The notes below the pieces were generated by a model. That model had not been told where the DNA came from and did no database searches. It was given only the letters and a program-made list of their open reading frames with translations. Positions 1-64,000 of a stretch of 64,000 nucleotides of DNA are shown here, in pieces. This DNA is from an uncultured Bacteriovoracaceae bacterium. Its GTDB lineage: Bacteria > Bdellovibrionota > Bacteriovoracia > Bacteriovoracales > Bacteriovoracaceae. The translations under genes were made by a program, and so were the position numbers. Location of the stretch: assembly GCA_950054155.1 (NCBI GenBank), contig CATLOT010000003.1, positions 62,001 through 126,000 on the forward strand, written 5' to 3'. Position 1 is the first letter of the stretch; the number at the start of each line of letters is the position of its first letter.

Positions 1-1265
1 AGGGATTTCATCACGAGAGGATTATGCGCTAAACAAGAAAGACTATCTTTATAGTACTTTGCCCTAAAGAACCTCTTCCATGATTGAGTCGTTCTGTTCA
101 TAACACACTCAAGTGATTCACACTCCGGCGCTTCTTGCTTAAAGATTGGAAGCCAAGACTTTACTTTCTCCACAACGCCCTTGGCATCATCTGCTTTTGG
201 TGGTGGCGCTAAGTTTTGAAAAGGAGCATACTCCTTGTAACTTTGTCTTAGAAAGTCTCCAAGCTTAAGTTCAAAGCCTTCTTTCTGAGCTAAGTTTAAG
301 GCATCCTTCATTTTAGCGCGGTTTAATTTCTCTTCTTTAAAGAGCCATACAAGAAAATCGTTTGAACGAAAGTTTGGTTCGAGATCCCCAAAGGTCTTAA
401 GAAGGAGTAGTGCTTCTGAGCGTAATTCATCAGCACTTGTCTCAAAGGTTAAGGTTTTATCTGCTAATTCATTATATTGCTTCAGGGCTGACTCTTTGCC
501 GGAGAACTCAAGATTGGTTTTCTCTGCCTTACTCATTGCTCTGTAAGCTTTTCTAAATTCCTCTTTCTTTCTTCTATAAAGCGATTCAAATTTCTGATCT
601 CTAAAATCATCAAACTCAATATTCTTTTGGGCCCACCATCCAAAGGCCTGAAGTTCTTCACGGTCTGAATAACTAAGATCCTCAGTAAAGTCTTTGTAAG
701 CAATATATCTTCTAAATTCGATATTCTTCTTTTCGTACTGACTAACTGACTCTTCACCTCTACTTATAAGAGGTCGCATCATTTCAAGACGTTCTTGGTG
801 ATTATTAGAGACAACTGGTCTTCTCACTTGAGAATAGAGAGTGATAAATTCTTCAGAAACTTCTTTAAATTCTCCTCTCAAACGAGAAAAGTCAGAATGA
901 CCATCAGCGACTTTTTCGCTATAGCGAGTGTAGATTGCTCTTAAGCGCAACCAACTTGAGTCGAGTTCTTCTGAGCCAAGTTGAGAAACGTCTTCTTGTA
1001 AACGGTCCACCATGCTTCTTAGCGCTTCCTGTCCATCGTCGTTTCCAAACTTATCAGCAACCTCAGATACCTCTTTCTTAAGCTGACGCGTGACCTTTGT
1101 ATTTTTAAAAAGATTATCAAGAATACTAAAGCAGCCCTTTTGAGAGCTTTGGGCAGGAGTACGATTTGCAGCAACTTCGACTTCACTAACCATAGGCCGA
1201 TGAGCACAGCTAAAAGAGAAGATCAAAAGAAGGCATAAGAGTGTGATTTGATTGACAGTTTTCAT
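1..1265 (-). CDS. Lipoprotein of unknown function, C-terminus outside window
   Basis: The minus strand is open without a stop from an ATG at 1265 to the left edge, giving at least 421 codons. The N-terminus is a lipoprotein signal: charged start, hydrophobic core, then SFSC with the acylated Cys at residue 20. The remainder is hydrophilic, rich in Glu, Lys and Arg and probably largely helical, with a late pair of cysteines (SLSC, then a Cys-Leu-Ala-His stretch) near the window edge. I do not recognise the family. It is transcribed away from the DUF481-like gene at 1371. A sequence resembling a sigma-28 promoter lies just upstream. It should be a periplasm-facing membrane-anchored protein; its true length cannot be seen here. 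Confidence 0.8.
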   Translation of the reverse strand, partial: MKTVNQITLLCLLLIFSFSCAHRPMVSEVEVAANRTPAQSSQKGCFSILDNLFKNTKVTRQLKKEVSEVADKFGNDDGQEALRSMVDRLQEDVSQLGSEELDSSWLRLRAIYTRYSEKVADGHSDFSRLRGEFKEVSEEFITLYSQVRRPVVSNNHQERLEMMRPLISRGEESVSQYEKKNIEFRRYIAYKDFTEDLSYSDREELQAFGWWAQKNIEFDDFRDQKFESLYRRKKEEFRKAYRAMSKAEKTNLEFSGKESALKQYNELADKTLTFETSADELRSEALLLLKTFGDLEPNFRSNDFLVWLFKEEKLNRAKMKDALNLAQKEGFELKLGDFLRQSYKEYAPFQNLAPPPKADDAKGVVEKVKSWLPIFKQEAPECESLECVMNRTTQSWKRFFRAKYYKDSLSCLAHNPLVMKS

Positions 1266-1272
1266 AACAGAC

Positions 1273-1299
1273 TTATCGGAAACCTTTATTTTCTATTGA
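1273..1299 (-). promoter_or_regulatory. Candidate sigma-28-like promoter
   Basis: On the minus strand TCAA is followed after 15 bases by TCCGATAA, seven bases before the ATG of the lipoprotein at 1265. The sigma-28 consensus is TAAA, 15 bases, GCCGATAA, so this matches 3 of 4 and 7 of 8 positions. The very short leader that would result is unusual. Related motifs occur upstream of the genes starting at 51159, 51238 and 54491. Confidence 0.3.
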
Positions 1300-1370
1300 G
1301 TTTTTTTGTCTGTTAGAGTTACGTAAAATCAGGACTTTACGAAACATACGACCTTTGTCATCCTAAGTTT

Positions 1371-2108
1371 ATGAAATACCTGACACTACTCTATTTTTTA
1401 TTGAATTTTAATGCCCACGCCTTTCTCAATATTGAGTCCCTTCGCCAATCCAATGGGGAAAAGGAGGGCTTGCGAGGAAGTATCGGTCTTCGCCTATTGG
1501 ACCAATCAGGCAATGTAGATAAGTCTTTGATTGGACTCAATACTTTAAATCTTTTAAAGGCCAAAAAGCATCAGTTTATCTTCCTTGCAAAATACCGCTA
1601 TGGCGAGAGCTTTGGTGATGAAGACACTCGAGAAGGTCACCTCCACCTGAGGTACACCTATGACGTTCTCAAGAGTCTCAAGTGGGAGCTCTTTCAACAA
1701 AGTGAGTTTAATAAGTTTCAAGATCTTAATTCCCGCTTTCTTCTTGGAACCGGCGTAAGGATGAGACTACTCAACCAAGATCACCACAAAATTAACTTTG
1801 GCATTGGTGCATTCTTTGAAAGTGAAGAAATCGAAAACTCCATGGATCAGGAAAACCCTCGCCTCAATAATTACTTAAGTTATCTCTATCAAGCAGAGAA
1901 CTTTGAATTTTCATCGACTCTCTACTATCAGCCTAATACTGAAAGGTTTTCCGATTACCGCTTCAGAGCGGCAATTGGGATCGAAACAAAAATTGTTAAG
2001 ACGCTGACTCAATCCCTTGAATACAGCTACAATCGCGATACAGCTCCTCCCGTGGGTATTCAAAGAGATGATCGAATCCTGACTGCAGGGCTCAACTACA
2101 AATACTAA
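1371..2108 (+). CDS. Outer-membrane beta-barrel protein, DUF481-like
   Basis: This 245-residue protein has a signal peptide ending near Ala16-His-Ala and then alternating strands rich in aromatic and charged residues, closing with LTAGLNYKY, a typical outer-membrane barrel end. The pattern of an N-terminal comparison strand, repeated amphipathic strands and a mid-protein acidic stretch is that of the DUF481 family (putative salt-induced outer membrane protein YdiY). Function in that family is poorly known. It is followed after 44 bases by a lipoprotein gene, so the two may be cotranscribed. The DUF481 assignment is by pattern only; that it is an exported barrel is more certain. Confidence 0.7.
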   Translation: MKYLTLLYFLLNFNAHAFLNIESLRQSNGEKEGLRGSIGLRLLDQSGNVDKSLIGLNTLNLLKAKKHQFIFLAKYRYGESFGDEDTREGHLHLRYTYDVLKSLKWELFQQSEFNKFQDLNSRFLLGTGVRMRLLNQDHHKINFGIGAFFESEEIENSMDQENPRLNNYLSYLYQAENFEFSSTLYYQPNTERFSDYRFRAAIGIETKIVKTLTQSLEYSYNRDTAPPVGIQRDDRILTAGLNYKY

Positions 2109-2152
2109 ACTACCCCCTAGCTGCAAAGAAGGCCCCTTGATAGAATAAGAGG

Positions 2153-3112
2153 ATGAGAAACACTCTCCTCTTCTCTCTATTACTTCTTCTTCTCTCCTGC
2201 GGTTCAGACAGTGAGAAAGTCTCGAATGCTATTGATGATGCTAACTTTCTTTTAACAGACCGTAATTGCCTAGGTGCACGTGCCGTTCTTGATGAAGTGG
2301 GCTATCAAAGCACTAATGCTCGCTACTTGAAGGCCTATGCTTCAACTTATGCCTGTGAGGCCAATTACTCAACAATCACTTTCTTTACTGATGACCTCAC
2401 TAATCTTGATGCTTCATCAGGAGGCTTCTTTGGTAGCTTAGCAGCTTTTAGCACCTCCTCTCTCATGACTTCGGCAACCGACCCTGATTTCACGAAACTC
2501 AAACAGGCTATTGATACTCTTCTCTATCCTGGAGGAATAACAGTTTCCTCGACAGCAAACCGGAATGCGATATTGGGCCAGAGTGAAACGAATAACCTCA
2601 ACGTCCAGGCCCTTTATATGATTCTGGTAAACTTTGGTCGGTGGCTTCGCTACTATGGAAACGCCGACGCGACAGGCTTAAAGGGCGCAGGAAGTAATCC
2701 CGAAGGTAATAATTGTTTATTCACCTACGATACGGGTGGCCCCAATTTCGCACTCGTCACCGATGCTCTCAATGATGGAGCAGCGGAAACTGGAAGCTGC
2801 AATAGCGCCAATACTCCCTATGAAGGAACTACAGACATCTCCACAGCTGACCCTGCGACTAATAAAGCACGCCTCTGCCAGGGAATTGTTCTCTTTAACA
2901 ACCTCATCGATATCATAGTGAATGTGACCTTTACCACCACCGACACTGATGAGCTCAATGATCTTGCGACGAACTTCAATACTCTTTGTGAGGACGCTAC
3001 GGTATTCGGAGATGCCCTTTGTGACCTCAGAGACCAAAGTAGCTGTGAGGCCATTGCCATCGAGGACCTTGAAGTTTTTTCAGCCTGGCTTTTTGAAAGA
3101 AATTTTAAATAG
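2153..3112 (+). CDS. Lipoprotein of unknown function
   Basis: A 319-residue protein begins with a poly-Leu signal and a lipobox LLSC (Cys16). The mature part starts with a helical stretch resembling a TPR-like half repeat (residues about 30-70, with Cys at RNCLGA and ACEANY) and then a Ser/Thr/Asn-rich region with several paired cysteines (NNCLF, GSCNS, RLCQG, TLCED, ALCDL, SSCEA), which suggests disulphides in the periplasm. No enzymatic motif is visible. It follows the DUF481-like gene closely and in the same direction. I recognise the style from exported proteins of predatory Bdellovibrio-like bacteria but no named family. Confidence 0.75.
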   Translation: MRNTLLFSLLLLLLSCGSDSEKVSNAIDDANFLLTDRNCLGARAVLDEVGYQSTNARYLKAYASTYACEANYSTITFFTDDLTNLDASSGGFFGSLAAFSTSSLMTSATDPDFTKLKQAIDTLLYPGGITVSSTANRNAILGQSETNNLNVQALYMILVNFGRWLRYYGNADATGLKGAGSNPEGNNCLFTYDTGGPNFALVTDALNDGAAETGSCNSANTPYEGTTDISTADPATNKARLCQGIVLFNNLIDIIVNVTFTTTDTDELNDLATNFNTLCEDATVFGDALCDLRDQSSCEAIAIEDLEVFSAWLFERNFK

Positions 3113-3218
3113 TGCTAACCCCTAAAATTCACAAAGATTTCCTTTGTAAATTATCCCCTCCCCCCTAGTCACTCCGTCATTCCTTAGCTAATTTGGCACC
3201 AAAAAGGAGACTCTCATC

Positions 3219-3614
3219 ATGAAAATGGCCATTGCTTTACTCGCCCTCATTTCCCTCAATACATTCGCTGCTTGCGAAGATCAAAGCATCTCTTTTCAAG
3301 TCAATATAAGCGAGCAAACCTTTGACAATAGCTATGACAATGACCAGGTAGCGTTTAGTGAAACTGATAATATTCAGGTCATCAATAAAACGAATAAGAG
3401 AGAAATTATTTTTACTGATGCTCTCATTGAAAATGATGGAGCTGGAAACTTCTTTGTTGTTGGAAAGAATGAAGCTGGCGAGTCAATTGAAATCTACCAC
3501 GATCATGAGACCTGGCACTATGGTCTTACCTCCTCTTTTATTAGCTTGAGAGAAGATGAATTCAACCTTTCTCAGATCAAAGACTGTGATTTTGAGAAGC
3601 TCTTTAATTTATAG
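3219..3614 (+). CDS. Small secreted protein of unknown function
   Basis: This 131-residue protein has a signal peptide cleaved after LNTFA, leaving a mature domain beginning with ACEDQ. The mature part is acidic and beta-rich, with only two Cys (near residues 19 and 124) that could form a disulphide joining the ends. An AAAAAGGAGA ribosome-binding site lies about eight bases before the ATG. It overlaps the end of the convergent asparagine-synthetase-like gene by six bases. No family recognised. Confidence 0.7.
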   Translation: MKMAIALLALISLNTFAACEDQSISFQVNISEQTFDNSYDNDQVAFSETDNIQVINKTNKREIIFTDALIENDGAGNFFVVGKNEAGESIEIYHDHETWHYGLTSSFISLREDEFNLSQIKDCDFEKLFNL

Positions 3615-4982
3615 AAATTTTCTCTCTCGTATAAAGAAATTTATCCACCGATTAACTTTGAGAGCACGAGAAATAAAAACCTTCTCTTGCTCTTTAAGGT
3701 TTTCATAGTCAAAAAATCCCACCTCTCTAATGAGATCACGCTCTTCCTCTAAAAGGGCATCTAAATTTTTCTTCTTTGCGACTTCCTTTTGATTAGTCCC
3801 CTTTTCCATGAAGGGAAAATCATGATGATGAAGAGCGATCGGGCTCATAAAGGGCGTCTCTATAAAGTCAGGAAAGTTTTTACGATAGACCTCTGCATAA
3901 GACCAATAGTATTGGACGTGTTCAGCTCTGAGTTGGCCCAATAGGCTAATAAGCCGCTGATCCCAAAAGGGTGCGCACTTTCTCGCACTAAAGCGAGTAG
4001 GCATCGTCCAATGATTGAAAACTCCTCCAGCATAGATATCCGAAAAGAAAGAGCGAAACATAAGGGAAATAAGAAAAGAGAAATTATCTTGAAAACTCTC
4101 TTTCCAAAGTTCCTTACAAAATTCCATGGCGCCAAAGACATCTCCACCAAGGATCTCCCCTCCATGATTGCCGCTGAGCTTAAGAATTTCCGCAGGATCA
4201 CTTCTTAAGAACACACGATCATCAGTAATTTCTTGAGGGATATGTTCACGAACAATATGGTTAAGGCCATATTTCTTGGCCAACTCCTTTGCCACAATAA
4301 CATCCTTATCTTCCTCTTCACTAAGATAAGGGGAACGGTCTGTGTAGAAATCAAAGGACTTTCTTTCCCTCTCATCTAACAGAGCAAGAAGAAGTCTTGT
4401 ATCCGCACCACCAGTCAGATTCGCCGCCTGAATACTATATTTCTTAATCCATCTTTGCTGGGAATCTTTAAGAAGATTAACTATTTCACGATAGATATCT
4501 CCATTAAAAGAATAAGGTGTAGCCTCTCTAAAGGTAGAGACCATCTCCCCCTCTCTTAAGCTCAGAATTTCACAGGCTGAAAAGTTACGAACGCCCGCTA
4601 TAAAAGTTTCAAGACTAACACCTGTTTTCAGATAGGTTTGAATAGCCTCTTTATTGAGCAAGACTTCTCTTTTTAAAAGAGCAAGAAGTGGTTCTATTTC
4701 ACTTGAAAAGATGAACTTCTCTTTGTCCTTAAAAAGAAAGAGGGGTCTTAGTCCGTAGTCATCATTTTCAATTTCAAGAGCTGAAGGAGAAAAACGAATA
4801 CGTTGGTACTGGCACTTCTCTATCCCCAAAATAATTTCGCCATCTACTGCTGGACAGGTTGAAAAGATAGCCCCCTTTTGAATTTCATAATGGTGAAAGC
4901 TTCTCTTTCCCTGTAAGGAGAAAACTTCTTGGACCTCCTCCCGATCATAATCACAATTAATTATCCCAAGAATAAAATCCAT
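3609..4982 (-). CDS. Asparagine-synthetase-like ATP-dependent amide ligase
   Basis: This 457-residue protein has the two-domain plan of class B asparagine synthetases. The N-terminal Ntn-type domain (about 1-110) lacks the catalytic Cys2 (it begins MDFIL), so it should not hydrolyse glutamine; the GLRPLF and FIFSSEIEPLL strands of the family are still present. The synthetase domain starts near 165 and has a PP-loop LTGGADTRLL (190-195), a variant of SGGxDS, so ATP/adenylate chemistry is likely. Such homologues amidate sugars, peptides or antibiotic precursors rather than making asparagine. It starts three bases after the glycosyltransferase-like gene, whose end carries its AAAGGA ribosome-binding site, so the two are translated together. 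Substrate unknown. Confidence 0.75.
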   Translation of the reverse strand: MDFILGIINCDYDREEVQEVFSLQGKRSFHHYEIQKGAIFSTCPAVDGEIILGIEKCQYQRIRFSPSALEIENDDYGLRPLFLFKDKEKFIFSSEIEPLLALLKREVLLNKEAIQTYLKTGVSLETFIAGVRNFSACEILSLREGEMVSTFREATPYSFNGDIYREIVNLLKDSQQRWIKKYSIQAANLTGGADTRLLLALLDERERKSFDFYTDRSPYLSEEEDKDVIVAKELAKKYGLNHIVREHIPQEITDDRVFLRSDPAEILKLSGNHGGEILGGDVFGAMEFCKELWKESFQDNFSFLISLMFRSFFSDIYAGGVFNHWTMPTRFSARKCAPFWDQRLISLLGQLRAEHVQYYWSYAEVYRKNFPDFIETPFMSPIALHHHDFPFMEKGTNQKEVAKKKNLDALLEEERDLIREVGFFDYENLKEQEKVFISRALKVNRWINFFIRERKFL

Positions 4983-4985
4983 CTT

Positions 4986-6599
4986 TTAGTCCTTTAATTT
5001 TTCTTCAAGCTTAATGATCTCCTTCTTTTCATAGGCTTGAGAAATAAAAATAGGATCATCCTCTCCCCCCTTCATAACCTTAAGTTCTTTTAAAAGCTCT
5101 CTACAGTCCTTTTTATACCTTTCACTGACCATAAGGGCCTTTATCAGCTGATAATAAACTGAACGGTATTTTCTCTTTCGCATAGTTTTCACCATTTCCT
5201 CAGGCACTTCTCTTTCAAGAAAAGCATAGGCATGAATCGTATATTTAAGAATCAAAAGAATATAATGCTCATCAAGAATGGCATGAATTGTTTCTTTATG
5301 GTGATTATATTCGTCAATCAAACGTTGATAATTTCTTTGCTTATCTAAACTCTCAAAAATAAAGTAAAGATAGCGCTTCGGATTCACTCGTGCACACTTT
5401 TTAAGAATTTTTAAATCCCGTTCACTCTTTTTAACGAGTTCTTCCTCAACGGATGCATGGTGGAGAAGAGTTATCCCACTAAGCCTATTAAGGTCATTTC
5501 GATGTTCCTCTTTATACCAGAATGTTTCATGGATGGGTCCATCCCAATGGCCTTCTCTATTATAGAAGATTCTAGGAATGGGTGTTTTTGCCCCATGCCA
5601 TTCATGGCGTATAACCTCAAACCGTTCTCCCTTTGAAGAACTAAAAAGGATTTCATCCTTTAATTTCTCTACGTCAAATTCAATAATTTCTTCATCAAAA
5701 TCAACATGAATAAAGAGAGTGCGCTCGTTAAGTCCGAAGGCCTTCAGAGCCCTTTTCTGACATTCATTTCTAAAAGAGGAGAAATTTCGACGCCAAAAGT
5801 ATTTTCGTGACACTTTTAGATTTTCTTCTCTCCTAGCTTTTAATAACTTCCAACTCCCATCGCGACTTCCCGTATCTAAGACATAACATTTCTTAAAGTA
5901 GGAAAAGTTTTTAGAAAAGGCGTTAACCCACTTCTTGTCATTTCCTAAGATGGCAAGAAGAACGAAATCATAGAGACTTTTAAAGCTTTTCTTAATCTCA
6001 AGCTCGAGATGACGAGGAGAAAAAGAGTCAAATTTAGCCTCGCATAAGAAGTGCTCCACTTGCTTGAATACCTCTTTTGCTTCCTCATGAGCAAGCCACC
6101 TGGCGAGGAGTTCTTGATTGGTCTTAAAGTTTTCCCTACGCAGGTGTAGTTTTAAAAGTTCTTTAAAAATAGTCCTATAGCGAGAGTATTCACTCCATTC
6201 AAATTCGTGGTAACTTAAACATTCCACTCTCGGAGAGAGGTTAAGTTGAGTACTTATATCAAGAGAGTGAGGATTTATTTTTGCCCAATTTGTCTCTTTA
6301 GAGAGAACTTTTATTCCACCATGGCCATAGCGTAATCCTAAAAAATTATCCGCCATAAAGATACAAGGGCTAGTAACGCTATTTTCAATATTTCTAAGCT
6401 CAGGGTAGACCTTGTTGTCTCCATCAATCAAAATGAAAAGATCTGTTTCACTCATCTTGCATGCTTTTTTAAAGCCATTAATTAAGCTTTCTTCATTCCT
6501 CAACCATTTAATCTCTCGCTCAAAAATACGACAAGCTATTTCATAATTTGTTTCTGCATTCCACTCATTGGAGGATAAAAATATGACATCCATTTTCAT
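4986..6599 (-). CDS. Two-domain glycosyltransferase-like protein with helical C-terminus
   Basis: The 537-residue protein has a C-terminal family-2-like glycosyltransferase core: LDTGSRDGSW (241-250), NFSSFRNEC (272-280) and the metal-binding-like VDFDEE (299-304), followed by an HHASVEEE stretch and TPR-like helices. This order is that of the SunS-type GT2 group. The N-terminal 150 residues look like a second, diverged nucleotide-sugar fold with FILIDGDN (55-62) and YGHGGIKV (91-98). A GGAGA site eight bases upstream supports the ATG at 6599. The gene overlaps the end of the small upstream gene by 35 bases and is followed by the ligase gene after three bases. It probably glycosylates a polymer, lipid or protein; the acceptor is unknown. 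Confidence 0.65.
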   Translation of the reverse strand: MKMDVIFLSSNEWNAETNYEIACRIFEREIKWLRNEESLINGFKKACKMSETDLFILIDGDNKVYPELRNIENSVTSPCIFMADNFLGLRYGHGGIKVLSKETNWAKINPHSLDISTQLNLSPRVECLSYHEFEWSEYSRYRTIFKELLKLHLRRENFKTNQELLARWLAHEEAKEVFKQVEHFLCEAKFDSFSPRHLELEIKKSFKSLYDFVLLAILGNDKKWVNAFSKNFSYFKKCYVLDTGSRDGSWKLLKARREENLKVSRKYFWRRNFSSFRNECQKRALKAFGLNERTLFIHVDFDEEIIEFDVEKLKDEILFSSSKGERFEVIRHEWHGAKTPIPRIFYNREGHWDGPIHETFWYKEEHRNDLNRLSGITLLHHASVEEELVKKSERDLKILKKCARVNPKRYLYFIFESLDKQRNYQRLIDEYNHHKETIHAILDEHYILLILKYTIHAYAFLEREVPEEMVKTMRKRKYRSVYYQLIKALMVSERYKKDCRELLKELKVMKGGEDDPIFISQAYEKKEIIKLEEKLKD

Positions 6600-6849
6600 G
6601 AAGCCATTCTCCTTGAGGATATTGGTTCGTTAGAATATTTTCTAACTGAGGAAGGTCTTGATTGATAAAGAAGGTAATTCCCACTTCGTCATGCTGACGA
6701 ATATAGGAAAACTGCAGATCATAGGTTCGACGAAGAAAGTCAAATAACTCTCCCACCTTATCTCTTTGCGCACCATTTAAGCGAATAATAAGGGTACACT
6801 CTTCAGACTGCTCTTTCAAGCTCTCTAAAATATGAATTCTGCTGTTCAT
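6565..6849 (-). CDS. Small protein of unknown function, first gene of ligase operon
   Basis: The frame is open from 6879, but the ATG at 6849 (MNSRIHILESL, 94 residues) is preferred because a TATAAT at 6892-6897 would place the transcript start only a few bases before 6879, and AGAGAG precedes 6849. The protein is cytoplasmic, with an alternating strand-helix pattern that could be a small ferredoxin-like or ACT-like alpha/beta fold, ending in GCHIFILQ. No catalytic motif or family recognised. Its end overlaps the glycosyltransferase-like gene, implying translational coupling and a role as partner or accessory protein of that pathway. Confidence 0.6.
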   Translation of the reverse strand: MNSRIHILESLKEQSEECTLIIRLNGAQRDKVGELFDFLRRTYDLQFSYIRQHDEVGITFFINQDLPQLENILTNQYPQGEWLHENGCHIFILQ

Positions 6850-6891
6850 GCTCTCTATTTTAGGGCAAGACAACCCCATTAGGAAATGTTT

Positions 6892-6897
6892 ATTATA
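6892..6897 (-). promoter_or_regulatory. Minus-10 element of shared divergent promoter region
   Basis: TATAAT on the minus strand lies 43 bases before the preferred ATG of the small protein. The plus strand of the same bases reads TATTATAG six bases before the ATG of the lipid kinase at 6903, so the kinase mRNA may have almost no leader. The two promoters would overlap and compete. No good minus-35 is visible for the minus-strand promoter. Confidence 0.4.
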
Positions 6898-6902
6898 GTG
6901 AT

Positions 6903-7742
6903 ATGAAAGAACTCATTCTTTGTGCGAGCGAATCTCAAAAAGACAACTACAGCAATTTCGTTGAAGAGCTCCAAATGAAGTACGCCCTAAAAGGAATGGA
7001 CGAACTTTCCGACCAATCAACGATAATCCTTCTCGGAGGGGATGGCTCTCTCAACTACCTCGTTAATCATCTTAATAATAAAAACAATCTGAATATTCTC
7101 TACCTCCCAACAGGAACAGCGAATGACTTTGCAAAGAGCTTGAACCGCAAAGATTTTGTTCCAACAGTGAAGCTAATTGAAGAAGTTATTAAGAATTGCC
7201 CCAAAATTGAAATTCCCCTTATGAAGTGTAACGATAAATACTTCATAAATGTGGCAACAGGTGGTGCACCCGCTCTAGTTACTAGTGATGGAGAGAACCT
7301 ACTTAAAAAGCTAACGGGAAAATTTGAGTATCACCTCAAAGGTCTCGAGCAAGTACTTTCTCCAGAGGTTTTTGAAGTTGATATCTCCCATAATGATAAA
7401 AATATTTTAAAGGCACAAAACCTCTATGGGTTGGCCATCGCTCAAGGGCTCTATGCCGGTGGCGGAGCTAAGGTTACTCCCCACACAACTCCTCTCTTTA
7501 AAGATCACTTCTCCTTCACCGCAGTCAAGGCTGATCACATGACTCAAGCACTGTCCGATTTAATTGAAATCCAAAAAAATAATCAGCAAGATATCAGTGA
7601 AAACACTCTATCATTCACCACGAAAAGAATAACGTTAAAGGGCAACAAGAAAATCCCCTTTAAACTTGATGGAGAGCCATACTCACAAAAAGAATTTACG
7701 TTTGAGAAATCCTCTATTAAGCTAAACTTCTATCATTTTTAG
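6903..7742 (+). CDS. Lipid kinase, diacylglycerol kinase catalytic family
   Basis: The 279-residue protein carries the two hallmark motifs of the DAGK catalytic domain (YegS/DgkB/sphingosine kinase fold): GGDGS (45-49) for nucleotide binding and GTANDFAKSL (71-80), which is characteristic of this family. A later GLYAGGGAKVTP motif matches the substrate-domain loop, and KLDGEP near the end matches the usual DGE signature. It should phosphorylate diacylglycerol or a related lipid at the inner membrane. No Shine-Dalgarno site is obvious. The gene is followed without a gap by a PAP2 phosphatase, which would catalyse the opposite type of reaction, so the pair probably sets the level of a phospholipid intermediate. 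The exact substrate cannot be told. Confidence 0.85.
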   Translation: MKELILCASESQKDNYSNFVEELQMKYALKGMDELSDQSTIILLGGDGSLNYLVNHLNNKNNLNILYLPTGTANDFAKSLNRKDFVPTVKLIEEVIKNCPKIEIPLMKCNDKYFINVATGGAPALVTSDGENLLKKLTGKFEYHLKGLEQVLSPEVFEVDISHNDKNILKAQNLYGLAIAQGLYAGGGAKVTPHTTPLFKDHFSFTAVKADHMTQALSDLIEIQKNNQQDISENTLSFTTKRITLKGNKKIPFKLDGEPYSQKEFTFEKSSIKLNFYHF

Positions 7743-8525
7743 GTGCATCAATTGTTTAAAAAATTTTTTTTCATTTTTATAACAAGCTGTTTTTCCACCA
7801 CTTCACTTTGGGCAAATTATCAAAGGGAGTCGAAATGGGCGGTATCACCTGAGCCTCTACGCTATGCCTCTGCCTTCTTTGGTGTTGAAATTTTAGCTTA
7901 CCTAATTCTTAAACCAGATTATATAGATCAGGGAAAAAAGTCTTCTGACTTTGATTACAATCCTCAAACTATATCGACTCCTCAATGGGCTTATGAAGTT
8001 GGTAATCATGGACCAACTTTGTTGACTCTGGGCCAATACCTCTACTTTTATTTTGATGATGATGACGACAACTTTGAAAAAGCTTATATCCTTACAGAAT
8101 CTTTGCTTATCTCTCAGGGTAGTATCTTTACCTTAAAATATACTTTTAATTCTAAAAGACCTGACCAGACAAACCATCTCTCGTTCCCAAGTGGACATAC
8201 AGGTCATGCCTTCTCTATCGCAACTTTTATGGCAATGGATATTTACCATGGTGAAACCTTTCACAAGAACTGGCTCGCCGCAGCTCTCCCCTTGGCCTAT
8301 GCAACCTTCATAGGCTTCACACGAATAGATGCTGAAAAACACCGAGCAGTCGACGTAGGTATAGGTGCAGCAATTGGAACACTGACAAGCTACCTCCTCT
8401 ATAAGTACCACTTTGACAGTAATGGGAATTACAAATTTAATAATCAATCCACGAGTTCAATGATTATTCCCAACATGGACCCGATAAATGACAGCTATAG
8501 TCTTTCATGGAGGTATACCTTTTGA
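7743..8525 (+). CDS. Periplasmic or membrane PAP2-family phosphatase
   Basis: All three motifs of the PAP2/acid phosphatase superfamily are present: K132-x6-RP (139-140), FPSGH (148-152) and R194-x5-H200-x3-D204. The N-terminus is a signal peptide or anchor ending near SLWAN, so the active site faces the periplasm. The longest frame begins at a GTG abutting the stop of the lipid kinase; a TTG at 7752 preceded by AGGTG is an equally good start. Likely substrates are phosphatidic acid, phosphatidylglycerol phosphate or undecaprenyl pyrophosphate. It is placed between a lipid kinase and an outer-membrane protein in one operon. Confidence 0.85.
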   Translation: MHQLFKKFFFIFITSCFSTTSLWANYQRESKWAVSPEPLRYASAFFGVEILAYLILKPDYIDQGKKSSDFDYNPQTISTPQWAYEVGNHGPTLLTLGQYLYFYFDDDDDNFEKAYILTESLLISQGSIFTLKYTFNSKRPDQTNHLSFPSGHTGHAFSIATFMAMDIYHGETFHKNWLAAALPLAYATFIGFTRIDAEKHRAVDVGIGAAIGTLTSYLLYKYHFDSNGNYKFNNQSTSSMIIPNMDPINDSYSLSWRYTF

Positions 8526-9466
8526 AATACCTCATCCTCTTTCTCTTCTCACTTTCAACTCATGCATCTCAATTTGCGAATCGCAGCTTTCTCTTTCCCA
8601 AGGAGAAGACATTTGTTAGTGATTTTCGATTCACCTTTAAAAGGTGGAATTATGAGTATGAGGATGAAGATCTTCCTCTTAACGAAGACCTTTTAGAAGT
8701 AGAGAAAGAAGCCATTTTATTTGAACCAGAGTTGAGATATGGGTTAAAAAGTAATGCAAGTCTTATCATCGGCTTCACCTATCAATTTGAGGTACTTTCA
8801 GCTCATTTAGAGGAACAAGTTGGTGCGGATGAAGTTTATATTGCAAGTGCTGAAGAACGGGCCCTTCATAGTCCCTACTTTGGTATGAGGTATCGCATTC
8901 TTGACCATAAGGAAACTTACTTAGACTTTCAAGGCATCGCCACAATTAAAACCCATAAAAACTTAGACCCTACCTTTTCGGACCTAAGTTCCCAAATTGT
9001 AAATGGTAGTCACATTCTTTCATTATCATCTTTTTATGGGATGACAATTTTTAACGATATTCTACGACTAAGCCTTACCTATAATCATCACTTTGATTTC
9101 GATAAGCGCTTTGCCCTATTTGATGAAACCTATAATGCTTCGAACTTCTATAATATAGAGTTTGGCATTGGTTATACTTTTATTTTTGACTATGGCGACG
9201 ATCTTGAAATAAGTATCCTTTCAAGTATCACGGATAATTTTCAAGTACAAAGCGGTAACAATGTCATTAATTTCAAGGAAAATGTGACGCGACAATTTGG
9301 TTTACGCTATACCAACTACACTTTCAAAGAAACTTTTGGACTGCTGTACTTTGATTTCAAACAGGTTTTTGAACTCAATAGTTTTAGCTATCAAGCAAAT
9401 ACAATCAGTATTGAATCCGATAATACTTATACTCGCTTTAGTCTAGGTCTCACGACTCAGTACTAG
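8522..9466 (+). CDS. Outer-membrane beta-barrel protein of unknown function
   Basis: An in-frame ATG exists at 8507, but a GGAGG at 8509-8513 lies eight bases before a TTG at 8522, which overlaps the stop of the PAP2 gene; the TTG is therefore the likely start and gives 314 residues with signal peptide LKYLILFLFSLSTHASQ. The mature protein consists of alternating strands rich in Tyr, Phe and Asp and ends in SLGLTTQY, a barrel-type terminus. No family recognised. Its operon with lipid kinase and phosphatase suggests a link with envelope lipid. The end overlaps the convergent DUF3347 gene by 17 bases. Confidence 0.7.
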   Translation: MKYLILFLFSLSTHASQFANRSFLFPKEKTFVSDFRFTFKRWNYEYEDEDLPLNEDLLEVEKEAILFEPELRYGLKSNASLIIGFTYQFEVLSAHLEEQVGADEVYIASAEERALHSPYFGMRYRILDHKETYLDFQGIATIKTHKNLDPTFSDLSSQIVNGSHILSLSSFYGMTIFNDILRLSLTYNHHFDFDKRFALFDETYNASNFYNIEFGIGYTFIFDYGDDLEISILSSITDNFQVQSGNNVINFKENVTRQFGLRYTNYTFKETFGLLYFDFKQVFELNSFSYQANTISIESDNTYTRFSLGLTTQY

Positions 9467-9899
9467 AAGTCATTTTACTTCCACAATGAGGCATTGAAGA
9501 AGAAGCATAAGGGTTCATCACCTTTTCAGAATCTGTTGTATTTTGAATCCAATACTTTTTCACCATAGGACAATAATAGCGAGAATGATTTTTCACACCG
9601 CCCTCTCGATCAATAAGAACTAATATAGCCTGACTTACTATATTAAAGTCTTCATGGGCCTTTTTGATATCGTCTCTGCCAACAAGATTTTCTAACCTTT
9701 TAACAGCGTACTCCATGTCTTTTTGTTTTAGCTTAAAGAGGGACTTTTTAAGTTTTGAGGCACCTTCCTTAATCATCTTCATATCATTCTTAAAGAAGGC
9801 ACCATGAAGATGGTCATAATCAACTAAGACACTAGAAAGATCAGAGCTCCAAGAGCTTAGTGATATGAATAGACAAAGAAATAGAACAAAGGTTTTCAT
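9450..9899 (-). CDS. Periplasmic DUF3347-like metal-efflux accessory protein
   Basis: The 149-residue protein has a signal peptide ending near SSWSS. Residues 24-140 match the DUF3347 pattern: a helical half followed by RYYCPM (108-112), a tryptophan, NPYASS (129-134) and a second Cys at MPHCG (139). The two Cys, Met and His residues could bind copper or silver. In the family this domain stands alone or is fused to CusB-type adaptors. It is the last gene of the efflux operon, starting directly after the pump gene. It probably hands metal to, or buffers metal around, the pump. Confidence 0.75.
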   Translation of the reverse strand: MKTFVLFLCLFISLSSWSSDLSSVLVDYDHLHGAFFKNDMKMIKEGASKLKKSLFKLKQKDMEYAVKRLENLVGRDDIKKAHEDFNIVSQAILVLIDREGGVKNHSRYYCPMVKKYWIQNTTDSEKVMNPYASSSMPHCGSKMTSSTES

Positions 9900-12800
9900 T
9901 TAATTCTCCAATTTAAACTGACGTTGATAATAGAAACTAAAAATAACAGGAACAATAAAAAGAGATATCATTTGAGCGGCCATTCCTCCTAAAGTTGGTA
10001 TGGCCATAGGTCTCATAATCTCACTCCCCTGTCCGTTTGACCACAACAGAGGAAGTAAAGCAAAAACAGTTGTAAAGGTCGTCATTACTAATGGCCGAAT
10101 TCGTCTCCCTCCAGCCTCAAGAATAGCCGTTTTAAGCTCCCTTAAATTATGAGGGGGATTATCCCGGACGGCCTTTTGAAGATAGGTCATCAAAATAACT
10201 CCATCATCAACAGCGATACCAAAGAGAGCTATAAATCCAACCCAGACAGCAACACTAGAAGAAATACCTCCTAACCATAAGAAGAGAAGGCCTCCACTTG
10301 CGGCTACAGGTACTGCAGTAAAAACAATACTACTCAACGTTAGGGAGCGAAAAGAGAAATAGAGTATCAGTAAATTAACGACAAGGGATAAGGGGATGAG
10401 AAAAAGAAGTCTCTTATTGGCCCTTTGCTGATTTTGAAACTGGCCTGCCCATTCGACTGAATAACCTTGGGGAAGAACAAGATCCCTTTCAATCGTCTCC
10501 TTTGCTTCTTTTACAAAACCTACGGTATCACGATCTCTAACATTTAATTGAACCGTTGTTCTTAATAAGCCATTCTCTGACTGTATCATTGCAGGTCCAG
10601 TTGTGATCTCAATTTTTGCGACCTCTCTTAAGGGGATATGCTGACCGAGTCTCGTAGGTACAAGAATATTTTCAAGATCTGTGAGATCATCCCTCAGATC
10701 TTTCATATAGCGCACTCTTATTTTATACCTCTCTCGCCCTTCAATCATTTCATCGATTGTCATTCCTCCAATAGCAGTTTGAATAATGGCATTGATTTCA
10801 CCTGTGTTAACTCCATAACGACTAGCCGCTATTCTATCGATCTTAATTTCAACATAGGGTTTGCCCTGTATTCTCTCGGCATAGACACCGTAGGCACCTG
10901 CCACCTTTTCAAGTATTGTTCCTGCCTGTGTTGAAAGCTTTTGAAGAACACTGAGGTCGTCACCAAAAATCTTAAGGGCCACCTGAGTCTTAATTCCCGT
11001 GGAAATCATTCCGACTCTCGTTTGAATCGGAAAGTCCCATGAATTAACAAGCCCTGGGACCTGAACAAGCTCATCTAACTCACTCATAATGTCATAAATA
11101 TCCACTCCTAAAGGCCACTCACTTTGTGGTTTTAATTTAATGAGAGTCTCAAACATTCCAATAGGAGCTGGATCTAGACTGGTTTCGGCGCGTCCAAGTT
11201 TACCAATACTTTTCTCTACCAAGGGATGGGACTCCAAGACCTTATCTGTGTAACTTAATAGTTCCCTTGCCTTTGTCATTCCTATATCAGGAGTTGTAAC
11301 AGGCATATAGAGGATCTCCCCTTCATTTAGACTTGGCATAAATTCAGAACCGATTCGTGTAAAACTAACATAGCCAATGAGAATCATAACCAAAGGTAGA
11401 ATGAGAAATTGCTTTCTATAATTAAGGACTTTAACAAGAATTGGTCTGTAAATTTTTTGAATCAAAAGGCTCATCTTATTCTCCTCTATTTTCGGCAACT
11501 CTTTGTTGAGAAGAAAAAAGGAGAGCACGGGAATAAGAAAGAGGGCCACAATAACCGACCCAATCATGGCCAAAGTTTTCGCCCACGCGAGAGGCAAGAA
11601 AAGTTTCCCTTCTGCACTTTCAAGAGCAAAGACAGGTATAAATGTTATCACAGTGGTGAGAACAGCTGTTAGTATCGCTGGTCCGACTTCAACTGATGCC
11701 TCATAAATAGTCTTTAAACGCTCATCTAAACTCTGTGGTCTCTCCTTTTGAAGGTGTCCATAAATATTCTCAGTCATTATGATTCCCATATCAACCATCG
11801 TACCAATAGCAATAACGAGACCAGAGAGGCTCATAATATTAGACTCAATATCGAGTAAGTACATCATTATAAAACTAATACCAACACCAAGGGGAAGGGT
11901 AAGGGCGACAAGAAAGCTAGAACGTAGATTAAGAAGAAATAAGAATACAACAAGGGCGGTAATGAGGATTTCTTGAGTGAGAGCACTCTTTACTGTGTCC
12001 ATTGTGTTATCTATTAATTGAGATCGGTCGTAAAAAGGGGTGACTTTCACGCCCTTTGGTAGCCCCTTTTCAATATCCACCAGCCTCTCTTTAATTGCGT
12101 TTATCACCCTCTTGGGATTTTCACCATACCTCATAGTAACGATGCCACCCACAGCCTCGATCCCACCAGAGTCTAAGGCTCCCCTTCTAAAGGCGGGACC
12201 TATTTTTACAGTAGCAAGATCCTTGACTCTTATCGGCGTACCTCCTTTTAAGGAAACGACAACTTCCTCAATATCCTCTCTTTTTTGGAATTGTCCGACA
12301 CCTCGTATGATAAGTTCCCTCTCCCCCTGTTCAATGACCTCTGCTCCTACATCGCTATTAGACTGCTTTATCGCGGCCAAGATTTGAGGAAAATGGATAT
12401 CAAAGGCTAAAATTTTATTGGGATCAACATCAATCTGATATTCCTTTTCAAAACCTCCAATACTCGCAACTTCACTTACGCCGTCAACGGACTGAAGTCT
12501 ATAAGAGAGGTAAAAGTCCTGAAGACTTCTCAATTCCTCTAGAGAAAGAGGGTTTGGATTGCTGGGTTCATTTTCAAGAATATACCAAAATATTTGTCCA
12601 AGACCTGTTGCATCTGGGCCAAGAGAAGGTGTCACTGCTTTAGGTAGTATAGAGTTGGCTTGAGATAACTTTTCAAGGATTCGCGACCTTGACCAATAAA
12701 AGTCGATATCTTCTTTGAAGATAATTGTTACGACAGAAAAGCCAAAAGCACTTGCTCCTCGAACACGGTCAACTCCAGGGATCCCTTGCAGCAAAACGGA

Positions 12801-13007
12801 GAGAGGATAAGTGATTTGTTCTTCGACATCTTTAGGAGAGCGCCCATTCCATTCACTAAAAACAATTTGCTGATTTTCTCCAATATCAGGAATAGCATCT
12901 ACACGAGAGTTCTGAAGACAAAAAAGAGCGAGGACTACGACAAGCCCAAAGAGGAGGATAACCAGCCCCCGCATCTTAAGAGAGTTACCAATAAGCTTAG
13001 TGAGCAT
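9900..13007 (-). CDS. cusA: Cus/Czc-type heavy-metal RND efflux pump
   Basis: A 1,035-residue inner-membrane pump of the HME-RND family. The ATG at 13007 (MLTKLIGNSLKMRG) matches the usual pump N-terminus and overlaps cusB by 11 bases, so it is chosen over an upstream ATG at 13037. Two sets of transmembrane helices flank large periplasmic loops; VIAIGTMVDMGIIMTENI is the proton-relay helix signature. The porter loop has TRVGMISTGI, aligned with the methionine of the CusA DMLSTGIK motif, favouring Cu(I)/Ag(I). Genes for its adaptor and outer-membrane factor lie immediately upstream. It would export monovalent metal from periplasm or cytoplasm through the tripartite channel. Confidence 0.93.
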   Translation of the reverse strand: MLTKLIGNSLKMRGLVILLFGLVVVLALFCLQNSRVDAIPDIGENQQIVFSEWNGRSPKDVEEQITYPLSVLLQGIPGVDRVRGASAFGFSVVTIIFKEDIDFYWSRSRILEKLSQANSILPKAVTPSLGPDATGLGQIFWYILENEPSNPNPLSLEELRSLQDFYLSYRLQSVDGVSEVASIGGFEKEYQIDVDPNKILAFDIHFPQILAAIKQSNSDVGAEVIEQGERELIIRGVGQFQKREDIEEVVVSLKGGTPIRVKDLATVKIGPAFRRGALDSGGIEAVGGIVTMRYGENPKRVINAIKERLVDIEKGLPKGVKVTPFYDRSQLIDNTMDTVKSALTQEILITALVVFLFLLNLRSSFLVALTLPLGVGISFIMMYLLDIESNIMSLSGLVIAIGTMVDMGIIMTENIYGHLQKERPQSLDERLKTIYEASVEVGPAILTAVLTTVITFIPVFALESAEGKLFLPLAWAKTLAMIGSVIVALFLIPVLSFFLLNKELPKIEENKMSLLIQKIYRPILVKVLNYRKQFLILPLVMILIGYVSFTRIGSEFMPSLNEGEILYMPVTTPDIGMTKARELLSYTDKVLESHPLVEKSIGKLGRAETSLDPAPIGMFETLIKLKPQSEWPLGVDIYDIMSELDELVQVPGLVNSWDFPIQTRVGMISTGIKTQVALKIFGDDLSVLQKLSTQAGTILEKVAGAYGVYAERIQGKPYVEIKIDRIAASRYGVNTGEINAIIQTAIGGMTIDEMIEGRERYKIRVRYMKDLRDDLTDLENILVPTRLGQHIPLREVAKIEITTGPAMIQSENGLLRTTVQLNVRDRDTVGFVKEAKETIERDLVLPQGYSVEWAGQFQNQQRANKRLLFLIPLSLVVNLLILYFSFRSLTLSSIVFTAVPVAASGGLLFLWLGGISSSVAVWVGFIALFGIAVDDGVILMTYLQKAVRDNPPHNLRELKTAILEAGGRRIRPLVMTTFTTVFALLPLLWSNGQGSEIMRPMAIPTLGGMAAQMISLFIVPVIFSFYYQRQFKLEN

Positions 13008-14295
13008 GATCAACTCCAAAAAGCTGTGACTGAGCATCTAAGAGAAAGTTTCCTTTCGTTACAACAAGGTCCCCTTCTTTTAGTCCATCCTTGACCTCGA
13101 CAAACTCATCGGTCGAGAAGCCGGTGATAATGGGATGGGATTCATATTGATTGTCTCCCTTGTCCAACCACACTATTTTCTTTCGTCCAGTATCAATAAC
13201 AGCACCTTGAGGTATAACCAGCGTGTTCTTATCACTAGCAACACTAAGTTTAGCGGTAGCCGTCATCCCTGGCCGCAATTTACCATTCGTATTTTCAAGA
13301 GTTGTTCTCACTTTTAATGTTCGGCTTTTCTCATTAAGAAGAGGGCTTACAAAATCAAGCTTTCCATGCCAATACTCTCCTGGGTATGCACTAAACTCAA
13401 GTTCTATATCTTGCCCAAGATTAACAAGACCGGATTCATGTTCGTAAACATCTAACTCAACCCAAAGCTGAGACAAGTCCACCAGATCAAAATAACTTTC
13501 CCCTTCTTTAAAATATTTCCCTACAAGTGCACTTCTATTTTCGACAATACCTGTTACGGGAGAATATATCGTTACCTCCCGGGGCACTTTTCTTTCTTGT
13601 GCCCACTTCTGGAGTTGAGCATCTCGAATTCCCCATTGCTTTAGCCTCTCAGTACTTTGCTCATATATATCGCGAAAGGCCTTACTCTTTTTATTTTTTA
13701 AATGATTTGCTCTGGCTATCAGATACTCTTCGGCTCCTGTCAAAAGAAGAGGACTATAGATTTTGAGAACGGGATCGCCTTTACGAATAAAAGAGCCCGT
13801 AGACCTTACCAAGACTTCTTCAACTCTTCCCCTTACACGAGAAGGAATATTCGATTGTCCTTGTTCAGATTTAAGGACAGTTCCAAGGAGACGAATTTTT
13901 CTTTTAAGCTTCTTTTTTTGAACCTTAAATAAACCTACCTTCAAGTGTTTAATTTGATGAGGTCGGACCTGTAACTTCTTTTTGCCCCTTTCAAATTTTT
14001 GCATAGGCCTACCATCAAGAGGACATACCCCTTCATGTAAACTCTTAACAGAAGGGTCACTCTCACAGTAGTAATAAGGCTTTTGTGATGCCTTCCCCTC
14101 AGTCTGCGTCTTTTGAATCCTCGTAAGTCCCATTCCACAGATAGGACACTTCCCAGGCTCCTTTTCTTTTATTTGAGGGTGCATAGAGCAAGTATAAAAG
14201 ACCTCATCATGTTTATGATCAGGGTGAACCTCTTTCTCTTGGCATGAGACAAAAAGCAGAGAAAAAACAAAAACTAGAATATTAATTTTAATCAT
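12997..14295 (-). CDS. cusB: CusB-type membrane-fusion lipoprotein with two metal-binding domains
   Basis: Start chosen at 14295 because AAAAGGA precedes it and the product then begins with a lipoprotein signal (FVSC, Cys18); an ATG ten codons earlier is less likely. Residues 34-57 form a heavy-metal-binding domain, YTCSMHP then CPICGMGL. Residues 75-98 are a second, diverged copy (YYCESDP then CPLDGRPM). The rest is the usual adaptor: lipoyl/barrel-sandwich hybrid, alpha hairpin, beta barrel with KLRPGMTATAKL, and a membrane-proximal domain. It would link the inner-membrane pump to the outer-membrane factor. It overlaps both neighbours (8 and 11 bases), indicating a tight operon. Confidence 0.9.
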   Translation of the reverse strand: MIKINILVFVFSLLFVSCQEKEVHPDHKHDEVFYTCSMHPQIKEKEPGKCPICGMGLTRIQKTQTEGKASQKPYYYCESDPSVKSLHEGVCPLDGRPMQKFERGKKKLQVRPHQIKHLKVGLFKVQKKKLKRKIRLLGTVLKSEQGQSNIPSRVRGRVEEVLVRSTGSFIRKGDPVLKIYSPLLLTGAEEYLIARANHLKNKKSKAFRDIYEQSTERLKQWGIRDAQLQKWAQERKVPREVTIYSPVTGIVENRSALVGKYFKEGESYFDLVDLSQLWVELDVYEHESGLVNLGQDIELEFSAYPGEYWHGKLDFVSPLLNEKSRTLKVRTTLENTNGKLRPGMTATAKLSVASDKNTLVIPQGAVIDTGRKKIVWLDKGDNQYESHPIITGFSTDEFVEVKDGLKEGDLVVTKGNFLLDAQSQLFGVDHAH

Positions 14296-15508
14296 TTCTA
14301 TTTTCCTTTTCTGGATAAAGAGCACTCCCTTTCGTGAAGATATAGTTTATTTTCTTACTTAAAAGCGAGGCCCTCGCTTTAATGACACCGAATTTCTCGT
14401 TTTGATATTGGAGATGAGAATCAAGAAGTTCCTTATAGGATGCACCACCACGAGAATAAGACTTTGCCACAATATCACGAGAACTTTTGGCATATTTTAA
14501 TATCTCATTTTCTCTAATTCTTAGCTGTTCTATGTGATCGTGAATTTCAAATTCTATTTTTCTTAGTAAATGAGGGAGTCCTAAGCGGTATTCCTCAAGT
14601 CTTTTCTTAGCAACTTTTGACTCACTAAGCTTCTTTGCACTTTTAGAATATCTCGTCGAACTCGTTGGTATTGGTATGGTGATACTTGCCCCAACAAAGT
14701 CACCAAAAGCATTATTCCTCTTTGTATAATGGACTCCAAATTCAATATCGGGAAAGTAATCTCGCTTTTTTGCTTGATACTGAAGGTCTTCAGCTTTTAA
14801 CTTTTTTTCTAATCCTTTTTCAAAAAAATCATACTTTGCTTCAAGGGACTGCCATCTTTCAAGATGATCCCAAGGTATATCCGTAATTTGCATTGGCCTT
14901 TCACGACTTAAGAGAGAAGCCCTCATTTCAGGATAGCTTTTGAGTTTAAATCTTAGGCTCGCAAGCTCCACATTAAGCTTAGAAAGAGCAATTTGAATTT
15001 CGAGAACAGCCTGTTGCGGAACTTTACCAGTACTATATAACCTTTTAGACACTTTAAGATTAGACTCAAGCCATCTCTTGCTCTCACGAAGAACTGACAA
15101 AGCATTGAATGCCCTTTGATTTTCTACCTCTATAATCCAAAGTGATTTCACTATTTTTCGTTTTAAGAGTTCCCTCTTTGCGCTTTGAGAGGCGGCCAAT
15201 TCTAGAAAGGCCTCTTTCTCTAAACGATTACGCCCACTAAGAGTAAGTTTCTGACTTAACCCAAGCTTCAAACCAGTCATCATAGAGTTATCCCAATCCA
15301 ATGAATCCTTTGGAAAATTGACAGCACTCACACTTAATTTGGGATCCCCCCATGATGAGGCAATATCACCTTCACTTTTAAGGGTGTTGATGAGCTCTGT
15401 CTCGACCTGAATGAGTTTATGTTGATCGAGACTTTCAATCGCCTCGCCAAAAGTGAGCGCATAAAGTGGACTAATAAGAGAAAATATTAATTGGAGTATT
15501 CCAAACAT
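14288..15508 (-). CDS. TolC-like outer-membrane efflux factor (CusC role)
   Basis: The 406-residue protein has a signal peptide (through SPLYALTF) and a long helical body with two repeated halves, typical of outer-membrane efflux proteins. Strand regions WGDPKLSVSAVNFP and DIEFGVHYTKRN correspond to the barrel segments. It is short for TolC (about 430-480) and lacks the N-terminal lipid Cys of CusC itself, which is a known variant for CzcC/CusC relatives. It precedes cusB with an eight-base overlap. It should form the channel through the outer membrane for the metal pump. Confidence 0.85.
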   Translation of the reverse strand: MFGILQLIFSLISPLYALTFGEAIESLDQHKLIQVETELINTLKSEGDIASSWGDPKLSVSAVNFPKDSLDWDNSMMTGLKLGLSQKLTLSGRNRLEKEAFLELAASQSAKRELLKRKIVKSLWIIEVENQRAFNALSVLRESKRWLESNLKVSKRLYSTGKVPQQAVLEIQIALSKLNVELASLRFKLKSYPEMRASLLSRERPMQITDIPWDHLERWQSLEAKYDFFEKGLEKKLKAEDLQYQAKKRDYFPDIEFGVHYTKRNNAFGDFVGASITIPIPTSSTRYSKSAKKLSESKVAKKRLEEYRLGLPHLLRKIEFEIHDHIEQLRIRENEILKYAKSSRDIVAKSYSRGGASYKELLDSHLQYQNEKFGVIKARASLLSKKINYIFTKGSALYPEKENRND

Positions 15509-15554
15509 AGCTATGCCTTGTTTTAAAGGTTAAGAAGAGATGTGTTTGGAATTT

Positions 15555-15976
15555 TTAAATGAGGAACTGGTCCTTAAGAATAAAGAGGCGTTGCTGAGAT
15601 TTAAAGTGAAGGAAATTATGATGGGAGTCATCAGGAATTTTAGGACGGTAATGTTGCTGAGAAAGTCCTAATCGCTGGAAATTAAGGGGAAGCTGAGTGT
15701 GACCAATGAGAGAAAAGCTCTTCTCTAAAGAAGTATCAAACTCAGATAAGAAACTTTCTGGTGAACACTGCCCCGTTAATTCACCCTGACATTTGAAAGG
15801 ACTTGTCTTGCCTTCCTTTTTTTCTTTTTATCACAACACTCATGACCTGAAGCCATCTTCTTTTGAGTGACTTCCTCTTTCTTACTTAACTCACAATGAA
15901 CTTCACAAGTCTTAGCTAAGACCTGTGTCGTTAAAAAAGAGAGCAAGAAGAATAGTAGAGCGTATGCTTTCATCAT
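15555..15976 (-). pseudogene. Small secreted Cys/His-rich protein gene with frameshift in poly-A run
   Basis: The first frame (ATG at 15976) encodes 66 residues: a signal peptide to VLAK, then TCEVHCELSKK, SGHECCDKKKK, and stops at 15776. Right after a run of seven A (seen on the coding strand, near 15820) another frame is open for about 90 codons, through PFKCQGE, LTGQCSPE, then His-rich DDSHHNFLHF, to a TAA at 15555-15557. One extra A in the run would join both into a single protein of about 140 residues with Cys and His clusters. Position just ahead of the efflux operon, 46 bases before the TolC-like gene, suggests periplasmic metal binding. It may be a real mutation, a sequencing error or slippage expression; I cannot tell which. 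Confidence 0.65.
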
Positions 15977-15985
15977 GATGCATTA

Positions 15986-16013
15986 ATTATAGCACAAATC
16001 TTCTTAATACCAA
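15986..16013 (-). promoter_or_regulatory. Promoter of metal-efflux operon with extended minus-10
   Basis: On the minus strand TTGGTA, 16 bases, then TGCTATAAT (an extended minus-10). The transcript would begin about three bases before the ATG of the Cys/His-rich gene, so it may be nearly leaderless. The palindrome CATCATGATG overlaps this start and could be an operator. The minus-35 lies in the 3' end of the upstream gene. Confidence 0.5.
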
Positions 16014-17281
16014 ACTCGACAGCGGGTGCGGTTGCGGCCAGTCTCACCCCAGCGCTGGGCCATCTCATCATTAGGATGTGAACTAAGGAAACCGGCATCC
16101 ATTCTTCTGTAGAGTTCAGCGAGATGAATCGTGGTTCCTGCTTTATAAGTGATTGAACATAGGTTCATAAGTTCTGAATCGAGATTGCGGTCTCTCCCCT
16201 GAGCCTGACCAGATCGAATCTCTTGGAGAAGATCCCAGTAAGCATAACCGACCTCGCGAAACTCCCCACTATTTTCAAGAACGCTCATTTCGTAAAAGAG
16301 GTTCTCAAAATCATTTTGCAAGGACTTATCGCGAGAAGGAGTAGAATACGCATCGTAATCAGCATAGTTCATACAACGCCCACGTGTTTGACGATGATGC
16401 TCCAATCCTTGATTCACATACTCAACTCTATCATTTGCAGCACGACAAAGTGTTTTCATCTTAGATTGGAGAAGCTCAAGGGGTGTTTGATCCGCAAGTT
16501 TGAGCGTATTTTTAACGTGTCTAAAAAAGCCTCTCGCTCCAAGACTTTTGGCCAAGTCAAATTGTTCCTGAGAATAACCATAGTCTTCAGGATAGACACT
16601 TGCACTTGATCTCAACTCTGAAGGCCACTTAAAGCGCTTAAAGCCCCATACTGTTTGAGGAGCATTAGAAAAGGCAAAACCACGTCTGTAATTGAGGGGA
16701 AGGCCTTTTTTAGCGATTGCTTGAGTCGCATATATAACATCAAAGTCACCCGTTTCGGTGATGTCTTTTATATTGTAAGCGTGACGAATACTTTTATTAA
16801 AGGCCCTCTTAATTTTGTAAGTGTAGAGCATGCCGGGAGATACACTTTCAATTTTTACCGGAAGAGTGTCGTGATAATTGAGATGTTCTGTCCCTACCGA
16901 TGCGCCAAGGTAATTGATAAAGGCGACAAGACGCTTTTCTTTTGCTCCTGCGTAATCAAACTTATTCGTTTCATTGCTCAGACCATTGAAACCACGACGA
17001 GAACCAGAAGGATCCTTCACTTGAAAAGGAAGAGAATTTTCCATGCTGAAGATCGCGCGAAGAGCGTAACTTGCATCTGCACAATCAGCTTTAATTCCAT
17101 AATAAGGACTATTCTTTCCAACAAAAATATTCTTATGAACTTTTGCAGACATCATCCACTGAGCAAACTTCTCTTCCCACTGCATATCCCATGTGTTGGA
17201 GGCTTGCCACACACTGGAGTTGGCCGCTTGAGAAAAGAAAGCCGAAACTAAAATTACGATTAAAGTCTTATTAAACATCAC
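16004..17281 (-). CDS. Secreted papain/transglutaminase-fold candidate
   Basis: The 425-residue protein has a signal peptide (to about Ala20). Residues 62-86 read GIKADCADASYALRAIF, with Cys67 followed by a helix, and HAYNIKDI at 167-174 followed by TGDFDVIYAT, so a Cys-His-Asp arrangement as in transglutaminase-like or NlpC/P60-like enzymes is plausible. The C-terminal 180 residues have four scattered Cys and are helical. The protein should act in the periplasm or outside, perhaps on peptidoglycan or protein. It shares orientation with the metal operon but that operon has its own promoter at its end. The enzyme class is inferred only from the motif spacing. Confidence 0.6.
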   Translation of the reverse strand: MMFNKTLIVILVSAFFSQAANSSVWQASNTWDMQWEEKFAQWMMSAKVHKNIFVGKNSPYYGIKADCADASYALRAIFSMENSLPFQVKDPSGSRRGFNGLSNETNKFDYAGAKEKRLVAFINYLGASVGTEHLNYHDTLPVKIESVSPGMLYTYKIKRAFNKSIRHAYNIKDITETGDFDVIYATQAIAKKGLPLNYRRGFAFSNAPQTVWGFKRFKWPSELRSSASVYPEDYGYSQEQFDLAKSLGARGFFRHVKNTLKLADQTPLELLQSKMKTLCRAANDRVEYVNQGLEHHRQTRGRCMNYADYDAYSTPSRDKSLQNDFENLFYEMSVLENSGEFREVGYAYWDLLQEIRSGQAQGRDRNLDSELMNLCSITYKAGTTIHLAELYRRMDAGFLSSHPNDEMAQRWGETGRNRTRCRVWY

Positions 17282-17378
17282 ACACTCACTCTTTATAAAA
17301 TGGGGAAATGGGAGTAGTTGTGGTATGACGAGGAGAATTGTCTGTCAATAAAATGCGCTCGACATTAAAGGTCACACC

Positions 17379-17960
17379 ATGAACAAAACCCTTTTTCGCA
17401 CACTCTGCATCATTGGCCTCATCGTCCTCTCCTACTTTTCGTGGAAGGGTCAAAAAAAACAAACGCAGCAGCAATTTGCAAAAGTAAAAAGACAAAACCA
17501 AAAGGCGTTGGATAAAACCTCTCTTCCTAAAGCCCCTAAAGTGGAAATGGCGCAAAAGATTTTAATGGCGCAATGTATTAGCCGAGGAAACAATAGCGCA
17601 GCAAGTAATCCTCTGAATGACCTAAACGTAAAGTCTGTAAACACCATTGCTCAAAATATTCACTTTAGACGCAATGGAGAAACTTACCGTCTGCGTAAAT
17701 TTATTGAAGATGGTAAGGAAGGAAGTTATGAAAAACTTGTTTTCTACAAGGAAGATCCTGATGGTTTCGCTAGGATTGTAGCGATTCCCAAAGAAGATGA
17801 GGTGAATCCCACTGACGAAACTCTAAAAAAATACCTGCGCGGTGGAAAGATCATTTATGAAGAGGGTGATTACCAAGCACAGACCAATAAGGGTGAGGTC
17901 CTTTTTACACTCCAACAAGGACAGCTCACAAAGACTCTTGGTCTTTCAGTGTGCCCATAA
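17379..17960 (+). CDS. Membrane-anchored periplasmic protein of unknown function
   Basis: The 193-residue protein begins with one transmembrane segment (TLCIIGLIVLSYFSW, residues 8-22), followed by a basic Gln/Lys-rich stretch and a globular domain from about 55 with Cys at AQCISRG and at the C-terminal VCP. No family recognised. It is divergent from the papain-fold gene and its last 35 bases overlap the convergent methyltransferase gene. Confidence 0.65.
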   Translation: MNKTLFRTLCIIGLIVLSYFSWKGQKKQTQQQFAKVKRQNQKALDKTSLPKAPKVEMAQKILMAQCISRGNNSAASNPLNDLNVKSVNTIAQNIHFRRNGETYRLRKFIEDGKEGSYEKLVFYKEDPDGFARIVAIPKEDEVNPTDETLKKYLRGGKIIYEEGDYQAQTNKGEVLFTLQQGQLTKTLGLSVCP

Positions 17961-18945
17961 TCATAACCTCATTCTTATTAGCATTGAGTTGGCGGAGAAT
18001 ACAGGAGTAAGGAACTTCTTTGATCTTTTCTTTGAATGTGCTCAGGATTGAATACTGAGAGTCGCCTTTAAACTTGAGTGTAAAGACAAAATGACGACAC
18101 CTCTTGGTTTCCACCCAAGTGTTAATAAGCTCTAGAATTCTCTGTGGCTCACAAATAATATCTGATACTACCCAGTCAAAAGATCCTTCAAAAGGCGTAT
18201 TGAAAGCGTCACCCTCATAGAAATCGAGAAGAGAAGATGCCATCAAGTCTTCTCTCAAAGGGCTGCGATCCACAGAGGTCACATGTGCTCCCTCCTTTAG
18301 CGCAATATAACTCCAGCCCCCCGGACAGGCCCCAAGGTCAAGAAAACGATTTCCCTTTGTGATTTCTTTTTGAAGAACCAGAGAGGACTCAACTAATTTT
18401 CGATAGGCACGAGAAGGGGCTTTCTTGTCTTCTTTAATCGTAGTAAATCCACCGGGAAAAAAACTTAAGAGAGAAAAGTACTTCTCTCTTTCTTGGGGAG
18501 AGATTAAACTGTAACGAACGCTGCGATCGGGAAAGAGGCAAACCTTTAAAACACTAGAGTTTGAATCGTTAAATCTTCCTCTTTTAACTCCTCTTTTCCT
18601 CAAGTCCTTACCTAGCCTACTATAGAGCAGCTCACTTCGCCCATGACTAATTATCCCCTGTTTCTCTGTTATACTAAAGACCTGAACCCACAGAGTATCA
18701 TCCATGGGAATTTGATCAACTATCTCCTTTGACTGTTTTGAGATACTGCCATCTTCGATCGTTACCGTATTAGGCATAAAGTCGAGAGAGAAACCAACTG
18801 AGCAATTCTTGAAATTAATCATCTCGTCAACCATGACGACTGAAAGGTTCGGGTGAGCATCGCCAATAGAAAAGGCATGATCTCTACTCATTTCAGCAAG
18901 AAGGTAATTCTTCCAGTCTTTGTTTTTAGGGAAAAAGAGATGCAT
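17926..18945 (-). CDS. rlmM: RlmM-like rRNA 2'-O-methyltransferase
   Basis: The C-terminal half is an FtsJ-type SAM-dependent methyltransferase: LDLGACPGGWSY is motif I, SVDRSPL motif II, VVSDIICEP motif IV, with TLKFKG and NKNEVMIMG carrying the remaining Lys and Glu of the K-D-K-E set. This arrangement, with an N-terminal THUMP-like region, is that of RlmM, which methylates C2498 of 23S rRNA. ATG at 18945 preceded by AAAAGG is preferred over a TTG at 18972. It is 339 residues, near the family length (about 360). The 3' end overlaps the convergent gene. Confidence 0.75.
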   Translation of the reverse strand: MHLFFPKNKDWKNYLLAEMSRDHAFSIGDAHPNLSVVMVDEMINFKNCSVGFSLDFMPNTVTIEDGSISKQSKEIVDQIPMDDTLWVQVFSITEKQGIISHGRSELLYSRLGKDLRKRGVKRGRFNDSNSSVLKVCLFPDRSVRYSLISPQEREKYFSLLSFFPGGFTTIKEDKKAPSRAYRKLVESSLVLQKEITKGNRFLDLGACPGGWSYIALKEGAHVTSVDRSPLREDLMASSLLDFYEGDAFNTPFEGSFDWVVSDIICEPQRILELINTWVETKRCRHFVFTLKFKGDSQYSILSTFKEKIKEVPYSCILRQLNANKNEVMIMGTLKDQESL

Positions 18946-18982
18946 GCTTAAGCCTTTTTGTTTTAAGAACAATGCAAGTTAG

Positions 18983-21796
18983 CTAAGAAATTTTCTTAAG
19001 GGAAGGCTTTCTCGAAAACTTCTTTAGAACCTCAACCAGATCCTTCTTTCGTAAAGGCTTACTCAAATAATCACTCATTCCTGCAGAGAGGCAATTTTCC
19101 ATATCCGATTTAAAAGCATTTGCTGTCAAAGCAACAATAATAGGAGCTCTTTCTCCATATCTCTTAACAATTTCTCGTGTAGCACTGAGACCATCCATCA
19201 CTGGCATCTGCATATCCATTAGGATAAGAGAATAATAACTCTCGCCCTTTTCTTTCAGAGTATTCAATGCCTGTTGACCATCACCAGCAAGATCACAATG
19301 GTATCCTAGTTTCTCTAAGGTTAAACGGACAACCTTTTGATTTATTTTATTATCTTCAACAATGAGTATTTGATGTGGGTATTGCTCACTTAATTTTGAG
19401 CTATAGGTTTCTAATGGTACTGATGCCTCTCTTTGATTTACAACATCTAAAGGAACTTCTAAATAGAAAGTCGATCCAACACCAACATCACTTTCAAAAT
19501 AAACTTTCCCACCAAGTAACTTAGATAACTTGGCACAGATGGTGAGACCTAATCCTGTGCCCCCAAACTCTCTTGTAATAGAGGTATCTTCTTGAACAAA
19601 AGCATCAAAGAGTTTTTTCTGATTCTTCTTAGCAATCCCTTTTCCAGTATCACTCACAGAATAGGTCGCGAGAAGACGCCCATCCTCGTTTACAACATAC
19701 TTTAATTTAAGATTAATCAGGCCATCATGAGTAAATTTGATAGCATTAGATATGAAATTAGTAAGAATTTGACGAATTCGAGTAGCATCTCCAGCGGCCC
19801 AAAGACCTTCTTCGGGGATCTCTAAATGAATAACGGTTCCCCTCTCTCTCGCTTTAGCAGACATTAATGCCTTGAGATCTTTAAGCATCAGGTTTAAAGA
19901 AAATTCTTCTTTATCTACAGATAATTTTCCTGCTTCGATTTTACTAATATCTAAAATGTCGCTTAATAGTCCTAAGAGGGCCTGGCTGCTGGTGCTAATT
20001 GTATCGAGCATTTCACGCTGATCTTCCGTTAAGGGCGTCTGATTTAGGAGGCTGAGCATTCCCATCATTCCATTCATCGGAGTTCTTATTTCATGGGACA
20101 TATTAGCCAAAAATTCTGATTTTGCTTTCTCAGCTTTCTTTGCTGTGAGTTCGGCCTCTCTAAGCTCGATAGCTCTTAATTTCAATTTCTCATGAGCAAC
20201 CTTTTCTTTAGTCTGATCCCAATTAATACCCATGACGAATAGGGGTTTTCCATCACGATCCCGATCGATAATCGCTCTTGCCCCAATATATTTCTGCTTG
20301 TTAGCCTTGGTCTTAATTTTAAAGCTTGATTCAAAGTTGCCGTTACCAGTAAGGGCGTCCTCAAACTCATTCATGGCCCGCTCTTTATCATTTTCGTCTA
20401 AAGTGTTTATCCAAGTATCATAAGCTCCATTAAAATCCTTTGGATTAACTTCAAAGAGCTGATACATACTATCATCCCAAAAAAGTTCATTTGAAACTGG
20501 ATTAAACTTCCAAGTTCCAACTTGATTACTTTCTAGAATTAGTTTTAATTCTTTCTCCCGAAGTTTGGCTTCCGTTATATCCTGGCATGTTCCTGATAGC
20601 GAGATAACCTTCCCATTGACGACTCTCCCCTGGCCTCGTGCTTCAACCCATACGACCTCATTGAGTTCGTCATCTTTAAAAGTTCTAAAGCTCATTTTAT
20701 AAGGTTTTCCGTCTTCTATAGCCTTTGAAACTGTCTCCTCCCACATTTGAACATCATCCTTATGGATCGTAGATCGATGCCTTTCAAAAGAAGGTTCGCC
20801 TTTTGAGATATCTTCGGGAAAAATATTATACATTTCATTAGACCAGTTTATCTCACCGCTTGCTATATCAAAGCTCCAGGAGCCAATTTTGGCTATCGCC
20901 TGTGCGTGCTCAAGGTCATTATTTTTGGCCTTAACTTTTCTTTGAAGTTCTCTTAGCTCTCCAACATGTTGAACAAGTCTCAGGTAACCAATGGTTTCTC
21001 CGTTTTCGCTTGTAAGAGAAGTGATGCTTACTACCATAGGAAATTCAGTTCCATCTTTATGAACACCAGTCCATTCAAATGAATTCTCTAATCCTCTATC
21101 CGTATGACATATAAAAGTATCCATTCCTGGGGCTACGGCACAGTCAAACTTTTCAGAAAACTCAATTGATCTTTGAATAACCTCGCTTTCACTATGGAAA
21201 ATTGCAGGAGTTACTATTCCAATAACCTCTTTCGCTGAATATCCATAGATTTCCTCAGCACGTTTATTAAAACTTGTGATAAGTCCCTCTTTATCAGTAG
21301 AGATAATGGCGTGGGATGCGTTATCTTGAATACTATTGAGAAAACTCAGTGATGCCTCAAGTTCTCTATTCTTTTTAAGAATCTCTTGCTCATAAATTTT
21401 CTTCTCACTGATAAGAGTTCTGAAGGCCAAGAAGCCCTCAAGATTTCCTTGATGTCCCAATAAAGGATGAATTTTAGTATCTACCCAATAAAGACTTCCG
21501 TTCTTAGCTCTATTACAAATTTCACCACTCCATACCTTCCCTGCAAGAATAGTCTTCCACATTTCTTTAAAAAATTCTTTAGAATGGTGGCCCGAGCAGA
21601 CAATGCGATGATCAGAGCCTATGAGTTCTTCTCTTGAGTACCCTGAGATCTTACAAAAGAGATCATTCACATAGCGAATTCTTCCTTTCACATCCGTTTT
21701 TGTCACAATAGCACTTGCCTCAAGACAATCCTTAAATTCATTGAGAATTTTTAGCTCGCTTTCATCAATTTCTATTGTTTTATATTTAGAACTCAT
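18983..21796 (-). CDS. Hybrid sensor histidine kinase with four PAS domains
   Basis: The 937-residue soluble protein has four PAS domains (about 15-130, 150-280, 295-410 and 415-535), the first with GYSREELIGSDH and the second with GYSAKEVIG. A HisKA domain follows with FLANMSHEIRTPMNGMMG (His568), then an HATPase domain with GKGIAKKNQ and GGTGLGLTICAKL, and a C-terminal receiver with ILIVEDNKINQ and LILMDMQMPVMDG. No membrane segment is present, so it senses cytoplasmic signals such as redox, oxygen or ligands. A hairpin occupies its leader up to the ATG. No partner regulator is adjacent. The gene lies between the hydrolase and the methyltransferase. Confidence 0.93.
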   Translation of the reverse strand: MSSKYKTIEIDESELKILNEFKDCLEASAIVTKTDVKGRIRYVNDLFCKISGYSREELIGSDHRIVCSGHHSKEFFKEMWKTILAGKVWSGEICNRAKNGSLYWVDTKIHPLLGHQGNLEGFLAFRTLISEKKIYEQEILKKNRELEASLSFLNSIQDNASHAIISTDKEGLITSFNKRAEEIYGYSAKEVIGIVTPAIFHSESEVIQRSIEFSEKFDCAVAPGMDTFICHTDRGLENSFEWTGVHKDGTEFPMVVSITSLTSENGETIGYLRLVQHVGELRELQRKVKAKNNDLEHAQAIAKIGSWSFDIASGEINWSNEMYNIFPEDISKGEPSFERHRSTIHKDDVQMWEETVSKAIEDGKPYKMSFRTFKDDELNEVVWVEARGQGRVVNGKVISLSGTCQDITEAKLREKELKLILESNQVGTWKFNPVSNELFWDDSMYQLFEVNPKDFNGAYDTWINTLDENDKERAMNEFEDALTGNGNFESSFKIKTKANKQKYIGARAIIDRDRDGKPLFVMGINWDQTKEKVAHEKLKLRAIELREAELTAKKAEKAKSEFLANMSHEIRTPMNGMMGMLSLLNQTPLTEDQREMLDTISTSSQALLGLLSDILDISKIEAGKLSVDKEEFSLNLMLKDLKALMSAKARERGTVIHLEIPEEGLWAAGDATRIRQILTNFISNAIKFTHDGLINLKLKYVVNEDGRLLATYSVSDTGKGIAKKNQKKLFDAFVQEDTSITREFGGTGLGLTICAKLSKLLGGKVYFESDVGVGSTFYLEVPLDVVNQREASVPLETYSSKLSEQYPHQILIVEDNKINQKVVRLTLEKLGYHCDLAGDGQQALNTLKEKGESYYSLILMDMQMPVMDGLSATREIVKRYGERAPIIVALTANAFKSDMENCLSAGMSDYLSKPLRKKDLVEVLKKFSRKPSLKKIS

Positions 21797-21797
21797 C

Positions 21798-21832
21798 TCA
21801 ATCTTTTTCGGTTTACTCGGCGAAAAGATTGA
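21798..21832. repeat. Inverted repeat abutting the hybrid kinase start codon
   Basis: TCAATCTTTT at 21798-21807 pairs with AAAAGATTGA at 21823-21832; adjacent CG bases extend the stem past a one-base bulge, leaving a loop of about ten bases. On the minus-strand transcript it ends one base before the ATG at 21796 and no clear ribosome-binding site lies outside it, so it could block translation. On the plus strand a T-rich stretch follows, but no plus-strand gene ends there. Confidence 0.5.
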
Positions 21833-21882
21833 CCAATTTTTTGTTCTTAGGATGCTTAAAAAGACGACCTAAAGTATTGATT

Positions 21883-22815
21883 TTAAACGCTTAGCTTCTC
21901 TTTTAGCCACAAATAGACATTTCTTTGATAGCGCAGGAGATAAAGGGCTCCCATTATATGTTCACAATCCTTAATGATTGTTTTGGGCTGGTGACCTGCC
22001 TCTTTAAGTGTCTTCCATAGTTTCCATTGATTAACGGAAGGAACAATCTTATCGTCATCGGCAATAATCATCGCCACATTATCTAAGTAAGGTGAGTTGA
22101 TAACTCTATCTACATCAAGGCTCAAATTCTCTTCAAGTAAAGCCTCGTACTCTTTGACTGAATTGATCTCTAAGTTTTGCATGTGTCGGTTTCGAAGCTC
22201 TCTTACAAATTCGTGCTGGCTATTGGCGTAGATCTCGGGTAACTCAGCACCAGCGACTGAAATATACATCGCCCTAAATATATCATCGCTCCCCAATAAG
22301 AGTGAGGAACGAATTCCCCCTAAACTTACACCAGCAAGACCAATTCTCTCTTCATCGTAACTCATTTTTTTTTGATAATGATCGACAAGAGAGCGTGTTA
22401 CATACAAGAAGTCCCTTTGACTATTGTCAATTGCTTCATAGGTAAAGTTATCTCGATTCATTAACTTATTCTCTAAAATAGGAACAACAACGTGAAAGCC
22501 TCTCTTTGAAAGGTAATGAGCTAATCGTCTTTCAAGAACAGTAACTCCTCTTATGTTTGGGGTGATTATAACAAGTCTATTAAGTGGCCTGTGTGATTTA
22601 TAAATAAGAGCACCAAAGTTAACCTCACGCTCATTAACTAAAGTGGTACCACTCTCCTCATAAAAACTATAATGTTTCTTTGTTTTGATTTCGTGCAATT
22701 TGACGTCATATACTGTCATTTGAGGCCATGGCTGAACAAGTGCTTTTGCAAAAGCCTGGACTTGAATTAAAGATAGAACCATCAAAACAATGCTGTAATA
22801 TAAAAGGTTTTTCAT
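21883..22815 (-). CDS. Secreted alpha/beta hydrolase
   Basis: The 310-residue protein has a signal peptide ending near AFAKA. The nucleophile elbow is LAGVSLGGIRSS (Ser164). A late VAMIIADDDKIVP matches the acid loop (Asp) and KDCEHIMGALY supplies the His, so the Ser-Asp-His triad is complete. The central ITPNIRGV is in the position of the oxyanion-hole strand. It resembles esterase or dienelactone-hydrolase-like enzymes, acting in the periplasm. Substrate unknown. It is upstream of and in the same direction as the hybrid kinase. Confidence 0.8.
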   Translation of the reverse strand: MKNLLYYSIVLMVLSLIQVQAFAKALVQPWPQMTVYDVKLHEIKTKKHYSFYEESGTTLVNEREVNFGALIYKSHRPLNRLVIITPNIRGVTVLERRLAHYLSKRGFHVVVPILENKLMNRDNFTYEAIDNSQRDFLYVTRSLVDHYQKKMSYDEERIGLAGVSLGGIRSSLLLGSDDIFRAMYISVAGAELPEIYANSQHEFVRELRNRHMQNLEINSVKEYEALLEENLSLDVDRVINSPYLDNVAMIIADDDKIVPSVNQWKLWKTLKEAGHQPKTIIKDCEHIMGALYLLRYQRNVYLWLKEKLSV

Positions 22816-22947
22816 TAACTACTCTCCTCATTGGTTTTAAAACAATTTAAAATCAACGAAGAAATAAAGACTCTATGACTGGTTTAAATCTTTTTTAATT
22901 TTCTACACAACTTTGTAAAAGCTCATACACTTCTTTAGAATAGGCTT

Positions 22948-24114
22948 ATGAAAGAGATCAATTCCAAAGTAGCTTCCATAGAAGAAAGTATTTTTAGTCA
23001 AATGACTTCCCTCGCCAATCAGCATCGAGCGATAAATCTGGCGCAAGGATTTCCCAATTTTGAAGGACCAAAGTTCATAAGAAATGCGCTTAAGGAAGCG
23101 GTTTCTAAAAAGGCTTACGGACAATATGCCCCTATGCCTGGTATCTCGCCCCTTTTGCAAGAACTTAAAAATCATTATCGCGAATCCTATCAACTTTATT
23201 ATGATGAAAAGAGTGAGATCACCATTACCAATGGAGCGACTGAAGCGATTATGGTTAGCTCACTTGCTCTTCTTGAACCGGGGGATGAGGTTATTCTCTT
23301 TGAGCCCTTTTACGACTCCTACCCTATCTCAGCGAAGCTAGCAGGAGCTGATATCAAGGTCGTCACCCTTCGGGAGCCAGATTTCAAATGGAATTCCCAA
23401 GAACTTCGCGCTGCTTTCTCACCTAAGACAAAGCTCGTCTACTTTAATAACCCGAATAATCCAACTGGTCGGGTTTTTACAAAAGAGGAGCTTAATGAAC
23501 TCTTGGCACTTGCAAGAGAGTTTGATGCCTATATTTTAAGTGATGAAGTCTATGAGTTCTTAACTTATGACAATCATCATCATATTCCAATTGCCTCTCT
23601 TGAGGGGGCAAAGGAGCGCACTCTTACCATCAGTTCTGCAGGGAAAACATATGGCCATACAGGTCTTAAGGTTGGCTGGCTAGCAGCTTCGCCTCAAATC
23701 ACTCATGCCTGTAGAATGGTTCATCAATTCAACGTCTTTAGTGTCAATCCAATGGCCCAATATGCCGTTGCTGTTGGGTTACAACAGAATGAGAAATATA
23801 TCCCTCAATTGAGAAGTACCTACGAAAAGAAAAGGGATTTATTATTTAATGCCCTTAAAGAAACCCCATTCACCCCAATCAAACCCCAAGGAACTTATTT
23901 TATTTTAGCCAAAATTCCTGAAGCTAAAATAAGTGAGGGTTTAAATGATTTAGCCCTTTGTAAGCAGCTTATCACCCAATCAAAAGTGGCGACAATTCCC
24001 CCTTCAGCTTTTTACTCTAAAAGTCAGGAGGGAGCTCTATTTCTACGTTTTTGTTTTGCTAAGGATGATGCCACTCTTGAGGAAGCGGCTAAGAACTTAA
24101 AGTCATTCTTTTGA
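22948..24114 (+). CDS. Class I/II PLP aminotransferase, methionine/kynurenine type
   Basis: The 388-residue protein has the fold-type I aminotransferase signatures: NLAQGFPNF near 30-38, ITNGATEAI (94-101), NNPNNPTG (167-174) with the PLP-binding Asn, LSDEVYEFL (198-205), and the Schiff-base Lys233 in SSAGKTYGHTGLKVGW. The QGFPNFEGP start and the overall pattern fit YbdL-type methionine aminotransferase or kynurenine aminotransferase. Its last 12 bases overlap the convergent CHASE kinase gene. It probably acts in methionine salvage or aromatic amino-acid metabolism in the cytoplasm. Confidence 0.88.
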   Translation: MKEINSKVASIEESIFSQMTSLANQHRAINLAQGFPNFEGPKFIRNALKEAVSKKAYGQYAPMPGISPLLQELKNHYRESYQLYYDEKSEITITNGATEAIMVSSLALLEPGDEVILFEPFYDSYPISAKLAGADIKVVTLREPDFKWNSQELRAAFSPKTKLVYFNNPNNPTGRVFTKEELNELLALAREFDAYILSDEVYEFLTYDNHHHIPIASLEGAKERTLTISSAGKTYGHTGLKVGWLAASPQITHACRMVHQFNVFSVNPMAQYAVAVGLQQNEKYIPQLRSTYEKKRDLLFNALKETPFTPIKPQGTYFILAKIPEAKISEGLNDLALCKQLITQSKVATIPPSAFYSKSQEGALFLRFCFAKDDATLEEAAKNLKSFF

Positions 24115-25818
24115 AGGTAAAGTGATCACAAACTCACTTCCCACATTAGGCTCACTCTTTAATTCAATTTGACCATCATACGATTTTACAATGCCGTATA
24201 TGACAGAAAGTCCCAAACCGGTTCCCTCTGAAACTGATTTAGTCGTAAAAAAGGGATCAAAGATTTTTCCTTGGATTTCGCTATCAATGCCTGTCCCTGT
24301 ATCTTTAACAGAAATAATTCTTTTATCCTCATCAAAGTCATACTTTACGGTAAGGACACCCCCTTGAGTCATGGCGTGAATGGCATTATTACAAAGATTA
24401 ATAATAATTTGTGAGATATGATTTGAATTCATTCTAAAAGTCGTCTCTCCGATACTCTTCAGCTCAAGTTTTAATTGAATACTTTTATCAATTGAAGAGC
24501 TAATTAAGTTTACAGTTCTTTGTATTTCATCAGAGACCAAGATATCTTTCATTGTCCCTTGATCCTGACGAGCAAAACTTAATATTTGCCTAACGAGTCC
24601 CCGCCCCCTCTGACAGTACTCACTTGTCGTTCGAATATATTCATCAAAACTCTCTTGAGAGCCGGAATTATGAATAAATGAGTAATTTAAATTATCATTA
24701 GCTAAGGAGATACACTGTAAAATATTATTAAACTCATGAGCAACACCACTAGCAAGGACTCCAAGTGACTCAAGTCTTTGTTTTTTTTCAATCTGTCTTT
24801 CATACTCTCTAAGCTTAACGAGGTTGACTTCCCTTAAGTAAACAAAGAGAGCAATGGCAGTACTTAAAATAAAAATCAAAGTCAAAACAACCCATGGAAG
24901 GTAGGCTTTGTTATTTTGGATATAGTGCTTTGTTGGGTAAATATCTATGACCCATATTCGTCCCCCCACTTCAATACTGAGGTTTTCTTTATATTCCTCC
25001 ACAACTTTCTCTTTATCGACTGTATTGAAAATAATCTCATTATCCAATTTATCGGTGATGGAAAACTGAAAGGAGAGATGACTATCACCTTCTTTAAGAG
25101 GCTTAAAGAAGTCCTCTACATAGAGGACCATTGCAAGAAAACCTTTCAGAAACTTAAAAGATTCATTTGATGAAGAAGAGATTGTTGAGTCGGTATAAAC
25201 TGAACGACTTAAAGCAAAGCCCTGCTTAAAATCCTTATTCCCTTTAACGATGACATCAAAAACTCCAGACAGAATAGAGCCACCAGAGCGCATCGACTCG
25301 TACTTCGATTCCATTCTCTGAGGAGAAAAAGCAAGATCTAGCCCGACAGTATCAAGAGTACTATTCACTGAATAGGAGTAAAGAACTGGGAAATGAAAGT
25401 CCCTCTGCTGTAAGGAGATCCTCTTTCCCTTTTTATCCATTTCAAAGAGTTCAAGATTTTCTACACCGCTTGTTCTAGCCTTCCTTAAGAACCTTCTTAA
25501 ATCTTCATGAGCGACCTTTGGCTGCCACTCAATAATGTGAAGAGGAATATCCTTGTAAATAGAATTGCGACAAAAGGTATCAAACTCCTGCTTCGTTACA
25601 ACTTTACTCGACTGAAAAAGCGCCCCTATTGCTCTGAGTACATTATCTGAACGAAGAAGCTCTCTTGAAATCTCTTCTTTTATGTGACTCCCATGAGCGA
25701 GGGTTCTCGACTTTATCTTGCTCTCTTCTCTTTCGAGCATAAAGAAAAGAGACAATGCGCCTAAGGATAGACCAAAGATCAAAATGGCGAGTGAAGGTGC
25801 TTTAAGAGATTTTTTCAT
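24103..25818 (-). CDS. Membrane sensor histidine kinase with CHASE domain
   Basis: The 571-residue kinase has a first transmembrane helix at about 10-27, a periplasmic CHASE domain (about 75-290, with HIIEWQPKV and GLDLAFSPQR signatures), a second helix at about 308-327, then HisKA with ASGVAHEFNNIL (His361) and an HATPase domain with GTGIDSEIQGK and GTGLGLSVIYGI. CHASE domains bind small ligands such as amino acids or peptides. There is no receiver domain and no adjacent regulator, so it is an orphan kinase. It is convergent with the aminotransferase. Confidence 0.9.
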   Translation of the reverse strand: MKKSLKAPSLAILIFGLSLGALSLFFMLEREESKIKSRTLAHGSHIKEEISRELLRSDNVLRAIGALFQSSKVVTKQEFDTFCRNSIYKDIPLHIIEWQPKVAHEDLRRFLRKARTSGVENLELFEMDKKGKRISLQQRDFHFPVLYSYSVNSTLDTVGLDLAFSPQRMESKYESMRSGGSILSGVFDVIVKGNKDFKQGFALSRSVYTDSTISSSSNESFKFLKGFLAMVLYVEDFFKPLKEGDSHLSFQFSITDKLDNEIIFNTVDKEKVVEEYKENLSIEVGGRIWVIDIYPTKHYIQNNKAYLPWVVLTLIFILSTAIALFVYLREVNLVKLREYERQIEKKQRLESLGVLASGVAHEFNNILQCISLANDNLNYSFIHNSGSQESFDEYIRTTSEYCQRGRGLVRQILSFARQDQGTMKDILVSDEIQRTVNLISSSIDKSIQLKLELKSIGETTFRMNSNHISQIIINLCNNAIHAMTQGGVLTVKYDFDEDKRIISVKDTGTGIDSEIQGKIFDPFFTTKSVSEGTGLGLSVIYGIVKSYDGQIELKSEPNVGSEFVITLPSKE

Positions 25819-25942
25819 GTTCTCAATATTTTATGGTTACTCGAGAAGAATTCCTACCTCTTTATACCAGCCTACTTTACTCGGGTTAGATTCTTTTACC
25901 TTCCTCAAAAGATGGTCTAAGCTTTAAGAAAAAGGATTAACC

Positions 25943-26623
25943 ATGTACACCATTCATCATCTTGAAAACTCTCGATCTCAACGCCTTATCTGGCTTTGTG
26001 AAGAATTAAACCTTTCTTATGAGGTAAAAAGATATAATCGCGACCCAAAGACAAAAAGGGCCAGTAAGGAATTTCAACAAATCCATCCGCTTGGCAAGTC
26101 ACCTGTTCTTAGTTTCTCAAATGAGAACGGCGATGACACAAAGCTAGTGGAAAGTGGTGCGATATTTGAATTTCTCTTTCAGAAACATGACACTGATTTT
26201 CTCCACCATCCTCATCCTACTGACCCTCAGTATAAAGACTTTCTTTTTTGGCTTCACTTTTCTGAGGGATCTTTAATGGGCCCCCTATCAATGCGCTACA
26301 TGCACCAAGTTGTTACCAATAAGGTTCCTTTTTTTATCAAACCCTTTGCGGGCCTTATTTTCACTGGAATGGAGAAAGCTTATCTTACCGATACTATAGA
26401 CTCAATGTTCACCTATGTTGAAAACACACTCCAAAAAAATGAATACCTCCTTGGAGATAAACTAAGTGGAGCAGATATCATAATGAGCTTCCCTCTAGAG
26501 GCCGCAGTCGCAGGAAGAATTGATAAGACGAAATACCCTGCAATTGTCCAATACGTGAAAAAGCTCAAAGAAAATGAGAACTATAAAAAGGCTATCGAAG
26601 TCGGTGGCCCTTATGACTATTAA
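25943..26623 (+). CDS. Glutathione S-transferase family protein
   Basis: The 226-residue protein starts with the GST thioredoxin fold: MYTIHHLENSRSQRL, ELNLSYEVKRYNRD, HPLGKSPVL with the cis-Pro, and VESGAIFEFL, the glutathione gamma-glutamyl contact. A helical C-terminal domain follows with LSGADIIMSFP, the usual N-capping motif. The Ser/Arg region near residue 9-12 is where the catalytic residue lies in this class. A GST of the bacterial YliJ/GstA-like type is likely. It acts in the cytoplasm on electrophiles or hydroperoxides. The tail overlaps the small convergent gene by four bases. Confidence 0.85.
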   Translation: MYTIHHLENSRSQRLIWLCEELNLSYEVKRYNRDPKTKRASKEFQQIHPLGKSPVLSFSNENGDDTKLVESGAIFEFLFQKHDTDFLHHPHPTDPQYKDFLFWLHFSEGSLMGPLSMRYMHQVVTNKVPFFIKPFAGLIFTGMEKAYLTDTIDSMFTYVENTLQKNEYLLGDKLSGADIIMSFPLEAAVAGRIDKTKYPAIVQYVKKLKENENYKKAIEVGGPYDY

Positions 26624-26799
26624 TTCCTTTTCGCCTTTTCAAGTTCATCAATTTTCTTACCAATTTTCTCGGCTTCTTCACTAAGCTCAGAAAATAACTC
26701 AATATTGCCATTTCTCTGGGCTTGCATTGCTCTTTCACTCACTCTCTCAAAGAGCTTTCTTAATTGCCCAAGTTCATCTTTCTTAAATAGTCCGAACAT
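26620..26799 (-). CDS. Small helical protein of 59 residues
   Basis: An ATG at 26799 is preceded by AAGGAGGGACT, a near-perfect ribosome-binding site, and opens 59 codons to a TAA at 26620-26622. The product starts MFGLFKKDELGQLRK and continues as one or two charged heptad-rich helices (ELFSELSEEAEKIGKK), so a small coiled-coil is likely. There is no signal peptide. No family recognised. Its stop overlaps that of the GST gene on the other strand by three to four bases. Confidence 0.75.
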   Translation of the reverse strand: MFGLFKKDELGQLRKLFERVSERAMQAQRNGNIELFSELSEEAEKIGKKIDELEKAKRN

Positions 26800-26923
26800 A
26801 GTCCCTCCTTTATTTCACTATACAAAGAAACCTCACTTATGAGTGCCATACCTTTACTAGACAAAACTTTGGCTAACATTTTTAGGGCTATCCCTTCATA
26901 AGGTGATTCGCTAAATTAAATCC

Positions 26924-27397
26924 ATGAAAATAGAAGACTATCTCTACCACCGCGCCCCTTACCTTCTCATCGAAAAGGTTGAGTCGATAAGTCACAAGCA
27001 AATTACAACCTCCAAAGAATTAAGAGAGGATGAGTTCTATTTTAAAGGTCACTTTCCAAGTGCTCCCGTCCTTCCGGGCGCTCTCATGCAGGAAATGACC
27101 ACCCAAACTGCAGGCATCCTTATCGCAAAAGAATATAATCCTCTCGGTAAGGATTACGATACGAATAATTTTGACCCCAAAAGACCTGCCCTTGGAGTAC
27201 TCAGTCGAGTAAAAGATGCTCGCTATAAATCATTTGCGAGACCTGGAGACCTCCTTCATATTCAAGTTGATCTCATTGAAAGTCTTGATAACTATTTTGA
27301 GTTCAAAGCAAAGATCCTCTGTGGCGACAAACTCATTATGAGCAATCACTTTATCCTGAGTAATATCCTTTCCCAGGAACTTATCGCCAGCTCCTAG
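26924..27397 (+). CDS. FabZ-like hot-dog fold dehydratase
   Basis: The 157-residue protein matches 3-hydroxyacyl-ACP dehydratases: [12 protein letters not shown] at the start, [13 protein letters not shown] with catalytic His43, and [13 protein letters not shown] with Glu57. FabZ of fatty-acid synthesis has the same layout and length. An insertion around 70-88 ([16 protein letters not shown]) is longer than usual, so it may be a paralogue acting in another pathway rather than the housekeeping FabZ. No other fatty-acid gene is nearby. The 3' end overlaps the convergent photolyase gene. Confidence 0.8.
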
Positions 27398-28826
27398 GAC
27401 TTGTGTGACGAGATAGAATTTTCTTAGAGTGCAATTTAGTTCTCCTATCCTTCTTTGTCTTCCAAAGGGTATCCTTCGCCAATTTTGCTGATTTCTCATG
27501 ACAGATAATTCTCTTGGGATAGTCTTTTCCTACTTTGAAGTCATACATAACTTCTTCCATTGCTGTACACTCCCATGGCCTATGGCCAAGGTGAAGCGGG
27601 AGTTTTCTTAATTCCGGAACCCATTCTTTAATAAATTCTCCTTGGGGATCTTTATCCAGTGATTGCTTAACTGGATTATAGACACGAATCGTGTGAATAC
27701 CCGTCGTTCCCGCCTGCATCTGAAATTGAGGATAATGGATACCTGGTTCATAATCTAAGAACATACGGGCGAGATACCTCGCCCCTTCCCGCCAAGGTTG
27801 CCAGAGAAGATGAGTGAAGAAGCTGACAACCATTGCCCTCATGCGAAAATTAAGATAGCCGGTCTCCTTAACACACCTCATGCTTGCATCGACGAGCGGA
27901 TAACCCGTCCGTCCCTCTTTCCAAGCTTTGATAAAACGCTTATTTTTCTTGGTTCTCAGTTCATTATAGAGTGGGTTTTGATTTTCAGTTTCAAGCTCAA
28001 TTTCCATCTCAAACTTTTGAACAAAGTGACAATGCCACTTAGTCCTCGTCTGAAACTGGTTAAGGTTTTTCTTATCCCTTAACTTGGGCCTGAGTTCATC
28101 AAGGTGCTGATAAATCTGTCTAATGGTAATATTTCCCCAAGCAATATGAGCTGATAGACGAGAGCAATGATAACGAGATTCATGAGGACTAGAAATTGAT
28201 TTAAAGTAGTGAGGGAGAAGCTCGCGCGTAAAATGTCTTAAACGCTCCTGAGCAAAGCTCTCGCCTCCATGCTGAAAACTGGCATCATCCTCAGTTACCA
28301 TGGATGGATATTCTCGATACAAAGGCTCAATAAAGGACGCCTCTTCAAAATGGGCATTATGAACTTCAGCTTTCATTACCTTTATCCAATGAGCATCCCA
28401 GCCATTTCTATTCTTTAGTCCTCTTACCACCGCATTGCTAGGATATTCATGCCATTCTATTCCCTTGTCCTTAAGATACCTCTTTACTTCTCTGTCACGT
28501 TCATAGGTTAACTCAACCCCTGTTTCTTCATGAGAGAAAACGGCTTGGATATCAAATTGATCCTGAATTCTATTGAGAGTGGGCACGACTTCAGTATTGG
28601 CAATTGTGATGAAAGGGACCCTTCGTTGAGCCTCCATATCTTCAAGACTTTGCCTTACAAAACGCCAGTGCCTGATATCAAAGTCATAATGAAAAGAGAG
28701 AGACGGCTCAAAGCAGTAAAGGGTAATTATCTTATATCCACTTTGAATGGCCTCCCTAAAGGCTTTGTGATCAGATAAACGTAAATCTCTTTTCAGCCAC
28801 ACTATACAGGCTTTTTCTTTTGGCAT
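27381..28826 (-). CDS. Cryptochrome/photolyase family flavoprotein
   Basis: The 481-residue protein begins [17 protein letters not shown], the photolyase antenna-binding Rossmann domain. The C-terminal FAD domain shows the block [46 protein letters not shown] and [14 protein letters not shown], the signature of a bacterial photolyase group related to class I and to iron-free cryptochromes. It should bind FAD and repair pyrimidine dimers or sense blue light. A basic tail follows. Convergent with the FabZ-like gene and divergent from a small membrane-protein gene that leads to a second photolyase. Confidence 0.87.
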
Positions 28827-28929
28827 TTTGCCATTAAACCATAGTTTCTTCAGGAATTAAGAGGTGTAAACATAGACTTTTGTTAACCCTATCTAGATTG
28901 CCTCTTTGGATCTGTGTTTTAATTTCTCC

Positions 28930-29349
28930 ATGATAAAAGCACAATTCCCCCACCTATTACTCCTCTTTTCAACCATTTCCATGACAGGTATTATCTGGCA
29001 TGTGCAGCTCGTCACCTATCCTCTCTTTAAGGAGCTTCATGGCAACGGCCTCGTGGAATTTCATGCTTCTTACACAGGTAAAATGACTTTTCTCGTTCTT
29101 CCTTTAATGGGCTGTGAGTTATTGGCGAGTCTTTACTTTACTTATCTTAAAAGCGATTGGGTGAACATCACATTGCTCCTTTCTGTCGTTCTTCTGTGGA
29201 TGATAACCCTTTTTATCTCAGTTCCCCTGCACTCTAAAATAGCCAAAGGAGAAGAAGAGGCCATAAATCCCTTGATAAAATCAAATTGGTTAAGAACAAC
29301 AATTTGGACCCTAAGGTCTTTCTCTCTCCTCAAGATAATTTATCTCTAA
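28930..29349 (+). CDS. Small multi-spanning membrane protein beside photolyases
   Basis: The 139-residue protein (ATG at 28930; a TTG at 28906 is the alternative) has four hydrophobic segments. Motifs IIWHVQLVTYPLF in the first part and LRTTIWTLRSFSLL near the end give it the look of a small integral membrane family often seen beside flavoprotein or photolyase genes, but I cannot name it. It starts the gene pair that continues with the DASH-type cryptochrome 23 bases later, so it is probably cotranscribed with it. Confidence 0.6.
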   Translation: MIKAQFPHLLLLFSTISMTGIIWHVQLVTYPLFKELHGNGLVEFHASYTGKMTFLVLPLMGCELLASLYFTYLKSDWVNITLLLSVVLLWMITLFISVPLHSKIAKGEEEAINPLIKSNWLRTTIWTLRSFSLLKIIYL

Positions 29350-29372
29350 ATCCATGAGGAGCCGAAGCTAGA

Positions 29373-30569
29373 ATGAGAGGTCTCTATTACTTTACCATTG
29401 ATCAAAGATTTGAGGATAACCCTCTCCTTCAAAAAGCAGTGGAAGAATGCGAAGAAATTTGTTTTTGTGCAAAAGCCCCATCTTCCCAATGGGGCTATTT
29501 TCGTCAAAGATTTACTTGGGAATCTCTCGAGTACCTTAAAAGAACTCTTGAAAACAACAATAACACATTGTTGATTTTAGAAAATCCACTCAAAGAGATC
29601 TCCTTGGCATCATTTGATCGCGTTTATATTTGTAAGATGGAAACGGCTTACGAGAAGGAAGAATATTCACTGGTACCAAATGAGTTGTTAGTCACGATGA
29701 GGACAGATCGCCTCTCGGACTCCCCACCAACTCCCCTCCCCTCCACATTTACGCCCTTTAGGAAAATAGTAGAGACCTCTTATACACCATCCCCTTTTAC
29801 GCCCTCTCCTCTTCAATTGGGAAAAGCTTGTTCACTAAAAATAAAAACATGTGAAAGTCCATCGCTATCTCCCTTTCATCCCTCTAGTTCCTACCCCTTT
29901 AAAGGAGGTGAACACCAAGCTAAACAAAGGCTTTCCCACTACCTATACAGAGATCAACTGATAGAGCATTACAAGGAAACAAGAAATGGTCTTACGGGAG
30001 CGGACTTTTCAAGTAAATTGAGTGCCTACCTAGCCCTCGGGAATCTTAGTCCACAAGCTGTCTATAGAGAGATTAACAATTTTGAACAAACCGTCCTCGC
30101 CAATGAAAGTACCTACTGGCTGAAGTTTGAGCTTTGGTGGAGGGAATACTTTAGATGGGTTCATGATCAATACCCTCATCTCTTCTTCCTCAACTCGGGA
30201 ATTAAAAATCCAGCCAAACAAAAGGCTCAAATCCCTAATCAAGAATTATTTTCTCAGTGGCAAGAAGGAAAAACACCTCACCCCTTTGTTAATGCCTTCC
30301 TAAGAGAGTTTTTAGCGACAGGCTATATGAGCAACAGAGGTCGCCAAATTACTGCCTCTTACCTCGTTAATGACTTACAGCTCCCCTGGAAGTGGGGAGC
30401 CCAGTACTTTGAAGATAATCTCGTCGATTACGATGTCTACTCCAATTGGGGGAATTGGCTCTATATCGCTGGAGTCGGAAATGACCCTCGTCCAAACCGC
30501 TACTTTAATCCAGACAAGCAACAAGAGAGATATGATCCCAATGGGGCTTTTAGGAAAATTTGGTTATAG
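29373..30569 (+). CDS. Cryptochrome-DASH-like photolyase
   Basis: The FAD domain carries DASH hallmarks: PFKGGEHQAKQRL, HYKETRNGLTGADFSSKLS, LALGNLSPQAVYREI, FELWWREYFRW, MSNRGRQITASYL and VDYDVYSNWGNWLYIAGVGND. Such proteins bind FAD and often methenyltetrahydrofolate and repair single-stranded DNA photolesions. The antenna domain (about 1-130) is divergent and short. The protein stops at FRKIWL, about 20 residues before the usual LPEL tail, which may be a natural truncation. It lies between the small membrane protein and an EamA transporter in the same direction. Confidence 0.85.
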   Translation: MRGLYYFTIDQRFEDNPLLQKAVEECEEICFCAKAPSSQWGYFRQRFTWESLEYLKRTLENNNNTLLILENPLKEISLASFDRVYICKMETAYEKEEYSLVPNELLVTMRTDRLSDSPPTPLPSTFTPFRKIVETSYTPSPFTPSPLQLGKACSLKIKTCESPSLSPFHPSSSYPFKGGEHQAKQRLSHYLYRDQLIEHYKETRNGLTGADFSSKLSAYLALGNLSPQAVYREINNFEQTVLANESTYWLKFELWWREYFRWVHDQYPHLFFLNSGIKNPAKQKAQIPNQELFSQWQEGKTPHPFVNAFLREFLATGYMSNRGRQITASYLVNDLQLPWKWGAQYFEDNLVDYDVYSNWGNWLYIAGVGNDPRPNRYFNPDKQQERYDPNGAFRKIWL

Positions 30570-30602
30570 TCAAAACCATCGAGATTGCTTAATCTTGACT
30601 TA

Positions 30603-31472
30603 ATGCTTCTCTACGCACTCTTATCAAACTTTTTCTTTGCCCTTGGCAGCCAGTTCTTTACTCACTTCTCTAAGAAGGTTGGCTCCATTTGGATGAATTG
30701 GTTTAAAGCATCGATCGCCCAAATATTCTTCATCCTATGGCTCCTTTTCAATGGTGGAATCCCCTATTTAACCCTAGAGATCTCTGTCTTTCTCTTAACA
30801 AGCGGCGCCCTTGGTTTAGGTCTTGGAGATATTTTTCTGCTTGCTGCCTTTAAGCAAATTGGACCGGGAAGAACTCTAATGCTCTTCGCCTTTCAACCTC
30901 TTCTCATGGGTTTTGGTGGTCATCTTTTCTTTGGTCAAGGGATGGAAACTCATAGACTCTGGGCGATCATTTTCTTTATTCTTTGTGTCCTTATTATTTC
31001 ACTCGAAAACTTCAAAAGTAATAAGCATTGGGGAGTAAAGGGAATATCCCTTGCCTTTGCAGGAATGGTTCTCGACGTCATAGGGGTTATGATTACTCGC
31101 TATAGTTATGAGGCGAGTCCTGAACTTGAAGCCTATACTGTTAATGTTTATCGTACTTTCGGCGCTCTTGCTTTCTTCTGGCTCCTCAGTTTCTTTAAGA
31201 AGGATCTTTCACTCTTTAAGCCATTAAAACGCTTCACCAGGAATGAAATTATATGGGTAAGCGTTGGAAGCATTTTTGGCACCTTTCTTTCGCTTACCTT
31301 TTACCTCATGGCCATTCAAAAAGCACATCTTGGAAGCCTTAGTGGCGTTGCCATTACTGCGACACTCTTCTCTGCTCTCTTTGAGTGCCTTTGGGAAAAG
31401 AAAAGACCATCAAGATATTTACTCACAGCCTTCTTAAGTTTCTTAATAGGCATGAAAATTCTGGTTTTGTAG
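30603..31472 (+). CDS. EamA/DMT-family transporter
   Basis: The 289-residue protein has about ten hydrophobic helices in two halves of the drug/metabolite transporter superfamily, including GALGLGLGDIFLLAAF in the first half and GTFLSLTFYLMAIQKA in the second, with the typical small-residue-rich helix ends. The start is placed at ATG 30603; the frame is open from a TTG at 30585 and no good ribosome-binding site was seen. Probable function is export of a metabolite or amino acid. It precedes a HAD phosphatase by 15 bases. Confidence 0.8.
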   Translation: MLLYALLSNFFFALGSQFFTHFSKKVGSIWMNWFKASIAQIFFILWLLFNGGIPYLTLEISVFLLTSGALGLGLGDIFLLAAFKQIGPGRTLMLFAFQPLLMGFGGHLFFGQGMETHRLWAIIFFILCVLIISLENFKSNKHWGVKGISLAFAGMVLDVIGVMITRYSYEASPELEAYTVNVYRTFGALAFFWLLSFFKKDLSLFKPLKRFTRNEIIWVSVGSIFGTFLSLTFYLMAIQKAHLGSLSGVAITATLFSALFECLWEKKRPSRYLLTAFLSFLIGMKILVL

Positions 31473-31487
31473 CCAAAGGAAGAAGAT

Positions 31488-32126
31488 ATGAGAGACCTAA
31501 AAGCTTTTATTTTTGATATGGATGGCACCTTGGTGGACAGTAAACTTGATTTTGATGCCATGAGAGAGGAACTTAAGTTTCCAAAAGGAGCCCCCCTTTT
31601 AGAGCATATTGAATTGCTTGGAGATAGTATTACTGATGAAGAAAGAGCGAGCTACTTCTCAATCATTAACAAGCATGAACTCAGAGGCGCAAGAGAAAGT
31701 GAACTCATGCCAGGCTGTGTAGAGTTTCTTCAATTCCTTAAAAGAAATAATATTAAAACTGCTGTATTAACCCGAAATAGTTTGGATGTGACTCAAAAAA
31801 CATTCAAGAAATGGAATCTAACTTTTGATTTAATACTGACAAGAGACTGCGTTATCAAACCCAAGCCTGATCCAGAAGGTCTCATCACAATATGCAAGAC
31901 ATTAGAAATACACAATGAAGAGGCCGTCTATATAGGAGACTTTCTGTTTGATCTTCAGACAGCCCACAATGCTCAAATGAAGGCGATCCTTTATTCACAG
32001 GAACCCAATAACGAGCTTGAGGCCCATGCGGATCTTGTTGTCAGTTCCTATCCTACCTTAGTGGAGAACTTTAATCTGAACTTTCTTAGTCCTCTAGGTT
32101 TTAAATCCTTAAGTATTATAGCTTAA
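31488..32126 (+). CDS. HAD-superfamily phosphatase, phosphoglycolate-phosphatase type
   Basis: The 212-residue protein has FIFDMDGTLVDS (nucleophile Asp10 and Asp12), TAVLTRNS as motif II, KPKPDPEG with the motif III Lys, and YIGDFLFDL as motif IV, in the order of beta-phosphoglucomutase-like HAD hydrolases (Gph/PGMB). Length matches. It should be a cytoplasmic phosphatase for a small phosphate ester. Its 3' end overlaps the convergent small gene by 18 bases. AAGGAAGA precedes the ATG as ribosome-binding site. Confidence 0.87.
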   Translation: MRDLKAFIFDMDGTLVDSKLDFDAMREELKFPKGAPLLEHIELLGDSITDEERASYFSIINKHELRGARESELMPGCVEFLQFLKRNNIKTAVLTRNSLDVTQKTFKKWNLTFDLILTRDCVIKPKPDPEGLITICKTLEIHNEEAVYIGDFLFDLQTAHNAQMKAILYSQEPNNELEAHADLVVSSYPTLVENFNLNFLSPLGFKSLSIIA

Positions 32127-32363
32127 AATGATCTGAATATCGTGAGCAGAAAGAGAGTCTACTAGTTCATGCTCTTCACTATTAAGCTCTTTACTCTCTT
32201 TGATAAAGTCGGCCAGGCGAAAGGCTATATCCATCGTGGAGCTATAATAGATGTCGCTCTGTCGTTTTTGAAGGTCTGATAGTAAACGATCTAAAATCTT
32301 TTTTTGTGCTATAACCTTCTGATCGTGAGGACCAGAGTTCTCTTTAATGAGGTTATCTTTCAT
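32109..32363 (-). CDS. Small cytoplasmic protein of unknown function
   Basis: The 84-residue protein is charged and helical, without a signal peptide or motif. It follows the DASS transporter gene by 12 bases and so is probably in its operon, and overlaps the HAD gene convergently. No family recognised. Confidence 0.5.
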   Translation of the reverse strand: MKDNLIKENSGPHDQKVIAQKKILDRLLSDLQKRQSDIYYSSTMDIAFRLADFIKESKELNSEEHELVDSLSAHDIQIILSYNT

Positions 32364-32375
32364 CGCCTAGACTCC

Positions 32376-33899
32376 TTAAAAAAGGTTAAGAACTACAATA
32401 TAGGCACTTATAATGGCAAAGGCCAAAAAATTAAGCCGCCACCCAAATTGTATCATAGACATTTTTTTTACTCGATGAGAACCATAGACAATGACATTAG
32501 GTGGGGTTGCCACGGGTAGCATAAAAGCCGAATTACAGGCGATGGCCATTGCAAAAGTAGTGACCGTTGTATCAAGGGATGTTTTGGCAGCAAAGGCTAT
32601 CATAATCGGAATAATGATATTGGCCGAGGCCGTGTTTGAAGCGACCTCCGTAAAGAAAATAGTCACTAAGATAAAGAGAAGAAGAATAACGACGGGACTT
32701 AAAAATGTACCTAATGAACTTAATTGGCCTGCAAAGACTTCGGCCAATCCAGTTTTAAAAAGTATCGCTCCTAGAGAAAGACCAGAACCAAAAAGCAGGA
32801 GCGAACCCCAATCAATTCCGGATATATCATCGCTAGAGAGGATTTTCTCTGCCCTGTTAAGAGGAAAAAGAAAAAGGAGAGAACTAAAAAGAACCCCTAT
32901 CATTGCCGTAGACAAGTTTTTCTTTAAAAAGAGAGAAAAGGAACTCCCCTGCTCACTAAAGAGGCCTAAAATACTAGGGAGAATCCAAATCAGGATTGTG
33001 ATACCAAAGAGCCAGAGAACATTTCTTTGCTTAGTGTTTAGATCTCTCACCTCTTCCATATGCCCTTTTAGGCTTTCATTCTTTGTCGTCTCGGGTAAAT
33101 CAGAAATACATCTGCGATAGACAACATAAAAGAGAAAGAGCGATAAAGGTGTCGCCATCAATATCCATTTGAGAAAACTAATTTCATAGCCTTGGAGATT
33201 GCGAAGAAAACCGATGGCAACAAGATTTGGGGGGGAGCCAATTGGCGTTACATTTCCCCCGATAGTTGCACTATAAGCTAAACCTAAAAGAAGTTTCTCG
33301 TTAAAGGCTTCACTCTCTATCCCAAAATTTTGCTTTAGGTTTTTAATAACCCCAAATGAGAGTGGCAATAGCATTGCCACTGAAGCTGTATTTGAAATCC
33401 ACATCGAACAGAAAAATGCCAGAAAGAAGAAAGCAAGTACAATCAGCTTTGGATCTCTCTTGACCCTTTTATGGCCCATCACCACATGAGCTAGGTATTC
33501 ATCAAGCCCTGTATGCTCAAGGGCTTTGGCAAAGAGAAATCCACTTAAAAAGAGAAATATAATGGGATCAGCGAAAGGGGCGAGGGCCTCTTTAGGTGAT
33601 ACCAGACCAAAGAGGGTGCTCAAAGAAACACCAAGTATTCCCGAAATAAAGAGCGGCACCTCTGTAAAAATCCAAAGCCATACCACTAATAAGAATATTG
33701 CCAAAAACTGTTGTGCTTGACTCTCTAAAGAAGTGGGTATGAGAAGTGTCCCCAAGAAAATCAAGGGTCCAAGTAAAAAGTGATACTTTCTTAATGAGCT
33801 CAACAATTGCTTCTCCTGAGTTCTAAGACCACGGCTATCATGACTTTTTCTCATTTCTCTATCAAATAATAATCCCTGAAATATAGCATAGTTATCCAT
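32376..33899 (-). CDS. DASS/SLC13-type anion or dicarboxylate sodium symporter
   Basis: The 507-residue membrane protein has about eleven hydrophobic helices and the SLC13/CitT family signatures: the hairpin motif NTASVAMLLPLSF and its counterpart NTASANIIIPIMIAF, with SATIGGNVTPIGSPPNL and the similar AFMLPVATPPNVIVYGS, which form the substrate and sodium site. Substrates in the family include succinate, citrate, sulfate and related anions. The start at 33899 gives a long cytoplasmic leader; a later ATG near residue 16 is possible. GAAGTATTTACTTC sits just upstream and could be an operator. Confidence 0.87.
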   Translation of the reverse strand: MDNYAIFQGLLFDREMRKSHDSRGLRTQEKQLLSSLRKYHFLLGPLIFLGTLLIPTSLESQAQQFLAIFLLVVWLWIFTEVPLFISGILGVSLSTLFGLVSPKEALAPFADPIIFLFLSGFLFAKALEHTGLDEYLAHVVMGHKRVKRDPKLIVLAFFFLAFFCSMWISNTASVAMLLPLSFGVIKNLKQNFGIESEAFNEKLLLGLAYSATIGGNVTPIGSPPNLVAIGFLRNLQGYEISFLKWILMATPLSLFLFYVVYRRCISDLPETTKNESLKGHMEEVRDLNTKQRNVLWLFGITILIWILPSILGLFSEQGSSFSLFLKKNLSTAMIGVLFSSLLFLFPLNRAEKILSSDDISGIDWGSLLLFGSGLSLGAILFKTGLAEVFAGQLSSLGTFLSPVVILLLFILVTIFFTEVASNTASANIIIPIMIAFAAKTSLDTTVTTFAMAIACNSAFMLPVATPPNVIVYGSHRVKKMSMIQFGWRLNFLAFAIISAYIVVLNLF

Positions 33900-33964
33900 A
33901 GGAAGTATTTACTTCTTAAGGCTGCACAAGGTTCTGGTGTAATATAGTCTTAAGGAGACTTCAA

Positions 33965-34513
33965 ATGCTAAAGGTCATTATTCTATTTCTGGCGCTCACC
34001 CAATCCGTTCAGGCCAAGAATCAAGTTCTCTGCTGGATATTCAAAATGCAGGGTTGTCCTGGGGTTGAGGCCAAGCAAGGAAGAGCGATCAATATGTTCA
34101 ATAGTGGCCGTGGAGGAGTTGGCGCTATTGGCGGAAAAACGGACCGGGTTGAAAAAAGGTGGATATTAAATATTCCAGACTACAAGATACGGAGGATCAA
34201 ACGCTTCTTTGGTCTAGGTGGTAATCGAATAAATGTCTCTTTTAGTGACAATAGTTGCCAGCAAAGTAGCGACACCCTTCCCGGACTTGAAACAACGCTC
34301 CTTCAATCAGACTTTAAGACCTGTTTTAAAGCCTTAGAGCGTGAGGTGGATAATTATCCCAATGGAATTGACCTTGATATTATCCAATGCCAACACTACT
34401 TCTGCGAAGAAAGCTTTCTTAGTCGATTCGAAGAATTTTTAAAGACTAAAGATATCAAAACACCGAGCACCGAAAAATTCCTGCGCTGCCCAAGCCCTAC
34501 AGTTGAAGTCTAG
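33965..34513 (+). CDS. Small secreted Cys-containing protein of unknown function
   Basis: The 182-residue protein has a signal peptide ending after SVQA, then six Cys (CWIF, GCPG, SCQQ, TCFK, QCQHYFC) that could form three disulphides. An AAGGAGACTTC ribosome-binding site precedes the ATG. A Gly-rich segment (GRGGVGAIGGK) follows the first Cys pair. No family recognised. It is convergent with the cysteine-peptidase-like gene, with a small inverted repeat between them. Confidence 0.65.
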   Translation: MLKVIILFLALTQSVQAKNQVLCWIFKMQGCPGVEAKQGRAINMFNSGRGGVGAIGGKTDRVEKRWILNIPDYKIRRIKRFFGLGGNRINVSFSDNSCQQSSDTLPGLETTLLQSDFKTCFKALEREVDNYPNGIDLDIIQCQHYFCEESFLSRFEEFLKTKDIKTPSTEKFLRCPSPTVEV

Positions 34514-34558
34514 CCCTTAGCTGGAAAAGAAATTTACTCAAGAGCATATTTTGGTGAT

Positions 34559-34584
34559 GGTCAATCGAAGAGCTTAGATTGACC
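34559..34584. repeat. Inverted repeat between convergent genes
   Basis: GGTCAATC and GATTGACC form an eight-base perfect stem with a ten-base loop, overlapping the stop of the minus-strand gene. It lacks a run of T on either side, so it is not a clear rho-independent terminator. It may still stop or protect transcripts. Confidence 0.4.
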
Positions 34585-35266
34585 TCTTTAAAAATAGGAG
34601 TTGCTTTTGATATGAAATCACTCTACCAGAGAGCATAGGATTACGAGGTTCTAATGAGACCCTCCTTTCATAATCTAAGATTAGTTCTGTTAATTCAATA
34701 ACCACTTCTTCGAGAATTCCCTCTCCCTCAAGGAGCGATTTAAAACCGGACTCAATTTTGTCTTCTAAAGAAGACAAGATCTCTCCGTGATAAGAAACAC
34801 CTTTTTGGCAACGATAGAACGCCAATTTATTGTAACAGGAACGGTCTCCTCTACCGTAACGACGACACTCAGGGGAAGCTTCAAAAGTAAAAATAGTGTG
34901 AGAAATATCACGGATATGAATAGGTGTTTGACCAAGGTAATCGACACCCGTTTTCTCTAAAACAAAATCATTGCCTAAGTACATAAAGGCATGAATGAAA
35001 TCTTGGCCATTATGGAAGGTACCAATATCTCCCGCTATTGGGCTCTCGACTCTTTGACAACTCGCCATCACAAAAGAGGAGAACTCTTCAAGATCAACGC
35101 CACGGATTGTTCTCACGTTGTCATTCGCAAACATGGCTACACCAAAACAATTTGGTCCTGGGTAATTGAAGACTTTTCCCTCTAAATCTCTAAACTCAGT
35201 ATTAGAGAAGCTTATTTTACTGACTAAGGTTAATATAAAGAGAAAGAGGAAGTGTTTCTTATGCAT
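34574..35266 (-). CDS. Secreted NlpC/P60- or CHAP-like cysteine-hydrolase candidate
   Basis: The frame is open from 35320, but the ATG at 35266 begins a signal peptide (KHFLFLFILTLVSK), giving 230 residues. PGPNCFGVAMF (Cys40) and QDFIHAFMYLGNDFVLEKT (His92) have the Cys-then-His spacing and strand pattern of papain-fold cell-wall hydrolases, with AGDIGTFH between them as in the GDlvff block of NlpC/P60. It should act in the periplasm on peptidoglycan or protein. The family assignment is by motif only. Confidence 0.6.
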   Translation of the reverse strand: MHKKHFLFLFILTLVSKISFSNTEFRDLEGKVFNYPGPNCFGVAMFANDNVRTIRGVDLEEFSSFVMASCQRVESPIAGDIGTFHNGQDFIHAFMYLGNDFVLEKTGVDYLGQTPIHIRDISHTIFTFEASPECRRYGRGDRSCYNKLAFYRCQKGVSYHGEILSSLEDKIESGFKSLLEGEGILEEVVIELTELILDYERRVSLEPRNPMLSGRVISYQKQLLFLKRSI

Positions 35267-35455
35267 AGGGCACTTTATCAGGCAAAGGCGTCCGTTGGGC
35301 AAAGTAAGTAAAATAGACAAGGTTAATCAAAAAAAATAAAGAACACTATTAATAGGGATTATCATAAGTCTCTATAATCATAGACAAAAGACTATATCTT
35401 CTTCTAACACTTGTCCCCTCCACTCCCTCCCCTTAAGCTCTAGGAAGGAGGTCAT

Positions 35456-36391
35456 ATGGGACATTTAAGACAAGGTGAGTGGCATAACGACGAAGTCGCA
35501 ACCAATGATGATAAGGGCCAGTTTAAGCGCGAAGAGAGTACCTTTAGAGAGATCATTAGCGAAGAGCACACAGAATTCAAGCCTGAAAAAGACAGGTATC
35601 ACCTCTACGTTAGCTATGCCTGCCCTTGGGCCCATAGGACTTTAATTGCAAGACAACTTAAAAACCTAGAAGATCACATTAGTGTTAGTGTTGTTCATCC
35701 CGAAATGTTAGAGGAAAGTTGGACTTTTAGAACAGACTTTGAAGGCACGACGGGAGATCAAGTCCTAAAAAAAGACAAACTCTATGAAGTTTATCTCCAT
35801 CACAATCCTGAAATCACAACGAAGGTTACGGTCCCCATACTCTTCGACAAGAAAACTCAAAAGATCGTCAATAATGAGTCGAGTGAAATCCTTAGGATTT
35901 TTAATTCCTCCTTTGAAAAGATCTCCTCAAGCGATATAAACCTCTATCCAAAGGAGTATCAAAGTAGCATTGATGAGTTTAATGAGATGATTTATGAACC
36001 TGTCAACAATGGGGTTTATAAGGTTGGATTTGCAACAACTCAAGAAGCCTATGAGAAAGCCTTTCACTCCCTCTTCAACACTCTTGATAAACTAGATGAT
36101 CATTTAAAGGAGACAAACTTCTTAGTCTCTGACTCCTTAACAGAGGCGGACATTCGTCTACTCACGACCCTTTTACGCTTTGACGCCGTCTACTACACTC
36201 ATTTTAAGTGTAACAAAAAGAAAATATCCGAATATAAGAACCTCTTTCGCTATCTTAAATTTCATTATCAAAGAAAAGAGATCTCAAGTACGACAAACTT
36301 GGAGCACATCAAAAGGCATTACTTCTATAGTCATGATTTTATAAACCCCAATAGAATTGTCCCCCTCGGACCTATGAACCCCTTCATCTAA
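35456..36391 (+). CDS. Glutathionyl-hydroquinone reductase (Xi-class GST)
   Basis: The 311-residue protein carries the diagnostic motif YVSYACPWAHRTLIAR with the active-site Cys56, the typical N-terminal arrangement of glutathionyl-hydroquinone reductases such as YqjG and PcpF. VKVTVPILFD-like and NNESSEILRIFN motifs mark the glutathione site. These enzymes reduce S-glutathionyl-hydroquinones with glutathione. A strong AGGAGGT lies five bases before the ATG. It is followed after two bases by a small CPXCG-type protein. Length and order agree with the family. Confidence 0.9.
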   Translation: MGHLRQGEWHNDEVATNDDKGQFKREESTFREIISEEHTEFKPEKDRYHLYVSYACPWAHRTLIARQLKNLEDHISVSVVHPEMLEESWTFRTDFEGTTGDQVLKKDKLYEVYLHHNPEITTKVTVPILFDKKTQKIVNNESSEILRIFNSSFEKISSSDINLYPKEYQSSIDEFNEMIYEPVNNGVYKVGFATTQEAYEKAFHSLFNTLDKLDDHLKETNFLVSDSLTEADIRLLTTLLRFDAVYYTHFKCNKKKISEYKNLFRYLKFHYQRKEISSTTNLEHIKRHYFYSHDFINPNRIVPLGPMNPFI

Positions 36392-36393
36392 AA

Positions 36394-36582
36394 ATGTTTG
36401 GGGAAATCGAACATTCCTTTTTTTGTCCTTATTGCAATAGCCCCATATCCATGGTTTTAGAGACGCTATATGGAAAACAAACTTATATTGAAGACTGCGA
36501 AGTTTGTTGTAGTCCAATAGAGATCGACTACAAGTTTGACGAAGAATTCAATCTTATCTTCTTTGAATCAAGAAAGGCCTAA
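36394..36582 (+). CDS. CPXCG-motif cysteine-rich zinc-ribbon protein
   Basis: The 62-residue protein has FFCPYCNSPI and EDCEVCCSPI, two Cys-x2-Cys pairs of a zinc ribbon (the Cys-rich CPXCG family). Function unknown; family members are small and conserved in proteobacteria. It starts two bases after the glutathionyl-hydroquinone reductase gene, so the two are probably one operon. It overlaps the convergent response-regulator gene by 15 bases. Confidence 0.8.
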   Translation: MFGEIEHSFFCPYCNSPISMVLETLYGKQTYIEDCEVCCSPIEIDYKFDEEFNLIFFESRKA

Positions 36583-36933
36583 AACCTCAATGACGGTATC
36601 CTTTAAGTTTGAGAAGTGGGGTTTATCAATAAAGCCACGAGCACCATATTTAAGACTCGACATCATAAGTTCTTCATTCCCATGCCCCGTAAAGAAGACA
36701 AAATCATCCCGGCTCCCCTTCTCGCGAGCTTCTTTGATAACTTCAATACCATCCATTTTAGGCATATTAATATCACATATGATGAGGTCGTACTGACCTT
36801 TTAAAACCTTCTCAAGTCCCTCTTGACCATCGCTTGCTGTATCAACCTCAAGGTCAAGTTTACTGAGAAGAACAGAGACTAGTTTCAAAAGTTTCACTTC
36901 GTCATCAATGATGAGTATCTTCTTCTTTGCCAT
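36568..36933 (-). CDS. CheY-like single-domain response regulator
   Basis: The 121-residue protein is a lone receiver domain: acidic pocket Asp10-Asp11, phospho-acceptor Asp54 in LIICDINMPKMDG, Thr82 in VFFTGHG and Lys104 in FIDKP. Receiver domains of this length act by protein contact rather than DNA binding. It is the last gene of an operon with a histidine kinase and a pseudo-receiver protein and overlaps the latter by 29 bases, so the kinase is the likely phosphodonor. Confidence 0.9.
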   Translation of the reverse strand: MAKKKILIIDDEVKLLKLVSVLLSKLDLEVDTASDGQEGLEKVLKGQYDLIICDINMPKMDGIEVIKEAREKGSRDDFVFFTGHGNEELMMSSLKYGARGFIDKPHFSNLKDTVIEVLGLS

Positions 36934-38449
36934 AATCTACCTCAAAACCATTACCATGAAGGTGCTTCTTTAAATTATCGATAAGGAGTGTTGGATGTTC
37001 GTTATAATAAGTAAAAACTTCTTTAGGGTCTTTATATGCAAAATTAAGAAAGACCCTGAGATAGCGCTCGGCTTCTCCGCATAAGCCTAAGATACGACAA
37101 GAATACTTCTTTTGATCTCTTCCAAGTGGACTTGGTTGAATATCAGTGATCTCAGCAGTAAGCGCAAAAGGAAACTCAAGATGGATCCAGCTCCCCTCTT
37201 CCAAACCATAGGGACAACTAAAGGTGAAACGATCCTCACTCATTTGATGTAAACATACTTCACTAATAATCCAGCCACAGCTTCTCACGTCACTATCAAT
37301 GGGGATAACACCTTGTTCAAGGCTAAGGTCTTGTAATTTTTTTTCGTTGTACTTGCTTATAAGTTCGTAAAGTATCTCTCGGGAAAGCTCTTCTTCCAGA
37401 GCTACAATTTTGTCGTAGCGAAAAACTTGTCGTAAAGCTAGCGAATGTGAGGGAGAATTCAACACGATAATGATAGGCTTATAAAATTCATCAAAGGGTA
37501 TTGCACTTTTAACCTTCAAAAGATCTTCAAAAACAAACCCTGTCAGATCACTCTCCTCTCCTTTTAGATTTGCTTCATCTTTAAGGTTAATAAAGAGAAC
37601 GCTCGGATGATGTTTACTCACTTCTTCTTTAAGAATATCAAGATCGTTAATAAAGTGAACGCGAGCATTTGCTTGATAATCGAGAAGTCGAGAAATACGT
37701 TCACTCTTCTCATCGTTTCCAATTAAAAAAATACTCCCTCTTCTTTGACGAAAGAAGTTCTTATTGGCATTGATTTCTCGTATAAAGATATCTTGGTTTA
37801 TATCATCTTTTTTTGAGATGAAACTTGGTCTCTTAAAGGGAAGTGAAAACTGATAACCTTGTTCACCCTTTTCAAGTGAGATCATTTTCTGATTCAAATC
37901 ACTAAGAAGGCTTCCTTTGATTTGAAAATCGCCTTTATTTATCTGAAAAGGCCCACTCATCAAACAATGAGGAATACCAATTTTATTAACTTTAAACGGT
38001 ATCAGGCAATTGATCCTTACCTCTAACTGACTCACACTCAAATAACGACCACTCTTATCCTCCTCAAGCTCTAATTCACATAAAAGTTTATTCCCAAAGA
38101 GATCTTCATCCTCACCTATAACCAAATAACTTTTTATAGCGTGACAGTTGGCAAGAGTAGCCTTTGAGACTAATTCGGGGTCATGTCCAAATAGTAAATA
38201 AACGCAACATCGTCTAAGGACACCATCTTTTTCTAAGAGATTAAGAACGGGGACAATTTCAGCAAAGAGAGTCTCATCCCAAGGACTAAGATCAACCAGA
38301 AGAATCTTTTTCTCCCCCTCTTCTTCATCACTGTAAAAGGAGAGATCGGGCAATGTCTTTGTCGTTATCTTCACACTAAGTGCGCCCACCTTCTTTTTTA
38401 TAAGGTCAACCACCCTCCTATTTCCACCAAAATAAAGTATTTCCTTCAT
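36905..38449 (-). CDS. Signal-transduction protein with pseudo-receiver and PilZ-like regions
   Basis: The 514-residue protein lies between a histidine kinase and a CheY-like regulator and overlaps both. Residues 1-120 and about 235-370 have the alternating strand-helix pattern of receiver domains but keep no clear phospho-acceptor set (LLVDLSPWDETL and VLFINLKDEA occupy the sites). Residues about 130-220 and 385-480 are beta-rich with Cys, and the latter resembles a PilZ or Tudor-like barrel. It may be a scaffold or output module joining kinase and regulator. Domain identities are inferred from pattern only; no homologue is named. Confidence 0.6.
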   Translation of the reverse strand: MKEILYFGGNRRVVDLIKKKVGALSVKITTKTLPDLSFYSDEEEGEKKILLVDLSPWDETLFAEIVPVLNLLEKDGVLRRCCVYLLFGHDPELVSKATLANCHAIKSYLVIGEDEDLFGNKLLCELELEEDKSGRYLSVSQLEVRINCLIPFKVNKIGIPHCLMSGPFQINKGDFQIKGSLLSDLNQKMISLEKGEQGYQFSLPFKRPSFISKKDDINQDIFIREINANKNFFRQRRGSIFLIGNDEKSERISRLLDYQANARVHFINDLDILKEEVSKHHPSVLFINLKDEANLKGEESDLTGFVFEDLLKVKSAIPFDEFYKPIIIVLNSPSHSLALRQVFRYDKIVALEEELSREILYELISKYNEKKLQDLSLEQGVIPIDSDVRSCGWIISEVCLHQMSEDRFTFSCPYGLEEGSWIHLEFPFALTAEITDIQPSPLGRDQKKYSCRILGLCGEAERYLRVFLNFAYKDPKEVFTYYNEHPTLLIDNLKKHLHGNGFEVDYGKEEDTHH

Positions 38450-39546
38450 GCAGCCTCCCTCTTATGAGAAGAACTACCTCGAGAGAGGGGAAATTCAAGA
38501 ACGAAGCACGTATTGTCACAATTATTATCAATACGAATACTCCCCTCATGTCTTTTTAAAATAGACTGAGAAAGCGATAGGCCGAGACCAGTTCCTTTCC
38601 CAATCTCTTTTTGAGTAAAAAAGGGATTAAAAATTTTCTCCTGAACATCGTTCGGTATTCCTTTACCACAATCAATAACTCTTATCTCAACTTGGTCATT
38701 AATCTCTTTTCCTGAAATTTCAATCCAAGGATTAGCAAAACCCTTCTCTTCTATTTCATCGAAGGCGTTATTAAGTAAATTGAGGACAACCTGACTTAAT
38801 TGTAACGTAAGGATATCTCCAGTCTTAGAGACAAAGCCCTCCTCAAAATTGAGTTTCAAATCTATCCCTCTTCCTTTAAATTTTTGATTACAAAGGGGAA
38901 TGACATCCTCAAATATCTTTCCAAGAGGAACAGTCTCAAACTCATCTGTGCTGGGGTCTCTTGCAATATTTCTAAGCCCCTGAATAATACGGCTGATTCT
39001 TAGGACTGTTTCATCGATATCCGTTGCAATCTCTTCAATAATAGTTGGTTCTAAGTCTTCTGACTTAACTAACTCCTTTAAGAAGTAAGTAGAAGCACTA
39101 ATAATAGACAATGGATTATTAATTTCGTGGGCAACTCCTGAGGCCATTTCTCCTAGTGCGGAAAATTGAGACTGGATAAAAATTTGCTTTTGCTGGTCTT
39201 TAATTAAAGATTCATTTTTTTTGCGTTGTGTAGCGTCGATGCCAACAATCATGACATTTTCTTTGTAAGGCACCATCGCAAGGTCTAACCAAAAGGGTTC
39301 ATAACCCTCTAATTCAAAACAGATTTCATCTCGCCAACTAAATCCTCCAGAGACATGCACAAGGATTCTCTCATAATAGTCCTTGTCATATTGACCCCAA
39401 CAAAGATCAAAAAGGCTGTTTATTTTTTCGTTTCCCACGAGATGTGCGAAGTTCTTATTAAGATCAATGACAGTCCCCTCTTTATCGACAACGATGCTAC
39501 AAGAGAAGCGGTTAAATACCTTTTCCATTTCTGTCATAATTTCCAT
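38446..39546 (-). CDS. Soluble PAS histidine kinase
   Basis: The 366-residue protein has a PAS domain (about 10-110, with VDKEGTVIDLN and WRDEICFELEG), HisKA with EMASGVAHEINNPLSII (His140), and an HATPase domain with GKGIPNDVQEK, FFTQKEIGKGTGLGLSLSQ. No membrane helix is evident. Its stop and the start of the next gene overlap by four bases (ATGA), showing translational coupling with the pseudo-receiver gene. This operon is a complete cytosolic two-component set. Confidence 0.92.
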   Translation of the reverse strand: MEIMTEMEKVFNRFSCSIVVDKEGTVIDLNKNFAHLVGNEKINSLFDLCWGQYDKDYYERILVHVSGGFSWRDEICFELEGYEPFWLDLAMVPYKENVMIVGIDATQRKKNESLIKDQQKQIFIQSQFSALGEMASGVAHEINNPLSIISASTYFLKELVKSEDLEPTIIEEIATDIDETVLRISRIIQGLRNIARDPSTDEFETVPLGKIFEDVIPLCNQKFKGRGIDLKLNFEEGFVSKTGDILTLQLSQVVLNLLNNAFDEIEEKGFANPWIEISGKEINDQVEIRVIDCGKGIPNDVQEKIFNPFFTQKEIGKGTGLGLSLSQSILKRHEGSIRIDNNCDNTCFVLEFPLSRGSSSHKREAA

Positions 39547-39729
39547 GCTTCTATTTTATATGAAGGGAAAAGAGCTCAGCGAATTTTCGTCTCTCAATTG
39601 ATCTCTTAAATCTTAAATAATGGAATTTAGAGGTGAAGCCTAATACACGATTTCCCAAGCCTGGGGCATATGTAAAGATTTTATGAAGATTATAAAGACA
39701 CCATCATATCTTATGCCAAGATAAACTGG

Positions 39730-40893
39730 CTAGAAACGAAGGTTGGTCACAGGGCAAGTAAACTTCTCAAGTCTTTCTCGGTAGTCCTGTTCAAACTCCT
39801 CTTTGCTTATGAGGGATAATTCCATGAATTTAGACTTTTTAATTTCTGCAAAGACATCAAAGGGAAGGTATTGCTCAAGAGATGAAAGACCTCCCTCTAA
39901 AGAATCGACGAGTGACTTAAAAGCTCTTATATAGCCGAATGCCTGATCTTGCCTTTTGTAGCCCTCATAAAAGGCGCCAACAATTTCCGCTTTTTCGTGA
40001 AGTTCAAGCTTACTACTCTTACCGAGGTCCTCCCCCCACTTGTCCATAAAAGGCCCTACAGGGATCAAGAAATCATTCGATCGCCTCAAGCATTTAGGTT
40101 GTCTCATGGACATATGGCGGTGATTTTCCTTTGAGCTAAATTCTTTGTTTACCGAGCCAGTATAGGCGAGAATTTTGTCATAATTCTCGTTTAATCGATG
40201 TCCTAACTTGTAGATCCTCTTATGAAAGGGATCATTTTCATCCATCTGCCATTGATCCATAACTCGATTCAAATCACCAAAATTATGGGCCATCAAAGGT
40301 GCAGCCCTCAAGAAATTGATGTGATCACGATCGTCCCTTAATTGCAGAAGAATCTGCTCTTCTTTTTTAATTTCGGCGAGGATGACAGCGGCCATCTCTT
40401 CAGAAAGTTCCTTTTTCTTATTCTTAACAAGCGCGCAATAGGCTCCTATTGCCACACTCAACCAGGTACCTTCGTGCGTACTCATCACCTCATCATTAAG
40501 GCGATTATAAGACTTACGATTGGTAACGGGTGAATAATCCCAAGTCCAAGAATCAATAGTAAGCCTGGCCATTCGATCAATATATTTCTGGATGGTACCA
40601 TGCTTCCAGAGGGACTCTCTGATTTGATTATCGACATCCGTAGGAACAAAGGTGCCTGCTGTTGTCCAATGAGCACAGAGACATATATGAAAATACTCGG
40701 CGAGATCAATATTTTTAAGGGCCTTAAGGTTCTTCTTATAGAATTGAAGTTTGGCCAGGTATTCACGCTTAGGAAGACTCGTCTCTATTTCACCGGCAAA
40801 GAGAAAGGGAGCTGTATTTTCAACATGCTTTAAGAGGATATTAGGGGCTATCCCAACCCCTTGCAGACCTGTTTTCTTACTTTTCTTACTCAT
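39730..40893 (-). CDS. Cytoplasmic protein of unknown function
   Basis: The 387-residue protein begins with a basic stretch (MSKKSKKTG) and has a helical, His- and Lys-rich body with no signal peptide. Possible metal or active residues include [16 protein letters not shown] and [11 protein letters not shown] do not recognise a family. It diverges from rluF. The region 39547-39729 in front of it holds no gene that I can support. Confidence 0.6.
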
Positions 40894-40959
40894 GGGTCTT
40901 GGATATCACATATTTACAAAGTTCTCATCCTTTTCTGCCTTTTATGTTATAGATTCCCA

Positions 40960-41805
40960 ATGTTTACACCAAGCCTTATACGCCTCAACAAATTTATCTC
41001 TCAAAGTGGGATGTGCTCGCGACGAGAAGCTGATCGCTACATCGAACAGGGAAAAGTCAAAATTAACGGAAAGACCGCTCAGACAGGAGACCAGGTAGGC
41101 CCCGGGGACAAGGTTTTAGTTAACGGAAACCCCATTGAGCCAAGAGATGAAGAAAGACTTGTCATGATTGCCCTTAATAAACCAGTGGGAATTGTCAGTA
41201 CAACAGAGTCAAGTGAAAGAGATAATATTGTCGATTACGTCGGACACCCTCAGCGTATATTTCCGATTGGTCGTCTCGATAAAGATTCTCAGGGTCTTAT
41301 TTTTATGACGAGTGACGGTGACATCGTTAATAAGATTCTCCGTGCTGGAAATAACCATGAAAAGGAATATTTGGTCACCGTCAACAAACCTATTACAGAT
41401 GCTTTTATCGAGGGAATGTCAAAAGGCGTGCCCATCCTTGGTCAAGTAACAAAGAAATGTAAAATTGAAAAAGTTTCTCAGAACGTTTTCAACATCACCC
41501 TTGTTCAGGGGCTTAATCGTCAAATTAGACGAATGAGTGAGTACTTTGGCTATGAAGTCGAAAAGCTTGAACGCATCAGAATTATGAATATTAGTTTGAA
41601 AGGACTCGCTCCAGGAGACTGGCGTGATCTCACAGACAGTGAACTTAGAGAGCTGGCAAAGCTAATTGAGGGGTCGTCATCTGAAGCGAAACCAAAAGCT
41701 AAATCAAACTCAGCTCCTAAGAAGAAAGCGCCTCAAGGCCCTAAACGCTCAAGCCGACCAAGAAACTCATCCCCACCTAAGAAGGATCGGCGGCGCCGGC
41801 GCTAG
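40960..41805 (+). CDS. rluF: 23S rRNA pseudouridine synthase RluF
   Basis: The frame is open from 40861, but [12 protein letters not shown] at 40960 is the natural start. The 281-residue product has an S4 RNA-binding domain (about 7-65) and a catalytic domain with [13 protein letters not shown] (Asp107), [20 protein letters not shown] and [10 protein letters not shown]. The order and wording follow E. coli RluF (YjbC), which makes pseudouridine 2604 in 23S rRNA, including an Lys/Arg/Pro-rich C-terminal tail. Such close likeness to an enterobacterial enzyme is notable in this context and may reflect transfer. Confidence 0.93.
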
Positions 41806-41912
41806 AGTGACCTTTTCCTTTGAGCATAAAATACGTCACAGTAGTGGTACTTTTTATCTCAGCATTATAAAGTAAGACTGAAACTTCCCAAAACCGAACA
41901 CATATTATAACT

Positions 41913-42194
41913 ATGCGAAAATATAGAAAGAATGACTGGTGGGATCTCATGATTGTGATCGAACAAGAACTCGAGAGAGACCCATCCTATAAGACATTTC
42001 TCAATCTTGCCGATGAATTAAAGTGGCGCCTTGTTGAGTCCATCTCAGAGGGAGGAAATCATAAAATCAGGGTCAAGGCTAAAGAACTAAAGGAGGTTTT
42101 TAACACCTCTTCTCTCAGCGAGACAGTTTCTGATCAAGAGCTTCAAGAGATCATGGCCATATTTGATTTTATTCTCATCAAGAAACAGATTTAG
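41913..42194 (+). CDS. Small protein upstream of TonB-receptor operon
   Basis: The 93-residue cytoplasmic protein is charged and helical, with no signal peptide (MRKYRKNDWWDLMIVIEQE). No family recognised. It is separated by five bases from the TonB-dependent receptor-like gene and by a further seven from the next gene, so the three form one operon. Confidence 0.6.
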   Translation: MRKYRKNDWWDLMIVIEQELERDPSYKTFLNLADELKWRLVESISEGGNHKIRVKAKELKEVFNTSSLSETVSDQELQEIMAIFDFILIKKQI

Positions 42195-42199
42195 GCTCT

Positions 42200-44095
42200 A
42201 TGATGACTCTTTTATTGACCACTTTTATACTTCTTTTAAATCACCCCACCTTTGCTCAAGATGTCATCACCATAGAAGAACTTCGCCACAATAAAGAGAT
42301 CCTGCAAAATTCAAGCCTTCAAGATAGGTTTCAATCCCATGCCAACTCCTCTCTTCAGGCTTCCACAGAACTTGAGCACCTCTTCTCACTACGATCCCCC
42401 GTGCTAACGGGTGGAGCTGCCGCAGGCTCATTCCTTCATTTCTTGGAGGATGTCAGTTTTCGAGCGAGGGGTTTTGGCAACACCAACTCTTTATTAGGAC
42501 TGCCCTATGAGAGCTTTAATCTCAATATTAGACCAGGTCCCCACTCCGGAGATGTTATCCATGGCAGTACCCATTTTCACTGGCCCCAGGTTAATAAAAG
42601 AAGACTCTCCCTTCTTTCTGACTTTGAAAGTTTCTATCGTCTCCAGGCCAATGGTCGCGCTAAGAAGGTCAAAGGTCACATTCTCGTTGAGGACTCATGG
42701 GGATGGAGAGATCATTCCGCCCAAAATAAGATTAAAATAGGTCTCAGTGGCGAAATAGAGGCAGCTCATTTTCCTTTGTCCTACTCTCTTTATTATTACA
42801 ATGTCGACCAGGATACAGCAGGCTATAGTGAAGACTACAAGGACAAGAGTTTAATCAAATCAAGTAACCTCACCAATGCTCAAAGAAAAGCGAATGGCTA
42901 TCTTGCTCAATTTAAAATGGGAAGAGAAAACAATCATTTTATTTTCTACACGCGCCTCCACGAGATGGATTTCAATATGCATTGGTTTCCAACCTCTCCT
43001 CAAGAGATAAATAAACACAGATCTTATGGAATTAAATTTTCAAAGGATTCAAAATGGAATAGTTCAAATTATACTCTCATCAATATTTTATCAGACTTCA
43101 CCAAGGGTGAACTCAATGAATTTCAAGAGCAACCAACCCGGTTTTCATTTATTCAAGGAGAGCATTACTCCTATGAGGTCGAGTCAAGAAGAGTTCAAAC
43201 CAACCTCAAACACCTTACGAACTGGAACAGCCCTCTCTCTACAGAACTAGGAATAACTCACCAATGGGTATCACTCGAATATAATAATAAATTAGAGGAG
43301 GGAAGTTTTGGCCGCTATCTTCGTTTGAGCGATCAAGAAAATATATACAGTCTCCTCTCCCCCTACGCCTCCCTTCTCTACAACCCCAATCTTAGTCACG
43401 AACTTTCCCTTAGACTAAATTCTTCTCAGCGTATTCAAGAAGTCAATGATCTCTATAGACGACTAGAGGGACAAGTAGAGGAAGAGCTTCCTGCAGAAAG
43501 AATCTCCTCTATTTCTTTAAATTGGAGTTACCAAAATGATCAAATCTCCTTTAAAAATAGCCTCTACTACATGGTAAAAAAGAATTTCTACTTTAGAGAT
43601 GCCGACGGAGAGAACGTATTAGGTGAAACACGCCATTATGGTCTTGAAAGTGATCTTCTTTGGCAATTCAATGCTTACTGGGATATGCAACTCTCTATCG
43701 CCCTCGGGGATCACACCTATCAGTTTGATAACCCTGTGAATGCATCCGCAAATCAAAATGAAGCCATTACCAAAGATAATACTATTGATACTGCTATTCC
43801 CTTTCAAGCTTCTACCCAAATCAACTGGTCCCCGCTATCGGGAGATAGATTTTCTCTACGCTACCTGAAAACCTCATCCTACTACTTGGACGCGGCAAAT
43901 GAGCACAAGTACTCAGGCCATTCTATTTTTGACTTTTCTTACACTAAGAAGGTCAAAAATTGGCTCCTAAGCTTTGCAATCAAAAACGTTTTTGATACAC
44001 GTTACGCTACAAGAGCTGACTACTTTAGAGGGTCCTATCGCTATTTTCCAGGGAGACCTCGCCACTACCTAAGCTCTATTCATTATATATTCTAG
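42200..44095 (+). CDS. TonB-dependent receptor-like outer-membrane protein
   Basis: The 631-residue protein has a signal peptide ending near FAQD, a region (about 75-135) resembling a reduced plug with FRARGFGNTN and GPHSGDVIHGSTHF, and a long run of barrel strands closing with VFDTRYATRADYF and FPGRPRHYLSS, the characteristic TonB-receptor C-terminus. It is shorter than most receptors (650-800) and no clear TonB box is visible. It should take up a chelate or other large substrate through the outer membrane, or be a receptor that has lost transport. Same operon as the 207-residue gene that follows. Confidence 0.8.
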   Translation: MMTLLLTTFILLLNHPTFAQDVITIEELRHNKEILQNSSLQDRFQSHANSSLQASTELEHLFSLRSPVLTGGAAAGSFLHFLEDVSFRARGFGNTNSLLGLPYESFNLNIRPGPHSGDVIHGSTHFHWPQVNKRRLSLLSDFESFYRLQANGRAKKVKGHILVEDSWGWRDHSAQNKIKIGLSGEIEAAHFPLSYSLYYYNVDQDTAGYSEDYKDKSLIKSSNLTNAQRKANGYLAQFKMGRENNHFIFYTRLHEMDFNMHWFPTSPQEINKHRSYGIKFSKDSKWNSSNYTLINILSDFTKGELNEFQEQPTRFSFIQGEHYSYEVESRRVQTNLKHLTNWNSPLSTELGITHQWVSLEYNNKLEEGSFGRYLRLSDQENIYSLLSPYASLLYNPNLSHELSLRLNSSQRIQEVNDLYRRLEGQVEEELPAERISSISLNWSYQNDQISFKNSLYYMVKKNFYFRDADGENVLGETRHYGLESDLLWQFNAYWDMQLSIALGDHTYQFDNPVNASANQNEAITKDNTIDTAIPFQASTQINWSPLSGDRFSLRYLKTSSYYLDAANEHKYSGHSIFDFSYTKKVKNWLLSFAIKNVFDTRYATRADYFRGSYRYFPGRPRHYLSSIHYIF

Positions 44096-44102
44096 GATAA
44101 CT

Positions 44103-44726
44103 ATGAAGCTTCTCTTTCTTTCCTTCACCATTCTTTTTAACCTTTCATCCTTCGCAGCCTCAATTTCCCTAAGTCCCTTTGAAATGAAGCTTGATATTCA
44201 AAAAGGCTTCACTCTTACTGGCGAAGTAGAACTTGCTTGCCGCTATGAAAAATTTGTCTTTGGCGACTCAGCTCAATTTGAAACATTTTATCAAAAACCT
44301 GTTCCTCTCAATATCAAAGTAGAAAGAGGTGTTGGCAGCGATTTTAATCGTGTTCTCATTACAAATAAGCAAGAACTATACTTTGAGTATGATGAGCTCT
44401 TTAAATTTGGTGAAGAGTGTCGCGCTAGCTTTAAAGTTCATTTCATCAGTAAGGACTACAGCCTTGGTCACACTATTCATCCAGAGAAGCCCGTCACATT
44501 TACTCTATGGAAAGGCTTTTATGATTACCAAGAAGGAGATCAAGTTTACGATCTTGAAAAGATGAGGCGCTACCTTCATAACACCACCTATTCATTTCCT
44601 ATCGACAAACGACCAAAAGATTTCTTTCTTATTCGAATCCTTCAAGATGGTAAAGAAGCTTCGACTTCCCCTTGGGTGCAAAAAGCCTACAAAGATCCAA
44701 TCACAGGACGACCAAGAAAGCCCTAA
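44103..44726 (+). CDS. Secreted protein of unknown function
   Basis: The 207-residue protein has a signal peptide (to LSSFAAS) and a beta-rich body with a Cys pair (ELACRY and EECRAS). It follows the TonB-receptor-like gene by seven bases, so it may be a periplasmic partner in uptake or assembly. Basic, Pro-rich C-terminus. No family recognised. Its end overlaps the convergent gene by four bases. Confidence 0.65.
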   Translation: MKLLFLSFTILFNLSSFAASISLSPFEMKLDIQKGFTLTGEVELACRYEKFVFGDSAQFETFYQKPVPLNIKVERGVGSDFNRVLITNKQELYFEYDELFKFGEECRASFKVHFISKDYSLGHTIHPEKPVTFTLWKGFYDYQEGDQVYDLEKMRRYLHNTTYSFPIDKRPKDFFLIRILQDGKEASTSPWVQKAYKDPITGRPRKP

Positions 44727-45295
44727 GAACACTCACTATTCTTGGCATATAGCCTTTTAATGACCTCGACCTTACTTCCATCAAAGTTCGCGCGTAGGAA
44801 ACAGTACTTCTTACTTTTATTCCTGAGCTGAATGACCCATGAATTATTGTCATAGAATTCGATTTGGCAGAAATGAGAACTCTCAAAGAATGAGTTCTTC
44901 TCTAAAGCCTTCCTAATATATTTCGTTAATAATTCTAAAGATAGTTTCGGTTGGGATAAAAAGGGATCAAAACGTACTTTGTCTTCGACCACTTGAAAAG
45001 GAAAGGTCATAGAGTTTATCGAGCAACTCTTTCCCTCTATCTTTGGCAGTGAAATAAAACTCGCGTAGACCTGCCCTTGAGTCTTTTCACATCTTACTAC
45101 GCTAATTTTTATGGACTGAGCGCCCAGACCCTTTATCTGTGAAAATTCATCACTCTCTCTTACTTGAGACTGAATATCTTTTTGAGAGGACTTTGATAGA
45201 GGTTCCTGGGAACACTTAAGAATCGGGCTACGCCCAAGGCAAGGCGTTATAAAGAAAATAAAAATGAAAGTCGTTAATTTGTACAAATTGACCAC
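44723..45295 (-). CDS. Secreted Cys-containing protein of unknown function
   Basis: The 190-residue protein has a signal peptide ending near PCLGRS and then Cys at LKCSQ, VRCEK, KSCSIN, HFCQI, KYCFL and a C-terminal ECS, suggesting disulphides. No enzymatic motif is visible. It is downstream of and in the same direction as the OmpA lipoprotein, whose terminator lies between them. Not recognised. Confidence 0.6.
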   Translation of the reverse strand: MVNLYKLTTFIFIFFITPCLGRSPILKCSQEPLSKSSQKDIQSQVRESDEFSQIKGLGAQSIKISVVRCEKTQGQVYASFISLPKIEGKSCSINSMTFPFQVVEDKVRFDPFLSQPKLSLELLTKYIRKALEKNSFFESSHFCQIEFYDNNSWVIQLRNKSKKYCFLRANFDGSKVEVIKRLYAKNSECS

Positions 45296-45340
45296 CTAAT
45301 AAATTGAACCTTATTGTAAAGGATGGCCTTAAACAAATAA

Positions 45341-45363
45341 AGAAAAAGGGGCTACGCGCCCCT
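45341..45363 (-). terminator. Rho-independent terminator of OmpA lipoprotein gene
   Basis: On the minus strand AGGGGC, a five-base loop and GCCCCT form a perfect GC-rich stem followed by TTTTTCT, seven bases after the stop of the gene at 45370. This is the clearest terminator in the window. Confidence 0.85.
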
Positions 45364-45369
45364 CTTTTA

Positions 45370-45870
45370 TTAATTACTTGAAACAGTGATTTTTTCTTGG
45401 TCAGTCCTAATTTGGATAACAACACGCCTGTTAATTTCACTTTCCGCTTTATCCATCGTTTCAACAACAGGACGTTCCTCACCAAAACTCTCGACTTCTA
45501 TTGATTCTGCTCTAAGACCTTTATTGACAAGGGCCTCTTTTACTTTCATCGCCCTCTTGTAGCCTAGTTTATAGTTGTACTCTTCTGGACCAATCAGGTC
45601 TGCATGACCTTTAAGAATGATTGTTTTTGTTTCTGGGTTTTGCCTAAGGGTATCAACCACAGATTCAATTTCCCCAGTTTCCTCCATTGGGACCTCAGCG
45701 GAATCAAAAGCAAAGTTAACAACTCCGACCTTCATTGGTGTTGTCGGGAGATTTGTTTGAGCGGCTGGTATTGGCTCATTCTCACCCATCATAACGTCTT
45801 CCTTTTTATTAGAGGAAGAGCAAGAAGCAAGTGATAGACCTAAAATTAATGGTAATACTAAGTTTTTCAT
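45370..45870 (-). CDS. OmpA-family peptidoglycan-binding lipoprotein (Pal-like)
   Basis: Start at 45870, preceded by AGGAGAAAAT, gives 166 residues with lipobox LASC (Cys17). After a linker, the OmpA domain begins at VGVVNFAFDSAEV, with LKGHADLIGPEEYN and GYKRAMKVKEAL, and ends NRRVVIQI, covering the peptidoglycan-binding loop with Asp and Arg in the usual positions. It would tether the outer membrane to the wall. Longer frames up to 45918 lack a signal sequence. Followed by the terminator at 45341-45363. Confidence 0.88.
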   Translation of the reverse strand: MKNLVLPLILGLSLASCSSSNKKEDVMMGENEPIPAAQTNLPTTPMKVGVVNFAFDSAEVPMEETGEIESVVDTLRQNPETKTIILKGHADLIGPEEYNYKLGYKRAMKVKEALVNKGLRAESIEVESFGEERPVVETMDKAESEINRRVVIQIRTDQEKITVSSN

Positions 45871-45981
45871 ATTTTCTCCTATTTCCTTATAAGAAAGAAG
45901 CATTCCTTCCTTGTTCACTATCTATAATATCTGGTTTTGAAATTTAAAATTCTCAAGATTGTTTATCTATTGTTTAAATCT

Positions 45982-46176
45982 CTACACAGTAACAATGAGA
46001 ACCCCAAAGACCACCAATAAAATAACGGTGGCAATTTGAAAGAGGGGCTTACTGTGAATAGAATTGTCTCGATGCCCTGGGGGACTTTTAGCCTTAGTCC
46101 TCTTAGTAAGGACTAGAAAGCCAATTGTAAAAAGTGCTGCAAGGGCTAGCCATATAGGCCACGAAAAGATTGTCAT
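45982..46176 (-). CDS. Small two-helix membrane protein
   Basis: The 64-residue protein has two hydrophobic helices (WPIWLALAALFTIGFLVL and FQIATVILLVVFGVLIVTV) joined by a basic loop. AAGGAGGAATAC precedes the ATG. No family recognised. It lies alone between the OmpA lipoprotein and the giant secreted protein. Confidence 0.7.
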   Translation of the reverse strand: MTIFSWPIWLALAALFTIGFLVLTKRTKAKSPPGHRDNSIHSKPLFQIATVILLVVFGVLIVTV

Positions 46177-46264
46177 TTGTATTCCTCCTTGCCTTAAGAG
46201 TAATACAGAATGCCAAGAGAAAGCTTTGCTTCCCTATGAAGAACTTGTGTAATTTTATACACTT

Positions 46265-49156
46265 TTATGGTGAATCAATAGTGTTAAGAATGGAGTTTAA
46301 AGAGTGAAGTCTGTGAATGACTCCTGCTTGCTTTCCTTCTGGTGTGTCAGCAAGTTTTTTATTCTTCTCAATCATAATGATGCGCCCATCGCTCTGCTTA
46401 ATATAGGCAGTGCTATCGTCCTGATTTTCAAAATAGCGCTCAATAAAAGCAGCTTTTTCAACATCACTCATTTGTAAAAAGTTGACATCAACACTCTTAT
46501 CAATATTATGATTCTCATTTTCTTTCATAATAGCGAAGCCCACATCGCTATTGACAAGCGTTAGTCTAATACCAGCACCAGTTTCCTCAGTAGCAGTAGA
46601 GGGTGAGGCAGTTGTAAGGCTTGCTGTTGCTATTGAATTATAGCCACTCGTATCACCTTGCCTTGGTGCCCTAAAGTCGGAAGAGCCTTGAATTCCCCCT
46701 CCACCACTTACAGGCGCTGCTGTCGCTACCGGTGCAGTAACCCTGCTGCTACCTTGAGCACTTACCGAACGTCTATTAAGATTATTCTTTGGTAGTAATG
46801 GGGATTTCACTGGGCCTGAAGCAACAGAGGGCTTTTCTCTCTTATTTTGTGCTTCTCTCTCTAGTTGAGCGATTCGCTCCTTCTGTTTCTTTAAAAGCAG
46901 TGCATTTTCTTTTTCAAGAAGTTCAAGTTGAGCTTGAAGAGCTTCTAATTCTGCCCTTGTTTTAGCATCAACAAGACCCTCTTCTTCTCCATTACCCTGT
47001 AGCTCCTTTACTCGATTGGCAATACGCTCATAAGAGCTTTCAATACTCTCTCTTGCTGCCTTATTTGCGGCAAAACCTCTTCTCGTTGGCGTATCTTTGA
47101 TAACTGGGCTCTCTGCTATTACAGGGTTATATCCTTGATTATAATCTCCAAATCCAGTTCTGTAGTCAGTCAAAGGAGCAGGAAGAGAAGCTGCTGAACT
47201 TGATTCCGTTGCTAAAGGAGCTGAAGCCACTTCCCCATCACCAAAATTTCGATCAATTTCACTTTCAGCCAACATTGTATTGATTTGTCTCTGGACCTCT
47301 CTTTCCATTCCTTCTCTACGTCTAGTAGGCGCAACTTCTGAATAATTTCTACCACCGGCAAGGTAATCACTACGTGTTCTATTACGATTAGGGTCTGCGA
47401 TGGTTTCTATTGCTTCTGTTGCCAAATCATCAAATGAAGCATCGCCCGAAGTTACCTCTCTCTTTCTGATTCTATCGACCATTGAGTTTGCAAGCAATTC
47501 ACCCCGCTCAGTGCGTTCAACGGCGTGTGAAAGACTCCCTGAAGTACCTGTATATTGAGATCTAGCAGGCCCGATGAGGACGGCATTTGCTTGTTCTTCA
47601 GCGACAAGATAATACTTTGTAGCTACGGAAAAAATATTGTCATAGCCAAAAAACTGCTCTGCTTGTTCTAAATTATCTACGCGGCTATGAGCTTCACGAA
47701 ATAGATTGTCTCTTAATGTCACTTGATGACTTAAAATCTCTGCTAATTTACCAAGCTCCTCATACTCAGCTTCTGAAGCCTCGGTCAACATGATGTACTC
47801 TATCGTACTTTGCAATAAACTCTGAAAGGCTGGTCCTCTTGTGACCTCCTCATTTATATCTTCACCGAAGAGTTCTCTTAAAATCTTAAATGCATCATCA
47901 CCGTCTTCACGATTAGTGATCAATTTCTTAAAATCAGCCATATCCAAATTAAAATTTTCAAGTAAGTCTTTTACTTTGGCTTCGGTAGGCTCTCTTGCCT
48001 CATCATGTTTCTCGACTAGCGACAACCCAAGTTCATAATCGAGAGTATATTTATCTATAAGTGAGTTAGCTTCTGTTAGCTGCGCTCTAAGCTCTGAGTC
48101 TGTTAGAGACTTCATTGCTTGTGCTTGTGTATCTGTGAGTTTCAAGTCATCATCGGTAATAGGACTATAACGACTACAAAATGACTCCCCAAAGAAGGCG
48201 CTATGACGATCGTCTTTATTATAGCGGGTATAACTGTCTTTAAGGCCATTATAGGCTCTAATATCGAGATCATTGAGAACCTTTTGCGTAAGAAGACTTT
48301 CCCTATCAATAATATTTCCAGTGATTTTTTCTTCTTTGACTTCAGTGAGCTTCGCCTGAAGTTCATCAACCATATTGGAACATATACCATTAATGACATC
48401 TATCGGAGGAACCGATAATCTTTGATTCTCACTATAGGCGTTTCTATTATCGAAGTATTTGAGACGCTGATTTTGACCGCTTTCTCTTCCATACTTTTCT
48501 AAATATTCAAAGATTCGACCTTTATCCTCAGTTCCTTCAAAGATTTCAATAGCTCGACCGCCTGTCTCCATCGTTCTGACATAAAAAAAGTTATCGAGAT
48601 CATTTCGAATTGATTCACCTGATATTCCAAATTTATTATCAAGAACTTCAAAATCATTTACACTACTAAGCTCCGATAGAAATGATTCGTTATCACTATT
48701 GACTCCGGTACTCTGAGCCAGTTTATTTTGAAATTGGTTGAATTGATTAAAACAGGCGCCTCCCTCCCCAAAAGGGTTTTTAGCAAGTCCGTATTCATTA
48801 GCGATAAGATTAATGGTTGCTGCATTTTTTAAAAAGTGAGGTTCATGCATAAGCTCATACTTTGCAGCTGTCTGTGCATCAAACTCAGCAATTCTCTCGT
48901 TAAAATCTTTAAAGTCATCATTATCGGAAAGCCCAGGGTAAAGTTTTTCATGACACTCACAGAATTCTTTGGCCTGTGTTTCGGCGAAGTCGCGACAGGT
49001 TGCTCCCATCATTGCCTCTAAATTTTTCTCAAGACTTGAAAGACCAGTATCAACACATCCAATATCCGTATGGAAGTTCTCAAGACTCATATCCCCTGGT
49101 AAAGCAAAAGCCTTAAGGGAAAGTAAAAATAGAGAGATGATGAAGTTCGTTTTCAA
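46265..49156 (-). CDS. Large secreted protein with coiled-coil, function unknown
   Basis: The 963-residue protein has a signal peptide (to FALPGD), an N-terminal Cys-rich helical domain (GATCRDFAETQAKEF then CECHEKL), a long acidic helical body (residues about 100-600), a Ser/Pro-rich low-complexity region, a charged coiled-coil at about 705-765 (ALQAQLELLEKENALLL) and a C-terminal region with another Pro/Ser/Thr linker. No enzymatic motif is seen. It should be exported, perhaps as a structural or surface protein. This style of giant exported protein is common in predatory relatives, but this one is not recognised. Confidence 0.7.
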   Translation of the reverse strand: MKTNFIISLFLLSLKAFALPGDMSLENFHTDIGCVDTGLSSLEKNLEAMMGATCRDFAETQAKEFCECHEKLYPGLSDNDDFKDFNERIAEFDAQTAAKYELMHEPHFLKNAATINLIANEYGLAKNPFGEGGACFNQFNQFQNKLAQSTGVNSDNESFLSELSSVNDFEVLDNKFGISGESIRNDLDNFFYVRTMETGGRAIEIFEGTEDKGRIFEYLEKYGRESGQNQRLKYFDNRNAYSENQRLSVPPIDVINGICSNMVDELQAKLTEVKEEKITGNIIDRESLLTQKVLNDLDIRAYNGLKDSYTRYNKDDRHSAFFGESFCSRYSPITDDDLKLTDTQAQAMKSLTDSELRAQLTEANSLIDKYTLDYELGLSLVEKHDEAREPTEAKVKDLLENFNLDMADFKKLITNREDGDDAFKILRELFGEDINEEVTRGPAFQSLLQSTIEYIMLTEASEAEYEELGKLAEILSHQVTLRDNLFREAHSRVDNLEQAEQFFGYDNIFSVATKYYLVAEEQANAVLIGPARSQYTGTSGSLSHAVERTERGELLANSMVDRIRKREVTSGDASFDDLATEAIETIADPNRNRTRSDYLAGGRNYSEVAPTRRREGMEREVQRQINTMLAESEIDRNFGDGEVASAPLATESSSAASLPAPLTDYRTGFGDYNQGYNPVIAESPVIKDTPTRRGFAANKAARESIESSYERIANRVKELQGNGEEEGLVDAKTRAELEALQAQLELLEKENALLLKKQKERIAQLEREAQNKREKPSVASGPVKSPLLPKNNLNRRSVSAQGSSRVTAPVATAAPVSGGGGIQGSSDFRAPRQGDTSGYNSIATASLTTASPSTATEETGAGIRLTLVNSDVGFAIMKENENHNIDKSVDVNFLQMSDVEKAAFIERYFENQDDSTAYIKQSDGRIIMIEKNKKLADTPEGKQAGVIHRLHSLNSILNTIDSP

Positions 49157-49422
49157 TAAATTAATTCCTTCTTAATTACCTTTCGGATCATTTAGGTCTA
49201 TTATTGAATGACTTAAGCTCCTTCCCTATTAATATTTAAGAATCCCCCAAAAACTAACCTAAGCATCTAGAAATACAATGCTCACCATAAAGAAAAAACG
49301 CCTTATTAAATTGGCAATTTTTTAATGTCCATTTTTTAAACACCTTATGTAGACTCTACAATTTCAAGCAGTCATAGATTAAAAGGCGCTATATTTGACC
49401 TAACGTTTAAAGGAGTTATCAA

Positions 49423-49830
49423 ATGAAGGTTTTAGCCACATTAGTCTTTTTACTATCTTTGAGTACAAAAGCAGCCATTTATAAAGGAAATGATACTGAA
49501 TTGTCATGTGAGCGTTATATGGCCCAAAATAGCCAATACCTTGATACGGATGAAGCTCAGTTAGCCGATACAAAACAAAGTCAGATACTAAAAAGAGTAA
49601 GTATTAAAGCCGCTCTTAATTTCAGTAAATCCCATGGCAAGTTTAATCTCAAAGGTACGATGGGCTACTGGCCAATTTTGATGGATGTGAGCCTTGGGGA
49701 TTACTCAGAAGAATATTTAATGAACAATATTTTTAAGTCAGTTTGTATTCATGACAATCAAGTCGTCGATGTTGAATTTTCTAGAAAAGCTTTAAACAAT
49801 TGGAATAATGTAGATGCTCTAAGAGACTGA
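49423..49830 (+). CDS. Small secreted protein of unknown function
   Basis: The 135-residue protein has a signal peptide ending near TKAAI, a mature domain with Cys pairs (ELSCERY and KSVCIHD) and an AAAGGAG ribosome-binding site. It is divergent from the 963-residue gene across 266 bases that show no other gene, and convergent with the membrane protein that follows. Not recognised. Confidence 0.65.
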   Translation: MKVLATLVFLLSLSTKAAIYKGNDTELSCERYMAQNSQYLDTDEAQLADTKQSQILKRVSIKAALNFSKSHGKFNLKGTMGYWPILMDVSLGDYSEEYLMNNIFKSVCIHDNQVVDVEFSRKALNNWNNVDALRD

Positions 49831-51159
49831 TCCTCTTAGAAGTATTTTTAATATCATTTCTTCAGGTTCAAGGCACTGATTAAGGTTAACCTTCAGTGCC
49901 TTTACAAAATGACGATCAAAAACCTCGAAAAACTCTTGGGGATTCATTCCGCTCTTTTCTAAAACTTGATCTTTAAACAGAAGCATTTCTTTCTTTAGGT
50001 TACGGAACTGTTGGTAACTAATATTAAATTCATTGGCATAATGGGGCAAGATATGGCGCTCCCAAGCGACAACTGCAGCTCTTGAATCAACGCCATTTGG
50101 CAAGTTCGCCATTAAGACACGAATTTCTTCAACACTTGGCCTATTGAGAAGGTCTCTTACCCACTTCTTTATCGCCTTCTGATCGACACCAGCCTTTAAG
50201 TCGATTATAGAGTCACTAAACTCTGCTAAAAACCCTGCTCTTATATTGGACTCAGGGTCTTCAAGTAAAAGCTGTGAGACAATACCTGTCTTTAGGTAGT
50301 TCGGAAGTGGTGAGTTCACTACATAGTCAATTGAAGCATCACTTATCTTATTTTCTTCTAGAAACTTTTTTAAATTATATAAATCAAGTCCACTTACTTC
50401 TAGGCCAAAAGTCCTCTTGGCACTTTTTAAAACTTTACCAATTGTACTTTCTTTAGAGATTGCAGCTGCTTTTAGGCCCTGTTCTTCTAAGTCTTCGAGC
50501 AGGGGAAAGAGTATTTTTTGAGGCCCCGTAAGCCTTAATTTCTTTTTAATCTCTCTCCTCTTGGAAAGAAATGCATTGTAGCGTGCACGGCTCCCCAGTA
50601 TCTTTCTCATTTTTTTACGGTGAACAAATTCATGATATTGCACTGGTAGTAAAAGTAAGGTCTTACCATAGGGAATCAGTACAGCGACGGAAAGCACTAA
50701 TTTCAAATTAAATAGCGCGAAGAGGTAGTAACTCGTATACTCGAGGGCAGAGCCGACGATAAAGGCAACAATATACCCTTTACCGTATATCTTAAAAATT
50801 CCCATTGAATTTTTCAAAAGCTCTTTCGTCGAAAGAAAGATTTCATGCCAATTAATCTTATTGACCAGCTCTACAAAGAATCCTTTTTTGTACTCTCCCT
50901 CAAATTTCTTTGAATAAAATTGATCGTAAGCATGGGCATAGTTGATCGCTTTTCTCTGCATAATTTCAACGACATCACCCTGTGCTTCACTAAGATTCTC
51001 TATTCCTTTTTCTTCAAGCTCATCCGAAATCTCCTGTCCAATTTCTAGAGCGAGGCTGGTTAACTTAACTTCTAAATCCAAGTCTGCTTGCATCACTCTA
51101 TGCTCAACCGCGTACAAGCTATTGAAATTGAATATAAGGATGAGTAAAAAGAATTTCAT
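49819..51159 (-). CDS. Secreted or membrane protein of unknown function with HEFVH motif
   Basis: The 446-residue protein has a signal peptide or anchor at the start and two hydrophobic segments at about 128-150 and 153-173. Directly after the second comes YHEFVHRKKM (HEFVH at 176-180), a HEXXH sequence of the kind that binds zinc in proteases, though in isolation this may be chance. A Lys-rich region and a helical C-terminal half follow. TAAA-N15-ACCGATAC upstream matches the sigma-28 promoter consensus well. No family recognised. The 3' end overlaps the convergent small gene by 12 bases. Confidence 0.6.
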   Translation of the reverse strand: MKFFLLILIFNFNSLYAVEHRVMQADLDLEVKLTSLALEIGQEISDELEEKGIENLSEAQGDVVEIMQRKAINYAHAYDQFYSKKFEGEYKKGFFVELVNKINWHEIFLSTKELLKNSMGIFKIYGKGYIVAFIVGSALEYTSYYLFALFNLKLVLSVAVLIPYGKTLLLLPVQYHEFVHRKKMRKILGSRARYNAFLSKRREIKKKLRLTGPQKILFPLLEDLEEQGLKAAAISKESTIGKVLKSAKRTFGLEVSGLDLYNLKKFLEENKISDASIDYVVNSPLPNYLKTGIVSQLLLEDPESNIRAGFLAEFSDSIIDLKAGVDQKAIKKWVRDLLNRPSVEEIRVLMANLPNGVDSRAAVVAWERHILPHYANEFNISYQQFRNLKKEMLLFKDQVLEKSGMNPQEFFEVFDRHFVKALKVNLNQCLEPEEMILKILLRGSVS

Positions 51160-51237
51160 ACCTTTTCTGTATCGGTTTTGTTGGAAACTTTTTTAACTAT
51201 CCCTTTAAAAAACTGTAAAAAAACCGATAAAACCATC
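51160..51237. promoter_or_regulatory. Divergent promoter region with sigma-28-like elements
   Basis: On the minus strand TAAA at 51192-51195 (as ttta on the plus strand) and ACCGATAC at 51169-51176 are separated by 15 bases, a close match to TAAA-N15-GCCGATAA. On the plus strand CCGATAA at 51224-51230 lies eight bases before the lipoprotein ATG with a weaker upstream match at shorter spacing. The two motifs form an inverted repeat, TATCGGTTTT and AAAACCGATA, 40 bases apart. Confidence 0.45.
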
Positions 51238-51600
51238 ATGAAATGGGCCAGCTACTTTTCACTCTTCTTACTTTTCTCCTGTTCACATAGTCCAGGGTCC
51301 CGTCTCCCTGCTCAAGTTAACTCATTGTCCTGCCTCGATGCCATGAGAGTTGTCCTGAAAGAGAGGAAATATCAACTGCAAAATCGTCTTATTAGCGAGG
51401 CACAAGCAAAGAACCTCAATTGGGAAGAATTGCAAGATGATCCCGCAGTCTTGAATCTAATTGGACCCGAATTAGAGGGAAATCGCCAAAAGATGGCACT
51501 CCTAAGTATTGCAATTCTAAAAGAGGAATACCCAAACGAAAGTTTAGATATCATTGGGCAGCGTTTTCAAGCCCTCAAAAGAGTATGCACAGGGTCTTAA
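51238..51600 (+). CDS. Small lipoprotein of unknown function
   Basis: The frame is open from 51178, but ATG at 51238 gives 120 residues starting with a lipoprotein signal (MKWASYFSLFLLFSC, Cys15). The mature part is basic and helical, with two Cys (SLSCLD and RVCTGS). No family recognised. It shares a divergent promoter region with the HEFVH protein and its stop overlaps that of the convergent solute-binding protein gene. Confidence 0.7.
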   Translation: MKWASYFSLFLLFSCSHSPGSRLPAQVNSLSCLDAMRVVLKERKYQLQNRLISEAQAKNLNWEELQDDPAVLNLIGPELEGNRQKMALLSIAILKEEYPNESLDIIGQRFQALKRVCTGS

Positions 51601-52307
51601 AGATACTGATCCATCACCTGTAATAGTTTTTCATCACTATAGAAATCATTAAACTTATCCACTAAATCTTTATTAAGCTTCTTTGTAAAAAGACAGTGAT
51701 GCTCTTCTCGCCCCTGCACAAGTTGCGTAATAACAAGTTCTTTTTCATTTTTTAAGAGGTGCTTTAAAACTCTCTTGCTTTCCACTGCCACATCAGTCCT
51801 CTTCTTCGTAACCATACTAATGAGATTTTTGACATTGATGACATCACTCCTCTCAACCTCACCTTTCTCAATCATGGCCGTGAGTTCTGGTCCGTAGATG
51901 AAGCCAAGTATTCCTGCAACGGCTAGTCCTTTAAGATCGCTAAATTGACTTATTTCCTTTCCATCGACTCTTCGAACAAAATTACTTTCTTCTTGAAAAA
52001 GCAACTTCCTCCAATGAAAGTCTCCAGGACGAGAAATCCAATTTTTACTGCAAAGACATCTTATGTGAACTTCCCCACTGGTAATAAGCTTATCGAGACG
52101 CTTGCGAGGAACCATCTTGTACTTAACTTTATAACCTTCTTTTTCTGCAAAAGGATTTATGAGCGAGGGAATAATTCCGACCGGCTTACCATTGACCACT
52201 TTATAGTCTGGAAAAGTTAAACCAGGATGCACGCCAACCACAAGAGTCTTACTCGCGATCGCGAAGGGGCAGTTAATCAATATAAAGAAAGCAAAAAGGA
52301 TTTTCAT
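51597..52307 (-). CDS. Periplasmic solute-binding protein, family 3 type
   Basis: Start at 52307 gives a 236-residue protein with signal peptide (MKILFAFFILINCPFAIA). The rest has the bacterial family-3 binding-protein order: KTLVVGVHPGLTFPDY, GIIPSLINPFAEKEG, IRCLCSKNWISR, SDLKGLAVAGILG and a second lobe. No ABC permease or ATPase gene is adjacent, so it is a solitary binding protein that may feed a sensor. It follows the EEP gene in the same direction after 37 bases. Confidence 0.75.
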   Translation of the reverse strand: MKILFAFFILINCPFAIASKTLVVGVHPGLTFPDYKVVNGKPVGIIPSLINPFAEKEGYKVKYKMVPRKRLDKLITSGEVHIRCLCSKNWISRPGDFHWRKLLFQEESNFVRRVDGKEISQFSDLKGLAVAGILGFIYGPELTAMIEKGEVERSDVINVKNLISMVTKKRTDVAVESKRVLKHLLKNEKELVITQLVQGREEHHCLFTKKLNKDLVDKFNDFYSDEKLLQVMDQYL

Positions 52308-52344
52308 CCATCTTATTCTTTCATAAAAGAACAGGAACTTAAAA

Positions 52345-53142
52345 TTAAAAGGCACTAAATTCTACAACGATAGGGTTGTGATCCGAACCACTGCACTTTA
52401 AAGCTTCACTCTTTAAAATCTTTAAATCACGACTAAAGACTCGGTCCAATTTATGACCCATAAAACTTTTTACAAGGCTTTTCTTCTTAATGATAATTTC
52501 TTCTAGACCAAGACGATCCGTAATCTCATTCAATACTTTTATCCGTTTCTTGCTCCAGGAGTTAAAATCTCCTCCCCAAACAAGGGGACCGTCAAAGGTG
52601 GAGACCTCTTGCTCTATCTCTTCCAACTGAAGACGGTAGGCTTCAAGACCAACAAAGTTGATCCCATGAGTGTTGATAATCGCCATTTCTCGTCCATTGA
52701 TTTCGATATAAGTAATAAGACTTGTTTTAGGTGTTTCAAGAATGGGCTCAAGGTGATCAGAATGAAGTGCACGAGCAGACTTTATAGGAAGAGTTGAAGA
52801 TGTTTTAACACCGAAAAAGTCCTCTTCAACTTGAATTGCCTCACTAAAGAAACAATCACTCCCACTCATACAAGTTTGACCTGGACTTTTTTTTGCCTCC
52901 TGATAAAGAGCAATATGAGGCTTCTCTTGAGTAAGTATTCTCCTCTCCTCCTCACTAAAACTTCTCTTTCCTTCTTTATAGACATTCCAGATAAGAACTT
53001 TAAAGCTATTGAGGCCCTCAGATTGCGCTTCTCTTTGAAGACTTCTCAAAGCGCTCGCTTCTTGGGTGCCCTGATAATTAAAGAAAGAATGCCCCTTTAG
53101 GCTAAAAGTGACTAAAACTATTAAAAACAATAACTTACGCAT
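52345..53142 (-). CDS. Secreted endonuclease/exonuclease/phosphatase family protein
   Basis: The 265-residue protein has a signal peptide (to LKGHSF) and the EEP signatures: LIWNVYKEG, HIALYQEAKK, IINTHGINF, VWGGDFNSWS and CSGSDHNPIVVEF. These place the Asn, Glu, His and Asp metal and catalytic residues of DNase I/exonuclease III-like enzymes. It should hydrolyse DNA, a nucleotide or a phospholipid-derived phosphate outside the cytoplasm. Extracellular DNase is one plausible role. Cotranscribed with the solute-binding protein. Confidence 0.85.
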   Translation of the reverse strand: MRKLLFLIVLVTFSLKGHSFFNYQGTQEASALRSLQREAQSEGLNSFKVLIWNVYKEGKRSFSEEERRILTQEKPHIALYQEAKKSPGQTCMSGSDCFFSEAIQVEEDFFGVKTSSTLPIKSARALHSDHLEPILETPKTSLITYIEINGREMAIINTHGINFVGLEAYRLQLEEIEQEVSTFDGPLVWGGDFNSWSKKRIKVLNEITDRLGLEEIIIKKKSLVKSFMGHKLDRVFSRDLKILKSEALKCSGSDHNPIVVEFSAF

Positions 53143-53243
53143 AAAACATTCCCTGCATCTGAATTGCTTTATTTTACGCCAATAAAAGAGATTTCACGGA
53201 ATATCTGTAAGTTATTTAGGGACCTGTAAGGTTTTAGACACTT

Positions 53244-54491
53244 TTAAGGACGAAAAAGCTCATAAAGATAGATGCCACCTAAACCTAAAACTTGGCTTAG
53301 CATGAGAGCGAGAAAAACCATCACCATTAAACCAGGCTTTGAGGTTATTCTCTCGACAAACTCTGGCTCCAAAACTTCTACCTTATTCTTTATATAAGTT
53401 TTTTCAAGGCCAATTTTCGCCAAAGAACTCCTCAATGACTCATAGACTTTATATTCATAAGTATACTTCGCCTTCATTTTTTCAATCTCTTGCTGAAAAG
53501 GGAGAAGCCCTTTTTGCTTTCGCTCATAATTCTTTAAGGTTGATTGTAATGATCTTAATTTTGCCCGATAATCTTTATTTTCAGCCTTCAGGTTGCGTAT
53601 CTGTGAAGCACCAGAGAACTTCCCCTGAGAAGTGACTGCATTAGCTTTATTAATTTTTCGCTGTAAATCCCTAATGAGATTCTTATTCTTTTTAATAGCA
53701 ATAGAAGTATCAGAAATACTTTGCTTTAACTCATTCACATAGCGGGACGCCTCGCCTTTTTCAATGTCGACAGACAACACCTGATGCTCTTGCATTTTAT
53801 TGATGGTTTGTTTTTCAATTTCATCGAGCTGAATTTGAACTTTTTGGATTTCCTCACTAAAGTACTTCTCTGCTTGTTCTAATTCAAAAATCTCCCTAGT
53901 GATTAACTCTTCTCTTGCTTCTTCAATGGCCAGACTAACTAAATTATAGGAAAGGACCTTGTTTTTAGTTTTCAAGGAAATCTTAAGTCTTCCCTCTCCC
54001 TCGTTCGAATAGTGCAAGAGAGAGCGAAGAACTTGGGCCATGCGAAGTGTTCTTAATTTCTCATTCTCTATTTTCAAAATCTTCCCAATCAATAATTCAA
54101 AACTCTCTTGAGAGTCTTTTTCCTCTTCATAGAATTCAAAAATCCTCTTCGCAAGACGAACATGAAAACGGTGCGTTTCAAGTAAGTTTATACCTTGAGA
54201 AACTTCGTCGGATTCTTGTGCCTCATCTGGAGCAAACTCACCCAACCTATTAGCAATAGAGTTAAGAAGAAGCTGATAGCGGGAGTTCTTTACATCTTTG
54301 ATAAGGAGGACACCGCGAGCGGGATAGGTTGGAAAGAACTTGTGCTTAACTAAAGCCCCGAGAATAAAAAGAAGCGCTAAAATAACCAAGTACTTCCACC
54401 TCTTCGTAAAAATAGAAAGCGCCTCATGAAGAGAGATGGTGTCGTTGGCATAGTCCGGCTGGGGACCAAGGTCGGTCATTTTTTCTTCCAT
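53244..54491 (-). CDS. Wzz-type polysaccharide chain-length determinant
   Basis: The 415-residue protein has a first transmembrane helix (WKYLVILALLFILGALV) and a second near the C-terminus (LMVMVFLALMLSQVL), with a long helical periplasmic domain of coiled-coil character between, the architecture of Wzz/chain-length determinant proteins. No kinase domain follows, unlike Wzc. An ATG at 54479 with GGAAG before it is an equally good start. It controls the modal length of an O-antigen-like or capsular polymer. A GCCGATAA lies upstream on the minus strand. Confidence 0.75.
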   Translation of the reverse strand: MEEKMTDLGPQPDYANDTISLHEALSIFTKRWKYLVILALLFILGALVKHKFFPTYPARGVLLIKDVKNSRYQLLLNSIANRLGEFAPDEAQESDEVSQGINLLETHRFHVRLAKRIFEFYEEEKDSQESFELLIGKILKIENEKLRTLRMAQVLRSLLHYSNEGEGRLKISLKTKNKVLSYNLVSLAIEEAREELITREIFELEQAEKYFSEEIQKVQIQLDEIEKQTINKMQEHQVLSVDIEKGEASRYVNELKQSISDTSIAIKKNKNLIRDLQRKINKANAVTSQGKFSGASQIRNLKAENKDYRAKLRSLQSTLKNYERKQKGLLPFQQEIEKMKAKYTYEYKVYESLRSSLAKIGLEKTYIKNKVEVLEPEFVERITSKPGLMVMVFLALMLSQVLGLGGIYLYELFRP

Positions 54492-54589
54492 TGTTTGATT
54501 AATTTAAAGAACTTATCGGCTAAAAAATAAGATTTCTCGAGATTTTTCTCTGGTGCTTCGCCTATAATAAGAAGAAAACGGATAAAAAA

Positions 54590-55084
54590 ATGAAGAAATG
54601 CCTGACTACCCTACTCTGCTACCTTTTCCTCAGTCACTCGCTTCTTGCTGCAACTGATCAGCTGGATCGCTACCGTATTGGCACCCCCTCAGAGTTTGTT
54701 TTCCAATCTTACAAGGGCCAAGAATTAATGACGATTAAACTTCTTGGCGCCGTCAGAAAGTCAGGACTCTATCATGTTCCAAAACAAATGGATCTCGCGA
54801 CACTCCTCTCTCTTGCTGGAGGCACAACCTCGGATGCCAACCTCACCAATGTTCTTATTGGTCAAAAAAGTCTTGAAACAAAGAAAAGTCTTGAGATTAA
54901 TGTTGAAGAAAAATTGGAGGAAGGGAAAATCAATCTCTACGACCTTCGCCCTGATGATGTTGTTCTCGTAAAACGCAAAAAGCCAGTAATTGGAACAGAC
55001 ACCTGGCGTCTTATCTCCCTTATCTCTTTAGCCCTCACCTCGATTCTCACCATTGTCGCTATTGACGACCGCCTAAACGATTAG
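54590..55084 (+). CDS. SLBB-domain polysaccharide-export protein
   Basis: The 164-residue protein has a signal peptide, an SLBB (soluble-ligand-binding beta-grasp) region about 40-120 with LLGAVRKSGLYHVP and LATLLSLAGGTTSDA, and one C-terminal transmembrane helix (LISLISLALTSILTIVAI). Polysaccharide export proteins contain such domains, but the usual N-terminal poly-export domain is absent, so this is a short relative with an inner-membrane anchor. It is divergent from the Wzz gene and precedes the Wzy-like gene by five bases. Confidence 0.75.
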   Translation: MKKCLTTLLCYLFLSHSLLAATDQLDRYRIGTPSEFVFQSYKGQELMTIKLLGAVRKSGLYHVPKQMDLATLLSLAGGTTSDANLTNVLIGQKSLETKKSLEINVEEKLEEGKINLYDLRPDDVVLVKRKKPVIGTDTWRLISLISLALTSILTIVAIDDRLND

Positions 55085-55089
55085 CATTA

Positions 55090-56403
55090 ATGCAGAAGTC
55101 TCTTAACCTCCATAAGCTAATCACAACGGTTTTGATAAGCTTAATAGGTCTTATGTTCTTCTCAAAGCTTAGTTTAAAGTGGACGAAACTCGTACCAAGA
55201 AGCCTCCCACCGCTTATTTTCCAACATGGTATGCATCCCTATATAAACTTTGGTCTTAACTTTTTAGCCTTTCTCATTCTTTTTTTCTATTGGATTAAAA
55301 AGAATAAGCGCTTTGCAACCTCAAAAACCTACTCAGCCTTCACAATTATTCTCTTATTAACTTTGGCAGTTCAAACAATTTCTCAAATTATTTTTGTCAA
55401 CGTTTCATTTTCTCCCTGGTTACAGCTCTCTGGCTTTCTCATGGCCTTCATCCTTATCACAATGTATTCCCTTATTATTCCAAACCTCTTTCCCATTGAA
55501 AAAGCGATCTATTGGATAAGAAATTTTTCCGTTGCTCTTGTTCTCCTGTCCTTACTTCTTCTGCCTCTCTTTTATCCCACCTTTTTTAAAGGGGGTCGCT
55601 TCATTGGTGTCTTTAAGCATATCCCCCATATGGTTTCAGCATCCACTTTCGCTTTTATCTTCCTCATCAGAGACGTCTTTAGACCACGCCCAGCATGGAC
55701 TAGGATGCGACGAAACTTTAATATTTTAGCCCTCTTTTTGATTGCTATCGCCATAATCATGACAAGCACTAAAGCAGCCTTTGTCACCATGGTCATGACC
55801 TTCCTCAGCTCCCTCTTCCTCTTTCCAACCCTCAGAAAAAGTATCGCACTTTTCAAAGTTACCTTTCTCCTCGTCTTCAGCCTCGGTATCCTCCTCTTTG
55901 GCGGCCCTGCCACAAACCTCTTTTATGAAATCACAACAGGGAAAAGATCATTTGGAATGCGAAAAGCTCAAAATGGAATCAAAACCCGCCTCGAAGAGGT
56001 CTATAGAGGTTTGGAATACTTTCAACAAGAACCCCTCTTAGGAAGAGGCTTACTTTATAAATTTATGAGCGGAAAGGGCATTAAGGTCAGTGGCTATAAC
56101 TCTTTCAAAGACCCCCATAACCTTTTTGTGAGCGCTGGTGTAATTGGAGGATGGCCTCTTCTTATTCTCTCTATCATTGGTTATCTTTTGATGATCTATG
56201 GTGCTATTAATGGAATGCTTAGCTCCTCTTTTGATGTTCGGGTTATGGGGATTTTTCTTTTTTCTCATCTTCTTGTTTTTATTATTTATCATGCTCACTT
56301 TTCTCTTGGGGGGCTTGGAGATAGGATGTATTGGCTAGTGTTCGGCTACCTTGCCCTCTTTAAACTGACCCCCAAAGATGGAGTTCAATATAGCAATAAG
56401 TGA
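55090..56403 (+). CDS. O-antigen polymerase/ligase-like protein, 3' end changed by insertion
   Basis: The 437-residue membrane protein has about eleven hydrophobic helices and the Wzy_C block with GRGLLYKFM followed by DPHNLFVSAGVIGG, as in O-antigen ligases and polymerases. The terminal residues FKLTPKDGVQYSNK and the stop are encoded within the left end of the insertion sequence (from 56362), so the native C-terminus has been replaced. The gene probably still encodes a nearly complete protein because only the tail is affected. It is in one operon with the SLBB gene. It would polymerise or transfer a polysaccharide. Confidence 0.75.
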   Translation: MQKSLNLHKLITTVLISLIGLMFFSKLSLKWTKLVPRSLPPLIFQHGMHPYINFGLNFLAFLILFFYWIKKNKRFATSKTYSAFTIILLLTLAVQTISQIIFVNVSFSPWLQLSGFLMAFILITMYSLIIPNLFPIEKAIYWIRNFSVALVLLSLLLLPLFYPTFFKGGRFIGVFKHIPHMVSASTFAFIFLIRDVFRPRPAWTRMRRNFNILALFLIAIAIIMTSTKAAFVTMVMTFLSSLFLFPTLRKSIALFKVTFLLVFSLGILLFGGPATNLFYEITTGKRSFGMRKAQNGIKTRLEEVYRGLEYFQQEPLLGRGLLYKFMSGKGIKVSGYNSFKDPHNLFVSAGVIGGWPLLILSIIGYLLMIYGAINGMLSSSFDVRVMGIFLFSHLLVFIIYHAHFSLGGLGDRMYWLVFGYLALFKLTPKDGVQYSNK

Positions 56404-56442
56404 GCTTTCTTAAATAAATTCCAAGACATATAGCCTAGAAAA

Positions 56443-56468
56443 GGTGCTTCTCTAAACAAGGAAGCACC
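56443..56468 (+). repeat. Hairpin just upstream of transposase start
   Basis: GGTGCTTC and GAAGCACC form an eight-base perfect stem around a ten-base loop, ending two bases before the transposase ATG. A structure here would hide the ribosome-binding region, a known way of limiting transposase expression from passing transcripts. No ribosome-binding site is visible outside it. Confidence 0.6.
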
Positions 56469-56470
56469 CT

Positions 56471-57313
56471 ATGTGTCCCCACTGCCATTCAACTGACCAT
56501 CTCATTAAAAGAGGTACTTATCGCCGCCCATCAGATCGTAAAAAAATTCAACGATTTCACTGTAAGAAATGCAATAAAGGGCACTCTTCGCAAACTCATT
56601 CATATGATTACCGACAACGTAAAAGACATATTAATCAAATGGTTTTTAGGCTTTACAGTAAGGGCAACTCTGAGCGTGCAATCGCACAAATCATTGGTGT
56701 GAATAAAAAAACTATCGCTCGGCGAGTAACTCCTTTCGCAAATTGTGCAAGAAAACACTTAGAAAAAATGAGAGCTGAGACAGCCGACATAACGGAGATC
56801 GTTTTCGATGAAATGGAAAGTTTTGAGCATACCAAACTAAAACCTCTGACAATTCCACTGGCTGTCGAAAAACATACTCGAAAGATCCTTGCTTATGACG
56901 TCGGAGAGATAGCCGCAAAGGGCCCTTTAGCACGCTTAAGTATAAAAAAGTATGGAAAAATAAAGTGCCAAAGACGAAAAGTTCTAGACTCTCTCTTTCG
57001 ACAACTACACCATGTTGCCCATCCTCGTTGTAACTTCTCTTCAGACGAATCTCCCCATTACCCAGGTACACTCCGAAGATACTTCAAAGATGCACAACAC
57101 CAGCAATTTAAAGGACGATCTGCTTCAATTGTTGGCCAGGGCGAAATGAAAAAAGGCGGCTTCGACCCACTATTTTCATTGAACCAAACTGCGGCAATGA
57201 TAAGGGACAATATTAAACGCCTTACTCGACGAACCTGGTGCACAACCAAGCGCATCGATCGCCTGTCAGATTATTTGGCAATCTATGCTTTTTACCATAA
57301 TCAAATAATTTAG
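56471..57313 (+). CDS. IS1-like DDE transposase with N-terminal zinc ribbon
   Basis: The 280-residue protein starts with a zinc ribbon (MCPHCHSTDHL with FHCKKCNKG), followed by a helix-turn-helix region (SERAIAQIIGVNKKTIARR), then a DDE-like core: IVFDEMESFEHTK, a SSDESPHYPG segment and a helical end with RIDRLSDYLAIYAFYHN. The order and wording parallel IS1 InsAB, here as one frame. No frameshift is needed. It is the only gene of the insertion sequence. Confidence 0.85.
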   Translation: MCPHCHSTDHLIKRGTYRRPSDRKKIQRFHCKKCNKGHSSQTHSYDYRQRKRHINQMVFRLYSKGNSERAIAQIIGVNKKTIARRVTPFANCARKHLEKMRAETADITEIVFDEMESFEHTKLKPLTIPLAVEKHTRKILAYDVGEIAAKGPLARLSIKKYGKIKCQRRKVLDSLFRQLHHVAHPRCNFSSDESPHYPGTLRRYFKDAQHQQFKGRSASIVGQGEMKKGGFDPLFSLNQTAAMIRDNIKRLTRRTWCTTKRIDRLSDYLAIYAFYHNQII

Positions 57314-57443
57314 GGCACGACAAGACCAAGGCTCTTTAATGCCTACTAACTCCATTTTACGGGGTCAGTTTGAATATTTTACAGGGCTCTCCCTACATTC
57401 ATTTGTTTAAGATATATTTCCCGCAAAAGGCGGCAGGAAATTT

Positions 57444-57560
57444 ATGGAACCAACTCAAAGAGCTAGACTAAAACTCAAAATACAATTAAAAAAACAAGAC
57501 TACGCGATCTTTGTGATTCTATCACTTATCGTCCTCATCAGTAATATTCCTCAATTATAA
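57444..57560 (+). CDS. Single-helix membrane peptide of 38 residues
   Basis: An AGGAAATTT ribosome-binding site precedes ATG at 57444, and 38 codons run to TAA at 57558-57560. The product has a basic first half (ARLKLKIQLKKQDY) and a transmembrane segment (AIFVILSLIVLISNI). It lies between the insertion sequence and the secreted-protein gene. Could be a small membrane regulator or a toxin-like peptide; no antitoxin is seen. The overall coding look is good but the short length makes chance possible. Confidence 0.5.
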   Translation: MEPTQRARLKLKIQLKKQDYAIFVILSLIVLISNIPQL

Positions 57561-57577
57561 AGAGTTTTAATACTCTT

Positions 57578-57964
57578 CTAATAGTCTTTACAATACCAAT
57601 CGAGAGAATGGACTTTAAAGTTAGGGAGTCTAACGAATGACTTGTATTTCCCATTTTCAGGAAAAACTCTGTCAATTCTCACTCGATAATTTCCTGTCGT
57701 AAAAAGAAGCACTCGTCCCTGGTATTTTTCAATGAGGTTTAACTTTTTATAGAAAGTCTCCTCTTCGCCGTTAAAAATATAAGGTACTTCTACTTCGAAA
57801 AACTCGGTACGACCAAGTTTTGACTCAACAATAAATAACTCTTCAACTCTCTCATAGTTCCCAAAGTTCAAACAATGGAAGATTCTCTCACGATCAATGT
57901 TAAGGCCTTTTCCTTCAATAAATGGGCTTACCAATAGCAAAAATAGGACAAAATTAACTTTCAT
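57578..57964 (-). CDS. Small secreted protein expressed from inverted-repeat element
   Basis: The frame is open from 58024, but the ATG at 57964 (preceded by AAGGGG seven bases upstream) gives 128 residues with a signal peptide (MKVNFVLFLLLVSPFIEGKG). The mature domain is basic, with Cys at HCLNFG and at the end YCKDY. Not recognised. The start codon lies in the left arm of the 205-bp inverted-repeat element, and its leader is identical to that of the thioredoxin gene on the other side. Confidence 0.65.
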   Translation of the reverse strand: MKVNFVLFLLLVSPFIEGKGLNIDRERIFHCLNFGNYERVEELFIVESKLGRTEFFEVEVPYIFNGEEETFYKKLNLIEKYQGRVLLFTTGNYRVRIDRVFPENGKYKSFVRLPNFKVHSLDWYCKDY

Positions 57965-58166
57965 AAACTGACCCCTTAAAATGGTGATAAAAAGTAGAAG
58001 ATCCCTTAATAAACGCTCTTTCAAGCATTTAAACTCGTTTCAAGAGTGTGAGAAAAACTATCCATGTATCTATTTTAGTTAATTTTATGTAATTATAAAG
58101 CCTTAAAATTATTTAGGTTTTTCTTTATTAATTAAATTTATATCCATTTTAAGGGGTCAGTTTATG
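57962..58166. mobile_element. Miniature inverted-repeat element related to the adjacent insertion sequence
   Basis: Perfect 23-bp inverted repeats, CATAAACTGACCCC plus TTAAAATGG at 57962-57984 and the inverted copy at 58144-58166, bound an AT-rich core of 159 bases with no coding sequence. The repeat matches the right end of the neighbouring insertion sequence at 19 of 20 positions and the left end at 17 of 20. It therefore looks like a non-autonomous derivative (MITE). Each arm carries AAGGGG and the ATG of the outward gene, so the element also serves as a divergent leader. No target duplication was found. Confidence 0.7.
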
Positions 58167-58592
58167 GAGTGCCTAACTGTTGAGAATTTTGAACAAGTTG
58201 TGAATCAAGAAGAAGGCCTCTTCATCATCAAGTTCTCCTCCCCAACCTGCGCCCCCTGCAAATCAATGGCACCAGTTCTAAAAAAGTTAGAACAAAATAA
58301 TAGTGGTGTAAATTTCTACGAAATAGATACAATGCAAAGCCCCGAACTCGCGGCACACTTTAACGTAAGAGGGGTGCCCTACATTGCTTTTTGCGAAAAC
58401 CGAGAAGTCATTTATGATTTTACTGGACTCACCCCAATAGGAAGCCTTCAGTACGTTATCAATAATATTAACGATGCCTATTATCGTGAATATGGTGAGT
58501 TTAAAACTGAAGAAGAGGCTAAGAATTATTGGTTCGAACTTACTCTCGCCTTTATAGTTCTTATTTTTATTCTTGCCCTCTTTCTCTTGTAA
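58164..58592 (+). CDS. Membrane-anchored thioredoxin-like protein
   Basis: The 142-residue protein has a thioredoxin fold with FIIKFSSPTCAPCKSMAP (Cys29-Ala-Pro-Cys32), VRGVPYIAFCEN with the cis-Pro, and a C-terminal transmembrane helix (WFELTLAFIVLIFILALFLL). The redox domain has no signal peptide, so it would face the cytoplasm with a C-terminal anchor. It probably reduces or exchanges disulphides of cytoplasmic partners at the membrane. It starts in the right arm of the inverted-repeat element, with AAGGGG as ribosome-binding site. Confidence 0.8.
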   Translation: MECLTVENFEQVVNQEEGLFIIKFSSPTCAPCKSMAPVLKKLEQNNSGVNFYEIDTMQSPELAAHFNVRGVPYIAFCENREVIYDFTGLTPIGSLQYVINNINDAYYREYGEFKTEEEAKNYWFELTLAFIVLIFILALFLL

Positions 58593-58660
58593 ATTTATTT
58601 TCTCTTCTTCAATCCAAGCACTCAATTGAGTTACAATGGACTCCACGATAAGGAGATTAA

Positions 58661-60511
58661 TTGAAGGTCTTAATTGTTGAAGAAGATAGTCAAATAAGAG
58701 ATTATCTCTCCATGCTTCTTGAAGCGGGTCTCGAGTGTGAAATCATCGAAGCCAGCTCTGGAAATGAAGCCGTCACCATTTTTGAATTTGAAGAGGATAT
58801 TGACCTCGTTATAAGTGAAGTTCTAATGAAGGGTGGAGGTGGGCACCTTATTGTCGATTACCTTGACGAGAACAATATTACCATCCCTTTTATTTGGTTG
58901 TCTCATCAACAAAATAAAGAAGTCCAAGTAGTAAAAGAAGTACTTAAGAGAGACCCTCTTAATGCTTTTATTTGTAAGCCATTTAAAGATACCGACTTTC
59001 TTCCCATCATTGAAAATGTTTTAGCGAGCTTGCCCGTAAAAGAAGAAAGCCAGCAGAGTGACTTCGATAAAGCTCAAGCGCAGGGTAACCAACAAGAGAG
59101 GCAAAGCCACGAAGGCATTAAACAATCTGATAGAAGAGAAAACTCATCTCGCTACGAAGATCTATACGCTAGAGATAAGAAGAAAGCCCTTGAAGAGGGG
59201 GATGCAGATTGGAGTATAGGCCTTAAAAGAAAGAACATTGACGACGAAGCTGCGGACTATTCTTTAAAAGTAAAAAATAAGTCCCAAGAACAAGAAGCAG
59301 ATTGGGATCTTAAAAATAGAAGCGAAGCTTCTGAGCAAGAGGCTGATTGGGATCTTAAGAATAAAGGCAATGCTTCTGAAGAAGAGGCCGACTGGGATCT
59401 TAAAAATAAAAGCGAAGCTTCTGAGCAAGAGGCCGACTGGGATCTTAGGAATAAAAGCGAAGCTTCTGAGGAAGAGGCTGACTGGGATCTTAAGAATAAA
59501 GGCGAAGCTTCTGAGGAAGAGGCTGATTGGAGCCTTAAAAAGAAGAAAGCCTCTTTGGAGGATAATGTTGAAGGCTATAAGAAAATTAAGATTAAGCGAT
59601 TTTTGAATTTTTCGACTTTAGTGTGTGGTGCCTATATTAAACTTGGCAAAGCGAAAATGGTCCGCATTATTGGAGAGGGAAAACCCTATGGGCAGGAGCT
59701 TATTGAGAAGTATCTTGATAAGGGGATCGAGTTTCTATTTGTGGAGGATCAAGATTACAAAAGATTTACGCTGCAATTCTCAGATTTAGTAAGCAGTAGA
59801 CTGACCCTGGCTCAGAAATTTAACGACGAAATTAAAAGTGTTGCAGAACTCGCGGCCTTTGAGAGCACTCGTCAATTGGCTCGGGAGTTTGGTGTAAGCG
59901 AAATTGCGGCAGAAAAAGTCAAAGAGAGTGTTGAGTCCAACCTCAAAAGTCTCGCCAAAAAGCCCAACCTTGAGGCGCTTTTACAGAGAATTCTTCGAGG
60001 CGGTGATTATATCTCAGAGCGTAGTTTACTTGTCAGTCATTTTGCGGGGCAGATATGTCTGAACACCAGCTGGTCTTCTGATGAGACTTTGCAGAAACTC
60101 TCGATGGCGGCGCTGATGCATGATATCGCTCTTGAGGAGAATAGACTTGCGAAAATATCAAGCCTCTCAAAGGCAACTCAGCTTACCGAGGAGGATAAAA
60201 GGCTAATTAAAGAACATCCAGGTCAAGCCGCTAAAATAATATCTGAGGGTGAAAGTGTTTTCTCTGATGTTGAATCCATCATTATTCAGCATCATGAGAA
60301 GCCTGATCAATCGGGCTTTCCAAGGGGTCTAGGCTCTCTTTCCATCTCTCCCCTAAGCTGTATCTTTATCATTGCCAGTGAGTTTGCTTATGAGGTCTAT
60401 GGTAAAAAGCCCTCAGACATTGATATGGCGGCCATAAAAGAAAAATTCAATGAGCAATTCTCTTCAGGAAATTTTAAAAAGCCCTTACAAGCCTTTCTCG
60501 CAGCCTTCTAG
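58661..60511 (+). CDS. HD-GYP protein with diverged receiver and tandem-repeat linker
   Basis: The 616-residue protein starts at TTG 58661 with AAGGAG before it. Residues 1-125 are a receiver domain, but the phospho-acceptor position reads VISEVLMKGG, so Glu53 replaces Asp; this may lock it in an active-like state or make it a pseudo-receiver. Residues about 180-300 are a low-complexity linker with six 15-residue repeats (EADWDLKNKSEASEQ type). The C-terminal half is an HD-GYP-like domain with His487-Asp488, HHE at 544-546 and GFP at 552-554 (GYP variant), so cyclic-di-GMP hydrolysis is plausible but the diverged motifs make it uncertain. Confidence 0.8.
   Translation: MKVLIVEEDSQIRDYLSMLLEAGLECEIIEASSGNEAVTIFEFEEDIDLVISEVLMKGGGGHLIVDYLDENNITIPFIWLSHQQNKEVQVVKEVLKRDPLNAFICKPFKDTDFLPIIENVLASLPVKEESQQSDFDKAQAQGNQQERQSHEGIKQSDRRENSSRYEDLYARDKKKALEEGDADWSIGLKRKNIDDEAADYSLKVKNKSQEQEADWDLKNRSEASEQEADWDLKNKGNASEEEADWDLKNKSEASEQEADWDLRNKSEASEEEADWDLKNKGEASEEEADWSLKKKKASLEDNVEGYKKIKIKRFLNFSTLVCGAYIKLGKAKMVRIIGEGKPYGQELIEKYLDKGIEFLFVEDQDYKRFTLQFSDLVSSRLTLAQKFNDEIKSVAELAAFESTRQLAREFGVSEIAAEKVKESVESNLKSLAKKPNLEALLQRILRGGDYISERSLLVSHFAGQICLNTSWSSDETLQKLSMAALMHDIALEENRLAKISSLSKATQLTEEDKRLIKEHPGQAAKIISEGESVFSDVESIIIQHHEKPDQSGFPRGLGSLSISPLSCIFIIASEFAYEVYGKKPSDIDMAAIKEKFNEQFSSGNFKKPLQAFLAAF
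59294..59563 (+). repeat. 45-bp tandem repeats in HD-GYP gene linker
   Basis: Six consecutive 45-bp units (starting at 59294, 59339, 59384, 59429, 59474 and 59519) encode 15-residue repeats of the EADWDLKNKSEASE type. The upstream DADWSIGLK and AADYSLKV segments are older, decayed copies. Near-identity of the DNA shows recent expansion, so copy number is expected to vary between strains. Confidence 0.9.
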
Positions 60512-60605
60512 ACAAACAGGTGGTTTTTAGGAGAATTTCTGACTTTTTCCGTGTAAAATAATGAATAAGCGACATTGATTACTTTTTAAAAAGAGGGAGA
60601 TTTCT

Positions 60606-61238
60606 ATGAGTACAACGAGTAAGATTTTATGGATTTTAGGTCTTATGTGCGTTTTTCTCTTTGTCCTTGTAACGGGAAGTAGCAATGTTAGAAACTTTGA
60701 AAAAGTTCAAAGCTCCATAGAAGAAATCTATGAAGACCGTCTGGTGGTCAAAGGATTCATTTTTGATCTTGCCGCCCTTTTGCATCGAAAAGAGATCGCC
60801 AATACGGCAAAGGACTCTAGCTTTTATACGCGTACAAATGATTCAATAAATGCACAGCTTGATGAGATCATCCGAGAGTTTAGAGCAACAAAACTAACCT
60901 CTTATGAAGAGGAGATGCTCGATAGATTTAGCTTGGGCGTTCAGGAATTGAAGGCCGTTGAAAAAGAATACAAGCTCGCCAATGGTTTTAATCTCAAAAA
61001 AATGGAAGAGAAGCGCTTATCAGATCGTACTCAAAGTTTACATGAAGACCTAAAAACTTTATTAGGAATTCAGTTATCAGAGGGACGAAGAAAGCTTAAG
61101 TCCAGTGGGAAAGCCGTGAGCTCAATGTACACCTTCGCAAAAGTGGAAAACTACATAATGATTATATTTGGGGCACTTATTTTACTCATCATTTTTGTCA
61201 TACCAGGGCCTACAACTGCAGCAAAAGAAGAAAAGTAA
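60606..61238 (+). CDS. Membrane four-helix-bundle sensor-like protein without output domain
   Basis: The 210-residue protein has two transmembrane helices (ILWILGLMCVFLFVLVTGS near the start and YIMIIFGALILLIIFVIPG near the end) enclosing a charged helical domain of about 150 residues, the layout of the periplasmic four-helix ligand-binding domain of chemoreceptors. It stops 15 residues after the second helix, so it has no HAMP or signalling domain. It could sense through protein contacts. GAGGGAGA precedes the ATG. It follows the HD-GYP gene by 94 bases. Confidence 0.65.
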   Translation: MSTTSKILWILGLMCVFLFVLVTGSSNVRNFEKVQSSIEEIYEDRLVVKGFIFDLAALLHRKEIANTAKDSSFYTRTNDSINAQLDEIIREFRATKLTSYEEEMLDRFSLGVQELKAVEKEYKLANGFNLKKMEEKRLSDRTQSLHEDLKTLLGIQLSEGRRKLKSSGKAVSSMYTFAKVENYIMIIFGALILLIIFVIPGPTTAAKEEK

Positions 61239-61248
61239 AAACGACGCC

Positions 61249-61776
61249 TTAGAGAATGTCGCAAACCTCTTCTAGGTCTTTTGGAAAATTATTACGCATA
61301 TCAAAAGCATCTTGATAGGAAAAGGTTTTCTCCATTGTGTGCTTTAAGCCACTCTCAAAGCTATGCTCAGGGTGACTCCAGTTAACATCTGCATAGGTCA
61401 CTAACTTAAAGGGACTACTCTTGAGATTCTCCCACTTTATCCCCAATGAATACTTCACCTTTGGTTTATCAGACTTTTTAAATTGAGAGGCCATTGAGAT
61501 AATACCTTTTCGAGTTAATGCATTCTTTGTCTTTAGAGCTTGCGCTAAATTATCTTCAAAGGCAATGACCTCAATACATCCACAGTCACTCTTGTCATCA
61601 AAATGCCACTCTGGGTTTAATTCTCCAGTGCTCTCGCTTTCAAGATAGCGATAGGCAAAATTCTTTAAGGTAAAATCAAGATACTCAACGATATCTCGAC
61701 TCCCAGAGAGTTGTTCAAGAGCTTTTTCTTTCATTTCTTTTTCTAGTCTTATTTTCTCTTGATGATCAAAGGTCAT
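61249..61776 (-). CDS. Protein of unknown function, last gene of kinase-binding-protein operon
   Basis: The 175-residue protein has no signal peptide. A Cys pair (SDCGCIEV) lies near residue 65. It ends VCDIL. It overlaps the end of the solute-binding protein gene by 11 bases, so it is translated with it. No family recognised. It converges with the membrane sensor-like gene, separated by ten bases. Confidence 0.6.
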   Translation of the reverse strand: MTFDHQEKIRLEKEMKEKALEQLSGSRDIVEYLDFTLKNFAYRYLESESTGELNPEWHFDDKSDCGCIEVIAFEDNLAQALKTKNALTRKGIISMASQFKKSDKPKVKYSLGIKWENLKSSPFKLVTYADVNWSHPEHSFESGLKHTMEKTFSYQDAFDMRNNFPKDLEEVCDIL

Positions 61777-62548
61777 TTTCTATTCCAGCGTCAAATTCGT
61801 TTAAGATATGATCGTATTTACCATTTTTTTTTATTTTCTTTAAGCCTCTATTAAACTCTTTTATTAAACGCTCGCTCCATTTATGTTTCCTCGAGAGAAT
61901 GAGATGATAGGTACGCTCTTCAATGATATTTTTCGAGCGAGCGATTCGACGCCTTTGTTCAGGTGATATATTAGCTCTAATGTAATACTGACCTACACGC
62001 TTAACATTAAGTATCGCATCAATTCTGTTAGCCAGAAGCCTTTTGAAGAGGTCATCATAGCCTGCTCCCCGATTGATCGTAAACCAACCCTTTCTCACTC
62101 CTTCTTCAAGTGCAGGGTAAGCTGTATGAGCAGTTCCTCCAAAAACCTTTCCTTTTAAGTCTGACAGCTCATTCCATTCCCCGGGAGCCCCTTCTTTTAA
62201 AAAGAAGAGTGTTTGTTCATCAACAATTACGGGGTCACTAAAATAAAAGTCTTTCTCGCGCTCCTGATTTTTAATCCAAAGCACTGATCCGTGCCATGGT
62301 TTCCCATCAACACCATAGCCATCTCTTCCATACAGGAAGGCTCTTTTCCAAGGGAAGAATCCATATTCAATCTCAATTCCGACCTCTTTGAAGGCACTAC
62401 TGACTATTCTCGACCCTAGTCCATGTTGAGGTAATCTCTCAGATAAATAGGGAGCCCACTCTCCGTTGGTGATTCGTACAACCTCTTGCCCCATTAACGA
62501 AAAGGAAAGTGTAAAAGTTGCGAATGACAAAAATAACTTTTTGATCAT
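61766..62548 (-). CDS. Periplasmic solute-binding protein, family 3 type
   Basis: ATG at 62548 gives 260 residues with a signal peptide (MIKKLFLSFATFTLSFSLMG). EVVRITNGEWAPYLSERLP, KEVGIEIEYGFFPWKRAF, YFSDPVIVDEQTLFF, LKGKVFGGTAHTAYPAL and the second-lobe region are typical of family-3 bacterial binding proteins. No transporter is adjacent; the gene lies 15 bases after a histidine-kinase gene, so it may supply ligand information to that kinase. Confidence 0.85.
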   Translation of the reverse strand: MIKKLFLSFATFTLSFSLMGQEVVRITNGEWAPYLSERLPQHGLGSRIVSSAFKEVGIEIEYGFFPWKRAFLYGRDGYGVDGKPWHGSVLWIKNQEREKDFYFSDPVIVDEQTLFFLKEGAPGEWNELSDLKGKVFGGTAHTAYPALEEGVRKGWFTINRGAGYDDLFKRLLANRIDAILNVKRVGQYYIRANISPEQRRRIARSKNIIEERTYHLILSRKHKWSERLIKEFNRGLKKIKKNGKYDHILNEFDAGIENDL

Positions 62549-62563
62549 CTCAAACTCCACCCC

Positions 62564-63949
62564 TTAGTTATCTATGCTTCTAAAATAGACTTTAAAAGTA
62601 GTGCCACAACTTTTTTCATCTACTTCTTTAGAAACAGATGAAATTTCCATGTGGCCACCAAACTTTTCAACATAGGTTTTTACGATTGGCATGCCAAAAC
62701 CCGTTCCTAATTCACCAGCTGTTCCCAAGCGAGATGTTTTCTTTGAGGCATCAAAGAGGATCTCAAGAAGGCTTTTTGGAATTCCAACTCCATAATCTCT
62801 AATAACAACGCAATGAAACTCTTCAACTTTATGAATTTTAATTTCTATACGACCTTCATTTTCAGAAAATTTAACAGCATTGCTTAATATATTAGAAAGG
62901 ATCTGAGACTCAAGTGTCGCCTTATCAGCTTTAATAGAGTGATTATCGCCCTCTACATCTAAAATTATCTCTAAATTTTTCTTTTTAATTTGTTCTTCAA
63001 AAATATCAAGAACAAATTCAATGGATTTATTGAGTGAGACTTCCTTGACGTTTAAACTCATTTTCCCGCTTTGAGCGACTTCCCAGTACCGTACTTGCTG
63101 GATGATTCCCTCAATAGCATCAATTGGCTTTTGAATCTTACCCATCATTTCAATAGACTTTTTCTCATCCGATCTTTGGATTAAGAATTCAAGCCTAGCC
63201 TTTATTGTCATGAGCGGGTTTGAGATATCATGACACAAAACTCTAATCAGGGTATGAATCTGATTATTTTTTTGAGTTTGTATATTGTCGTTATGATCCA
63301 TTAAGACCACAAAAATATAGATCAGAATAGTTGATAGAAAAATCCAACCAAAGACCATCAACCCTTGAGCAATCAACCACCCTTCTTCATCAATTGCATT
63401 GATAAACGTGAAATCAGATTTTTGAAGGTAGAGATATATTCCCGCAACCCAGACTGTGATAAGAAACCAAGTGATAACACCACGCTTTCCTAAAATAATC
63501 CCCCCCAACATCGGCAAGATCCCAAACCAGATCAAAATATTGGAATTAAAACCACCCGTATAGAAAGCAAATGTCGCTTGATGGATGAGACCTGAACCAA
63601 TCAAAGCATTGCCTGCTAAGGAAATGCTTCCAGGCCACCGCAATAACAAAGGACTTAAAAGATGGATAAGAGCCATTAAAAAGCCAACTCTGCCAGGAAT
63701 AGGATGATCTATTTCTAAGTAAGCTAAAAAGGCGTAGGCCCACATCAGCAGCCCCGTCGAGAACATCGTTGCTATTTGGGTGTGGGCCTGCCAACGCTCG
63801 TAAGAGCGGTCGGCTACATCCGTCAGAAAATCATAGAGAGAGAAATAAATTCTACTCAAAAATCGCATAAAAAGAGCATAGCATAATTTCTCCCTTCTCT
63901 GGATAATACTCAATTTAATTTTAGAAAAAACCGTGCTAGAAGCTTCCAT
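62564..63949 (-). CDS. Multi-spanning sensor histidine kinase
   Basis: The 461-residue protein has about six transmembrane helices (about 60-215), then a HisKA-type region with LIRVLCHDISNPLMTIK (His240) and an HATPase domain with NILSNAVKFSENEG, DYGVGIPKS and GTGFGMPIVKTYV. The Cys-His-Asp phospho-acceptor context differs from the usual Ser-His-Glu but is known in this family. A start at 63868 (MRFLSRIYF) is also possible. It begins the operon with the solute-binding protein and the 175-residue protein, forming a sensing unit. There is no adjacent response regulator. Confidence 0.87.
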   Translation of the reverse strand: MEASSTVFSKIKLSIIQRREKLCYALFMRFLSRIYFSLYDFLTDVADRSYERWQAHTQIATMFSTGLLMWAYAFLAYLEIDHPIPGRVGFLMALIHLLSPLLLRWPGSISLAGNALIGSGLIHQATFAFYTGGFNSNILIWFGILPMLGGIILGKRGVITWFLITVWVAGIYLYLQKSDFTFINAIDEEGWLIAQGLMVFGWIFLSTILIYIFVVLMDHNDNIQTQKNNQIHTLIRVLCHDISNPLMTIKARLEFLIQRSDEKKSIEMMGKIQKPIDAIEGIIQQVRYWEVAQSGKMSLNVKEVSLNKSIEFVLDIFEEQIKKKNLEIILDVEGDNHSIKADKATLESQILSNILSNAVKFSENEGRIEIKIHKVEEFHCVVIRDYGVGIPKSLLEILFDASKKTSRLGTAGELGTGFGMPIVKTYVEKFGGHMEISSVSKEVDEKSCGTTFKVYFRSIDN

Positions 63950-64000
63950 GAGCTTCTACCAATTTACGCAGTACAAGAAAATTATCAAAACCGTAATTGC

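Follow-up and report, generated by a model that had tools for sequence, protein, structure and literature searches.

An IS1-like insertion sequence (IS) and a 199-bp element with ends of the same type lie within 600 bp of each other in the 64-kb window, by which we mean the whole stretch of DNA that was analysed. The region comprises the following features:

55090-56403, + strand: O-antigen-ligase-like gene (Wzy_C match), native C-terminus replaced
56362-57371, + strand: IS1-like insertion sequence of 1,010 bp with ends AAACTGACCCC...; target duplication not recognisable
56362-56385, + strand: left terminal inverted repeat of the IS, 21 of 24 positions equal to the right end
56471-57313, + strand: transposase, 280 aa, single ORF; NF033558 (IS1) 67.3 bits, cut-off 100
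57348-57371, - strand: right terminal inverted repeat of the IS
57578-57964, - strand: flanking gene encoding 128 aa, N-terminus signal-peptide-like; native start codon directly next to the MITE
57965-58163, no strand assigned: MITE, 199 bp, without ORF, interior 23% GC, single-copy
57965-57984, + strand: left terminal inverted repeat of the MITE
57972-57977, - strand: mirror copy of AAGGGG for the 57578-57964 gene, 7 nt before its ATG
58144-58163, - strand: right terminal inverted repeat of the MITE
58151-58156, + strand: AAGGGG, Shine-Dalgarno-like (putative function), 7 nt before the ATG at 58164
58164-58592, + strand: thioredoxin-like gene, 142 aa (PF00085, 8e-21); native start codon abuts the MITE

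The 24-bp inverted ends of the IS, with 21 equal positions, are as given in the preliminary description. The smaller element had been described as 205 bp long with perfect 23-bp ends. The repeat is indeed perfect, but its outermost CAT/ATG already belong to the two divergent flanking genes as their start codons, and the element is therefore 199 bp long with identical 20-bp repeats. Its ends equal those of the IS at 17 of 20 positions on the left and 19 of 20 on the right, the same figures as originally reported. With up to three mismatches allowed, AAACTGACCCCNNNAAATGG has exactly four matches in the window, all of them the ends of these two elements (0.12 expected; four reached in 0 of 100 shuffles). 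The smaller element is short, contains no transposase ORF, has terminal inverted repeats and shares its ends with an IS, and we class it as a MITE on these grounds.

Translation of the O-antigen-ligase-like gene continues 42 nt into the IS, the left end of which encodes the last 14 residues; alignment with the orthologues stops at residue 96 of 110. The two genes beside the MITE start at the same positions as their orthologues (L218, L219 and L221 for the 57578-57964 gene, L215-L217 for the thioredoxin-like gene). Since both start right at the MITE ends, with AAGGGG 7 nt before each ATG, these ends are possible ribosome-binding sites, and the terminal repeats may now act in this way for both flanking genes. 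A promoter scan of the MITE yielded three weak sites, against 1.6 expected. At 58661-60511 the window encodes a response-regulator-like protein in which peptides of the EEADWDLKNKSEAS type are repeated in a run.

The transposase combines N-terminal Cys pairs, a helix-turn-helix (HTH, residues 59-85) and an RNase-H-like DDE core (residues 106-280). Its NF033558 score lies below the curated cut-off, and we therefore name the element IS1-like, not IS1; each of the 17 relatives aligned, all from the phylum, matches the same profile. Of the acidic residues that could form the DDE triad, D113, D192 and D232 are invariant in the aligned transposases; E226, another candidate for the third position, is missing from two relatives. 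An AlphaFold model (pLDDT 85) superimposes on the ISCth4 transposase with Z 12.9 (rmsd 7.7, 244 residues aligned) and Z 12.7 (rmsd 3.4, 196 aligned), and on retroviral integrase cores with Z about 10; the protein is thus predicted to have the DDE/RNase-H-like catalytic fold. The IS resembles the IS1 family in the Cys motif, the HTH and the DDE-type fold, and differs from it in its single 280-aa ORF, its length of 1,010 bp and its score under the cut-off. Its ends, AAACTGACC, are presumably unlike those of IS1 of Escherichia. In other families of the phylum, an end core near AACTGNCC is shared by most relatives.

Hereafter G000 denotes the window's own genome, C numbers denote contigs, and G001-G006 are other genomes of the genus. 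G000 contains four complete IS copies; ten more IS ends lie at contig breaks, which brings the estimate to about nine copies. It also has 14 MITEs of 199-205 bp with ends of the same type as the IS. Four MITEs (192-205 bp) are present in the congener G006, and two shorter ones with the same end core (L129 and L130; 153 and 155 bp) in G021, from a related genus. A search for the repeat and the element, suggested in the preliminary description as a check on mobility, thus returned several copies with shared ends and variable flanks in G000 and G006. These copies occupy unrelated sites, which is the opposite of a single copy conserved at the same place in all relatives. Nor are the ends widespread in genomes that lack the transposase: G000 and G006, both of which carry it, have 37 and 14 matches to the end pattern, whereas G001-G005, without it, have 0-2, compared with 0-2 for the reversed control. 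Among the seven genomes of the genus, the ends exceed the control only in the two with the transposase. The view of the window pair as a non-autonomous element beside its likely partner is borne out as far as the ends shared with a co-resident IS are concerned, but in a genome with some nine copies of the IS and 14 MITEs their closeness is nothing special. The window MITE has no match in phages and the IS none in plasmids; two single matches of the end pattern in viral contigs, in or beside phage genes, were judged to be due to chance.

Exact 11-bp duplications flank the MITEs C8b, C2b and C9a, and decayed ones are found at C11a (8 of 10 or 11 positions) and at C80 of G021 (9 of 11). An IS copy split across contigs C57/C11 has a duplication with 9 of 11 positions equal, and the IS relatives in G020 include one exact 11-bp duplication, TTAACCTTTTT, and a second at 9 of 11. 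The duplication length is 11 bp in both MITEs and IS copies. The range usually given for IS1 covers 8-11 bp, and the 9-11 bp at C57/C11 and at the two G020 copies fall within it. At most copies a target duplication is absent. Two tandem direct MITE pairs, on C2 (L054, C2:119815-120231) and C9 (L059, C9:17018-17430), have spacers of exactly 11 bp, each equal to one outer flank; these pairs are best read as a second copy inserted directly next to the first.

The proposed comparison with empty sites was successful for two loci. The genes flanking IS_C16 are adjacent and convergent in G002, G003 and G005 (gaps of 33, 11 and -8 bp), and those surrounding the C9 MITE pair are consecutive in G001, G002, G003 and G005. 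The genes flanking the C57/C11 copy are convergent neighbours in three relatives. For the window MITE the comparison gave nothing, because its flanking genes are not adjacent in any relative, and their upstream neighbours vary among congeners, so that no empty site is demonstrable. The intact and decayed 11-bp duplications and the empty sites nonetheless argue for a mobile MITE cohort that would be served by the IS1-like transposase, a reading we regard as well supported. Downstream of feoB on C10 of G000 (L287), the position of a MITE in G006, AACGGAGAGACCCCCCTTTAAAATGAGAC resembles a decayed element end and is perhaps the scar of a lost copy.

One IS copy bears the mark of IS-IS recombination. 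The native partners of the two genes flanking IS_C5 (L065/L150, C5:73746-74755) adjoin other IS ends (C36, C39; the second partner was identified through L228 and C39e), and IS_C5 is therefore a recombinant. Its right flank has an extra AAACTG immediately before the end.

Recombination of this kind is also the basis of another explanation for the window MITE, namely that a host divergent promoter or other DNA was trapped between two IS/MITE ends, which would leave outward-facing ends with no target duplication. The interior of the element, with 23% GC, lies below every other MITE of G000 (28-41%) and shows no relation to them in a profile test; it has no second copy elsewhere in its own genome or the genus. 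No target duplication surrounds the window MITE, and no relative has the two flanking genes side by side. These properties would all fit trapped DNA. However, the 199-bp length borders on the narrow range covered by the 13 other MITEs (200-205 bp), the 20-bp ends are perfect, and the interior is unlike the native upstream regions of the orthologues of either gene (P 0.22-0.81), and we consider this origin unlikely. Assignment of the window element to the MITE cohort, which we prefer, rests on its ends and its length. With a singleton interior and without a target duplication this copy is by itself no proof of mobility, and we only infer that it has transposed.

The preliminary description had presented the pair as a good natural case for studying MITE formation. 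Formation from the neighbouring IS is not supported, as none of the MITE interiors is similar to that of the IS (P=0.30 for the window element), and for this lack of similarity we reject an origin by internal deletion, which not every MITE needs to have. G000 MITE lengths are tightly clustered (mean 201.7, sd 1.5). The profile test for shared descent of the interiors supports the copies on C1, C2, C8, C11 and C28, gives weak support for C39 and two G006 copies, and gives none for the window copy, C9, C17 and two G006 copies. Several interiors are therefore unrelated at the level of the test, and we reject common descent of them all. We also considered a structured RNA and rejected it: an Rfam search was empty, and the folding z-scores of whole elements are owed mostly to the terminal repeats. 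Interiors folded alone are mostly at the level of shuffled sequences, with C39 as an exception.

The ends of the MITEs differ slightly but systematically from those of the IS, with TGGTG in place of TGGA past the common part, and at one end many G000 MITEs carry GTCGGTCAG or GTAGGTCAG rather than GGGGTCAG. The mover may therefore have been a different relative of the transposase, possibly one since lost. In its full form this alternative holds that a different transposase, lost or diverged, moved the MITEs, and that their likeness to the local IS reflects a common family of end sequences only. Besides the end differences, including second ends of the GTCGGTCAG/GTAGGTCAG type, which most G000 MITEs have, other transposases or fragments, 40-57% identical, are present in G006 and G021 (the G006 ends are AACTGCCC/AACTGGCC). 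Yet G000 has no related transposase besides the IS1-like one, 17-19 of 20 positions in the window MITE ends agree with the local IS, and both IS and MITEs make 11-bp duplications. We are accordingly doubtful of a separate mover, while granting it slightly more weight than trapped DNA.

MITEAba12 has a near-constant length of 111-114 bp, conserved ends, a highly variable centre and an interior unrelated to ISAba12; its duplications have the same length as those of ISAba12, 9 bp, and only some copies have them (PMC6382973). The cohort described here is similar in its constant length, conserved ends, variable centre and IS-unrelated interior, in duplications as long as those of the IS and in their presence at only part of the copies, whereas MITEAba12 goes with a different IS, has 9-bp instead of 11-bp duplications, measures 113 bp and has far more uniform copies (PMC6382973). 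QMITE2 of Coxiella, as cited in a review (PMC10969869), lies mainly at gene 3' ends and is targeted by IS1111. It shares the position at gene 3' ends with the MITEs here, and differs in its unrelated sequence and in being an IS1111 target.

The positions of the copies relative to genes follow a pattern. The flanking gene could be set against orthologues at 23 IS/MITE boundaries, and at 17 of these the native stop codon is no more than about 7 nt away. For two orthologue searches several protein ends were joined as one query, and the matches were re-aligned piecewise before use. The boundaries away from native stops are those of C8c (both sides), C11b, C11s, IS_C3 and G6C7. In other families, too, IS copies are often found where one or both flanking ORFs end, among them ORFs that we take, by eye from the sequence, to encode acyl carrier protein, RlmN, pyruvate kinase and CheY. 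Three IS copies have a stop codon at positions 2-4 of the duplication (TAG at C57, TAA twice in G020). The element tip, TAAACTGA, carries TAA and TGA, a stop in two of the three frames, so that genes entered at the last codon still terminate correctly. No description of this placement was found in the open-access literature searched.

Replacement of inverted repeats, as in IS1272, might seem to explain both the abutment on stops and the missing duplications, if terminator stem-loops between genes were replaced by the element. IS1272 provides the precedent, as it removes its stem-loop target and leaves no duplication, and some of its copies are at or near gene ends (PMC5678879). The copies here resemble it in the absence of a duplication from most of them and in their abutment on stops. 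They differ from it (PMC5678879) in the intact 11-bp duplications at both IS and MITE copies and in the terminator-like hairpin kept by one of them: at feoB in G006, the MITE sits between the native stop codon and an apparent retained terminator hairpin. Moreover, several ancestral sites were overlapping or abutting stops, with little space for a hairpin. This mechanism is very improbable.

Abutment on stops is partly expected, since convergent genes in this genome are tightly packed (median gap 10 bp), and selection in a gene-dense genome accounts for part of the placement. A target preference for stop codons or TAA-like sequences is also possible. Abutting pairs (gap ≤15 bp) make up about 10% of convergent intergenic positions, whereas four of the five IS insertions compared in G000 and G006 (IS_C16, C57/C11, IS5L/C36L and C9 of G006; window copy excluded) are in such pairs. 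The comparison tentatively favours a preference, on a small sample of insertions for which either the native convergent flanks or the full flanks are known, and with crude gene calls. It is conceivable, although we lean slightly against it, that the IS1-like group of this phylum truly prefers gene 3' ends and that its tips restore stops, making insertion nearly harmless. The preferred targets would then be stop codons, often overlapping convergent stops (TTAA/TTAG), with N-TAR-N7 as the target, a detail that we put forward with the same reserve.

We consider it highly probable that the window contains one copy of an IS1-like element, bounded by AAACTGACC-8-TGG, and that the 199-bp element belongs to a cohort of roughly 200-bp MITEs sharing these ends. 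Most likely the IS-encoded transposase binds the ends of both, and it would mobilise the MITEs in trans. Insertion would proceed by DDE strand transfer, with duplication of 11 bp of target as seen in some copies. The MITE interiors would not be cut-down IS interiors; what appears to be kept is the ends and, in G000, a length of 199-205 bp. Copies would persist mostly where no gene is broken, very often exactly at neighbouring stop codons, and later IS-IS recombination would reshuffle flanks and erase target duplications.

The pair is an ordinary IS with MITE passengers, a known kind of mobile DNA, and, as far as we found, without precedent in this bacterial family. Less usual is the habit of inserting precisely at the stop codons of adjacent genes. 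The MITE cohort poses the question why the elements keep to about 201 bp when several of their interiors have become unrecognisably different. If true, the stop-codon target preference would clearly exemplify an IS that spares its host by landing at gene ends, with tips that bring their own stops.

What the first reader, a model, noticed from the sequence alone, without database searches (positions are those of the whole stretch)
57962..58166. Inverted-repeat arms supply ribosome-binding sites and start codons to two divergent genes
Both arms read AAGGGG, seven bases, ATG, so the thioredoxin gene and the secreted-protein gene begin with the same leader. Either the element placed itself so that each flanking gene uses its ends, or it is a symmetrical regulatory structure. 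The 159-base core could hold divergent promoters.
Basis: seen in the sequence. Interest (0 to 1): 0.65.

Follow-up and report, generated by a model that had tools for sequence, protein, structure and literature searches.

The report
Tiny mobile element feeding two genes
A 199-base mobile-element remnant sits exactly between the start codons of two oppositely oriented genes in a marine predatory-bacterium relative, and its matching ends appear to act as the ribosome-binding sites of both genes; it is a tidy case of a known kind of element rewiring its neighbours.

Summary
A perfect 23-nt inverted repeat (57962-57984 / 58144-58166) gives both genes the leader AAGGGG-TCAGTTT-ATG. The repeat without the ATG is the terminal inverted repeat of a small mobile element, 57965-58163 (199 bp). 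I found 14 such elements (199-205 bp) in this genome. Their ends match a ~1-kb IS1-like insertion sequence, one copy of which lies in the window at 56362-57371. The ATGs are not element sequence: both are conserved native starts of the flanking genes. In three congeners the two genes lie on different contigs, and no element was seen near them. The window copy has no target-site duplication. So this element probably marks a junction that joined two loci and replaced both leaders. Its ends are stronger Shine-Dalgarno sites than almost all ortholog leaders. Tips of the family tend to be followed by A-A/T-A/G, so an ATG at a tip is a modest surprise; two conserved starts on one element is the odd part. 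Promoters in the core are inferred, not shown. Predicted read-through RNA would fold the arms together and hide both sites. This is a new member of a known kind (MITE).

The parts
57965..58163 (.). MITE-like element, 199 bp tip to tip, AT-rich (77%) core, no transposase
   Evidence: Tips and arms match 13 other 199-205 bp elements of the genome; nhmmer model of 17 other elements finds 57965-58162, E=5e-6, mostly through the arms
57965..57984 (-). left terminal inverted repeat; its outward strand carries AAGGGG, the Shine-Dalgarno-like site of the secreted-protein gene
58144..58163 (+). right terminal inverted repeat; carries AAGGGG at 58151-58156, the Shine-Dalgarno-like site of the thioredoxin gene
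57985..58143 (.). 159-nt core, inferred to hold the promoter(s) of both genes; one promoter-like site wholly inside it (58099-58072, - strand, towards the secreted-protein gene)
   Evidence: 3 sites in the region against 1.6 expected, so weak; core found once in the genome
57578..57964 (-). gene for a 128-aa protein with a signal-peptide-like start; native start codon flush with the left tip
   Evidence: Orthologs in congeners share this start
58164..58592 (+). thioredoxin-domain protein, 142 aa, with a hydrophobic C-terminus; native start codon flush with the right tip
   Evidence: PF00085 E=8e-21; start conserved in orthologs
56362..57371 (+). full IS1-like insertion sequence (1010 bp) with the same ends; right arm CCATTTTACGGGGTCAGTTT; candidate helper for the element
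56471..57313 (+). single-ORF transposase, 280 aa
   Evidence: NCBIfam transpos_IS1 67 bits, E=1.6e-18, below the curated cut-off of 100; three other full copies in the genome at 82-83% identity

Best explanation
The 57965-58163 stretch is a non-autonomous mobile element (MITE) whose ends are recognised by the resident IS1-like transposase. A rearrangement at this element (transposase-made deletion or inversion starting at a tip, or recombination between two copies) brought two formerly separate genes together, with one native start codon flush at each tip. Both genes lost their own promoter and leader. Their Shine-Dalgarno sites are now the element's ends (AAGGGG, 7 nt from ATG), and their promoters most likely lie in the AT-rich core. 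Shown: element family, shared ends, conserved native starts, separate loci in relatives, missing target-site duplication, Shine-Dalgarno strength (computed). Inferred: helper transposase, the rearrangement route, promoters in the core, translation from these starts.
For: The arm motif has 31 exact matches in the genome and 0 of the reversed-pattern control (own row). 14 elements of 199-205 bp and 4 full IS copies share the ends. An exact 11-bp target duplication flanks one element (C8b) and one member of each tandem pair. Of 23 close thioredoxin orthologs, 16 have a start codon at aligned residue 1 and the other 7 start 1-3 codons upstream by eye. 3 secreted-protein orthologs (L171-L173) start at the same residue. 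G001, G002 and G003 carry both genes on different contigs; one search found the secreted gene in only 1 of 30 thioredoxin loci, the window's own. No arm stands next to any ortholog start (by eye). The window copy has 4 of 11 target-duplication matches against a background mean of 3.0. Leaders -7.6 kcal/mol.
Against: No transcript or protein data. Promoter-like sites in the region are not enriched. The core resembles other members only weakly (best: one G006 element, z 4.4; the 16 others below 2.3). No genome of the same species without the element was available, and the reciprocal junction was not found among the flanks compiled. In predicted RNAs starting in the core the GGGG is only partly free. 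The transposase does not reach the IS1 model's cut-off.
Confidence: 0.72

Rival explanations
1. Simple insertion: the two genes were already divergent neighbours in the direct ancestor and the element hopped in between, with the flanking duplication since decayed.
For: Only distant congeners could be compared. Several other elements of the genome also lack a recognisable duplication. The family prefers A-[AT]-[AG] at its tips.
Against: In the three congeners that have both genes they are on different contigs. The flanks show no duplication although both are constrained coding starts: 4 of 11 matches. A simple insertion would need the two ATGs to lie a few bases apart before insertion.
Confidence: 0.15
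2. Pure coincidence without function: the ends happen to abut ATGs because of target preference, and the genes are expressed from elsewhere or hardly at all.
For: Tips are followed by A in 65% and by A or T at the second base in 85% of 48 tips; ATG at 5 of 46 other tips against 2.7 expected. ATG-flush tips of C2, C8c, C39 and G006-C2 open only short frames.
Against: Both ATGs are the conserved starts of intact genes, and nothing else on the same strand near them can serve as leader.
Confidence: 0.1
3. Assembly artefact: the assembler joined two loci through a repeat.
For: The genome is a draft of 61 contigs and several IS copies end contigs.
Against: The core occurs once in the genome; further hits of a 231-nt query are short pieces, the best of them arms, so there is no long repeat to mis-join.
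Confidence: 0.04
4. Invertible promoter switch: recombination between the two perfect 23-nt arms flips a one-directional promoter and so alternates the two genes.
For: Perfect arms; the only promoter-like site wholly inside the core points one way. Inversion between terminal repeats of an insertion sequence is the topic of PMC3004938 (title and abstract start seen in the listing); Correia inversion is stated in PMC10969869 (passage).
Against: No recombinase gene is evident next to it apart from the IS transposase. Identical arms are common in G006 elements too.
Confidence: 0.04

Closest known systems
MITEAba12 of Acinetobacter/Moraxella (PMC6382973, passages read)
   Same: Small IS-derived element without genes; reported putative outward promoters in both orientations; in some copies the terminal repeat supplies the first codons (MQQS) of the neighbouring gene.
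   Different: There the start codon lies in the repeat; here the genes keep their own start codon and the repeat supplies the Shine-Dalgarno, at both ends of one copy. Sequence relation not tested.
Correia elements of Neisseria (PMC10969869, passages read)
   Same: Small inverted-repeat elements near genes, with promoters that can drive neighbours.
   Different: No sequence relation was looked for; no promoter is shown here.
IS1 family insertion sequences
   Same: Resident transposase matches the NCBIfam IS1 model; IS of about 1 kb with inverted ends.
   Different: Score below the curated cut-off; one long ORF; 11-bp target duplication in the family (8-9 bp for IS1 is recalled).

Membership tests
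MITE (non-autonomous IS derivative) | Terminal inverted repeats shared with a transposase-bearing element of the same genome | tested here: met
MITE (non-autonomous IS derivative) | Short (<~600 bp), no transposase gene | tested here: met
   199 bp; no ORF of 60 aa lies inside it
MITE (non-autonomous IS derivative) | Several copies in the genome | tested here: met
   14 elements of 199-205 bp; but the window core itself is single-copy and only weakly like others
MITE (non-autonomous IS derivative) | Target-site duplication | tested here: inconclusive
   Exact 11 bp in C8b, and around one member of each tandem pair (C2, C9); absent at the window copy, 4 of 11
MITE (non-autonomous IS derivative) | Moved by the resident transposase | not testable with these tools
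   needs a transposition assay
IS1 family (the neighbouring IS) | Transposase reaches the curated IS1 model cut-off | tested here: not met
   67.3 bits against 100, E=1.6e-18
IS1 family (the neighbouring IS) | Catalytic acidic residues | not tested
   Only conservation among six relatives was aligned; no solved relative by sequence
Invertible promoter (inverton) | Both orientations of the core seen | not testable with these tools
   no reads available

The most novel reading that the evidence does not exclude
The element works as a portable two-sided expression cassette with a built-in lock. Transcripts that start in its core carry one arm and are translated from it. Any transcript that reads in from outside carries both arms, which pair over 20 bp and hide the Shine-Dalgarno site, so each gene responds only to the element's own promoters. 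This would resemble the hairpin lock that some insertion sequences (IS10, IS50; recalled) use to silence read-through into their transposase, turned outward onto host genes.
Probability: 0.15. Interest if true: 0.6.

Novelty: new member of a known kind. Interest (0 to 1): 0.38.

Why it matters
If translation does start from the element's ends, this is a natural example of transposon ends doubling as ribosome-binding sites, so that an element that wipes out a gene's leader also replaces it, on both sides at once. It suggests a testable reason why such short elements can be tolerated right next to start codons.

Tried and rejected
Rfam on 57300-58300: no match up to E=1. Composite-transposon idea (IS + secreted gene + element as one unit, 56362-58163): the outer flanks show no duplication (by eye). 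A general habit of the family to sit flush on start codons: rejected, because most flush ATGs open short frames and the Dus-like gene at C1 has its conserved start 18 nt further in. Core as an internally deleted IS: no similarity beyond 9-13 nt words. Synteny of either gene in relatives: none of the neighbours is shared among the congeners compared, so no direct before/after picture (loci of 4 secreted-gene and 4 thioredoxin orthologs). Solved structures for the transposase: none up to E=1. Papers: four searches for MITE or IS ends supplying ribosome-binding sites or promoters gave MITEAba12 as the nearest; this does not show that nothing is in print. One search for MITEs or insertion sequences in Bdellovibrio-like bacteria gave 2 papers, neither on this by title and abstract start. 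One search on invertible promoters gave, among the 8 of 25 listed, only the MITE review on MITEs.

Full report
What is there. The inverted repeat is real: 23 nt perfect, 30 nt at 93%, far beyond shuffles (longest 18 in 1000). The folded element is 5.9 standard deviations more stable than shuffles, as any such repeat would be. The genes start flush at its two tips.

What it is. The arm without ATG (CCATTTTAAGGGGTCAGTTT) is the end of a transposon family. A first search found 13 near matches in the genome and 0 in the reversed control. A pattern of the arm gave 31 exact matches in the genome and 0 in the control, and 79 against 28 with up to two mismatches. Pairing them gave 14 elements of 199-205 bp, two pairs of them in tandem, and four full IS copies of 1010-1011 bp. 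The full IS at 56362-57371 is 593 nt from the element; its right arm shares the TTTTA variant with the window element. Its transposase matches the NCBIfam IS1 model below cut-off. The family uses an 11-bp target duplication: exact in C8b, and exact around one member of each tandem pair; two more copies show 8 and 7 of 11. Most copies show none, the window copy included. Related elements occur in G006, a congener; a scan of genome contigs with the transposase gave 4 loci, two of them from a Halobacteriovoraceae metagenome genome, PASP01. In the order, 14 of 129 genomes had an exact arm match, some of them probably chance.

The start codons. Thioredoxin matches were found in 110 of 116 genomes at E<=0.001, many of them other thioredoxins; 23 close ones (E<=2e-39) were read. 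16 of the 23 have a start codon at aligned residue 1; I left the other 7 out of the leader comparison because their start is 1-3 codons upstream. The secreted protein has relatives in 10 other genomes of 116 (one of these is weak), and L171, L172 and L173 begin at the same residue. So both ATGs predate the element. An in-frame TTG at 58024 could give the secreted protein 20 more residues; I consider this less likely.

Two loci joined. G001, G002 and G003 have both genes, on different contigs; G005 has only the secreted one and G006 only the thioredoxin. The secreted gene was found next to the thioredoxin only in the window's genome (1 of 30 loci). With no duplication at the window copy, a rearrangement at the element is the best account. 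The element's core is unique in the genome, which argues against a mis-join.

Leaders. Binding to the 16S tail was scored with ViennaRNA duplexes. Both leaders give -7.6 kcal/mol; the median of 47 window genes is -3.3, with 8 as strong or stronger, and 1.5% of 400 random sites reach it. Among 16 thioredoxin orthologs the median is -3.6 and 1 is stronger; of 3 secreted-protein orthologs none is.

Promoters. Because the genes diverge and the tips touch the ATGs, a promoter on the same strand must be in the element or far upstream. The scan gave 3 sites against 1.6 expected, one of them wholly inside the core. This is weak. Read-through from the transposase gene (same strand as the thioredoxin) is possible; in such RNA, and in RNA starting at a tip, the Shine-Dalgarno is fully paired for both genes, while most starts inside the core leave it partly open. 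The exception is a thioredoxin RNA starting at 58000, which is also closed, and in open cases the GGGG itself is still mostly paired. This is prediction only.

How surprising is ATG at a tip? In 48 tips compiled from G000 and G006 the first bases are A 65%, A/T 85%, A/G 77%. ATG occurs 7 times, 2 of them here; without the window element it is 5 of 46 against 2.7 expected from composition, about p=0.13 by hand. I left out 4 inner tips of the tandem pairs, 7 contig-edge IS ends without a locus, the two ends of the G006 IS seen as L195, and the ends in other genomes. C1 abuts an ATG upstream of a dihydrouridine synthase-like gene (name recalled from its sequence), but the conserved start is 18 nt further in. 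So only the window copy is flush with supported native starts, on both sides. Selection for a working leader after the old one was lost would favour that geometry; this is inference.

Compared with what is known. MITEs that bring promoters are well described (PMC10969869, passages), and MITEAba12 repeats can supply first codons (PMC6382973, passages). In the review, the words 'ribosome' and 'start codon' do not occur in the main text. The case here is a new member of that kind, with the Shine-Dalgarno supplied at both ends.

Noticed in passing
55090-56403: The O-antigen-ligase-like gene (Wzy_C) runs into the IS: its last 13 codons and stop are read from the IS left end (from 56362).
   Followed up: partly
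58661-60511: The response-regulator/HD protein holds a run of about six near-identical repeats around EASEQEADWDLKNK between its two domains.
   Followed up: no
L103 and L108: Two tandem pairs of the element, with exactly 11 bp (the target duplication) between the copies; in each pair only one outer flank carries the duplication.
   Followed up: partly
L105-L113, L180-L184: Elements of nearly constant length (192-205 bp) with conserved arms but in several cases unrelated cores.
   Followed up: partly
window 58000-58009: The core holds a second copy of the inner arm (GATCCCTTAA), which can also pair with the thioredoxin Shine-Dalgarno.
   Followed up: no
L187-L190 (G021): A related genus has shorter elements of about 155 bp with one similar arm and one different arm (CCATTCTTGTCAGGCAGTTT type).
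   Followed up: no
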